Of a stretch of DNA of 33,254 nt, positions 1-33,254 are shown piece by piece. The notes beneath the pieces are model-generated. The model was not told where the DNA came from. It was given only the letters and a program-made list of their open reading frames with translations, and did no database searches. The translations under genes and the position numbers were made by a program. This DNA comes from Deltaproteobacteria bacterium (GTDB taxonomy: Bacteria > Desulfobacterota > GWC2-55-46), in assembly GCA_016219025.1 (NCBI GenBank), contig JACRCM010000108.1:1-33254 (forward strand), read 5' to 3'. Position 1 is the first letter of the stretch. Each line of letters opens with the position of its first letter.

Positions 1-191
1 GGCGATATATGCTGTCCGGAGAAACCCGAATCTTGATCGCACAAAGGCTTTTAGCTATTGTAAGAGCTCCCATTTTACATGTGCAAATATGCTATTATAG
101 CCATTTTGAGGCCTATTGTAGGCTGTCCGGTTAAAAAGATGAGCGCAAATAAGACATAAATCTTTAAAGAATTTTCAGTTTTTACCGGACA
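1..191. mobile_element. Probable insertion-element end or small MITE
   Basis: This stretch is much richer in A+T than the rest of the window and has no convincing gene. The heptamer TGTCCGG occurs at 13-19 and 124-130, and its complement CCGGACA at 185-191. The longer arms TGTCCGGTTAAAAA (124-137) and TTTTTACCGGACA (179-191) form a near-perfect inverted repeat enclosing 68 bp. The glycosyltransferase-like reading frame coming from the right loses family similarity exactly at 191 and stops at 182. This fits either the right end of an insertion sequence whose body lies left of the window, or a 68-bp MITE. No target duplication can be identified and no transposase is visible, so the family is not assigned. 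Confidence 0.5.
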
Positions 192-613
192 CTACTGATC
201 GCCCATGCGTCGTAGCCGCTCACCGGCAGCAGGAAGGATGAAAAAAGGGCGTATGCCGGTTGAGAGGCCGCGATGAGGATGAGCGCCCAGTCCCATGCGT
301 GGTACCGCGGCAGGGGGATGTAGGACGGCTTTTTATCCGCCGTCTTTCGTCTCGCGGAGATTATCTTTATCGCGGCCAGGGCGGCCGCCCACGGAGCGGC
401 CACGGTAAGAAAACCGAATGGGATGGAGACGAGGGAGTAGAGGAACATCTGGAGCGAGACGCCGCCGAGCCCGAGCGCGAACGATACGGCCAACCTGACG
501 CCGCGGCCCAGGCCGAGCGCGTCATCCCCGTCAGCCACGGCGGCAAGCGCGCCGCCGGATATGAGAAAGACGGCTATGGCCGCGATAAGACGCATCAGGT
601 GGAATATCATCAT
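182..613 (-). pseudogene. Truncated GT-C-like integral membrane glycosyltransferase (N-terminal part)
   Basis: The frame codes for 143 residues with about four hydrophobic segments (roughly 7-27, 40-58, 62-84 and 108-126). It ends at a GYDAW-AI motif near residue 131, followed by four residues and a stop contributed by the probable mobile element at its 3' end. Membrane glycosyltransferases of the GT39/RgtA type are several hundred residues long and often carry a similar GWDAW-AIW motif after the first membrane segments, so only the N-terminal portion appears to be left. The native codons run from 613 to about 192. The start ATG overlaps the stop of the upstream gene (ATGA), so the two were translated together. 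The membrane topology is seen directly; the family comes from motif recall and is moderately sure. The gene is probably non-functional. Confidence 0.55.
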
Positions 614-1119
614 GCGCCCCGCTTCACGTATATGCCCTGGCGCCCCTTTGCGTCCGCATAATCGTAGGACTTCTCGAAGCCGAATGCCGAGAGGAGGCCG
701 TCGAGCGCCGCGTCCCGGTATCTGGCGGGCATGTAGAAGACAAGGCAGTCGCCGGGCCGGAGGCCGCGCAGACTTTCCGCCTCGGCGTATGGCACCTCTA
801 TTACGCGGCGCGGGTAGAGATAGTACCGGGCCTTGCCCGCGGCAACCCCGGCCTCGGCCTCATCGGGAGGCGTAAGGAGATATACCGGGCCGCCGCCGGG
901 CAGCCTCAGGGACACCTCGGCGGTCAGGTCGTAGACCGGGCCGCTCACCGCGTAGTTCAACTCATCCTCCGTCATTTTAAGGATGGAGGGGGTCAGGCCG
1001 AGCGTCTTTGCTTCGGCCCGGAACAGGGAGATGGAGCCGATAGCCCAGACCGGCACGAGCGCCAGCAGGAGGATGTCCTTTAGGCGGTATCCGCCGTTAT
1101 CGGATCTTGTGCCGCGCAT
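610..1119 (-). CDS. Hypothetical protein with one N-terminal membrane anchor
   Basis: This 169-residue protein has one hydrophobic segment (about residues 15-33) after a short charged N-terminus. A soluble region follows, containing LPGGGPVYLLTPPDE and RYYLYPRRVIEV stretches and ending in IYVKRGA. With one anchor, the C-terminal domain is probably periplasmic. I do not recognise a named family. It lies 102 bp downstream of uppP and overlaps the truncated glycosyltransferase-like gene by ATGA. Together these suggest a small unit concerned with polyprenyl-linked sugar or cell-envelope glycan chemistry, in which this protein could be an accessory subunit of the membrane enzyme. The function is inferred only from neighbours. 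Confidence 0.6.
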   Translation of the reverse strand: MRGTRSDNGGYRLKDILLLALVPVWAIGSISLFRAEAKTLGLTPSILKMTEDELNYAVSGPVYDLTAEVSLRLPGGGPVYLLTPPDEAEAGVAAGKARYYLYPRRVIEVPYAEAESLRGLRPGDCLVFYMPARYRDAALDGLLSAFGFEKSYDYADAKGRQGIYVKRGA

Positions 1120-1221
1120 CTTCGCATATCCTTTGCCCGGCGGCGGGAAGGCCGCGGGGCTTTATCACCGCCGGGCCGGCGCGTTATTCAGCCGCCTCAT
1201 GCGTCTCCGGCGCAAGGCCGC

Positions 1222-2031
1222 TTATGCCAAGCGCCATGCGTAAGCCACGAGCGCGGCTCCGAGCATCACCCGGTATGCGACGAAGGGCAGCATGGACGAG
1301 CGGGAGAGGAACTTGAGGAAGTAATGGATGACGAGGTAGGCCGAAACGAAGGCGATGACAAAGCCTATGCCTACCGCCGTCCACGGCACGGCAACGCCGG
1401 ATTTGAGCATCTTAACCCCCTCCATGCCTCCGGCGAGTCCGCCCACCACGATGGCGAGAAGATAAGAGAAGCGCGCCGCGCCGGTTCTGGAGAGCCCCAT
1501 GAAGAGCCCGAAGGTCATGGTCACGCCTGAGCGCGATGTGCCGGGTATGAGCGCTATGGCCTGGCTCAGCCCCACGATGAGGGCCGCGCCCCAGCCCATG
1601 CCGTCGACGCCCATCCTGCCCGGCCTCCTGTCCGCGAAGTAGAGCGCCGCGGCCCAGACGAGCGAGGAGACGCCGATGACCGCGATGGTGCGGAGCTCAT
1701 GCTCGACGTACTTATGAGCGAGCAGCCCGGCGATGCCAACCGGTATCGTCGCCACGAGCACCATCCACGCAAGCTCTCCATCGCGGTTGCCGCGAATGCC
1801 CCGGTCCTTGATCGTCCTGAAAAACCCGCGGGCAAGCACCCATGCGTCATTTCTGAAGTAGACGAGCACGGCGAGCCACGTGGCGGTATTGAGCGCCACG
1901 TCGAAGGCAAGGCCCTGATCCGGCCAGTTGGCGGCGTAGGGCACGAGTATCAGGTGCGCGGTGGATGAGATGGGGAGAAATTCCGTAAGTCCCTGAACAA
2001 GGGCGAGGACGATAGCCTGGGTGAGTTCCAT
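1222..2031 (-). CDS. uppP: Undecaprenyl-diphosphatase UppP (BacA)
   Basis: This integral membrane enzyme removes the terminal phosphate from undecaprenyl pyrophosphate, recycling the lipid carrier for peptidoglycan and other glycans. BacA-family enzymes also give bacitracin tolerance. The 269-residue length is normal for the family. The first signature, GLTEFLPISSTAHL, spans residues 14-27 and includes the catalytic glutamate E17. The second, PGTSRSGVT, spans residues 163-171 with the conserved arginine at 167. About seven or eight hydrophobic helices are visible. The start ATG at 2031 gives the family N-terminus MELTQAIVLALVQG. The gene lies between the TPR gene and the membrane-anchored hypothetical protein, all on the minus strand. 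I see no strong promoter immediately upstream. Confidence 0.95.
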   Translation of the reverse strand: MELTQAIVLALVQGLTEFLPISSTAHLILVPYAANWPDQGLAFDVALNTATWLAVLVYFRNDAWVLARGFFRTIKDRGIRGNRDGELAWMVLVATIPVGIAGLLAHKYVEHELRTIAVIGVSSLVWAAALYFADRRPGRMGVDGMGWGAALIVGLSQAIALIPGTSRSGVTMTFGLFMGLSRTGAARFSYLLAIVVGGLAGGMEGVKMLKSGVAVPWTAVGIGFVIAFVSAYLVIHYFLKFLSRSSMLPFVAYRVMLGAALVAYAWRLA

Positions 2032-2075
2032 GTCGATGCCTGTCTTTTTTATTTACTGACGGCGCACGGCCCCCC

Positions 2076-2132
2076 TACGCAAGGTTGAGCGGCAACCGTA
2101 TGGTGTGTCGCGCCTTACGCAAGGTTGAGCGG
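2076..2132. repeat. 17-bp direct repeat spanning the 3' end of the TPR gene
   Basis: The sequence TACGCAAGGTTGAGCGG is present at 2076-2092 and again at 2116-2132, exactly 40 bp apart. The second copy encodes the last residues and stop region of the TPR protein; the first is in the spacer before uppP. It looks like a short local duplication. Confidence 0.8.
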
Positions 2133-3155
2133 GAGGGCCCCCGGGTTGCGCGTCATCGTCTCAAGCACTTCCTTTGCGTAGGCGATCTCGACGCCGAGGC
2201 CGATTGAGCGCGCCTCCTTGAACGCCTTGTTGACGAGCTCCGCGGCCTTCGATGCGTTCTTTTTGAACTGCATCTGTCCGCGCGACAACTCGCAGTAGAT
2301 AAGCCCCCGCCTGTCCTTCGTCTCCCGGAACAGGCGCGCCGCCTCCTTGAAGTCTTCGGAGGCAAGCTCGGCCTTGCCGAGCATGAGGAGGCTTGAGCCT
2401 TCGCCCCAGAGCGTGTATGCGTAGCTGACCTTGTCGCCTATCCTCTTATATTGCGTCTTCGCCTTTTTGAAGTACGCGAGGGAAGCCTTAAAATCCCCCT
2501 GCATCCTCAGCGAGTTGGCGACGCCGCAGTATGAATATGCGACGCCGAAGGCGTCCTTGTGCTTAGTGAAGAGTTTGTTCGCCTCGGCATAGTGCTTGCC
2601 GGATTCCTTCGGGAACCCGGCCACGCGGGACGCGCCGCCGAGTCCGGTGAGGCAATAACCTACGCCGCTTTGGTCGCGCAGGCGTTTGAATATTCCCCTT
2701 GCCTCGGCGAATCCGCCGAGCGCGCCGTTCAAGTCTCCCTTGATGCGAAGCGCCCCGGCGCGCGCCCAGAGGGTAAAGGCGGTGCCCGCCTCGTCTTTCG
2801 CCTTCCGGTAGCCGGCAAGCGCGCCGTCGAAGACCGCGATGGCCTCTTTTATGCTGCCGAGCGCGCGCAGGCTCAACCCGAGCCCCACGAGCGCGTCGAG
2901 GCCGCGCATCTCGTCGCCGAGGATTACCGAGAGGCGGTGGGCCTCCTTGTAGCACTTTACCGCCTTCACGAACGCGCCGGCCATCCTGTATGTGTCGCCA
3001 AGGGAGGCCGAGCACGCGGCCTTGAGTTCGGAGTCTTTCGGGGCGAGTTTTTTTGCCTCAAGGTAGATGGGGATGGCCTCGAGGAACTTCGATGCGCCGC
3101 GTTTCTTCTCCGCGGCGTCGAACAGGGCGTTAGGGTCTTTTATCTCTTTTCGCAT
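2115..3155 (-). CDS. Tetratricopeptide-repeat protein
   Basis: This 346-residue protein is made almost entirely of TPR units of about 40 residues. Repeated patterns such as AGAFVKAVKCYKEAHRL, LGSIKEAIAVFDGAL, KGDLNGALGGFAEARGIF and QGDFKASLAYFKKAKTQY recur from about residue 14 to 320. There is no signal peptide or membrane segment, so it should be a cytoplasmic scaffold or adaptor; the partner cannot be inferred. The start ATG at 3155 has no Shine-Dalgarno sequence. A strong promoter, TTTACA-17 bp-TATAAT on the minus strand, ends only 8 nt before it, so the mRNA is probably leaderless. The gene is divergent from nadE. Confidence 0.85.
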   Translation of the reverse strand: MRKEIKDPNALFDAAEKKRGASKFLEAIPIYLEAKKLAPKDSELKAACSASLGDTYRMAGAFVKAVKCYKEAHRLSVILGDEMRGLDALVGLGLSLRALGSIKEAIAVFDGALAGYRKAKDEAGTAFTLWARAGALRIKGDLNGALGGFAEARGIFKRLRDQSGVGYCLTGLGGASRVAGFPKESGKHYAEANKLFTKHKDAFGVAYSYCGVANSLRMQGDFKASLAYFKKAKTQYKRIGDKVSYAYTLWGEGSSLLMLGKAELASEDFKEAARLFRETKDRRGLIYCELSRGQMQFKKNASKAAELVNKAFKEARSIGLGVEIAYAKEVLETMTRNPGALPLNLA

Positions 3156-3163
3156 AGTTAAAG

Positions 3164-3192
3164 ATTATAGACTTACGGCCCTTCAATGTAAA
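3164..3192 (-). promoter_or_regulatory. Sigma70-type promoter of the TPR gene, probably leaderless
   Basis: On the minus strand the -35 box TTTACA (3192-3187) and -10 box TATAAT (3169-3164) are 17 bp apart. The expected start point, about 7 nt past the -10 box, falls within about 2 nt of the ATG at 3155, leaving no room for a ribosome-binding site. Confidence 0.7.
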
Positions 3193-3221
3193 GCATTTAA
3201 CGAGCGGCCTGACAACTCCCC

Positions 3222-3248
3222 TTTACACAAAAACCGTCTTTTGATAAT
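3222..3248 (+). promoter_or_regulatory. Probable nadE promoter close to the start codon
   Basis: TTTACA (3222-3227) and GATAAT (3243-3248) are separated by 15 bp, which is shorter than ideal. The -10 box ends 8 nt before the nadE ATG, the same spacing as in the divergent TPR gene, again suggesting a leaderless transcript. Confidence 0.45.
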
Positions 3249-3256
3249 CTAACGGG

Positions 3257-4996
3257 ATGCGGAACATTCGTATGGCAATGGCCCAGATAAACCCGACCGT
3301 GGGCGCGCTCGCGGCGAACGCCCGGAAGATCGCGGCGTTCGGACGAAGGGCGCGACTGGCAGGCGCCGACCTCGTCCTGTTCCCGGAGCTTTGCGTCACG
3401 GGCTATCCGCCCGAAGACCTGCTCTTGAAACCCGGTTTCGTGGCGGACAACCGCGCCTGTCTCGATGCGCTCGCGCCCAGGCTTAACGGCATAACCGCCA
3501 TCGTCGGTTTCGTGGACAGGGACGGCCGGGGCATATACAACGGCGCGGCGGTCATACACGGGGGCGCGATAGCGGCCGTATACCGCAAGATGTTCCTGCC
3601 GAACTACGGGGTATTCGACGAGCAGAGGTATTTTATAGCGGGCGCGGAGGCCGTGAACCTGCGCCTGCGGGACATAACCGTCGGCCTTGAGATATGCGAG
3701 GACATCTGGCGCGACGACGGCCCCGCCGCCATTCAGGCCGCCGGGGGCGCGGAGATTATCGTCAACGTCAACGCCTCGCCTTATCACGCGGGCAAGGCGG
3801 CGGTCAGGGAGGAGCTTCTTGCGAACAGGGCGGCGGCCAACGGCGTATACGTCGCATACTGCAACGCGGTGGGCGGTCAGGACGAGCTTGTCTTCGACGG
3901 CCGTTCGATGGCCGTGGGGCCGGATGGAGGCATAATCGCCGCTGGCCGCGCCTTCGTCGAAGACCTCGTCATCGTTGACATCGGCCTTGATGAACCGAGG
4001 CCCAGGCGCGCCATGCCGGGCCGCGCCGGCCTGGCGGGCCGCGCCGGCCTGGCGGGACTCAGGGAGGTTACGCTTGACGGCATGAGCGCCGCCCCGAAGA
4101 GGCCGCTTTCCAAGAGGCGCGTAAGGCCGCTCTCCGGCCCGGATGAAATACTGGCGGCGCTCAGGCTCGGCACCTCCGACTACGTGGCGAAGAACGGCTT
4201 TGAGCGCGTCTGCATCGGGCTCTCCGGCGGCATAGACTCCGCGCTCGTGGCCGCGATAGCGGCGGCGTCCATCGGCCCCAAGAACGTCACGGGCGTATTC
4301 ATGCCCTCGCGCTACACCTCGGAGGCGAGCAGGCGGGACGCGCGAGCGCTCGCAAGGAACCTCGGCATTGATTTTATGACCGTCCCGATAGACGCCGTCT
4401 TCGAGAAATACCTCGATACGATGAAGCGGCCCTTCAGGGGACGGCGTCCCGACGCCGCCGAGGAGAACATGCAGGCGCGCATACGCGGCAACTGCCTCAT
4501 GGCCCTATCAAACAAGTTCGGCTGGCTGGTGCTCACCACCGGCAACAAGAGCGAGATGAGCGTGGGCTACGCGACCCTCTACGGGGACATGGCCGGCGGG
4601 TTCGCGGTGATAAAAGACCTGCCAAAGACGCTTGTCTATGAAATAGCGGAGGCCGTAAACAGGCGCTCGCGCTCCGAGGTCATCCCGAGATGCGTCTTCG
4701 AGAAGGCGCCCACGGCGGAGCTCCGGCCCAACCAGACCGATCAGGACGCCCTGCCGCCGTATCCGGTGCTCGACGCCATACTCAAGGCTTACGTGGAGGA
4801 GGATAAATCCCTCGGCGAGATAACCGCGATGGGGTTCGACCGGGCGGTGGCGGCGAAGGTGATGCGGATGGTCGACCGCAGCGAATACAAGAGGCGTCAG
4901 GCCCCGCCCGGCGTCAAGATAACCCCGCGCGCCCTGGGCAAGGACAGGAGGATGCCGATAACGAACGGCTACGGCGAAACCGGAGGCGGACGGTGA
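3257..4996 (+). CDS. nadE: Glutamine-dependent NAD(+) synthetase
   Basis: The enzyme makes NAD from deamido-NAD, ATP and glutamine in the cytoplasm. The N-terminal nitrilase-type glutaminase (about residues 4-250) has the Glu-Lys-Cys triad at E44 (FPEL), K111 (YRKMFLPNYG) and C147 (LEICEDIW). The C-terminal synthetase begins near residue 295 and carries the ATP pyrophosphatase loop SGGIDS at 323-328. The 579-residue length fits the two-domain form that uses glutamine. The linker contains GRAGLAGRAGLAG (255-267), encoded by a tandem 18-bp duplication. The start at 3257 matches the usual MKxxRIALAQINPTVG-type N-terminus; ATGs at 3272 and 3278 are possible but less likely. There is no Shine-Dalgarno sequence, and a -10-like box lies 8 nt upstream. 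Confidence 0.96.
   Translation: MRNIRMAMAQINPTVGALAANARKIAAFGRRARLAGADLVLFPELCVTGYPPEDLLLKPGFVADNRACLDALAPRLNGITAIVGFVDRDGRGIYNGAAVIHGGAIAAVYRKMFLPNYGVFDEQRYFIAGAEAVNLRLRDITVGLEICEDIWRDDGPAAIQAAGGAEIIVNVNASPYHAGKAAVREELLANRAAANGVYVAYCNAVGGQDELVFDGRSMAVGPDGGIIAAGRAFVEDLVIVDIGLDEPRPRRAMPGRAGLAGRAGLAGLREVTLDGMSAAPKRPLSKRRVRPLSGPDEILAALRLGTSDYVAKNGFERVCIGLSGGIDSALVAAIAAASIGPKNVTGVFMPSRYTSEASRRDARALARNLGIDFMTVPIDAVFEKYLDTMKRPFRGRRPDAAEENMQARIRGNCLMALSNKFGWLVLTTGNKSEMSVGYATLYGDMAGGFAVIKDLPKTLVYEIAEAVNRRSRSEVIPRCVFEKAPTAELRPNQTDQDALPPYPVLDAILKAYVEEDKSLGEITAMGFDRAVAAKVMRMVDRSEYKRRQAPPGVKITPRALGKDRRMPITNGYGETGGGR
4018..4053. repeat. 18-bp tandem duplication in the nadE linker
   Basis: GGGCCGCGCCGGCCTGGC occurs twice back to back (4018-4035 and 4036-4053), adding six in-frame residues to the flexible linker between the glutaminase and synthetase domains. 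Confidence 0.85.
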
Positions 4997-5021
4997 GGCG
5001 GAAGGCGGAAACTTTTTCCCC

Positions 5022-5050
5022 TTGACATTGTTTCTATATTTCGCAATAAT
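5022..5050 (+). promoter_or_regulatory. Sigma70-type promoter of the ArsR-family gene
   Basis: A perfect -35 box TTGACA (5022-5027) is followed after 17 bp by AATAAT (5045-5050), which matches five of six consensus -10 positions. Transcription should start near 5057, giving a leader of about 36 nt that contains GGGAG at 5081-5085 before the ATG. Confidence 0.8.
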
Positions 5051-5054
5051 GAAA
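5027..5054. promoter_or_regulatory. Probable ArsR operator, site 1
   Basis: The 24-bp core at 5031-5054 is an imperfect inverted repeat: TTTC, two bases, TATT, four bases, AATA, two bases, GAAA. It covers the spacer and -10 box of the arsR promoter, where a repressor would block RNA polymerase. The 28-bp segment 5027-5054 matches 5800-5827 at 22 of 28 positions. ArsR-family dimers usually bind imperfect palindromes of this size. Binding by this protein is inferred. Confidence 0.65.
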
Positions 5055-5092
5055 CTGCATGGCCGCAACGGAGCGGTCAAGGGAGCGGCGCG

Positions 5093-5422
5093 ATGAAGAT
5101 GAGCAAAGAGGTGTTCGAGCTGCAGGCCGAGATTTGCAAGACCCTTGCCAACCCCAAGCGCCTCGAGATAATCGCCGCGCTCAAGGACGGGGAACTCTCG
5201 GTGGGCGAGCTCGTGGATATGCTCGGCGCGACAAAGGCAAACGTCTCCCAGCACCTCTCGGTGCTCCGCCAGAGGAGGGTTGTCCAGTCGAGGAGAGAGG
5301 GCGTGAACATCTTCTACAGCATCAACAACCCCAAGATAAACGAGGCGTGCGCCCTTATGAAGAGCGTGCTCATGGAGCAGCTCGCCGAGGCCGAGAGGCA
5401 GGCGCGGCGGGTGAAGAGGTGA
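5093..5422 (+). CDS. ArsR-family winged-helix transcriptional regulator
   Basis: This 109-residue protein has the ArsR/SmtB layout. ICKTLANPKRLEIIAAL is at about 14-30. The DNA-reading helix-turn-helix is LSVGELVDMLGATKANVSQHLSVLRQRRVV at about 35-64, and the wing is SRREGVNIFYSI. Such proteins are dimeric repressors released by metals, redox change or sulfur species. The CxC metal motif of classical ArsR is absent; the only cysteines are C15 in the first helix and C86 in the last. Two well-separated cysteines recall sulfur-sensing BigR/SqrR/YgaV relatives, although equivalent positions have not been aligned. The gene has a strong promoter overlapped by an inverted repeat, suggesting autorepression. 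A DUF2892 protein and an RND transporter follow on the same strand. Confidence 0.9.
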   Translation: MKMSKEVFELQAEICKTLANPKRLEIIAALKDGELSVGELVDMLGATKANVSQHLSVLRQRRVVQSRREGVNIFYSINNPKINEACALMKSVLMEQLAEAERQARRVKR

Positions 5423-5463
5423 GAAAGAGGCGGGTTGGCAGCGTCCGGGTGCCGGTGGATGTG

Positions 5464-5477
5464 AAAAACATGTTTTT
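5464..5477. promoter_or_regulatory. 14-bp perfect palindrome between arsR and the DUF2892 gene
   Basis: AAAAACATGTTTTT is a perfect palindrome in the 145-bp spacer downstream of the ArsR-family gene. It could bind a dimeric regulator, or form a weak terminator-like structure with its T run. It does not resemble the two proposed ArsR operators. Confidence 0.4.
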
Positions 5478-5567
5478 ACCCTTTAACGCTAACCGATACC
5501 CGCCCGCGCGGCAACAAAAAGACGCCCTTATCCAAAGGTCAAATACTGATAAAAGGAGACGGTGAAA

Positions 5568-5780
5568 ATGACGGTCGAAAGGCATTTAAGGCTCATTGCG
5601 GGCGTATTCATCATCGCGTCCCTTGTTCTCTCAAGGGTGCACTCGGAGTATTGGCTGCTCTTTACGGGCTTCGCCGGACTCAACCTCACGCAGTCGTTTT
5701 TCACCAAATGGTGCCTGATGATGACGATACTGAGGTCCCGCGGCGCAAAAGACCCCGCCGCGCCGGGCTGCTGCCGGTAG
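5568..5780 (+). CDS. DUF2892-type small inner-membrane protein
   Basis: This 70-residue protein begins MTVERHLRLIAG, has two hydrophobic segments (about 8-23 and 26-41) joined by a short turn, and continues GLNLTQSFFTKWC. The ERxLRLIAG start and the GLNLxQSxFTxWC region are typical of DUF2892, the domain that also anchors the E. coli rhodanese YgaP. The tail ends in PGCCR, giving three cysteines that could react with sulfur species or metal. AGGAG at 5554-5558 is 9 nt before the ATG at 5568; a GTG at 5562 is in frame but too close to it. Its place right after an ArsR regulator parallels ygaV-ygaP, which suggests a role in sulfur or persulfide handling. The family is fairly sure, the role inferred. 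Confidence 0.8.
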   Translation: MTVERHLRLIAGVFIIASLVLSRVHSEYWLLFTGFAGLNLTQSFFTKWCLMMTILRSRGAKDPAAPGCCR

Positions 5781-5799
5781 GGGCGCGTTTTTTCGCCAA

Positions 5800-5831
5800 A
5801 TTGTTTCGTTATTACGCAATCTTGAATCAAT
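5800..5831. promoter_or_regulatory. Probable ArsR operator, site 2, upstream of the RND gene
   Basis: The first 28 bases (5800-5827) match site 1 (5027-5054) at 22 of 28 positions, including the shared blocks ATTGTTTC, TATT, CGCAAT and TGAA. This copy is itself an inverted repeat up to 32 bp long, with outer arms ATTG (5800-5803) and CAAT (5828-5831) and inner TTC and GAA. It lies 14 nt upstream of the RND start codon. I cannot assign a clean -35/-10 pair here. Confidence 0.6.
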
Positions 5832-5845
5832 AGAGAGGCAGGCCG

Positions 5846-8149
5846 ATGCAGAGGCAAACGCTCGTCGAATTCTCCGTAAAACACCCGCGTCTCGTCCTTG
5901 TCATCGCGGCGGCATTGACCGCCGCCGCGCTCGCCTTATTTCCGGGCATGAAGGCCGACACGAATCCCAAGAACATGCTCCCCCCCGACTCGGCGGTGCG
6001 CGTCTGGAACGCCGAGGTGGACGGGACCTTCGGCCTCTACGAGGACATGCTGGTGGTGGGCGTCGTCAATGAGGCGGGGGTGGTGAACCCGGGGACGCTC
6101 GCCAGGATAGCCCGCATAACGGAGGCGGCGGCGCGGATAAAGGGCGTTGCGCGTTCCGACGTGGCCGGGTTCACCACGATAACGAACGTCACGGCCAGCG
6201 CCGGGACGCTCCGCGTGGCCCCTCTCATGGGACGCCCGCCTGAGACGCCGGAGGAGTTGGAGGCGTTCAGAAAAGACCTCTTCGGCAACCCGCTCTACGC
6301 GGGCCGCGTCATCTCGAGGGACGGAAAGACAACGGCCATATATATTCCGCTTGAGAAGGGCGCGAACGGCAAGGCCGTGGCGGACGAGCTCCGCGGGATA
6401 GTCCGGGCCGAGGGAGGGCCTGAGGAGTATTATGTCGCCGGAGACCCGGTGGCGAGAGACACCTTCGGCTCCATCATGTTCAAGCTGATGGCCAAGTTCT
6501 CTCCCATCGCGGGCGCGATAATGTTCGTCGCGGTCCTCGTGATGTTCCGGAGCCTCGTCCTCGCCTGCTCGATGATGGCCGTGGCCATGATAAGCGTCGT
6601 CTGGAGCATGGGACTTCTCATCGGCCTCGGGTACCCGGTGCACATCATGAGCTCGATGGCCCCGGTCTTTCTCATGGCCATAGCGACCGACTCTATCCAC
6701 ATCTTCAACGAGTTTTCCTTCAGAAGGAAGGAGGCCCCCGACAGGCGCACGGCGATAATCGAGACGATGCACGCGGTGGCAAGGCCCGTCAAATTCACGG
6801 CGCTCGCCACCGCTGCCGGGTTCGGCGTGCTCGTCTTCATGTCCATCATACCCGTTAAGGTCTTCGGCGTGACGATAGCCTTCGGCACGGTGGCGCTCCG
6901 CCTTTTGAGCTTCAGCTTCATCCCGGCGGTGCTCATGCTGACGCGCGATAAGAAGGCCGGGCCTGAGGCGGACGCGCCGGGCCGCGGGCCGGGCGCGTTT
7001 CTGAGAAGCCTCTCGGCCATCGGCGCGTTGCGTCCACGCGCCACGGTGGCCGCCGTAATCGTCCTCATGGCCGTCTCCGCCATCGGGGTCACGCGCATCG
7101 TCGTCAACAACAACATGGTCGAGTGGTTCAAGAAGGACAGCGACGTGCGCCGCTCGGACGCGGCCATCAACTCCGCGCTCGGCGGCACCTCGCTCGCATA
7201 CATAGTCGCCTCGTCGGATAAGGAGGAATACATGAAGACCCCGGAGGCCATGCGCTATATCGAGGGGCTTCAGCGCCGCCTTGAGACGCTTGAGGCCGTC
7301 GGCAAGACGAACTCGGTCGTTGATTACGTGAAGAGGATCAACCTCGTGCTCCATGACAATGACCCGCATTTCGACGCGGTGCCCGGCTCTAAGGAAGAGA
7401 TAGGCCAGTACCTCTTCCTCTTCGGCATGTCGGCCAAGCCGTCCGACCTCGACAACGTGATAGACCCGTCGTTTACCAAGGCGAACGTCTGGGTGCAATT
7501 GAAGACGTGGGACGTTCGCGCCATGCGCGAGGTTATGAAAACAACCGAGGTGTACATGGCGGCGAACCCCGGGGCGATTGTCCTCAAGCCCGCGGGCACG
7601 GCGTATTTCAACCTCGTCTGGAACGACGAGGTGCTCTGGGACATGCTCAAGGGCTTTATAATCGCGCTCGTCGCGGTCTTCGTCATACTCACCTTCAACT
7701 TCCGCTCTATCGGATGGGCGGCGCTCGGGTATGCGCCCCTCCTATTCACGATACTCCTCATCTACGGGGCCGTGGGGTACGCGGGCAAGGACTTCGACAT
7801 GCCGATCTCGGTCCTTTCGTGCCTGTCGCTCGGCATGGCCGTGGATTTTTCCATCCACTATATAGCGAGGTTCAAGGAGAGGCTGGCGTCGATGGAGGGC
7901 GGCGGGGACGTGGTGGCCGCGTTATTATGGACGGCCGAGAGGCCGGGCAGGGGCATAGCAAGAAACGCGATACTCTTCGGCGCGGCGTTCTCGGTCATGC
8001 TCTTCGCGCCGCTTACGCCCTACGTGACGGTCGGCGCGTTCATCGTGGCCATGATGACGCTCTCCGCGCTATTTACGATGGTGCTCCTGCCCGCGCTCAT
8101 CGTGCTCTTCGGGAAAAGGCTTGTTAAAGGGAACATCCGTCTAAGCTGA
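5846..8149 (+). CDS. RND transporter of the HAE3/MMPL type
   Basis: This 767-residue inner-membrane protein has two repeated halves. Each has one membrane helix, a large periplasmic domain and a five-helix bundle, giving about 12 helices. The first helix is near residues 16-34. The conserved membrane acidic residues lie in IATDSIHIFNEF (D282) and GMAVDFSIHYIARF (D667), the positions used for proton coupling in the MMPL/HAE3 branch. Relatives such as HpnN and MmpL move lipids, hopanoids or other hydrophobic molecules using the proton gradient. The length is shorter than the roughly 1000-residue drug-efflux RND pumps. AGAGAGG (5832-5838) supports the ATG at 5846. A probable ArsR operator lies just upstream. 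The LolA-fold and barrel genes downstream suggest transport between the membranes; substrate and direction are unknown. Confidence 0.92.
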   Translation: MQRQTLVEFSVKHPRLVLVIAAALTAAALALFPGMKADTNPKNMLPPDSAVRVWNAEVDGTFGLYEDMLVVGVVNEAGVVNPGTLARIARITEAAARIKGVARSDVAGFTTITNVTASAGTLRVAPLMGRPPETPEELEAFRKDLFGNPLYAGRVISRDGKTTAIYIPLEKGANGKAVADELRGIVRAEGGPEEYYVAGDPVARDTFGSIMFKLMAKFSPIAGAIMFVAVLVMFRSLVLACSMMAVAMISVVWSMGLLIGLGYPVHIMSSMAPVFLMAIATDSIHIFNEFSFRRKEAPDRRTAIIETMHAVARPVKFTALATAAGFGVLVFMSIIPVKVFGVTIAFGTVALRLLSFSFIPAVLMLTRDKKAGPEADAPGRGPGAFLRSLSAIGALRPRATVAAVIVLMAVSAIGVTRIVVNNNMVEWFKKDSDVRRSDAAINSALGGTSLAYIVASSDKEEYMKTPEAMRYIEGLQRRLETLEAVGKTNSVVDYVKRINLVLHDNDPHFDAVPGSKEEIGQYLFLFGMSAKPSDLDNVIDPSFTKANVWVQLKTWDVRAMREVMKTTEVYMAANPGAIVLKPAGTAYFNLVWNDEVLWDMLKGFIIALVAVFVILTFNFRSIGWAALGYAPLLFTILLIYGAVGYAGKDFDMPISVLSCLSLGMAVDFSIHYIARFKERLASMEGGGDVVAALLWTAERPGRGIARNAILFGAAFSVMLFAPLTPYVTVGAFIVAMMTLSALFTMVLLPALIVLFGKRLVKGNIRLS

Positions 8150-8260
8150 AAGCGGGACTTTCGGGGAATCGCGTTCACAGGAAAACTTGAGAACGGGCCT
8201 CGGCTTGCCGAGGGCGGCACGAAATAATCCTCTCAGTCTCACGCCCGCCCCCTCACCCTG

Positions 8261-8315
8261 CCCTCTCCCCCGTCCCCCTCATCTGATTATAAGGATGGGG
8301 GACGAGGGAGAGGGG
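8261..8315. repeat. Long GC-rich hairpin in the RND to LolA-like spacer
   Basis: The left arm at 8261-8283 and right arm at 8294-8315 are near-complementary over about 22 bp, around a 10-base loop (TGATTATAAG). Short pairings continue outside the arms. CCCTCTCCC/GGGAGAGGG hairpins of this kind are common dispersed repeats in GC-rich bacterial genomes. No T run follows, so it is not a standard terminator, but it could weaken read-through or protect an mRNA end. Confidence 0.6.
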
Positions 8316-8394
8316 ATGAGTGGTTGAGCGTAAAAGACGAATCAGGTAATGCTCCCCGGTAAATAGACCGGATATAAAACCAAGGAGGGTTGAC

Positions 8395-9186
8395 ATGAAA
8401 AAATATCTCTTCATCTGCCTCTCGGCGCTCCTCGTGGCCGCGAGCGCACGGGCCGCCGCGCCGGAGGAGATCATGCGCTCGTCCCAGGCCGCGTTCCTCT
8501 ATCAGGGCAAGGATTTCAAGGCGCGAGTCGTGATGCGGCTTACCGGCAAGACCGGCGCAGAGCGTATAAGGGAACTGACCATGCTCCGCAAGAATTCGGG
8601 CGCTCCGGGCGGAGATCAGAAATACTTCATATACTTCTACAAGCCCGCCGACGTGAAGGACATGACGTTCATGGTCTACAAGTATCCCAAGAAAGACGAC
8701 GACCGCTGGCTCTTCATCCCGGCGCTCAACATGGTGAGGAGGATCGCGGCGCAGGACAAGGCGTCGAGCTTCGTCGGCTCGGATTTTACATACGAGGACG
8801 TGTCCGGCCGGGACATCGACGACGACGCGCACGTCCTCGTAAAAGAGGAGAGGCTAGGCTCGTCCGACTGCTACGTCGTCAAGAGCGCGCCGAAGGAGGG
8901 CGGCATGGATTATGCCTACAAGCTCTCGTGGATAGACAAGGGGAATTACCTGCCCCTCAAGGAGGAGTACTACGACGGGAGATCCGGGCTGTATAAGGTC
9001 TTCTCCGCCGACGAGATAAAGACCATATCCGGGATACCGACGGTCACGAGGCGCGCGATGAAGAACCTCTCAAGCGGGCATAAGACCGAGGCGGAATTCA
9101 CCAGGGTCGAATACAACACCGGCATAGAGGACTCCCTCTTCAGCGAGCGGTTCCTCAAGCAGCCGCCCAAGAAGCGGATAGAGTAG
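8395..9186 (+). CDS. Periplasmic outer-membrane lipoprotein-sorting-like protein (LolA-fold)
   Basis: This 263-residue protein starts with a signal peptide (MKKYLFICLSALLVAASARA, cleavage near residue 21). The mature part has features of the LolA-like family often annotated as outer-membrane lipoprotein-sorting protein: EIMRSSQAAFLYQGKDFKARVVMRL, YFYKPADVKDMTFMVY, DRWLFIPALNMVRRI and GSDFTYEDV. That fold is a half-barrel that shields a lipid tail. AAGGAGGG is placed well before the ATG. The gene sits 245 bp after the RND transporter and 31 bp before the barrel gene. By established association, proteins of this family accompany MMPL-type pumps, so it is probably the periplasmic carrier for the pump's substrate, separate from the housekeeping LolA at 13899. 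Confidence 0.88.
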   Translation: MKKYLFICLSALLVAASARAAAPEEIMRSSQAAFLYQGKDFKARVVMRLTGKTGAERIRELTMLRKNSGAPGGDQKYFIYFYKPADVKDMTFMVYKYPKKDDDRWLFIPALNMVRRIAAQDKASSFVGSDFTYEDVSGRDIDDDAHVLVKEERLGSSDCYVVKSAPKEGGMDYAYKLSWIDKGNYLPLKEEYYDGRSGLYKVFSADEIKTISGIPTVTRRAMKNLSSGHKTEAEFTRVEYNTGIEDSLFSERFLKQPPKKRIE

Positions 9187-9217
9187 GCGCGACGATAACA
9201 ATGCAACCGGAGCGGAT

Positions 9218-10462
9218 ATGAAAAAGGCCATGCTCTTTGCCGTAATGCTCGCGCTCTTTGTCCTCCAGCGCGGCGCGCGCGCCGAAGATTCCCCGATACA
9301 CGGCTTCATACAGGGCAACTACTCGGCGGATACGGACGCCAGGAACCCGGACAACGGACGGTTGAAGTGGTCTGAGGAGCGCGGACAACTCCGTCTCGAC
9401 GCAACGAGGGAGCCTTACAGACTCTTCATCAAGACCGACGTATTCTACGACAACGTGGCGCAAGCTCAGGACGTTGAACTGCGCGAGGGCTACGTCGACC
9501 TGACCGGCGAGAAGTGGGACGCGCGCGCGGGGAGACAGATAATAACCTGGGGCGTCGGCGACCTCATATTCATAAACGACGTATTCCCCAAGGACTATGA
9601 GGCGTTCTTTTCCGGCAGGCCAATGGAATACCTCAAGAAAGGCGTTGACGGCGTGAAGGCGGGCCTCTATCCCGGCGGCGTCTCAATCGAGGCGGTCGCC
9701 ATCCCGTTCTTCGAGCCGAACAACCTGCCTGATACGCGGCGGTTCTGGCTCTTCGACCCCATGCCCAACGTGCAAAACAGGGTGAAGAAAGAGCCTGCCT
9801 CCACCCCCCGCAATACCGAACTGGCCATCCGCGCCTACGGAAGCGCAGCGGGTTTCGACGCATCGCTCTATGCCTATAAAGGCTGGCACAGAAACCCCTC
9901 GATGCGTCCCGGCGGCATGGGCAGCCCCGCGAGGATAACGCTCGTCTACCCTGAACTGCGCGTCTACGGCGGGAGCCTGCAGAAGGCCGCCTTAGACGGC
10001 GTGATGAGCCTCGAGGCCGGTTACTATGACTCGCGGGACGGCAAGGCCGGGCAGGACCCGCTCGTGCCTAACTCTCAGGCGCGGTTCCTCGCCGGGTATC
10101 AGAGGCAGTTGCGCGAAGACCTTACCCTCGGCGTCCAGTATTACGGGGAGCGGATGATGCAATATTCGGCTTACGAATCCACGGCCATGCCGGGCTTTCC
10201 GAAGGAGCCGCGCTACAGACAGGTGGCGTCCCTGCGCCTGACGCAACTCCTCATGCACCAGAACCTGAGGCTCCAGTGGTTCTCGTTCTACGGCATCACC
10301 GACAGGGATTATCTCCTGAACCCGGAGGCGCGCTACAACTTCACGGACAATATCTGGGCGGCTGTAGGGGCCATGATCTTCGGAGGCGCGAAGGATACCA
10401 CCCAGTTCGGCTCTCTCGACAGGAACGACAACGCATATATGCAGGTCAGATACGAGTTCTGA
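9218..10462 (+). CDS. Outer-membrane beta-barrel protein (DUF1302-like)
   Basis: This 414-residue protein has an N-terminal signal peptide (cleavage near residue 23) and then alternating amphipathic strands, ending in MQVRYEF. A C-terminal phenylalanine preceded by alternating residues is the usual signal for barrel assembly by Bam. The segment GRQIITWGVGDLIFINDVFPKDY (about residues 106-128) resembles the GRQxxxWGEGxFxxxND region of DUF1302-type proteins, which often neighbour HAE3 pumps. It is the last gene of the RND set and would provide or contact the outer-membrane end of the route. The barrel assignment is well supported; the exact family is moderately so. Its substrate is not known. 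Confidence 0.78.
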   Translation: MKKAMLFAVMLALFVLQRGARAEDSPIHGFIQGNYSADTDARNPDNGRLKWSEERGQLRLDATREPYRLFIKTDVFYDNVAQAQDVELREGYVDLTGEKWDARAGRQIITWGVGDLIFINDVFPKDYEAFFSGRPMEYLKKGVDGVKAGLYPGGVSIEAVAIPFFEPNNLPDTRRFWLFDPMPNVQNRVKKEPASTPRNTELAIRAYGSAAGFDASLYAYKGWHRNPSMRPGGMGSPARITLVYPELRVYGGSLQKAALDGVMSLEAGYYDSRDGKAGQDPLVPNSQARFLAGYQRQLREDLTLGVQYYGERMMQYSAYESTAMPGFPKEPRYRQVASLRLTQLLMHQNLRLQWFSFYGITDRDYLLNPEARYNFTDNIWAAVGAMIFGGAKDTTQFGSLDRNDNAYMQVRYEF

Positions 10463-10486
10463 GACCCGTCGCCCCGCACGTTTTCT

Positions 10487-10515
10487 TTGCCAGTCCCGCG
10501 CTCTTGTGGTAATAT
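10487..10515 (+). promoter_or_regulatory. Sigma70-type promoter of dcd
   Basis: TTGCCA (10487-10492) and TAATAT (10510-10515) are separated by 17 bp. Because the -10 box covers the region of an in-frame GTG at 10506, it argues against starting translation there and favours the ATG at 10557. Confidence 0.65.
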
Positions 10516-10556
10516 CAGTTGGCGAATCCGTCAAGATGACCGCCAGAGAGGTTGAC

Positions 10557-11702
10557 ATGAAGGCCGGCAAGGGACAATGCGGCGTGCTGAGCGCGCAGAT
10601 GCTCAGGCGTTCGATAGCCAAAGGCCATATTTCGTCGAAAGAGACGCCTATAGACGACGGACAGATCCAGCCCGCGTCCATTGATCTGCGCCTCGGGGGG
10701 ACGGCCTACAGGCTTGTGTCGAGTTTTCTGCCGGACGGCGGGGTGCTTGAGCGCATAAACACCCCTGACGTTTACGGCGGCGGTCTCGTCATGTATGAGA
10801 CCGACATCACGAACGGCGGCATCCTCGAAAAGGGCCACGTCTACCTGATACCCCTCATGGAGGAGCTTGACCTGCCCGGCGGCGTCCGCGCCAGGGCCAA
10901 CCCCAAGTCCACCACGGGCAGGCTCGACATATTTGCGCGCGTGCTGACCGATGCCTCTCCCCGTTTCGACGACGTGGCCGCCGGTTACAGGGGGCGGCTC
11001 TTTCTTGAAGTCATGCCGAGGTCTTTCACCATAAAGGTCAAGGCCGGACTTTCGCTCGTGCAGATGCGCTTCATGGAGGGCGAGTGCACGCTGCCGGACT
11101 CGCGCCTTCGCGCCCTGCACCGCTCATCGCGCCTTCTCTACGACGGAGACGCGCACCTCTCGGCGGACGCCCTCAAGGTATCGAAGGGGCTTTTCATGAG
11201 CGTAGACCTCTCGGGAGACGAGAACTCCGGGATCATCGGCTACAAGTCCAAGAGAAACAGCCATGTGGTTGATTTGTCTAAGAAAAACCATTATAATATC
11301 CCTGACTTCTGGGACCCGATACAGCGCAACTCCAAGGGGACGCTAATACTCGAACCAGAGGAGTTCTACATACTCTCGTCCAAGGAGCGCATCCGGGTCC
11401 CTCCCCGCTACGCCGCCGAGATGGTCGCTTATGAGGCGGGTTCGGGAGAGCTGAGGACGCACTACGCCGGGTTCTTCGACCCGGGTTTCGGGTTCGGACA
11501 CAAGGGCGAGGTCAAGGGCACCAAGGCGGTGCTTGAGGTCAGGGCGCACGACGTGCCGTTTATGATATCGGACGGCCAGACCTTCTGCAAGCTCTTCTTC
11601 GAGGACCCCCGCCAGGTGCCTGAGAAGGTCTACGGCCCTAAGATAGGCTCAAGCTACCAGTACCAGGGCATAACGCTCTCGAAGCAGTTCAGAAACGTCT
11701 AA
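10557..11702 (+). CDS. dcd: dCTP deaminase, two-domain form
   Basis: The enzyme deaminates dCTP to dUTP, feeding dTMP synthesis. From the ATG at 10557 it has 381 residues, about twice the length of E. coli Dcd. It matches the long 2'-deoxycytidine 5'-triphosphate deaminase family made of two dUTPase-like halves. The N-terminal half holds QIQPASIDLRLGG and RARANPKSTTGRLDIFARVL, which contain the active-site region. The C-terminal half repeats the fold (LILEPEEFYILSSKERIRVPP, FFDPGFGFG, GQTFCKLFF). AGAGAGG at 10545-10551 lies 5 nt before the chosen ATG. ATG 10536 and GTG 10506 are in frame, but the promoter overlaps the GTG. The family is best known from alphaproteobacteria, so its presence here may reflect transfer. 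Confidence 0.85.
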   Translation: MKAGKGQCGVLSAQMLRRSIAKGHISSKETPIDDGQIQPASIDLRLGGTAYRLVSSFLPDGGVLERINTPDVYGGGLVMYETDITNGGILEKGHVYLIPLMEELDLPGGVRARANPKSTTGRLDIFARVLTDASPRFDDVAAGYRGRLFLEVMPRSFTIKVKAGLSLVQMRFMEGECTLPDSRLRALHRSSRLLYDGDAHLSADALKVSKGLFMSVDLSGDENSGIIGYKSKRNSHVVDLSKKNHYNIPDFWDPIQRNSKGTLILEPEEFYILSSKERIRVPPRYAAEMVAYEAGSGELRTHYAGFFDPGFGFGHKGEVKGTKAVLEVRAHDVPFMISDGQTFCKLFFEDPRQVPEKVYGPKIGSSYQYQGITLSKQFRNV

Positions 11703-11721
11703 CGCCGCGCCGTAAGCCGCC

Positions 11722-11735
11722 CCCGTTGCAACGGG
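11722..11735. promoter_or_regulatory. 14-bp palindrome upstream of ftsK
   Basis: CCCGTTGCAACGGG is a perfect palindrome. Its centre contains TTGCAA (11726-11731), a possible -35 box with CATATC (11750-11755) 18 bp further on; that box ends 8 nt before the ftsK ATG. It could be an operator overlapping the promoter. Confidence 0.4.
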
Positions 11736-11763
11736 CGGACGTCCGCTCACATATCCCATAACA

Positions 11764-13902
11764 ATGGCCAAGACCAAAAACGCCTCCCCTGACAAAGATA
11801 CGGACTCAGGGCACAAGCTGGAGATAATAGGCATAGCGGTCATGGCCGTTGGCCTCTACGCCGGGGTTAGCCTCTTTTCATACATAGGCGCGTCCGTCAA
11901 CTGGGGAGGCGCGGTCGGCGATTATCTCTCCCGCGGCCTCCTCTACTCCGTAGGCTACGTCTCATACTGTCTGCCGTTCTTCCTGATATTCGTGTCCGTG
12001 GGATTGGTGCTCAGGCGCGTCTTCGCGTTCCGGCCCGTCGTGCCGATAAGCCTCGGCGTCTTTATCCTCTCGGCATCGTCTCTCCTATCCGAGCTTTGGG
12101 GCACTGAAGAGGCAGGAGGCGTAGCCGGCTCATTCCTGAGCGGATACCTCACGTCGTGGTTCGGGTATACGGGCGCGGCGATAATCCTCGTCGCCATAGT
12201 CCTTATCGCCATACTCCTCGCCACCGGCCTATCGCTCATCCAGTTCGGGGTAAGGCTCACCCCGCTCATCGCGTCGCTGTTCAAGAAGGAAGAGGAGGTT
12301 GAAGCGGATGAGGCCGAGCCTGCGGCGTTGCCTGTCGAAGACGAGCCCGAGCCGGAACCTGAGCCTAGGCCCAAGACCCCTGTCCTGACCACGCCTAAGA
12401 TACACGCGAAGACCCGGCCTCCTGCCGAGGAGGCGCCGAAGGAGAGGCTTGAATTCAACAGCCCGAAAGGCTCGTTCGAGCTTCCGCCCCTCTCCCTCCT
12501 CGACGCCCCGCCAGAGAAGACCGACGCGCTCGACAAAAAGGAGCTCCTTGAGAACGCGAGGATACTTGAGAGGAAGCTCCTGGACTTCGGCATAGAGGGC
12601 CGCGTCCTCGAGGTCATGCCCGGGCCGGTCGTCACCATGTACGAGTTCGAGCCCGCCGCCGGGGTCAAGGTCAACAGGATAACGAACCTCTCGGACGACC
12701 TCGCGCTCGCCATGAAGGCCGCCACCATAAGGATCGTCGCGCCGATACCGGGCAAATCCGTCGTTGGCATCGAGATACCCAACCAGAAGCGCGACATGAT
12801 ACTCCTGCGGGAGATGCTTGAGTCCTCCGCGTTCGCAAAGTCGCGCTCGCGCCTCACGCTTGCGCTCGGCAAGGACATATCGGGTGCGCCTTATGCCGCC
12901 GACCTCGCCCGGATGCCGCACCTCCTCGTGGCCGGGGCGACCGGCACGGGCAAGTCCGTCTCAGTGAACTCCATGATACTCTCGATCCTCTACAAGGCCA
13001 CGCCCGAGGACGCACGTTTCCTGATGGTAGACCCCAAGATGCTGGAGTTGTCGGCCTATGAGGGCATACCGCACCTCCTGACCCCGGTGATAACCGACCC
13101 CAAGCGGGCGGCCGGGGCGCTGCGCTCCATAGTCTCCGAGATGGGCAAGCGCTACAAGGCAATGGCCGAGAAGGGCGCGAAGAACATAGACAAATACAAC
13201 CAGATTATCGATGAAAAGGAGAAGGCCGGCGAGGAGAACGGCGAGCACAAGCGCCTCCCTTACATAGTCGTCATCATAGACGAGCTCGCGGACCTGATGA
13301 TGACATCCGGCAAGGACGTTGAGGAGTGTCTTGTGCGCCTTTCGCAGATGGCGCGTGCAGCCGGGATACACCTGATGGTGGCCACCCAGAGGCCGTCGGT
13401 CGACGTGGTGACCGGCCTCATAAAGACGAACTTCCCGGCGAGGATCGCGTTCCAGCTCCCGTCCAAGACCGACTCGCGCACCATACTCGACGCGGGCGGG
13501 GCCGAAACGCTCCTCGGGCAGGGCGATATGCTCTTCATCCCGCCCGGCACCTCGAAGCTGCAACGCATCCACGGGGCTTATGTCTCGGAGACCGAGATAA
13601 AAAACGTCACGGACTTCTGGAAGAGGCAGGGCATGCCCGCTTACGACCACGTCCTGATAAAAGAGTCGGAGGAAGAGGGCGAAGACGCGGGCGGGGACGG
13701 AGAGGACGAGGAGTTCCTGCGGCGCTATGACGAGGCCGTGGAGATGGCGAGGGAACTTGAGATGATATCGACCTCCTACGTCCAGCGCAGGTTCAGGATA
13801 GGGTACAACACCGCCGCGCGCATCATCGAGCGGATGGAGCGCGACGGCATAGTCGGCCCGGCGCAGGGGAGCAGGCCGAGGGAGGTGCTTAAAAGGCAAT
13901 GA
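11764..13902 (+). CDS. ftsK: DNA translocase FtsK/SpoIIIE
   Basis: FtsK is a septum-located ATP-driven motor that clears and aligns chromosome ends during division. This 712-residue version is short compared with E. coli FtsK (over 1300) because its linker is small. It has four N-terminal membrane helices (roughly 21-40, 61-82, 94-110 and 136-157). An acidic proline-rich linker (about 175-215, with an EPEPEPEPRPK run) precedes the motor domain. The Walker A motif GATGTGKS is at 391-398 and the Walker B-like IVVIIDELADLMM near 500. The C-terminal gamma winged helix, which reads KOPS-type sequences, is EMISTSYVQRRFRIGYNTAARIIERMERDGIVGP. The stop overlaps the lolA start (ATGA). No Shine-Dalgarno sequence is evident. 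Confidence 0.96.
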   Translation: MAKTKNASPDKDTDSGHKLEIIGIAVMAVGLYAGVSLFSYIGASVNWGGAVGDYLSRGLLYSVGYVSYCLPFFLIFVSVGLVLRRVFAFRPVVPISLGVFILSASSLLSELWGTEEAGGVAGSFLSGYLTSWFGYTGAAIILVAIVLIAILLATGLSLIQFGVRLTPLIASLFKKEEEVEADEAEPAALPVEDEPEPEPEPRPKTPVLTTPKIHAKTRPPAEEAPKERLEFNSPKGSFELPPLSLLDAPPEKTDALDKKELLENARILERKLLDFGIEGRVLEVMPGPVVTMYEFEPAAGVKVNRITNLSDDLALAMKAATIRIVAPIPGKSVVGIEIPNQKRDMILLREMLESSAFAKSRSRLTLALGKDISGAPYAADLARMPHLLVAGATGTGKSVSVNSMILSILYKATPEDARFLMVDPKMLELSAYEGIPHLLTPVITDPKRAAGALRSIVSEMGKRYKAMAEKGAKNIDKYNQIIDEKEKAGEENGEHKRLPYIVVIIDELADLMMTSGKDVEECLVRLSQMARAAGIHLMVATQRPSVDVVTGLIKTNFPARIAFQLPSKTDSRTILDAGGAETLLGQGDMLFIPPGTSKLQRIHGAYVSETEIKNVTDFWKRQGMPAYDHVLIKESEEEGEDAGGDGEDEEFLRRYDEAVEMARELEMISTSYVQRRFRIGYNTAARIIERMERDGIVGPAQGSRPREVLKRQ

Positions 13903-14555
13903 GGCGCGAACCGGACTGGACATACGCAAAGGCGCTCCTTCTATTGCTCCTTGCGCTCCTGCTGCCGGCGCCTTCAGCGGCCGCCGACCTCGACTCGATA
14001 CTCGCAAGCCTTACGGAGCGTTACTCGTCCGTCAAAGCGCTCTCGGCGGACTTTACGCAGGAGACCATTGCAAAGGGCGCTAAGAGAGGCGAGGTCTCGA
14101 AGGGCAAGGTCTGGTTCAAGAGGCCGGGCAAGATGCGCTGGGTCTACGAGACGCCGGTCACGGACGAGATAACAGGCAACGGCAAATACGTCTGGATATT
14201 CCAGCCGGACATCAATCAGGTCATTGAAAAGCCCGTGGACAACGCGTATCCGTCCATCACCACGGATTTTCTCGGCGGCATAGAGACCCTGAAGAAGGAC
14301 TTTAAAATAACCCTTGCAAAGGCCGGGACCGAGTCTTATCTTTTAAATCTGGAACCTCTCGCGCCGGACGCCGGGATAAGGCGCATCGCGGTGGGTATTG
14401 ACAGAAAGAGCGGGTTTATCGTAAAGACCGTGGCAGAGGACCCGCTCGGAGGCTCCACGACCGTGCGTTTCGAGCGGATAAGGACGAACGCCGAGGCGCC
14501 GGACTCCATCTTCGAGTTCAAACCGCCCAAGGGCGCAACGGTGGTAAGGCCATAG
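13899..14555 (+). CDS. lolA: Outer-membrane lipoprotein carrier LolA
   Basis: LolA is the periplasmic chaperone that takes lipoproteins from the LolCDE transporter to the outer membrane. The 218-residue precursor has a signal peptide (leucine-rich core near residues 11-24, cleavage after PSAAA near 29). The mature region matches the family: DLDSILASLTERYSSVKALSADFTQE, KGKVWFKRPGKMRWVYETP, YVWIFQPDINQV and FEFKPPKGATVV near the end. The start overlaps ftsK by four bases, so the two are translationally coupled. The ftsK-lolA order is common in Gram-negative bacteria. A second, more distant LolA-fold protein is encoded at 8395. Confidence 0.94.
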   Translation: MRREPDWTYAKALLLLLLALLLPAPSAAADLDSILASLTERYSSVKALSADFTQETIAKGAKRGEVSKGKVWFKRPGKMRWVYETPVTDEITGNGKYVWIFQPDINQVIEKPVDNAYPSITTDFLGGIETLKKDFKITLAKAGTESYLLNLEPLAPDAGIRRIAVGIDRKSGFIVKTVAEDPLGGSTTVRFERIRTNAEAPDSIFEFKPPKGATVVRP

Positions 14556-14581
14556 AATAAAAAATACCGGAGGTTAAAACC

Positions 14582-15070
14582 ATGCCGTCATTCGACATCG
14601 TATCGAAGGTAGACGTACAGGAGGTTGACAACGCAGTAAATCAGGCCATAAAGGAGATACAGCAGAGGTTCGATTTTCGAGGCTCCAAGAGCGAGATAAA
14701 GTGGGAGAAGAAGGACGACATAACCGTCACGGGTGACGACGACAACAAGCTCAAGAGCGTCATAGACGTGCTCCAGTCCAAGTTCGTAAAACGCGGGGTC
14801 TCGCTTAAATCCCTTGAATACGGCAAGGTCGAGGACGCATCAGGCGGCTTGAAGCGCCAGGTAATAAAGATACGCCAGGGCATACCCACGGAAAAGGCAA
14901 AGGAGATAACAAAGCTCATAAAGGACATGAAGGTCAAGGTGCAGGCGCAGATACAGGACGAGCAGGTGCGCGTCACCGGCAAGAAGATAGACGACCTGCA
15001 GGAGGTCATACAGGCGCTCAAGGCAAAGGAATTCGATATAAACCTTCAATACGTCAACATGAGGGACTGA
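14582..15070 (+). CDS. yajQ: YajQ family nucleotide-binding protein (DUF520)
   Basis: This 162-residue protein matches the YajQ/DUF520 family along its whole length: [22 protein letters not shown] at the start, [26 protein letters not shown] and ending [11 protein letters not shown]. The fold has two ferredoxin-like domains. Members bind nucleotides, and the Xanthomonas homologue binds cyclic di-GMP and acts with a transcription factor. CCGGAGG just upstream supports the ATG at 14582. It lies between lolA and prmA on the same strand with short gaps. With two REC-PilZ genes elsewhere in the window, a c-di-GMP link is possible but unproved here. Confidence 0.95.
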
Positions 15071-15136
15071 ACCGGCCGCGTCTATCAGACTATGCGGCGC
15101 TCCTTTTTAGACACTTTGACCCTGCCCGGATATCCC

Positions 15137-16063
15137 ATGCAAAAAGACTGGATTGAAATAAGGGCGTCCGGCCCGCGTCCGGCCAAGGACGAGGCCGTGG
15201 CGCTCCTCGTGGCCGCCGGAAGCCCCGGGGTGGTCGAGGCGGACGAGGGTCTGCCCCTGCCCTTCGCCGTCTCCCACAGCGCGGGCGGGATAGACGCGCC
15301 GGAGTCCGGGCGGGCGGAGGCCTCCTTGACGGGCTATATCCCAAATCCCTCCTCCTCCGCGCTCAACGCCTTGCGAAAAGGACTGCAAGGGATCGGCTGG
15401 GCCGCTAAGAGCGCCCCGTATGCGCATTCCGACTGGTCTTCCAAGTGGAGGAAGGGCCTCAAACCCGCGCGGGTTTCATCAGGTGAGCGCTCCATCGTCG
15501 TGAAGCCGGCGTGGAGGAACGTCAAGAAGAGAAAGGGAGAGGCCGTCATAGAGATCGACCCGGGCATGGCGTTCGGCACCGGCTCCCACGCCACGACAAA
15601 GACGTGCCTCAAGGCGCTCCTGACGCTTGTGGCCGCGGGGGCGGTGAGACCACGGTCTTCCACCCTCCTCGACGTCGGCACCGGCACGGGCGTCCTTGCC
15701 ATTGCAGGCGTAAAACTCGGCATGAAAAAGGCCGTTGGCCTCGACATAGACCCTGACGCGATAGCCGCGGCCCGCGCCAACGCGAGGCTGAATGCGACCC
15801 GCGTCGCGTTGAGCATGAGGGCCGTGGAGGAGACGCGGGGCAGGTATTCATTGGTCTTTGCGAATATCCTCGGCAACGAACTCCTTCGCCTTGCCCCGGC
15901 CCTGGCGGACAGGACGATGCCGGGCGGCTATCTCATACTCTCCGGCATGTTGAAGACCGAGCAAGAGGCCGTGACCCCGGCCTTCGTTGCCCTCGGATTC
16001 GAGCGGTTCAAGAAATATTCGTCCGGGGAGTGGGCCACCCTCGTTCTGGTAAAGACGCCATGA
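15137..16063 (+). CDS. prmA: Ribosomal protein L11 methyltransferase PrmA
   Basis: PrmA trimethylates ribosomal protein L11 using S-adenosylmethionine. From the ATG at 15137 the protein has 308 residues and begins MQKDWIEI, like other PrmA proteins; an ATG at 15092 would add 15 atypical residues. The N-terminal L11-binding domain is followed by the catalytic domain, with GMAFGTGSHATTKTCLKAL, the SAM-binding LLDVGTGTGVLAIAGVKLG and the motif FANILGNELLRLAP. The ribosome-binding site is weak. The stop overlaps the rsmE start (ATGA), so the two RNA/ribosome-modifying genes are co-translated, as often seen. Confidence 0.93.
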   Translation: MQKDWIEIRASGPRPAKDEAVALLVAAGSPGVVEADEGLPLPFAVSHSAGGIDAPESGRAEASLTGYIPNPSSSALNALRKGLQGIGWAAKSAPYAHSDWSSKWRKGLKPARVSSGERSIVVKPAWRNVKKRKGEAVIEIDPGMAFGTGSHATTKTCLKALLTLVAAGAVRPRSSTLLDVGTGTGVLAIAGVKLGMKKAVGLDIDPDAIAAARANARLNATRVALSMRAVEETRGRYSLVFANILGNELLRLAPALADRTMPGGYLILSGMLKTEQEAVTPAFVALGFERFKKYSSGEWATLVLVKTP

Positions 16064-16797
16064 GGAGGTTCTTCGTCGAGGACATCCGCGAGGACTCGGC
16101 AACCGTTGAGGTTGCCGGCCCCGAGTTCAGACATCTTGGCAAGGCGCTGCGCCTGCGTGAGGGCGCGATAGTCTCCCTCTTCAACGGAAACGGGCTCGAA
16201 CTTACGGGGAGGGTCGAGACGATAGACGCCGGCCGCGCGGTGGTCAGGGTGGGGAGTATTTCGTGGCGGATAAGGGAGAGTCCGGCCGACATCAGCCTCG
16301 TGGCCGGTCTCGTCAAGGGAGAAAAGCCGGACCTGATAATCCAGAAGGCCACGGAACTCGGCATAAAGGAGATTACGTTCTATCCGGCTGACAGGTCTGT
16401 CCCGGTTGCGGACGAGGCAAAGGCCGATGAGCGTCTCGTCCGCTGGCGCAGGATCGCGGTTGAGGCGGCGAAGCAGTGCGGCAGGACCGTCCTGCCGGAG
16501 ATTGACATCGCGCCCGGCCTCAAGGCGGCCATCGCGCATCGGGACGGGCTTTTAAAGGTTTTTTTCTGGGAAGGCGAAAAGAAGAGACGGTTCTCCGGCG
16601 CCCTCTCCGGCCAGAATGCCTCCAGGGGGGCCGTGCTCCTCATAGGCCCGGAGGGCGGATTTTCGGACGAGGAGGCGCGTATCGCGCTGGAAGCGGGCTT
16701 TGTCTCCGTGAGCCTCGGCCCGAGGACGCTCCGCGCCGAGACCGCCGCGATAGCCGCGATGGTAATGGCGCAGCACGCGCTCGGGGACATGGGATGA
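16060..16797 (+). CDS. rsmE: 16S rRNA m3U1498 methyltransferase RsmE
   Basis: RsmE methylates N3 of uridine 1498 in 16S rRNA. The 245-residue protein starts MRRFFVEDI at 16060, the family's normal beginning (an upstream in-frame ATG at 16030 lies inside prmA). An N-terminal PUA-like RNA-binding domain with FRHLGKALRLREG precedes the SPOUT knotted domain. That domain is seen in LVKGEKPDLIIQKATELGI, LLIGPEGGFSDEEA and SLGPRTLRAETAAIAAM, which form the SAM pocket. The four-base overlap with prmA indicates an operon. Confidence 0.94.
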   Translation: MRRFFVEDIREDSATVEVAGPEFRHLGKALRLREGAIVSLFNGNGLELTGRVETIDAGRAVVRVGSISWRIRESPADISLVAGLVKGEKPDLIIQKATELGIKEITFYPADRSVPVADEAKADERLVRWRRIAVEAAKQCGRTVLPEIDIAPGLKAAIAHRDGLLKVFFWEGEKKRRFSGALSGQNASRGAVLLIGPEGGFSDEEARIALEAGFVSVSLGPRTLRAETAAIAAMVMAQHALGDMG

Positions 16798-16808
16798 AGG
16801 CGGCTTGC

Positions 16809-16837
16809 TTGCATAATGCCGAGGGATATGTTAAATA
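16809..16837 (+). promoter_or_regulatory. Possible promoter upstream of the 99-residue gene
   Basis: TTGCAT (16809-16814) and TAAATA (16832-16837) are 17 bp apart, with TG just before the -10 box (16829-16830). This is a moderate sigma70 match after rsmE. Confidence 0.4.
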
Positions 16838-16867
16838 TCACTACGGGGGAGCGCGTAGTTCGGGGCA

Positions 16868-17167
16868 ATGGACGTTCAACACGGGGGGCGGATGGAGATC
16901 GGTTTCAATCAGAACTTCAAGTACAAGGGCGTGGTCTGCCACGTCCAGACCGAGGACGGCGGGGTGAACAACCCGGTGATCACCACGCACATATTCAAGG
17001 ACGGCGGCACCATATTCGCGTCAAGACGCGCGAGTTACGCCGACGCCGTCAACGCGACCGACCGCGACGAGCAGGTCAAGCGGATGATGCGCGAGCAGAC
17101 CATCGCCCTCCTCAAAGACCTCAAGGCGGGCAAGTTCGACCACCTGATAGAGCGGAATAAGGAATAG
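16868..17167 (+). CDS. Small conserved hypothetical protein
   Basis: This 99-residue soluble protein contains GFNQNFKYKGVVCHVQTEDGG, NPVITTHIFKDGGTIFASRRASYADAV and a charged C-terminus (EQTIALLKDLKAGKFDHLIERNKE). I recall similar short proteins in deltaproteobacteria and relatives, where the block F-YKG-x-HVQTED-x-NPVI-T is conserved, but I know no function for them. There is no signal peptide or membrane segment. The start could be ATG 16868 or ATG 16892, which follows a GGGGGG run and gives MEIGFNQNF. It sits between rsmE and hisS. The composition and codon pattern look like real coding sequence. Confidence 0.75.
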   Translation: MDVQHGGRMEIGFNQNFKYKGVVCHVQTEDGGVNNPVITTHIFKDGGTIFASRRASYADAVNATDRDEQVKRMMREQTIALLKDLKAGKFDHLIERNKE

Positions 17168-17184
17168 ACCGCGGCGCCCCGCCC

Positions 17185-17213
17185 TTGCCGCAAGACCGCC
17201 CGTAGCTTATCTT
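17185..17213 (+). promoter_or_regulatory. Probable hisS promoter
   Basis: TTGCCG (17185-17190) and TATCTT (17208-17213) are 17 bp apart, leaving about 18 nt of leader before the ATG at 17238. A short inverted repeat GATTC-AC-GAATC (17217-17228) lies in that leader. Confidence 0.5.
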
Positions 17214-17237
17214 AGAGATTCACGAATCGCATTCACT

Positions 17238-18479
17238 ATGACCATCACCGCCGTAAAGGGCTTTAACGACATATTGCCGGGTGAATCCCAGGTCTGGAGG
17301 CTCATCGAGGAGACCGCGTGGCGCGTCTTCTCGTCTTACGGCTATGCCGAGATAAGGCTCCCCATCGTCGAGAAGACCGAGCTATTCCTGCGCTCCATCG
17401 GCGAGACGACCGACATCGTGGAAAAGGAGATGTACTCGTTTGCCGACAGGCACGGCGACGGGTTGACGCTCCGGCCCGAAGGGACGGCCTCGGCCGTAAG
17501 GGCCTATATCGAGCACAAACTCTACGCAAGGCCCGTTACCCGGCTCTTCTACCGGGGGCCGATGTTCAGGTATGAGAGGCCGCAAAAGGGCAGGTACCGC
17601 CAGTTCTACCAGATAGGGGCCGAGGCCCTTGGCGAGGCCCACCCGCGCATGGACGCCGAGGCAATAGAGATGCTCATGCGGTTCTTCGGCGAGCTGGGCC
17701 TTCCCGGTGCCGTCTTGAACGTCAATTCGCTCGGCTGTCCTGAGTGCAGGCCCGTATACAAGGAAAGGCTCATCAAATTCCTCGACGGCGTCAAAGACCG
17801 GCTCTGCGAGAATTGCCGGCGCAGGCTTGGGACGAATCCGCTGCGCGCCCTCGACTGCAAGGGCCACGGCTGCATCGAGGCGACCGGGGCCGCCCCGCCC
17901 ATAACCGATGCGCTGTGCGCGGGCTGCAAAGACCATTTCGACAGGGTCAGGTCCGCGCTCCATGAGCGCGGCACAGAGGCGGCGGTCAACCACAGGATGG
18001 TAAGGGGGCTCGATTATTACACGAAGACGACCTTCGAGATAACCTCGACCGGGCTCGGCGCTCAGAACGCCGTGGCCGCGGGCGGCAGGTATGACGGCCT
18101 CGTGGCAGACCTCGGGGGCCCGGCCACCCCGTGCTTCGGCTTTGCCGTGGGCATGGAGCGCCTGGCCCTCCTGCTGAACGAGGCCGGGATAAAAGGCGAG
18201 GCACCTCCGATGAGCGCGTTCATCGCCCTCGGCGGCGAGGCGGCCAAGACGGGCGTCGGACTCGTGCGGCGTTGGAGGGAGGCGGGCGTCCCGGTCGTCG
18301 AGGTCTTAGGAGACGGCGGCCTTAAATCCGGCATGAAAAAGGCCGACCGGCTCGGGGCGGCCTACGCCATAATACTCGGCGAGGACGAACTCAAGGCCGG
18401 GGTCGTGACGGTCAAGGACATGAAGACCGCGGAACAGAGACAGGTCAAGTGGGACGAGGCGGCCGGCCATATAAAGTAA
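17238..18479 (+). CDS. hisS: Histidyl-tRNA synthetase
   Basis: HisRS charges tRNA-His with histidine and is a class II synthetase acting as a dimer. The 413-residue length is normal. Class II motif 2 is seen in RLFYRGPMFRYERPQKGRYRQFYQIG. The histidine-specific signatures are MVRGLDYYTKTTFE and AAGGRYDGLV, and motif 3 is FGFAVGMERLALLL. The C-terminal anticodon-binding domain covers about residues 325-410. A central insertion has cysteines in the pattern CPECRP, LCENCRR, CKGHGC and CAGCKD, which may bind zinc as in some other bacterial HisRS. The start ATG gives MTITAVKGFNDILPGE, the usual N-terminus. A dispersed-repeat region follows the stop. Confidence 0.96.
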   Translation: MTITAVKGFNDILPGESQVWRLIEETAWRVFSSYGYAEIRLPIVEKTELFLRSIGETTDIVEKEMYSFADRHGDGLTLRPEGTASAVRAYIEHKLYARPVTRLFYRGPMFRYERPQKGRYRQFYQIGAEALGEAHPRMDAEAIEMLMRFFGELGLPGAVLNVNSLGCPECRPVYKERLIKFLDGVKDRLCENCRRRLGTNPLRALDCKGHGCIEATGAAPPITDALCAGCKDHFDRVRSALHERGTEAAVNHRMVRGLDYYTKTTFEITSTGLGAQNAVAAGGRYDGLVADLGGPATPCFGFAVGMERLALLLNEAGIKGEAPPMSAFIALGGEAAKTGVGLVRRWREAGVPVVEVLGDGGLKSGMKKADRLGAAYAIILGEDELKAGVVTVKDMKTAEQRQVKWDEAAGHIK

Positions 18480-18489
18480 AGGTCAGACC

Positions 18490-18557
18490 GTAGGGTGGGT
18501 TGCGCCCACCTTACGGAATAACCTCCTCCCCCCGCTTTCGGGGGGAGGAGGTTATTC
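18490..18557. repeat. Two adjacent intergenic hairpins
   Basis: The first pairs GTAGGGTGGG (18490-18499) with CCCACCTTAC (18505-18514) around TTGCG. The second is a perfect 18-bp stem, 18516-18533 with 18540-18557, around the loop GCTTTC. Neither is followed by a T run. Such paired hairpins just after a gene look like dispersed repeats and may also stabilise or end the hisS transcript. Confidence 0.75.
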
Positions 18558-18644
18558 GATTGACAGGCAAGACGGCACCTGCGCGGCTTTTGCCACTGAC
18601 GCCCGGATACGGGGAGTTTATTGTCGTATAATGGTTCTTTGAGC

Positions 18645-18899
18645 ATGGACGCTACCGTCATACTTATAGCCGTATTCATGGTCTTCTTTACCGTCTCGGC
18701 GCTCGCCGCGGCCATATTGTGGTTCATGGCGCCCCTGTCCGTCTTCGGCATGAAGGGCCTGCTCCGCAAGTCCGTTGAGGAGCAGGAGAAGACGAACAGG
18801 CTCCTCCAGACGCTGGCCGATGAACTCCGCCACGGCGTCTACAGGGAAAGGGAAGAGACCCCATACAAGAGGGACGATAAGACGGATAGAGTCCACTGA
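18645..18899 (+). CDS. Small single-pass membrane protein
   Basis: From the ATG at 18645 this protein has 84 residues: a hydrophobic segment (VILIAVFMVFFTVSALAAAILWFMAPL, about 4-30), then a charged helical tail with EEQEKTNRLLQTLADEL that could form a coiled coil. The family is not recognised. A perfect TATAAT lies at 18627-18632, only 12 nt before the ATG, with no clear -35 box and no Shine-Dalgarno sequence, suggesting an almost leaderless transcript. The next gene, a PilB/GspE ATPase, starts 21 bp downstream, so they are probably co-transcribed. A role in membrane attachment of the secretion ATPase is possible but only a guess from position. Confidence 0.65.
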   Translation: MDATVILIAVFMVFFTVSALAAAILWFMAPLSVFGMKGLLRKSVEEQEKTNRLLQTLADELRHGVYREREETPYKRDDKTDRVH

Positions 18900-18920
18900 G
18901 CAGGATGACGCGAGGTTCCA

Positions 18921-20720
18921 ATGTCCACGATGCAGCAGAAAAAAGAGTTGACGCTGGAATACGCCGCCTCGGTGCTGAGGAAGAAGGGGCTCATCACCGA
19001 GATCGACGAGCGCGAGATATTCATCAAGGGCGAGGCCCAGCGCGCGCGTCTTAAAAAGGCGCAGGAGTCGAGCTACGTCTCCAAACGGCGGGGCGCGGTC
19101 GGCGAGTTCATCTCCCCGGCCGAGGTGATAGCCTCGCTCAACGTGACGGTGGCCGGAACCAAGGACAAGCCGCTCACCGAGGACATGATCACCGAGGCCG
19201 TCGCGCGCGAGATTGGCATCCCCTACCAGAAGATAGACCCTCTCAGACTCAACCCGGACGTGGTGACGTCCTACATACCGAGGCCCTTCGCCCAGAAATA
19301 CCTCATCGTGCCGGTCGAGGAGAAGGACAAGGTCGTGACCGTGGCCGTGGCCGACCCGTTCAACCTCGAGGCCGTCGAGAGCCTCAAGTCAACCGGCAAG
19401 CTCACGCTCAAGGTCGGGCTTGCCTCGAAGAGAGACATCCTCAAGCTCGTGCGGGAGTTCTACGGATTCCGCTACTCCGTGGGCGCGGCGGAAAAAGAGG
19501 TCTCGTCGAACACCGAGCTATCCAGCCTCGAACAGTACGTGCGGTTGAAGGGCGCGGTCGAACTCGACGCCACGGACCAGCACGTGGTCAACGCGGTCGA
19601 GTATCTCCTCCATTACGCCTACGACCAGCGCGCGAGCGACATACACATCGAGCCCAAGAGGGAAAAGTCCGTCGTGCGCCTCCGCATAGACGGCATCCTC
19701 CATTACATACACACCATCCCGAAGGCCGTCCACCCGTCGGTCATCTCGCGCATCAAGATGCTCTCGCGCATGGACATCGCGGAGAAGAGGAGGCCGCAGG
19801 ACGGCAGGATCAAGACCGCGTTCCGCGACCTGGAGGTGGAGCTGAGGGTCTCGACCCTCCCCACGGCCTTCGGCGAAAAGGCCGTCATACGCATCTTCGA
19901 CCCAGAGATACTCTTTCAGGAGCTTCCATCGCTGGGTTTCACGCCCAAGGAATACGAGGTCTTCTCCACCTTTCTCAGGAAGACCTTCGGCATCATACTG
20001 GTCACCGGGCCGACCGGCTCAGGCAAGACGACGACCCTCTATTCGGCCCTCAAGTTCCTCTCGTCGCCCGAGGTGAACAGCGTGACCATAGAAGACCCCA
20101 TAGAGATGGTCGTGGAGGAGTTCAACCAGGTGGGCGTGCAGTCGCAGATAGGCGTGGACTTCGCAAACTCGCTCAGGACGATCCTGCGCCAGGACCCCGA
20201 CATCATCATGGTCGGCGAGATACGGGACAAGGAGACGGCCGCGAACGCGGTGCAGGCCGCGCTTACCGGACACCTCGTGCTTTCCACGCTCCACACCAAC
20301 GACGCGCCCTCGTCCGTGACGAGGCTTGAGGATCTCGGCGTCCCGCCGTTCCTGATAAACTCCACCATCATCGGGATAATCGCGCAGAGGCTGGTAAGGA
20401 AGATTTGCCGCAGCTGCGCCAAGACCAGGCTCCTTACCGCGGAGGAGATGCAGTTCCTTCGCGTGAAGGAGCAGGAGTACAAGGTCTCCTACGGCGAGGG
20501 GTGCAACGAGTGCAGGGGCACGGGCTACAAGGGCAGGGACGCGGTATTCGAGGTGCTGGACTTTACCGACGGGATAAGGGCCGTGGTCTCGCAGTCGGCG
20601 GACATCGCCCTCCTTGAGAAGACGGCGAGGGAACAGGGGATGAGCGCGCTGCGCGAGAGCGCCATACGCAAGATGCTCGCCGGGATAACGACCTACGAAG
20701 AGGTAATATCGGTTACTTAG
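18921..20720 (+). CDS. GspE/PilB-type secretion or pilus-extension ATPase
   Basis: This 599-residue cytoplasmic ATPase powers type IV pilus extension or type II secretion. An N-terminal MshEN-like domain (about 75-180) precedes the catalytic domain. Walker A GPTGSGKTT starts at residue 363. The Asp box region is VNSVTIEDPIE, Walker B DPDIIMVGEIRD is at 425-436, and the His box is STLHTNDAPSSVTRLEDLG. The zinc-binding cysteines are C496, C499, C528 and C531. The N-terminal extension and MshEN region fit PilB better than a minimal GspE, but no pilin, PilC or secretin gene is nearby, so the exact system is unsettled. Confidence 0.92.
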   Translation: MSTMQQKKELTLEYAASVLRKKGLITEIDEREIFIKGEAQRARLKKAQESSYVSKRRGAVGEFISPAEVIASLNVTVAGTKDKPLTEDMITEAVAREIGIPYQKIDPLRLNPDVVTSYIPRPFAQKYLIVPVEEKDKVVTVAVADPFNLEAVESLKSTGKLTLKVGLASKRDILKLVREFYGFRYSVGAAEKEVSSNTELSSLEQYVRLKGAVELDATDQHVVNAVEYLLHYAYDQRASDIHIEPKREKSVVRLRIDGILHYIHTIPKAVHPSVISRIKMLSRMDIAEKRRPQDGRIKTAFRDLEVELRVSTLPTAFGEKAVIRIFDPEILFQELPSLGFTPKEYEVFSTFLRKTFGIILVTGPTGSGKTTTLYSALKFLSSPEVNSVTIEDPIEMVVEEFNQVGVQSQIGVDFANSLRTILRQDPDIIMVGEIRDKETAANAVQAALTGHLVLSTLHTNDAPSSVTRLEDLGVPPFLINSTIIGIIAQRLVRKICRSCAKTRLLTAEEMQFLRVKEQEYKVSYGEGCNECRGTGYKGRDAVFEVLDFTDGIRAVVSQSADIALLEKTAREQGMSALRESAIRKMLAGITTYEEVISVT

Positions 20721-20775
20721 CGGCGCGCAAAAAAGCCATCAATCCATAATTGCCGTAATTGATAGAGGAGAGCAT

Positions 20776-21384
20776 TTGCGCATAACAAAGGCTGAATTCA
20801 TCGCCGCGGCGTACAAACCCGCGCAGTACCCTGCGGGCGCGTTGCCGGAGGTCATTCTGGTCGGCAGGAGCAACGTCGGGAAGTCGTCCCTGATAAACGC
20901 CATAGTCGGCGTTAAAGGGCTTGCAAAGACGAGTTCGGTTCCGGGCAAGACGCAGACGATAAACTTCTACAGGATAAACGACGGGTTCTACCTCGTAGAC
21001 CTGCCGGGCTTCGGCTACGCGAACGTGCCCAAGAGGGTGAAGAAGTCGTGGGAGGCGATGGTGGCGGCCTACGTGAACGAGCGCGCCAACCTCCGGGGCG
21101 CGGTGGTCATACTCGACCCAAGGAGAGACCCCGGGGACGTCGAGGAGGGGGTCTACAGGTGGCTCCTCGGGGAATGCATCCCGCGCGCCACCGTGCTTAC
21201 AAAGAGCGATAAGCTCTCCCGCAACGAGATGCACTCAAGGCTCGCGGCCATAAAAAAGGCGATCCCCGACCCCGGCCCCATAGCCTTTTCGTCGGTGACC
21301 GGCGAGGGAAAGATAGCGCTCTTGAGAAGGATTCAAGAGATGCTGGAGGGGGGCGGGGGCGCCGGGATCAATTCTGATATCTAA
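20776..21384 (+). CDS. engB: Ribosome biogenesis GTPase EngB (YsxC/YihA)
   Basis: EngB is an essential small GTPase of large-subunit assembly. The 202-residue protein has all GTPase motifs: G1 GRSNVGKSSLIN, G2 threonine within PGKTQTINFY, G3 DLPGFGYA, G4 TKSDK and G5 SSVTGEG. The start codon is TTG at 20776, set by GAGGAG at 20765-20770 five bases upstream, giving MRITKAEFIAAAYKPAQYP, the normal family N-terminus. The 55-bp gap before it contains the short inverted elements ATCAAT and ATTGAT (20738-20743 and 20758-20763). Confidence 0.94.
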   Translation: MRITKAEFIAAAYKPAQYPAGALPEVILVGRSNVGKSSLINAIVGVKGLAKTSSVPGKTQTINFYRINDGFYLVDLPGFGYANVPKRVKKSWEAMVAAYVNERANLRGAVVILDPRRDPGDVEEGVYRWLLGECIPRATVLTKSDKLSRNEMHSRLAAIKKAIPDPGPIAFSSVTGEGKIALLRRIQEMLEGGGGAGINSDI

Positions 21385-21391
21385 AAAAGAC

Positions 21392-21420
21392 TTGACAAAA
21401 CCCTGAAAAGAGGATTTATA
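21392..21420 (+). promoter_or_regulatory. Sigma70-type promoter of the CpoB-like gene
   Basis: A perfect -35 box TTGACA (21392-21397) and TTTATA (21415-21420) are separated by 17 bp, 37 bp before the start codon at 21458. Confidence 0.75.
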
Positions 21421-21457
21421 AGAGGGGGGCGTTTCATCAGGCGCTCCAAGAGGGATT

Positions 21458-22276
21458 ATGAGGAATAAGACCGGATTATTGACCGCGGCCGCCATAGCGT
21501 TCGCGCTTGCCGCATCCCTTGGCGGGTGCGCGGCAATGGAAGAGCACGAAAAGACGCTCGCGGATCTGAACCGCCAGGTCGCGGACCTGAAGGCGCAGCA
21601 GACGGCGTCGGCTGCGCGCATGGATGAGTTGGATAACAGGTTTCACCTGCTTCAGGAAAAGCTCCAGTCCGCGCAGGCGGCCCGCCCCGCGGAGGCCGCC
21701 CAGGCCATGCCGCCGGAGGGTCTGAAGGTAGTGAGCCTCGGGGTTGACGATAAAACTGGCGGCAAGGCGGCCGATAAGACCGCGGCGCGGCGTTCAGATG
21801 ACGGCGCTGCTGTTGCCGCCGGCCAGGGATCTGATAAAATTGAGGTTGAGGACCTTGCGGCCGGGACAGCGGCGCAGGCGCAGGCGGAACCCGGGCCCGA
21901 CGCCCTTTATGCGCGCGGCCAGGACCTGTTCATGGCAGGCAGATACGCGGAGGCGAGGGAGGCGTTCGGAAGGCTTGCGGAGCTATATCCCAAACACGGA
22001 CTCGCGGACAACGCGCTATACTGGACGGGCGAGACGCATTACTCGGAGAAGTCATTCCAGAAGGCCCTCGACGTCTTTCTCGACGCGGTGGAAAGATATC
22101 CCAAGGGCAACAAGGCGCCGGATAGCATGTTGAAGGCCGGGTTCTCCTACATGGAGGTCAACAACCCGGAGCGGGCCAGGGAGACCCTCTCCGCGCTCCT
22201 TGCGCGTTACCCGGATTCAGAGGCGGCGGTGCGGGCGAAAAAGACGCTTTCAAGACTTGGCGGAGCGAAGAAATAG
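21458..22276 (+). CDS. CpoB/YbgF-like lipoprotein with coiled coil and TPR repeats
   Basis: This 272-residue protein is exported as a lipoprotein: the signal sequence ends in the lipobox LGGC (cysteine near residue 24). A coiled-coil segment follows (HEKTLADLNRQVADLKAQQTA, about 30-75), then an alanine-rich linker. The C-terminus is three TPR-like units from LYARGQDLFMAGRYAEAREAFGRL to ARETLSALLARYPDSEAAVRAKKTL. That layout matches CpoB (YbgF), which coordinates peptidoglycan synthesis with Tol-Pal-driven outer-membrane constriction. E. coli CpoB is soluble in the periplasm; lipidated forms occur in other lineages. No tol or pal gene is nearby. It has its own strong promoter and precedes a LysM protein. 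Confidence 0.85.
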   Translation: MRNKTGLLTAAAIAFALAASLGGCAAMEEHEKTLADLNRQVADLKAQQTASAARMDELDNRFHLLQEKLQSAQAARPAEAAQAMPPEGLKVVSLGVDDKTGGKAADKTAARRSDDGAAVAAGQGSDKIEVEDLAAGTAAQAQAEPGPDALYARGQDLFMAGRYAEAREAFGRLAELYPKHGLADNALYWTGETHYSEKSFQKALDVFLDAVERYPKGNKAPDSMLKAGFSYMEVNNPERARETLSALLARYPDSEAAVRAKKTLSRLGGAKK

Positions 22277-22327
22277 CGGATGGGCGTTGAGGCCGGACGT
22301 TAACCGACTTAAAAAAGGATGGTCAAT

Positions 22328-23629
22328 ATGAAGAGATCGACGTTGGCTGCGTTGTTGATTTCCGCGGCGGTTTTTACGGTTGGCGGCGGTTATGCGTACG
22401 GCGATGAGCAAAAACCCGCCGTAGAGAAGCAGGCGCCGGAGGCCGCGCCTTCGCCAGCCGCCCCTGCCAGGATGGATGAGGCGGCGGCCGTCCAGAACGA
22501 GTACACGGTGGTGAAGCATGATACCCTCTGGGCCATCTCAGGGAAGTTCCTTAAAGACCCGTTCAAGTGGCCGGAGATATGGAAAAAGAACCAGTACATA
22601 AAGAATCCCGATCTCATCTATCCGGGCAACGTCGTAAGGATCATGCCTGACGGCTCCGTGGAGGTGGTGAGCAAGAAAGAAGCCGCCGCAGGCGCGGTAA
22701 AGACCGAAGCGTCGGCCACGCAACCGGCCATGACGGCCCCGGCAAAGGGGGTGGAGGGCCTGCCGGTGGTCGCGCTTGAGCCTAAAGAAAAGGTCGTCGT
22801 CCTTGAGCCGTCGCCGTCCGTCAAGACCGCCTCGGCCAAGAACGGCGGCGCGTCTGCCGTCCCGGCTGGGGCCGGGACGGCAGACGCGGAGGGCGCGGGC
22901 CAAGACGCCGCACCGGCAGCCGCGCCCAAGATGTCGGCGTGGACCTCGGCGGCGATCGAGCGCCAGGGCTTTATCTCCGTCAAGACCCTTACCGAGAGCG
23001 GTGCCATAGCGGCCTCAAAGGATAACAGGGTCTTTATGAAGCTGGGCGACATCGTCTACATCTCCATGAAAAACGGCGCGAAGGCGGCCGGGGCCGTAAA
23101 GGCCGGGGATAGATTCACCATCTTTACCGTAGGCGCCAAGATCACCCACCCGGTGACCGGGGATGAACTCGGCAAACTGGTCAGGGTTGACGGGACGCTC
23201 GTCATTACCGGCGTCGGAGAGGTTATCGAGGGCCGGATCGACAAGACGTTCAAGGAGATCGATCTCGGCGCAAGGATCCGCCCGTATGCGCCCCCGGTAA
23301 AGGATATCGAGATAACCAAGGCGGGAGCGCGGATCGACGGCCTGGTGGTCGCGGCGCTTGACGACAAGGTGTACACGGCCATCGGCGACATCATATACAT
23401 CGATAAAGGGACAAAGGACGGGCTGAAGCGGGGCAACGTCCTTAATATATTCAGGGCGCCGCTCAAGGCGGATGACCCTTTCAAGGGCGACAAGTTCCTG
23501 TTGCCCGCCCAGAAACTCGGCAGGCTGATAATCGCCGATACGGATGAGTCGGTCTCGACCGGCATAGTGCTGGATAGCACGACCGGCATCGCCAAGGGAG
23601 ACCTTGTCCGTTCGCCCGCTGGCGAATAG
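22328..23629 (+). CDS. LysM-domain periplasmic protein
   Basis: This 433-residue protein has a signal peptide (MKRSTLAALLISAAVFTVGGGYAYG) and a proline/alanine-rich stretch. One LysM domain follows at about 58-104 (YTVVKHDTLWAISGKFLKDPFKWPEIWKKN, LIYPGNVVRI), which binds peptidoglycan glycan chains. A low-complexity linker (about 115-205) leads to a C-terminal region of roughly 220 residues with repeated blocks such as GDIVYISMKNG and GDIIYIDKGTKDG. That region is widespread with LysM in deltaproteobacteria and relatives but has no clear function to me. AGGA at 22316-22319 is 8 nt from the ATG at 22328, which I prefer to the in-frame ATG at 22319. It follows the CpoB-like gene by 51 bp, so the pair probably forms an envelope operon. 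Confidence 0.88.
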   Translation: MKRSTLAALLISAAVFTVGGGYAYGDEQKPAVEKQAPEAAPSPAAPARMDEAAAVQNEYTVVKHDTLWAISGKFLKDPFKWPEIWKKNQYIKNPDLIYPGNVVRIMPDGSVEVVSKKEAAAGAVKTEASATQPAMTAPAKGVEGLPVVALEPKEKVVVLEPSPSVKTASAKNGGASAVPAGAGTADAEGAGQDAAPAAAPKMSAWTSAAIERQGFISVKTLTESGAIAASKDNRVFMKLGDIVYISMKNGAKAAGAVKAGDRFTIFTVGAKITHPVTGDELGKLVRVDGTLVITGVGEVIEGRIDKTFKEIDLGARIRPYAPPVKDIEITKAGARIDGLVVAALDDKVYTAIGDIIYIDKGTKDGLKRGNVLNIFRAPLKADDPFKGDKFLLPAQKLGRLIIADTDESVSTGIVLDSTTGIAKGDLVRSPAGE

Positions 23630-23738
23630 GGCGGGTTGTTCCGCTCCAGATGCGTGTTTAGCCGCGCGATGATGGAAGATATCCCTTTTTCAAGGGTTTC
23701 ATGGAGTTTTTCCGGCGGAACCGGACGTCTACCAAACC

Positions 23739-24815
23739 GTGGATAATCCCGGAATTAAATACTGGCTTGCCCTCACGAGGGTCAAGGGCCTGCAACTGCT
23801 GACGCTCCGCGGCCTTATGGAGAGGTTTGGAGGCCCTGAAGGCCTCTTCGGCGAAAGACGCGGCGCCATAGCCGCGTTTTCACCCGCCCTTGCGGACGGG
23901 GTGGCGGGTTTTGACGGATGGGGGTGGGTCGACAATGAAATCGAACTCATCGCCGGGGCCGGCGCGAGGGCGGTCGCCTTCGACGACCCGGCCTACCCCG
24001 CGCAACTCAGGGAGATATGCGATCCGCCGTGTCTCCTGTACGTAAAGGGGACGCTCCCCGATAAAGATAAGCCCGTTGTGGCGGTGGTCGGCACGAGGCA
24101 GCCGACGCATTACGGGCTGCGCCTGTCCGAGGCGGTCTCAAGGGGGCTCGCGGCGAGGGGGGCCGTTGTGGCAAGCGGAATGGCAAGGGGGTGCGACACC
24201 GCCGCGCACAAAGGGGCCCTGGCCTCCGGCGGAGAGACCGTCGCCGTGCTCGGCACCGGGGTGGACGTGCCGTATCCGCGGGAGAACGCGAAGCTTTATG
24301 AAGAGATCGCGCTAAAGGGCGCGGTCATATCCGAACTGCCCATGTCCACTCCTCCGGCGCCTTATAATTTTCCCAAGAGGAACAGGATAATAAGCGGCCT
24401 TGCGCTCGCCGTGGTGGTGGCCGAGGCGCCCATGCGAAGCGGCGCGCTCCAGACCGCGAGGCTCGCGCTCGATTATAACAGAGAGGTCATGGCCGTGCCC
24501 GGACAGGCCGGGTCGATAAAGTCGATGGGGACGAACAAACTCCTCAAGGACGGGGCCACCATCGTGGAGAGCGCCGAAGACGTGCTGGCCGCCCTGTCGT
24601 TGACCTTCACCGTCCGGGAGGTGACAGGCGGGCCAGAGTTAGGCCCGGAGGAGGCGCGCATCATGAGCGCGATAGGGGAGGCCGCCGTGCATATAGACGG
24701 CATAGTCAGCGGGACGGGGCTGCCGCCGGCGCGTTGCTCCGCGCTCCTCATGGAGATGGAAATCAAGGGGATGGTAAGACAGCGCCCCGGCATGTATTTT
24801 ACGAGGGGAGTATAA
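23739..24815 (+). CDS. dprA: DNA-processing protein DprA
   Basis: DprA loads RecA on incoming single-stranded DNA during natural transformation. The 358-residue protein begins at GTG 23739 (MDNPGIKYWLALTRVKG), as no ATG lies near the family start. An N-terminal SAM-like helical region is followed by the extended Rossmann fold: VAVVGTRQPTHYGL, VASGMARGCDTAAHKGAL, VLGTGVDVPYPREN, FPKRNRIISGLA, EAPMRSGALQTA and VMAVPG. The C-terminal winged helix (GEAAVHIDGIVSGTGLPPARCSALLMEMEIKG) is also present. The gene is directly upstream of topA, a common pairing (dprA-topA). Confidence 0.95.
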   Translation: MDNPGIKYWLALTRVKGLQLLTLRGLMERFGGPEGLFGERRGAIAAFSPALADGVAGFDGWGWVDNEIELIAGAGARAVAFDDPAYPAQLREICDPPCLLYVKGTLPDKDKPVVAVVGTRQPTHYGLRLSEAVSRGLAARGAVVASGMARGCDTAAHKGALASGGETVAVLGTGVDVPYPRENAKLYEEIALKGAVISELPMSTPPAPYNFPKRNRIISGLALAVVVAEAPMRSGALQTARLALDYNREVMAVPGQAGSIKSMGTNKLLKDGATIVESAEDVLAALSLTFTVREVTGGPELGPEEARIMSAIGEAAVHIDGIVSGTGLPPARCSALLMEMEIKGMVRQRPGMYFTRGV

Positions 24816-24817
24816 AG

Positions 24818-24849
24818 CGGTTATCGGTTATCCGTTATCGGTTATCGGT
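24818..24849. repeat. 7-bp tandem repeat after dprA
   Basis: The unit CGGTTAT is repeated about four and a half times (24818, 24825, 24832 with one change, 24839, then a partial copy). It begins right after the dprA stop codon. Confidence 0.75.
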
Positions 24850-24881
24850 GAAGGTGAGCAGATGATTATTCCTTTATGTGC

Positions 24882-24942
24882 CGGCGGGAGTTTCCTCCCG
24901 CCGCATCCCATGCAGATGCCGTCAGGAGTTTTCCTGACGGCA
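24882..24942. repeat. Two perfect hairpins in the dprA-topA spacer
   Basis: The first hairpin pairs CGGCGGGAG (24882-24890) with CTCCCGCCG (24895-24903) around TTTC. The second pairs TGCCGTCAGGA (24917-24927) with TCCTGACGGCA (24932-24942) around GTTT. Both have four-base loops and are only 13 bp apart. They could end dprA transcription, though there is no strong T run, or be members of a dispersed repeat family. Confidence 0.75.
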
Positions 24943-24988
24943 CGGCAATCCGCAGTCACGGTCCACGGCCACGGTTCACGGTATTTAC

Positions 24989-24997
24989 TGGTATAAT
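24989..24997 (+). promoter_or_regulatory. Extended -10 promoter element of topA
   Basis: TG-G-TATAAT at 24989-24997 is a perfect extended -10 element, which can work without a good -35 box. It is followed by 53 bp of leader to the topA ATG. Repeated CACGG units (24957-24982) lie just upstream. Confidence 0.55.
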
Positions 24998-25050
24998 GGC
25001 GGTATGCGCCGCCGCGTCAAGAAAATTCATGGAGACAGGTATCCAATATC

Positions 25051-27198
25051 ATGGGAAAGTCCCTCGTAATAGTCGAGTCGCCGGCAAAGGCGAAGACGAT
25101 AAATAAATTCCTCGGCAAGGATTTTTTGGTGCTGGCCTCTGTGGGCCACGTGAAAGACCTGCCAAAGAGCAAGCTCGGCATCGACATCGACAACGGGTTC
25201 GCCCCGTCCTACGAGGTCATAAAGGGCAAGGCCAACACCATAAAGGAGCTCAAGAAGGCAGGCAAGGAGGCCGAGGCCATATACCTCGCGCCCGACCCTG
25301 ACCGCGAAGGCGAGGCCATCGCATGGCACATCGCCGAAGAGATAGACAAGAAGCACGCGAAGACCCACCGCGTCCTCTTCAACGAGATAACGGAAAAGGC
25401 CGTAAGGGACGCCATCGTCCATCCGATGCCGTTGGATCGCAGCAAGTATGACGCGCAGCAGGCCCGGCGCGTGCTCGACAGGCTCGTCGGATATCAGGTA
25501 AGCCCCATACTCTGGGACAAGGTCAGGCGGGGACTCTCCGCGGGCAGGGTTCAGTCCGTGGCCGTAAGGCTGATATGCGACAGGGAGCGCGAGATACAGG
25601 CGTTCAAGCCGCAGGAATACTGGTCTATAACCGCCGAGCTCGCCAATCAAGGCGGCGCGGTCTTCTCCGCCAGGCTTGCGAAGAAGGACAATAAGAAGCT
25701 GGAGATAAACGGCGAAGCCGGGGCGCAAGCGGCCTTGAGCGAACTCAAGGGCGCGGACTACGCCGTGGCCGAGGTGGAGACGAAAAAGGTAAAGAGGAAC
25801 CCTGCCGCGCCGTTCACCACGAGCAAGCTTCAGCAGGAGGCGTCGAGGAAACTCGGATACACCGCCAAAAAGACGATGATGCTCGCGCAGCAGTTATACG
25901 AGGGCATCGAGATAGGCGCGGACGGCCCGGTGGGGCTGATATCCTACATGAGGACGGATTCCACGCGCATATCGAACGAGGCCGTCTCCGCCGCGCGTTC
26001 CCTCATAGAGGCCAGGTTCGGGGCCGCGTATCTCCCGGCCAAGCCCAACGTATACAAGAGCAAGAAGAGCGCCCAGGACGCGCACGAGGCCATCAGGCCG
26101 ACCTGCTTCGAGCATCCGCCGGACGCCGTGGATGACTACCTCACTAAAGACCAGTGGCGGCTATACGACCTGATATGGAAGAGGTTCATAGCGTGCCAGA
26201 TGTCGCCTGCCCTCATCGACCAGACCTCGGCGCGCATAAGCGCCGGGGCATATACCTTCAACGCCTCCGGTTCGACCGTGAAGTTTCAGGGTTTCATGGC
26301 GGTCTACGTCGAGGGCAAGGACGTGGAGGAGGAGAAGGAAGAGAAGCTGCCGCCGCTCAAGAAGGGCGAGGGCTTGAATCTCCGTTCCATTACCCCTGAG
26401 CAGCACTTCACGCAGCCGCCTCCGAGGTTCACCGAGGCTACGCTCGTAAAGGAGCTGGAGGAGAAGGGCATCGGAAGGCCCTCCACATACGCCGCCATCA
26501 TATCCACCATACAGGACAGGGAGTACGTGCTCAAGGAGAAGACGCAGCTCAAGCCAACGGAGCTGGGGTTTCTCGTGACCGACCTCCTGATAGCGTCATT
26601 CCCAGAGATACTCGACGCGGAGTTCACCGCCCACATGGAGGAGGAGCTCGACCTCATTGAAGAGGGCAAGATGGCGTGGACAAAGGCGATGGAGGAGTTC
26701 TACGGTCCGTTCAAGGCGTCTTTGGACAAGGCCAGGGTGGACATGAAAAACGTCAAGACCGAGGAGGTGGCCACTGACCTCGTCTGTGAAAAGTGCGGCA
26801 AGGGCATGGTCATAAAGTGGGGCAGGAAGGGCAAGTTTCTGGCCTGTTCAGGCTATCCCGAATGCAAGAACACCATGGATTTTACCATCGGGGGGGACGG
26901 CAAGGTCGTGGCCGTCGAGAGGAAGACCGAGACGACCGACGCGCTATGCCCCAAGTGCGGGGCGCAGATGGTCATCAAGAGCGGCAGGTTCGGCAAATTC
27001 ATCGCGTGCTCCAAGTACCCGGAGTGCAAGACCACCCAGCCCTATTCGACCGGCATCCCGTGTCCCAACGGCGACGGCGGCAAGCTCATGGAGAGGCGCA
27101 CCAAGAAGGGTCGAGTTTTCTTCTCCTGCTCCCTCTACCCGAACTGCGACTACGCAACGTGGCAGCTCCCAAAGGACAAGGAAAAGGAGAGCGCGTAG
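25051..27198 (+). CDS. topA: DNA topoisomerase I
   Basis: TopA relaxes negative supercoils by a type IA mechanism. The 715-residue protein has an N-terminal TOPRIM domain with VIVESPAK (E9) and DPDREGE (82-88). The active-site tyrosine is Y299 in ISYMRTDSTR, and the toroidal type IA core ends near residue 560. Three C-terminal zinc-ribbon repeats follow: CEKCG...CSGYPEC, CPKCG...CSKYPEC, and CPNGDGG...CSLYPNC. The third lacks one of the usual four cysteines (CPNGD in place of CxxC or CPxxxC), so it may not bind zinc. It follows dprA after a repeat-rich spacer and has its own extended -10 promoter. Confidence 0.96.
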   Translation: MGKSLVIVESPAKAKTINKFLGKDFLVLASVGHVKDLPKSKLGIDIDNGFAPSYEVIKGKANTIKELKKAGKEAEAIYLAPDPDREGEAIAWHIAEEIDKKHAKTHRVLFNEITEKAVRDAIVHPMPLDRSKYDAQQARRVLDRLVGYQVSPILWDKVRRGLSAGRVQSVAVRLICDREREIQAFKPQEYWSITAELANQGGAVFSARLAKKDNKKLEINGEAGAQAALSELKGADYAVAEVETKKVKRNPAAPFTTSKLQQEASRKLGYTAKKTMMLAQQLYEGIEIGADGPVGLISYMRTDSTRISNEAVSAARSLIEARFGAAYLPAKPNVYKSKKSAQDAHEAIRPTCFEHPPDAVDDYLTKDQWRLYDLIWKRFIACQMSPALIDQTSARISAGAYTFNASGSTVKFQGFMAVYVEGKDVEEEKEEKLPPLKKGEGLNLRSITPEQHFTQPPPRFTEATLVKELEEKGIGRPSTYAAIISTIQDREYVLKEKTQLKPTELGFLVTDLLIASFPEILDAEFTAHMEEELDLIEEGKMAWTKAMEEFYGPFKASLDKARVDMKNVKTEEVATDLVCEKCGKGMVIKWGRKGKFLACSGYPECKNTMDFTIGGDGKVVAVERKTETTDALCPKCGAQMVIKSGRFGKFIACSKYPECKTTQPYSTGIPCPNGDGGKLMERRTKKGRVFFSCSLYPNCDYATWQLPKDKEKESA

Positions 27199-27213
27199 GC
27201 GGGAAGACGGGAG

Positions 27214-27233
27214 GCCGGAAAGGATTTTCCGGC
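27214..27233. terminator. Possible terminator hairpin after topA
   Basis: GCCGGAAA (27214-27221) pairs perfectly with TTTCCGGC (27226-27233) around the loop GGAT, 16 bp after the topA stop. There is no T run after the stem, so factor-independent termination is uncertain. Confidence 0.4.
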
Positions 27234-27314
27234 GGGGCAGCGGCAGTGTGGCATAGCCCGTTCTACTGCTTGTCATCACCGAGCGCGTCTATCGGGGATA
27301 TGTTCTGAATGGAG

Positions 27315-27358
27315 TTTGCGGCTTGCAATGCGCTTCTATAATCGAAATCTTTTATAAT
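27315..27358 (+). promoter_or_regulatory. Probable promoter region of the REC-PilZ gene
   Basis: Two perfect TATAAT hexamers lie 16 bp apart (27337-27342 and 27353-27358). TTTGCG (27315-27320) is a weak -35 box 16 bp before the first. The second hexamer has no recognisable -35 box. Confidence 0.45.
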
Positions 27359-27388
27359 CCATAACCGGTAACCGCTTGAGGGGTGCGG

Positions 27389-28135
27389 ATGATAACCAAG
27401 GACTCAAAGAACGTATTCATTGCGGACGACAGCGTCTTTTTCAGGGCAAAGCTCTCGGATATACTCGTGGAGGCCGGGCACAAGGTCAGGTTCGCCAAGG
27501 ACGGCAGGGAGCTCATCAAGGAGATACGGATCGACCACGACGGTATAGATCTCCTCGTGCTCGACCTCCAGATGCCGGACATCGACGGCTTCGGGGTACT
27601 GAGGTGGCTCAAGGAGAACGGCTTCGCCGGCAGGTTCCCGGTGCTCGTGGTCACGTCGGTATACGAGGCTGCGCACGTGGTTGACGGCCTGCGAGAGCTT
27701 GGCGCGGCCGGGCTTATGACGAAGGGTTTCACCCCGGAGCAGATAATCTTCAGGGTCAACAGGATACTCTTCCCCGACAAGGTCGCCAAGCGCGCCCCGG
27801 CCGAGCGCGTGCCCGTATCCATGCCCGTGGACTTTACGGTCGGCGGCAAACAGCAGACCGGGTTCATCCTGAATATAAGCGAGGGCGGGGCCTTCCTTCA
27901 CACTAACGCGGACATCCTCGTGGGCGCGATGCCGCACCTCAAGTTCTCTTTGCCGGGCAGCGACCGCGTCTTCGACGTCAAGGCCGTGGTGAAATGGTCT
28001 ACGAGCGACGTTCAGCACAAGACGCTCTTCGGAGGCTACGGCGTCATGTTCACGTCCGTATCCGAGGAGGACCAGACCATCCTAAAACACTTCGTAGACG
28101 AGGAGTCGAAGAAGCTGGGGATAAACAACATGTAG
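27389..28135 (+). CDS. Response regulator: receiver plus PilZ-like domain (copy A)
   Basis: This 248-residue cytoplasmic regulator has a CheY-like receiver (about 8-125) with the acidic pair D13/D14, phospho-acceptor D59 in LLVLDLQMPD, TS in VLVVTS and the lysine in LMTKGF. A PilZ-like domain follows (about 135-240), with the NISEGGAFL loop equivalent to (D/N)xSxxG. The c-di-GMP arginine motif RxxxR is not intact: KRAPAERVPV has the arginines five apart. Start ATG 27389 (MITKDSKN) is chosen because copy B begins MITNEPKN and GAGGGG lies at 27378-27383; an upstream GTG at 27383 is in frame. No histidine kinase is adjacent. It probably relays phosphorylation to a protein partner, perhaps in motility or surface behaviour. 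Confidence 0.88.
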   Translation: MITKDSKNVFIADDSVFFRAKLSDILVEAGHKVRFAKDGRELIKEIRIDHDGIDLLVLDLQMPDIDGFGVLRWLKENGFAGRFPVLVVTSVYEAAHVVDGLRELGAAGLMTKGFTPEQIIFRVNRILFPDKVAKRAPAERVPVSMPVDFTVGGKQQTGFILNISEGGAFLHTNADILVGAMPHLKFSLPGSDRVFDVKAVVKWSTSDVQHKTLFGGYGVMFTSVSEEDQTILKHFVDEESKKLGINNM

Positions 28136-28152
28136 CGCCCTCTCCCGCCGTT

Positions 28153-28641
28153 TTATCGTCCGGGCCGCAGGTAATACGAATATACCGCCAGCCCCACCCC
28201 CACGGTTATGGCCGTATCCGCCGCGTTGAACGCGGGCCAGTGGTACGCGCCCGCTTGGAAATCGAGAAAATCCACGACGTAGCCGAGCCTTACCCTGTCT
28301 ATCAGGTTGCCGACTGCGCCTCCGGCGATGAGCGCGAGCGAGAGGTTTTGCAGGAGGGATGCGGCTTGCCTCGCCATGAACCCGATTATGACGAGCGCGG
28401 CTATGGACGCGCCGGCGAGGAATACCGTCCTTAGCGCGCCTCCTGAGGCAAGGATGCTGAAGGCCGCCCCGGGGTTCCCGTAATAGACGAGGTTGAATAC
28501 CCCGCGTATCACGGGCACGGACTCCGAGTAGGCGAACCTCCCGGCGATTACGGCCTTTGCCGCCTGATCGATGACGGCCACGGAGAGCGCGATGGCCGCG
28601 AATATGCCGAGGTTCTTTTTTATCGGAGCGCCTCCACGCAC
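28153..28641 (-). CDS. lspA: Lipoprotein signal peptidase LspA
   Basis: LspA is the inner-membrane aspartyl protease that removes the signal peptide from diacylglyceryl-modified prolipoproteins. The 162-residue protein has four hydrophobic helices. The catalytic aspartates are D115 in [10 protein letters not shown] and D142 in FNAADTAI, and the conserved asparagine region is [12 protein letters not shown]. It overlaps the 3' end of ileS by 22 bp, so it is translated from the same mRNA; ileS-lspA is a very common operon. It would process the CpoB-like lipoprotein encoded in this window. The gene is convergent with the REC-PilZ gene, with only 17 bp between their stops. Confidence 0.95.
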
Positions 28642-31481
28642 CTGTTGCAGACAGCCGGGTGGTTAGCGTTTTTCCCGACCGACGGACTGTAATGCCAGCA
28701 CCGCTCGCATTTGCCGCCCACGGCCTTGGAGACCGAAAATAGCGCTCCCCCGGACGCATCGCTTACGCTGAAACGCGAGACTATGAGCGCCTCTTCAAGG
28801 CTGCCCGCCTCGGCCTTGAGGAGCTTCCTGAACCCGTCCACGCCGATATCAAGACGCAAGGCGTCGATGAGTTTCTTGAGTTCTCCGGCATTGCCGGTGT
28901 AAAAAGTTATCTCGGCGTCCAACGGATGCCCGATGACCTTGTCTCTGCGCGCCGCCTCAAGCGCCTTGGACGCCTCGTCCTTTATCAGGAGGAGCGTATC
29001 CCACTTCTTCGCCAACCCGTCGTCGAGCCAGGCGGCGGGCGCCTCAGGCATGGCCGCGAGGTGGACGCTCTCCTCCCTCCTGCCGGGCATGAACTGCCAC
29101 GCCTCGTCGGCGGTGAAGACGAGTATCGGCGCGGTTAGGCGCACGAGGTGGTCGAGGCAGTGGTATATCGCGGTCTGAGCGGCGCGTCTGCGGGGCGACG
29201 TTGCGCCGCTCGTGTAGAGCCTGTCCTTGAGCGCGTCGAGGTAGAAGGCGCTGAGATCAACGTTGCAGAAGCTGTGGACGGCATGGTAGACCGCGTGGAA
29301 CTCGAACGCCTCATACGCCCCCAGGACGCGCCTTGTGAGTTGGGCAAGGCGGTGTAGGGTCAGTCTGTCGAGCTCCTCCAGTTCGGCATACGGAACCGCG
29401 TCTTTTTCCGGGTCAAAGCCGTTGAGGTTGCCGAGTATGTACCTGAATGTATTTCTTATCCTCCGGTAGCCCTCGGCCAGGCGTTTCAATATCTCCTCGG
29501 ATATCCTTATGTCCTCCCTGTAGTCCTCTCCGGCGACCCAGAGACGGAGCACCTCTGCCCCGTATTTGCCGATGACCTCCTGAGGGGCCACGACGTTGCC
29601 CTGCGACTTGCTCATCTTCCTGCCCTCGCCGTCCACGACGAACCCGTGCGTGAGCACCGCCTTGTATGGCGGGGCCCCCCGCGTGCCGACCGAGGCGAGG
29701 AGCGAGGAGTGGAACCAGCCCCTGTGCTGGTCGCTCCCTTCAAGGTAGAGGTCGGCCGGGAAGCTCAAGCCGTCCCTCTGTTCGAGGACCGCGGCAAACG
29801 AAACCCCGGAGTCGAACCATACGTCGAGGATGTTCTCCTCTTTCTTGAACTCGGCCTTGCCGCACTTAGGGCATTTGACGCCCGGGGGCACGAGGTCTTT
29901 TATGCCGCGCTCGAACCACACGTCGGCCCCGTCCTTCTCGAACGCGGCGGCAAGGGAGGTTATCAAACCCTTGTCAAGGAAGGAGTGTCCGCACCCGGCG
30001 CAGACGATGGCCGGTATGGGCACGCCCCAGACGCGCTGGCGCGAGAGGCACCAGTCCGGCCTGTTCTCTATCATGTTGTAGATGCGGTCGCGGCCCCATG
30101 AGGGTATCCATCTTATTTTCTTGTCGATGGCCTCTAATGCGCTTTTGCGCAACCCAGCCGCCTCCATCGACACGAACCACTGCTCGGTCGCCCGGAAGAT
30201 TATCGGAGACTTGCACCTCCAGCAGTGCGGGTACGAGTGCCGGATGTCTTCTTTCGCAACGAGCGCGCCCGTTGACCTTAACAGCTCGATGACGCCGGAG
30301 TTCGCCTTGAAGACGAACTCGCCCGCAAACTGCGGCACCGCGTCCGTGAACTTGCCTGAGTCGTCGACCGGGTTGTATATGTCGAGTCCGTGCTTGAGTC
30401 CGAGCTCATAGTCTTCCTGACCGTGCCCCGGCGCTATGTGCACGCAGCCCGTGCCCGCCTCGGTCGTGACGTGTCCGCCGAGGAAGACCTTCGACTCCCT
30501 GTCGATGAAGGGGTGTTTGCAAACAGTGCCGCCGATGCCGTCGCCGCCGACAGTATGGACGCATTCAACGTCTTCAGGCGCGACACCGGCCTTTTTAAAC
30601 AACGCATCGGCAAGGTCTTGTGCAACCACCCATACCTCGGCATCGCCATTCGTCTTTACCTTATAAATACCATATATGATGGACGCGCCGACCGCTATGG
30701 CAAGGTTGGCCGGCAGCGTCCACGGCGTGGTCGTCCAGATGATTACGTATTTGGGCAAATCGGCGATATTGTTATGCTCATCGAAATCAAAGCCGTCACG
30801 CGACGTCTCCTTTTCCCACTCACGCGGCCACTTCTCCACCCTGAACTTCACGTATACCGACGGCGAGGTCTTGTCCGCGTACTCGACCTCGGCCTCGGCA
30901 AGTGCGGTCCTGCACGACGGGCACCAGTGCACGGGTTTCTTGCCTTTGTACACGATGCCCCTGTCAACGAACCTGCCGAGTTCCCGGAGTATCGCGGCCT
31001 GGTACCCGTAGGACATCGTAAGGTACGGCCTGTCCCAGTCGCCGAAGACGCCGAGGCGCTTGAAGTCCAGCCGCTGGACGTCGACGAACTTTGCGGCGTA
31101 CGCGCGGCAGCGCTTGCGTATCTCGGCCTTCGAGATCTCGGCCTTCTTTCCGCCAAGCTCCTTTTCCACCTGCAACTCTATGGGTAGGCCGTGGCAGTCC
31201 CAGCCCGGCACGTAGGCCGAGGCAAAGCCGGACATGGTTCTGCTTTTTACCACGAAGTCCTTGAGTATCTTGTTGAGCGCGTGACCGATGTGGATGTTGC
31301 CGTTGGCGTAAGGCGGGCCGTCGTGGAGGATGTACTTCGGCCTGTGCGCCGACGAGGCGAGTATCTTTCCGTAGAGTCCGGCCTCCTCCCATTGAGCGAG
31401 CATTCCCGGCTCCCTCTTCGTGAGGTCGGCCTTCATCTGAAAGCCTGTTTCCGGCAGATTGAGCGTTGCCTTGTAGTCCAT
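28620..31481 (-). CDS. ileS: Isoleucyl-tRNA synthetase
   Basis: IleRS charges tRNA-Ile and edits misactivated valine. The 953-residue length is normal for the bacterial form. The class I HIGH motif is at 64-67 ([11 protein letters not shown]) and KMSKSQGNV at about 622-630. Editing-domain blocks such as [15 protein letters not shown] and [19 protein letters not shown] are present between them. A C-terminal zinc finger (CERCW...CNRC) lies near the end, as in bacterial IleRS. The many ATA codons in this genome need the lysidine-modified tRNA-Ile that this enzyme must also charge. The start ATG at 31481 follows AAAAGGA. It is transcribed with lspA. Confidence 0.97.
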
Positions 31482-31566
31482 CAGAGTCCTTTTTATGCTT
31501 TATTTCATAATAAAAATTAACACAGGCGTTGGGAAAATAGAATCTTTTTCTCTACATAAAACGCAG

Positions 31567-31596
31567 CGGCCCGCGCAGGGACAGGATCGCGGGCCG
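31567..31596 (-). terminator. Possible terminator hairpin after the cytochrome c'-like gene
   Basis: CGGCCCGCG (31567-31575) and CGCGGGCCG (31588-31596) form a perfect 9-bp stem around a 12-base loop. On the minus strand the stem is followed by CTGCGTTTTATG, a weak T tract. It lies just downstream of the cytochrome stop and upstream of ileS. Confidence 0.45.
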
Positions 31597-31626
31597 TTCT
31601 ACGGCTCAACTCTTATATGGAAGGAC

Positions 31627-32046
31627 CTATCTCCTGAAGGTCTGGTGGCACTTGATGCAGCCGTCCAGGAGCTTTTTGGTCAGCGAGCGCATCTGCGGCT
31701 GCTTGTTCGCCTTCGCGGCGTCGAGGAGCGAGTCGAGGTTCTTGTGAAACTCCTTGTCCATGCGCTCGAACTCCTTCATCTTGCCGGGGTTCTTAGGGGT
31801 CTTTATCTTTCCAGCCTTGAGCGCGTCATGGGCCGCCTCAACGGCCTTTGAGCCGTGCAGGCCCTCTATGGCCTTGATAACGTCCGGCGACGACTCTATG
31901 GCTACGCCTGAGACGATATCCCGGTATGCCTTGTTGACGAGCATCATCTCTGATAAGAGAAGGTTGTCGTCCGCCGAAGCAGCCGTGGGCAGCGCTATCG
32001 CGGCGCCGAAGGCAACTATGAGCGCATATCTCCTGATGACGTTCAT
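31627..32046 (-). CDS. Cytochrome c'-like periplasmic protein
   Basis: This 139-residue precursor has a signal peptide (MNVIRRYALIVAFGAAIALPTAASA, cleavage near 25). The mature part is rich in helix. A single haem-binding motif CIKCH (130-134) lies ten residues from the C-terminus, followed by QTFRR. A C-terminal CxxCH on a four-helix body is the hallmark of cytochrome c' and related class II cytochromes, which bind gases such as NO or carry electrons. Sequence similarity outside the motif is weak to my eye, so a more general c-type monohaem protein is possible. GGGAGGGA precedes the ATG well. The c-type haem must be attached by a system outside this window. Confidence 0.8.
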   Translation of the reverse strand: MNVIRRYALIVAFGAAIALPTAASADDNLLLSEMMLVNKAYRDIVSGVAIESSPDVIKAIEGLHGSKAVEAAHDALKAGKIKTPKNPGKMKEFERMDKEFHKNLDSLLDAAKANKQPQMRSLTKKLLDGCIKCHQTFRR

Positions 32047-32136
32047 TCGTGGTTCCCTCCCTATGAAAGTGGATTTGTAAAACCAAGAAGATGATTAACG
32101 ATACCACAGAGCAGGCGTTTTGTTAAGACCGGCCTT

Positions 32137-32193
32137 GCCTTGCCCCCGGTCTTTAGGCGAGCCTCCGGCGGGCAGGGCAGCCTTGGGCAAGGC
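32137..32193 (-). terminator. Weak stem-loop between REC-PilZ copy B and the cytochrome gene
   Basis: GCCTTGCCC (32137-32145) can pair with GGGCAAGGC (32185-32193) around a 39-base loop that itself has short GC-rich pairings. It lies just after the stop of the REC-PilZ gene on the minus strand. The long loop makes a real terminator uncertain. I see nothing else in this 150-bp gap apart from the cytochrome ribosome-binding site. Confidence 0.3.
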
Positions 32194-32196
32194 GCC

Positions 32197-32943
32197 TCAG
32201 TTCTTGAACCCCAGGCGCTCCGCCTCTTCGTTCACGAACGTCTCTATGGCCTGGCGGGACGCCGGGGAGATGGCGGTGAACATGACGCCGCCGCCGCGGT
32301 ATTTGGTCTCCCTGCCCTTCTCGTCGGTCGTCCAGCGGACAATGCCCTCGGCCTCGATGGCGTCCTCCATGCCGGGCAGCGTAAAGCGCAGGCGGAGCGT
32401 TTCGCCGGTCTTTATCCCGGCGTCGGCGTGGAGATACGCGCCGGTCTTACTGACGTTCAGTATGAAGCCGTCGAGCGTGGCGCCGCCGGCAGTGAAGTCG
32501 GCCGGTATCGAGACGGGCACGCGCTCCCGCGGGCTTACCCCGGCGGCGGCCTTGTCCGGGAAGAGGAGGCGGTTGCAGTGGAGTATGAGCTCCTGAGGCG
32601 AGAACGCCTTTGTGAGGAAGTCCGACGCCCCGAGCCTGCGGAGCCTCTCCTGCACGCCCCCGGCCTGGTATATGCTCGATATCACGATGACGTGGAGGCT
32701 GCCCTTGCGCCCCATGTCCCGGAGCCACGCGAGCACCTGAAACCCGTTGAGGTCCGGCAGGTCGAGGTCTAGCGTCATGAGGTCGAACGCGCCGGGGCTG
32801 GCCTTGAGCGTCTCCACGGCCTCCATGCCGTTGCGGGCATACTCCACCTTATGGCCCGCCTCGGTCAGTATGTCCCCCAGTTTCTTCCTGAAGAACATGC
32901 TGTCGTCGACCACCAGTATGTTTTTCGGCTCGTTCGTTATCAT
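32197..32943 (-). CDS. Response regulator: receiver plus PilZ-like domain (copy B)
   Basis: This 248-residue protein is a paralogue of the one at 27389, of equal length and the same domain order. The receiver has D13/D14, phospho-acceptor D59 in LMTLDLDLPD, and the lysine in FLTKAF. The PilZ-like domain (about 135-240) has NVSKTGAYL as its (D/N)xSxxG loop but reads PRERVPVSIPADF where RxxxR is expected, so c-di-GMP binding is doubtful. The ATG at 32943 has no Shine-Dalgarno sequence; a promoter-like TTGACT-15 bp-TATATC ends 9 nt upstream on the minus strand, suggesting a leaderless mRNA. It follows the P-type ATPase gene by 50 bp. Confidence 0.87.
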   Translation of the reverse strand: MITNEPKNILVVDDSMFFRKKLGDILTEAGHKVEYARNGMEAVETLKASPGAFDLMTLDLDLPDLNGFQVLAWLRDMGRKGSLHVIVISSIYQAGGVQERLRRLGASDFLTKAFSPQELILHCNRLLFPDKAAAGVSPRERVPVSIPADFTAGGATLDGFILNVSKTGAYLHADAGIKTGETLRLRFTLPGMEDAIEAEGIVRWTTDEKGRETKYRGGGVMFTAISPASRQAIETFVNEEAERLGFKN

Positions 32944-32952
32944 TGAGACGAG

Positions 32953-32979
32953 GATATATCAACATCACCGCCAAGTCAA
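32953..32979 (-). promoter_or_regulatory. Possible promoter of REC-PilZ copy B
   Basis: On the minus strand TTGACT (32979-32974) and TATATC (32958-32953) are 15 bp apart (16 bp if ATATCC is used as the -10 box). The -10 box ends 9 nt before the start codon. Confidence 0.4.
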
Positions 32980-32993
32980 AGACTCGGACGAAG

Positions 32994-33254
32994 TCATGCG
33001 CGGAGCCTGAGGACGTATTTTCCCGCCTCGGCGGCAAGCAGGAGGATGACCGGAAATGACGCGAGGAGCGCCCAGTCCTTCGCGCCCAGGGCGGCGAAGC
33101 CGAAGAATCGGCGGATGGACGGCAGATAGACGAGCGAGAGGAGGATGCCCAGCTCCACGGCTATGCCCAGCAGGACGAGCCTGTTCGTGAAGAACCCGGC
33201 CCTTACTATCGAGTCGCGCTCGGTCCTGCACGCGAAGACGTTTCCCGCCTGACC
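32994..33254 (-). CDS. P-type cation-transporting ATPase, C-terminal fragment
   Basis: The minus-strand frame is open from the window edge to a TGA at 32996-32994, giving 86 residues. It reads GNVFACRTERDSIVRAGFFTNR, then a hydrophobic helix (LVLLGIAVELGILLSLVYLP), a short loop with FFGFAALGAKDWALL, and a second hydrophobic stretch (LASFPVILLLAAEAGKYVLRLR). This is the pattern of the C-terminal membrane domain of calcium- or other cation-transporting P2-type ATPases, where NxFxxRSE-like and LxxxDW segments recur. The catalytic DKTGT region lies outside the window, so ion specificity cannot be judged. It has no start here because it is cut by the window edge. Confidence 0.8.
   Translation of the reverse strand, partial: GQAGNVFACRTERDSIVRAGFFTNRLVLLGIAVELGILLSLVYLPSIRRFFGFAALGAKDWALLASFPVILLLAAEAGKYVLRLRA

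Follow-up and report, generated by a model that had tools for sequence, protein, structure and literature searches.

Which molecule is carried between the two membranes by the products of this locus, and in which direction, is the question posed by five clustered genes of a Deltaproteobacteria bacterium that encode an ArsR-type repressor, a small YgaP-like membrane protein, a pump, a LolA-fold carrier and a beta-barrel. The genes lie in a window of 33,254 nucleotides, the whole stretch of DNA that was analysed (Table 1). The pump, carrier and barrel genes are consecutive on a single strand as originally described, and family profiles identify both the ArsR regulator and the DUF2892 protein said to accompany them. 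It is possible, if a little short of probable, that the five genes form one trans-envelope unit, controlled by sulfide or sulfane sulfur, that moves hydrophobic zero-valent sulfur outward.

Table 1. Features of the locus, with positions counted from the first letter of the window
Feature	Position	Strand	Basis or remark
Sigma-70-like promoter of arsR-ygaP-pump operon	5022..5050	+	TTGACA-17-AATAAT, 11/12, consensus match only
Candidate ArsR operator 1, ATTGTTTCTATATTTCGCAATAATGAAAC	5027..5055	+	overlaps sigma-70-like promoter
ArsR/SmtB-type repressor	5093..5422	+	PF01022, NF033788 above cut-off
Small membrane protein, YgaP-like transmembrane domain (DUF2892)	5568..5780	+	PF11127, 41.5 bits
Candidate ArsR operator 2, immediately 5' of pump gene	5800..5828	+	23/29 identical to operator 1
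HAE3/MMPL-type RND inner-membrane pump, 767 aa	5846..8149	+	family profiles, conserved residues
REP-like palindrome, 18-nt arms, pump/carrier intergenic	8261..8314	.	dispersed in genome
Periplasmic LolA-fold carrier (PF17131), 263 aa	8395..9186	+	family profile, predicted fold
Outer-membrane beta-barrel, DUF1302-like, 414 aa	9218..10462	+	profile, signal peptide, AlphaFold model
True LolA gene, separate from carrier	13899..14555		passes TIGR00547 and PF03548

Assignment of the pump to the HAE3/MMPL type holds. The protein scores 109 bits against the Pfam MMPL profile PF03176 (cut-off 20.5), displays about 12 TM-like hydropathy peaks and carries two Asp/His pairs, D282/H285 and D667/H671, which are 97-100% conserved among 68 orthologs. 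The HAE3 model TIGR00921 is the top-scoring NCBIfam model, aligning with residues 16-754, but its 162 bits fall below the cut-off of 352. Sequence searches of solved structures with the pump and with the barrel returned no match, nor did a PHROGs search.

The carrier matches the LolA_like profile PF17131 with 207.6 bits (cut-off 30), and its N-terminus resembles a signal peptide without a lipobox cysteine. It was predicted to be distinct from the true LolA encoded at 13899, and it is, since it has no match to TIGR00547 or PF03548, models that the other gene passes (148 bits for TIGR00547 against a cut-off of 112). Its score against DUF1329 is only 28 bits. Foldseek matched the carrier model to 9tp6, 4z48 and 3bk5, and the closest solved fold is LolA3 of Porphyromonas gingivalis (9tp6; TM 0.82/0.90, 32% identity), a protein from a different phylum whose crystal structure has a hydrophobic groove (PMC13103446).

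The third protein had been described as a signal-peptide-bearing, DUF1302-type barrel. A signal peptide is present, the sequence ends in VRYEF, a terminal phenylalanine being typical of outer-membrane barrels, and the AlphaFold model (pLDDT 71) consists mostly of beta strands, with porin- and AlgE-like Foldseek matches of low TM. The family name stands less firmly, as the score against DUF1302 (22.6 bits) lies just below the Pfam gathering score of 23.2 and the label is therefore marginal.

A gene-neighbourhood survey, proposed as a check on the original prediction, found the full set of pump, carrier and barrel at 70 of the 80 named loci, the opposite of the rare co-occurrence that would have refuted the prediction, and the set is therefore real. 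It is conserved across phyla; for 69 of 83 PF17131 genes surveyed, a pump and a barrel gene in the same orientation lie no more than 6 kb away. The neighbourhood supports trans-envelope transport of a hydrophobic molecule, as do relatives of the AmeABCD type, but the emphasis on lipid is not supported, as close relatives have the set within sulfane-sulfur operons. That MMPL pumps, LolA-like proteins and DUF1302-type barrels are known to co-occur is correct. In AmeABCD of Castellaniella defragrans, one cassette encodes an HAE3 pump, a LolA-superfamily periplasmic protein and a DUF1302 outer-membrane protein, which export apolar monoterpenes, and deletion mutants tolerate monoterpenes less well and accumulate more Nile Red (PMC6394551). 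A pump-carrier-barrel set is thus of a kind already known, and what is new is the sulfur context. The Ame carrier is a DUF1329 protein of 451 amino acids whereas that of the window is a PF17131 protein of 263, and AmeABCD has an extra COG4447 protein, another gene order and a terpene-catabolism context, whereas the window set has ArsR and YgaP-like proteins and, in relatives, sulfur genes. The window cassette lacks a fourth periplasmic gene and is not the Ame-type tetrapartite set (DUF1302, DUF1329, COG4447 and HAE3). In P. putida, PP_0765/PP_0766 and PP_2018/PP_2019, likewise a DUF1302 barrel, a DUF1329 carrier and a pump, are predicted to interact and have been proposed as a substrate transport system (PMC10866462), but they occupy two separate loci, are required for growth on Tween20 and have no reported sulfur link. 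The hopanoid RND transporter HpnN, which works without partner proteins (PMC6394551), has the HAE3 family and a partial NCBIfam match in common with the window pump, which scores 82 bits against the HpnN model (cut-off 752). No hopanoid genes were seen at the window locus, and hopanoid export was rejected on the score and the missing partner genes.

Because the set of the relatives sits among sulfide-oxidation genes, what is moved may not be a lipid but sulfur in a water-insoluble form. Within the carrier's subfamily the set is fused with the sulfane-sulfur genes SQR (sulfide:quinone oxidoreductase), DsrE/DsrH/DsrE2, rhodanese and YeeE. The linkage is specific: such a gene lies near 71 of 80 cassettes, and near 15 of the 17 proteobacterial ones, versus none of 35 same-family control windows (Fisher p ~2e-21 and ~3e-11, respectively, for loci that are not independent of one another). 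It follows carrier identity to the window, occurring at 83 of 97 loci with at least 60% identity and at 1 of 38 with less than 40%, and the sulfur label requires 17 changes on the carrier tree versus 49.6 when shuffled. A sulfur gene stands within the carrier's co-directional run in 54 loci. The order is ArsR-DsrE-DsrE-DsrH-SQR-pump-carrier-barrel in L128, SQR-DsrE-pump-X-rhodanese-YeeE-YgaP-carrier-barrel, with genes partly overlapping, in L136, and DsrE-SQR-pump-carrier-barrel in three proteobacterial MAGs (L178, L194 and L200), and among the 12 relatives' genomes that have both SQR and carrier, 9 place the two 2.4-3.2 kb apart. Judging from its sequence, the linked flavoprotein is a real SQR, with full-length homology to A. 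ferrooxidans SQR (3sz0; 505 bits) and two redox-type cysteines in 63 of 63 sequences. A dissimilatory sulfite reductase (Dsr) context was rejected: dsrA reached the cut-off in none of 40 relatives, which therefore have no Dsr pathway of that kind.

Linkage of this sort indicates common regulation or physiology and not the identity of the cargo. In the window genome, SQR (positions 3847-5043 of contig C15) and DsrE (on C152 and C91) are apart from the cassette, SQR and cassette are likewise split in a genus-mate and two further relatives, and some order-level relatives (carrier 42-47% identical) have the cassette and no match to the window SQR query, all of which counts against the sulfur reading.

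Regulation of the set is suggested by the gene at its head. The window ArsR is a relative of YgaV and BigR, with 35% identity to E. coli YgaV (E 4e-15); its 67 bits against the BigR model fall below the cut-off of 155. The E. coli ygaV-ygaP operon, which is derepressed by sulfide (PMC9774250), similarly consists of an ArsR repressor gene followed by a gene for a protein with a YgaP-type TM domain, but it has no pump, and E. coli YgaP has a rhodanese domain whereas the window protein is the TM part alone and was rejected as a rhodanese. The sensing cysteines differ as well: the conserved C15 and C86 of the window protein (cysteine is present in 41 of 62 aligned ArsR sequences) do not align with C31/C98 of YgaV, the YgaV/SqrR sensing positions, which also counts against the sulfur reading. 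Although the pairing of such a set with an ArsR regulator and a DUF2892 protein had been called less familiar, the parallel in E. coli and a count of relatives indicate that it is no accident, ArsR being 5' of the pump in 15 of 20 family- and order-level loci, several of the others being cut by contig ends. The two candidate operators are the sole exact matches to their pattern in the 2.18-Mb genome, and the motif recurs before arsR in L125/L045, L151/L053, L181/L056, L142, L057, L058 and L059; 536 kb of control DNA gave one weak match. A motif search did not find it in front of SQR or DsrE in the window genome, where another operator-like motif occurs.

Taken as a working model, ArsR would act as a repressor both at its own promoter and at the second site, in front of the pump gene, until released by a thiol-reactive sulfur signal. 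Based on their folds and characterised relatives, the proton-driven HAE3 pump would take a hydrophobic molecule from the inner membrane's outer leaflet, or deliver it there; the groove of the LolA-fold protein would hold it on its way over the periplasm, and passage through the outer membrane would fall to the barrel. The cargo is most likely hydrophobic zero-valent sulfur made by SQR, either S8 or a polysulfane, in free or capped form. Outward transport, which is more likely than inward, would keep sulfur from accumulating in the inner membrane. Counting against such a cargo, no structure has a groove suited to sulfur. Searches of open papers found no report joining MMPL/LolA-like/DUF1302 sets with sulfur or describing a family of zero-valent sulfur transporters, and to our knowledge no such family has been described. 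Tentatively, these genes could represent a dedicated, sulfide-controlled, envelope-spanning transporter of S0 or polysulfane, the missing route for SQR-made sulfur out of or into Gram-negative cells, in Nitrospirota-type, deltaproteobacterial and proteobacterial lineages. Relatives in which the operon is built with SQR offer named genes for deletion and assay. Even if the cargo differs, a sulfur-linked subfamily is defined within the large, mostly uncharacterised HAE3/LolA-like/DUF1302 class.

Alternatively, the set could be a general transporter of hydrophobes or membrane lipids, for expelling toxic apolar compounds or repairing lipids, that shares no more than its regulation with sulfide-stress genes, as sulfide damages the envelope. 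The monoterpene and Tween20 functions of the characterised relatives fit this explanation, as do the cassettes without linked sulfur genes and the distant PF17131/MMPL/barrel sets, of which only 9 of 60 have sulfur neighbours. It is nevertheless unlikely, as the link is to the SQR-to-DsrE sulfur-relay genes themselves, several loci have sulfur genes between pump and carrier, an arrangement that co-regulation under stress would not by itself require, and no lipid-synthesis gene recurs in the largest neighbour clusters. The same machine might instead work inward, taking up elemental sulfur or polysulfide from outside the cell as a supply for the SQR/DsrE/rhodanese relay proteins. YeeE/YedE importer-family and DsrE/DsrH relay genes do occur within the operon, and sulfur import has been proposed for a Desulfurivibrio porin near sulfurtransferases and YeeE/YedE (PMC12142623), but inward movement seems improbable given that HAE3/MMPL pumps of known cargo (HpnN and AmeD) export from the inner membrane (PMC6394551) and that sulfane sulfur is what SQR makes, not what it needs.

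The sulfur reading, as applied to plain S8, leaves unexplained a UbiE-like SAM methyltransferase gene of several operons, found near 30 of 80 loci; in L140 it sits between the carrier and barrel genes and its ends overlap them. It would be accounted for if the machine exported an organic compound of sulfur (or selenium) made by that enzyme, methylated or otherwise, such as a dialkyl polysulfide. This alternative has slim prospects: the gene is missing from many cassettes, including that of the window, and the proteins it resembles most are quinone methyltransferases, with every score far short of the cut-off. In favour of the alternative, a SelD-like gene lies near the window genome's SQR and in 7 loci.

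A second lipoprotein-sorting (Lol) route, suggested by the LolA-superfamily fold and by the Pfam name of PF17131 ('outer membrane lipoprotein-sorting protein'), is very improbable and was rejected, since a true LolA gene is present in the same window, the carrier fails the LolA models, the cassette has no lolCDE, LolA3 lacks the LolA arginine and barely binds LolB (PMC13103446), and the carrier model reaches a TM of only about 0.4 (query) to true LolA. The pump-carrier gap, which in the window holds the REP-like palindrome, is 43 bp in the genus-mate locus L125.

The original prediction was that pump, carrier and barrel could form one trans-envelope transport set, and gene neighbourhoods show the three genes together more often than by chance. 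Eighty genome stretches around PF17131 genes were surveyed at family, order and phylum level; of their 83 carrier genes, 69 have a pump and a barrel gene no more than 6 kb away in the same orientation. All three genes are present in 70 of 80 further named loci, which were collected by profile and share some contigs with the family/order stretches; several of the remaining loci end at contig edges. The pump is preceded by ArsR in 15 of the 20 family/order loci and by the YgaP-like protein in six.

The carrier had also been proposed to have a LolA fold distinct from true LolA, and its model (pLDDT 79) gives TM scores of 0.82/0.90 to P. gingivalis LolA3 and about 0.4 to true LolA. Since the LolA3 crystal shows a hydrophobic groove (PMC13103446), a predicted carrier without a hydrophobic cavity appears unlikely. 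The barrel scores marginally below the DUF1302 cut-off, and the outer-membrane location first suggested for it is likely because it has a signal peptide, a strand-rich model and a C-terminal RYEF.

An unexpected outcome was the sulfur-gene content of the largest neighbour-gene clusters in the 80 named loci, which comprise a Pyr_redox_2 flavoprotein, DsrE, DsrH, DsrE_2, a YeeE/YedE sulfur transporter, a periplasmic rhodanese and a SAM methyltransferase. By sequence the flavoprotein is a sulfide:quinone oxidoreductase (SQR); the own-genome copy (contig C15) matches the solved Acidithiobacillus ferrooxidans SQR over its whole length at 505 bits, and two redox-type cysteines, C159 and C348, are kept without exception (63/63). 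In profile searches, at least one sulfane-sulfur family lies near 71/80 named, 13/20 family/order and 15/17 proteobacterial cassettes, versus 9/60 other PF17131 loci of the phylum and 0/35 control windows (15 kb each, at round coordinates, in genomes mostly of the same family), the profiles being seeded from cassette neighbours and so somewhat biased in favour of cassette loci. Fisher tests were run on this linkage; being related, the loci are not independent, and the p-values therefore overstate its significance. Less affected by the seeding bias is the within-sample gradient of carrier identity to the window, with sulfur-linked shares of 83/97 at >=60%, 2/3 at 50-60%, 7/22 at 40-50% and 1/38 at <40%. 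The sulfur label changes 17 times on the carrier tree versus 49.6 times with shuffled labels, and the window's closest rows beyond its own genus are sulfur-linked, in what is a quick tree with many open forks and flagged long branches. An independent check used coordinates. Of 12 related genomes in which both a close carrier (E below 1e-100) and an SQR (E below 1e-60) occur, 9 have the two separated by 2.4-3.2 kb; for a single gene in about 2.2 Mb, chance would give roughly 0.5% per genome.

The strain of the window itself carries SQR and DsrE on contigs other than the cassette's, and the sulfur link therefore rests on the gene neighbourhoods of relatives, mostly metagenome bins. The SQR query finds no match in the order-level relatives G029-G037, where the cassette is present with carriers 42-47% identical. 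A search limited to open papers gave no earlier link of this set with sulfur, which leaves priority unproven.

A sulfur gene and the carrier share a single co-directional run in 54 named loci, and an automatic count gives six loci with sulfur genes between pump and barrel. The order is ArsR-DsrE-DsrE-DsrH-SQR-pump-carrier-barrel in locus L128, SQR-DsrE-pump-X-rhodanese-YeeE-YgaP-carrier-barrel with partly overlapping genes in L136, and DsrE-SQR-pump-carrier-barrel in proteobacterial MAGs, one of which (L178) additionally has an ArsR-rhodanese fusion and a cysteine desulfurase. Between ArsR and SQR, L157 and seven other named loci encode a 147-aa family with no Pfam or NCBIfam match, whose Cys motifs CDIC and YCP look conserved and which is possibly a new sulfur-handling protein. 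In 14 named loci the space between the pump and rhodanese genes encodes a secreted-looking protein of roughly 133 aa that resembles no family convincingly. A UbiE-like SAM methyltransferase (motif YDAWYETPLG; no family model over cut-off) is in or near the operon in 30/80 named loci, and in L140 its gene overlaps both carrier and barrel genes. In several betaproteobacterial loci the barrel gene is followed directly, in opposite orientation, by a gene for a FadL-type-looking outer-membrane protein.

Features of the window and of related loci
Feature	Location	Strand
Candidate operator motif, 29 bp, overlapping arsR promoter	5027-5055	
ArsR	5093-5422	+
YgaP-like TM protein	5568-5780	+
Motif recurrence, before pump gene	5800-5828	
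HAE3/MMPL pump	5846-8149	+
REP-like palindrome	8261-8314	
PF17131 LolA-like carrier	8395-9186	+
DUF1302-like barrel	9218-10462	+
NAD-synthase-like gene (by eye)	upstream of cassette	
dCTP deaminase, FtsK, true LolA	downstream of cassette	
TTTAATAAGTTGCGAAACTAT element	L205 (own genome, contig C15) 3644-3664	
147-aa family	L157 2072-2515	
Secreted-looking protein	L136 4267-4665	
UbiE-like methyltransferase	L140 6494-7153	
FadL-type-looking gene	L179, L188, L198, L202, about 9.0-11.0 kb	

HAE3/MMPL pumps are driven by the proton gradient and extract hydrophobic molecules from the inner membrane, LolA folds protect acyl-like cargo, and DUF1302 barrels are located in the outer membrane. AmeABCD, the same sort of set as the cassette, is able to export apolar molecules (PMC6394551). 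For the cassette, import is a serious rival to export. The methyltransferase present in some operons would also allow an organic sulfur compound as cargo.

The two sites of the candidate operator motif are identical at 23/29 positions, versus a best match of 20 in 20 shuffled windows, and ATTGTTTCNNNNTTNCGCAAT, the pattern derived from both, has no further exact match in the genome. In several relatives the motif precedes the start of arsR by about 30 bp, and control DNA almost lacks it. The window's ArsR shares 35% identity with E. coli YgaV, and the E. coli ygaV/ygaP operon is derepressed by sulfide (PMC9774250). Two ArsR cysteines are kept in 41/62 aligned ArsR neighbours, the others resembling different ArsR types; the protein was not assigned to SqrR/BigR because these cysteines are not at the YgaV/SqrR positions. 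The TTTAATAAGTTGCGAAACTAT element, located 203 bp ahead of the SQR gene in the own genome, agrees with 19/21 bases of an element 45 bp ahead of arsR in L127/L047 and is absent from control DNA, and a second, related ArsR may control the own SQR.

The draft genome comprises 2.18 Mb in 170 contigs, of which the window is C65; its nearest named relatives are groundwater 'Deltaproteobacteria', Nitrospirae and Thermodesulfovibrionales MAGs. The palindrome separating pump and carrier genes has 18-nt arms, and about eight or nine other sites in the genome carry related copies. It looks like an insertion, since the corresponding gap in a genus-mate is only about 43 bp, and it may attenuate or terminate transcription.
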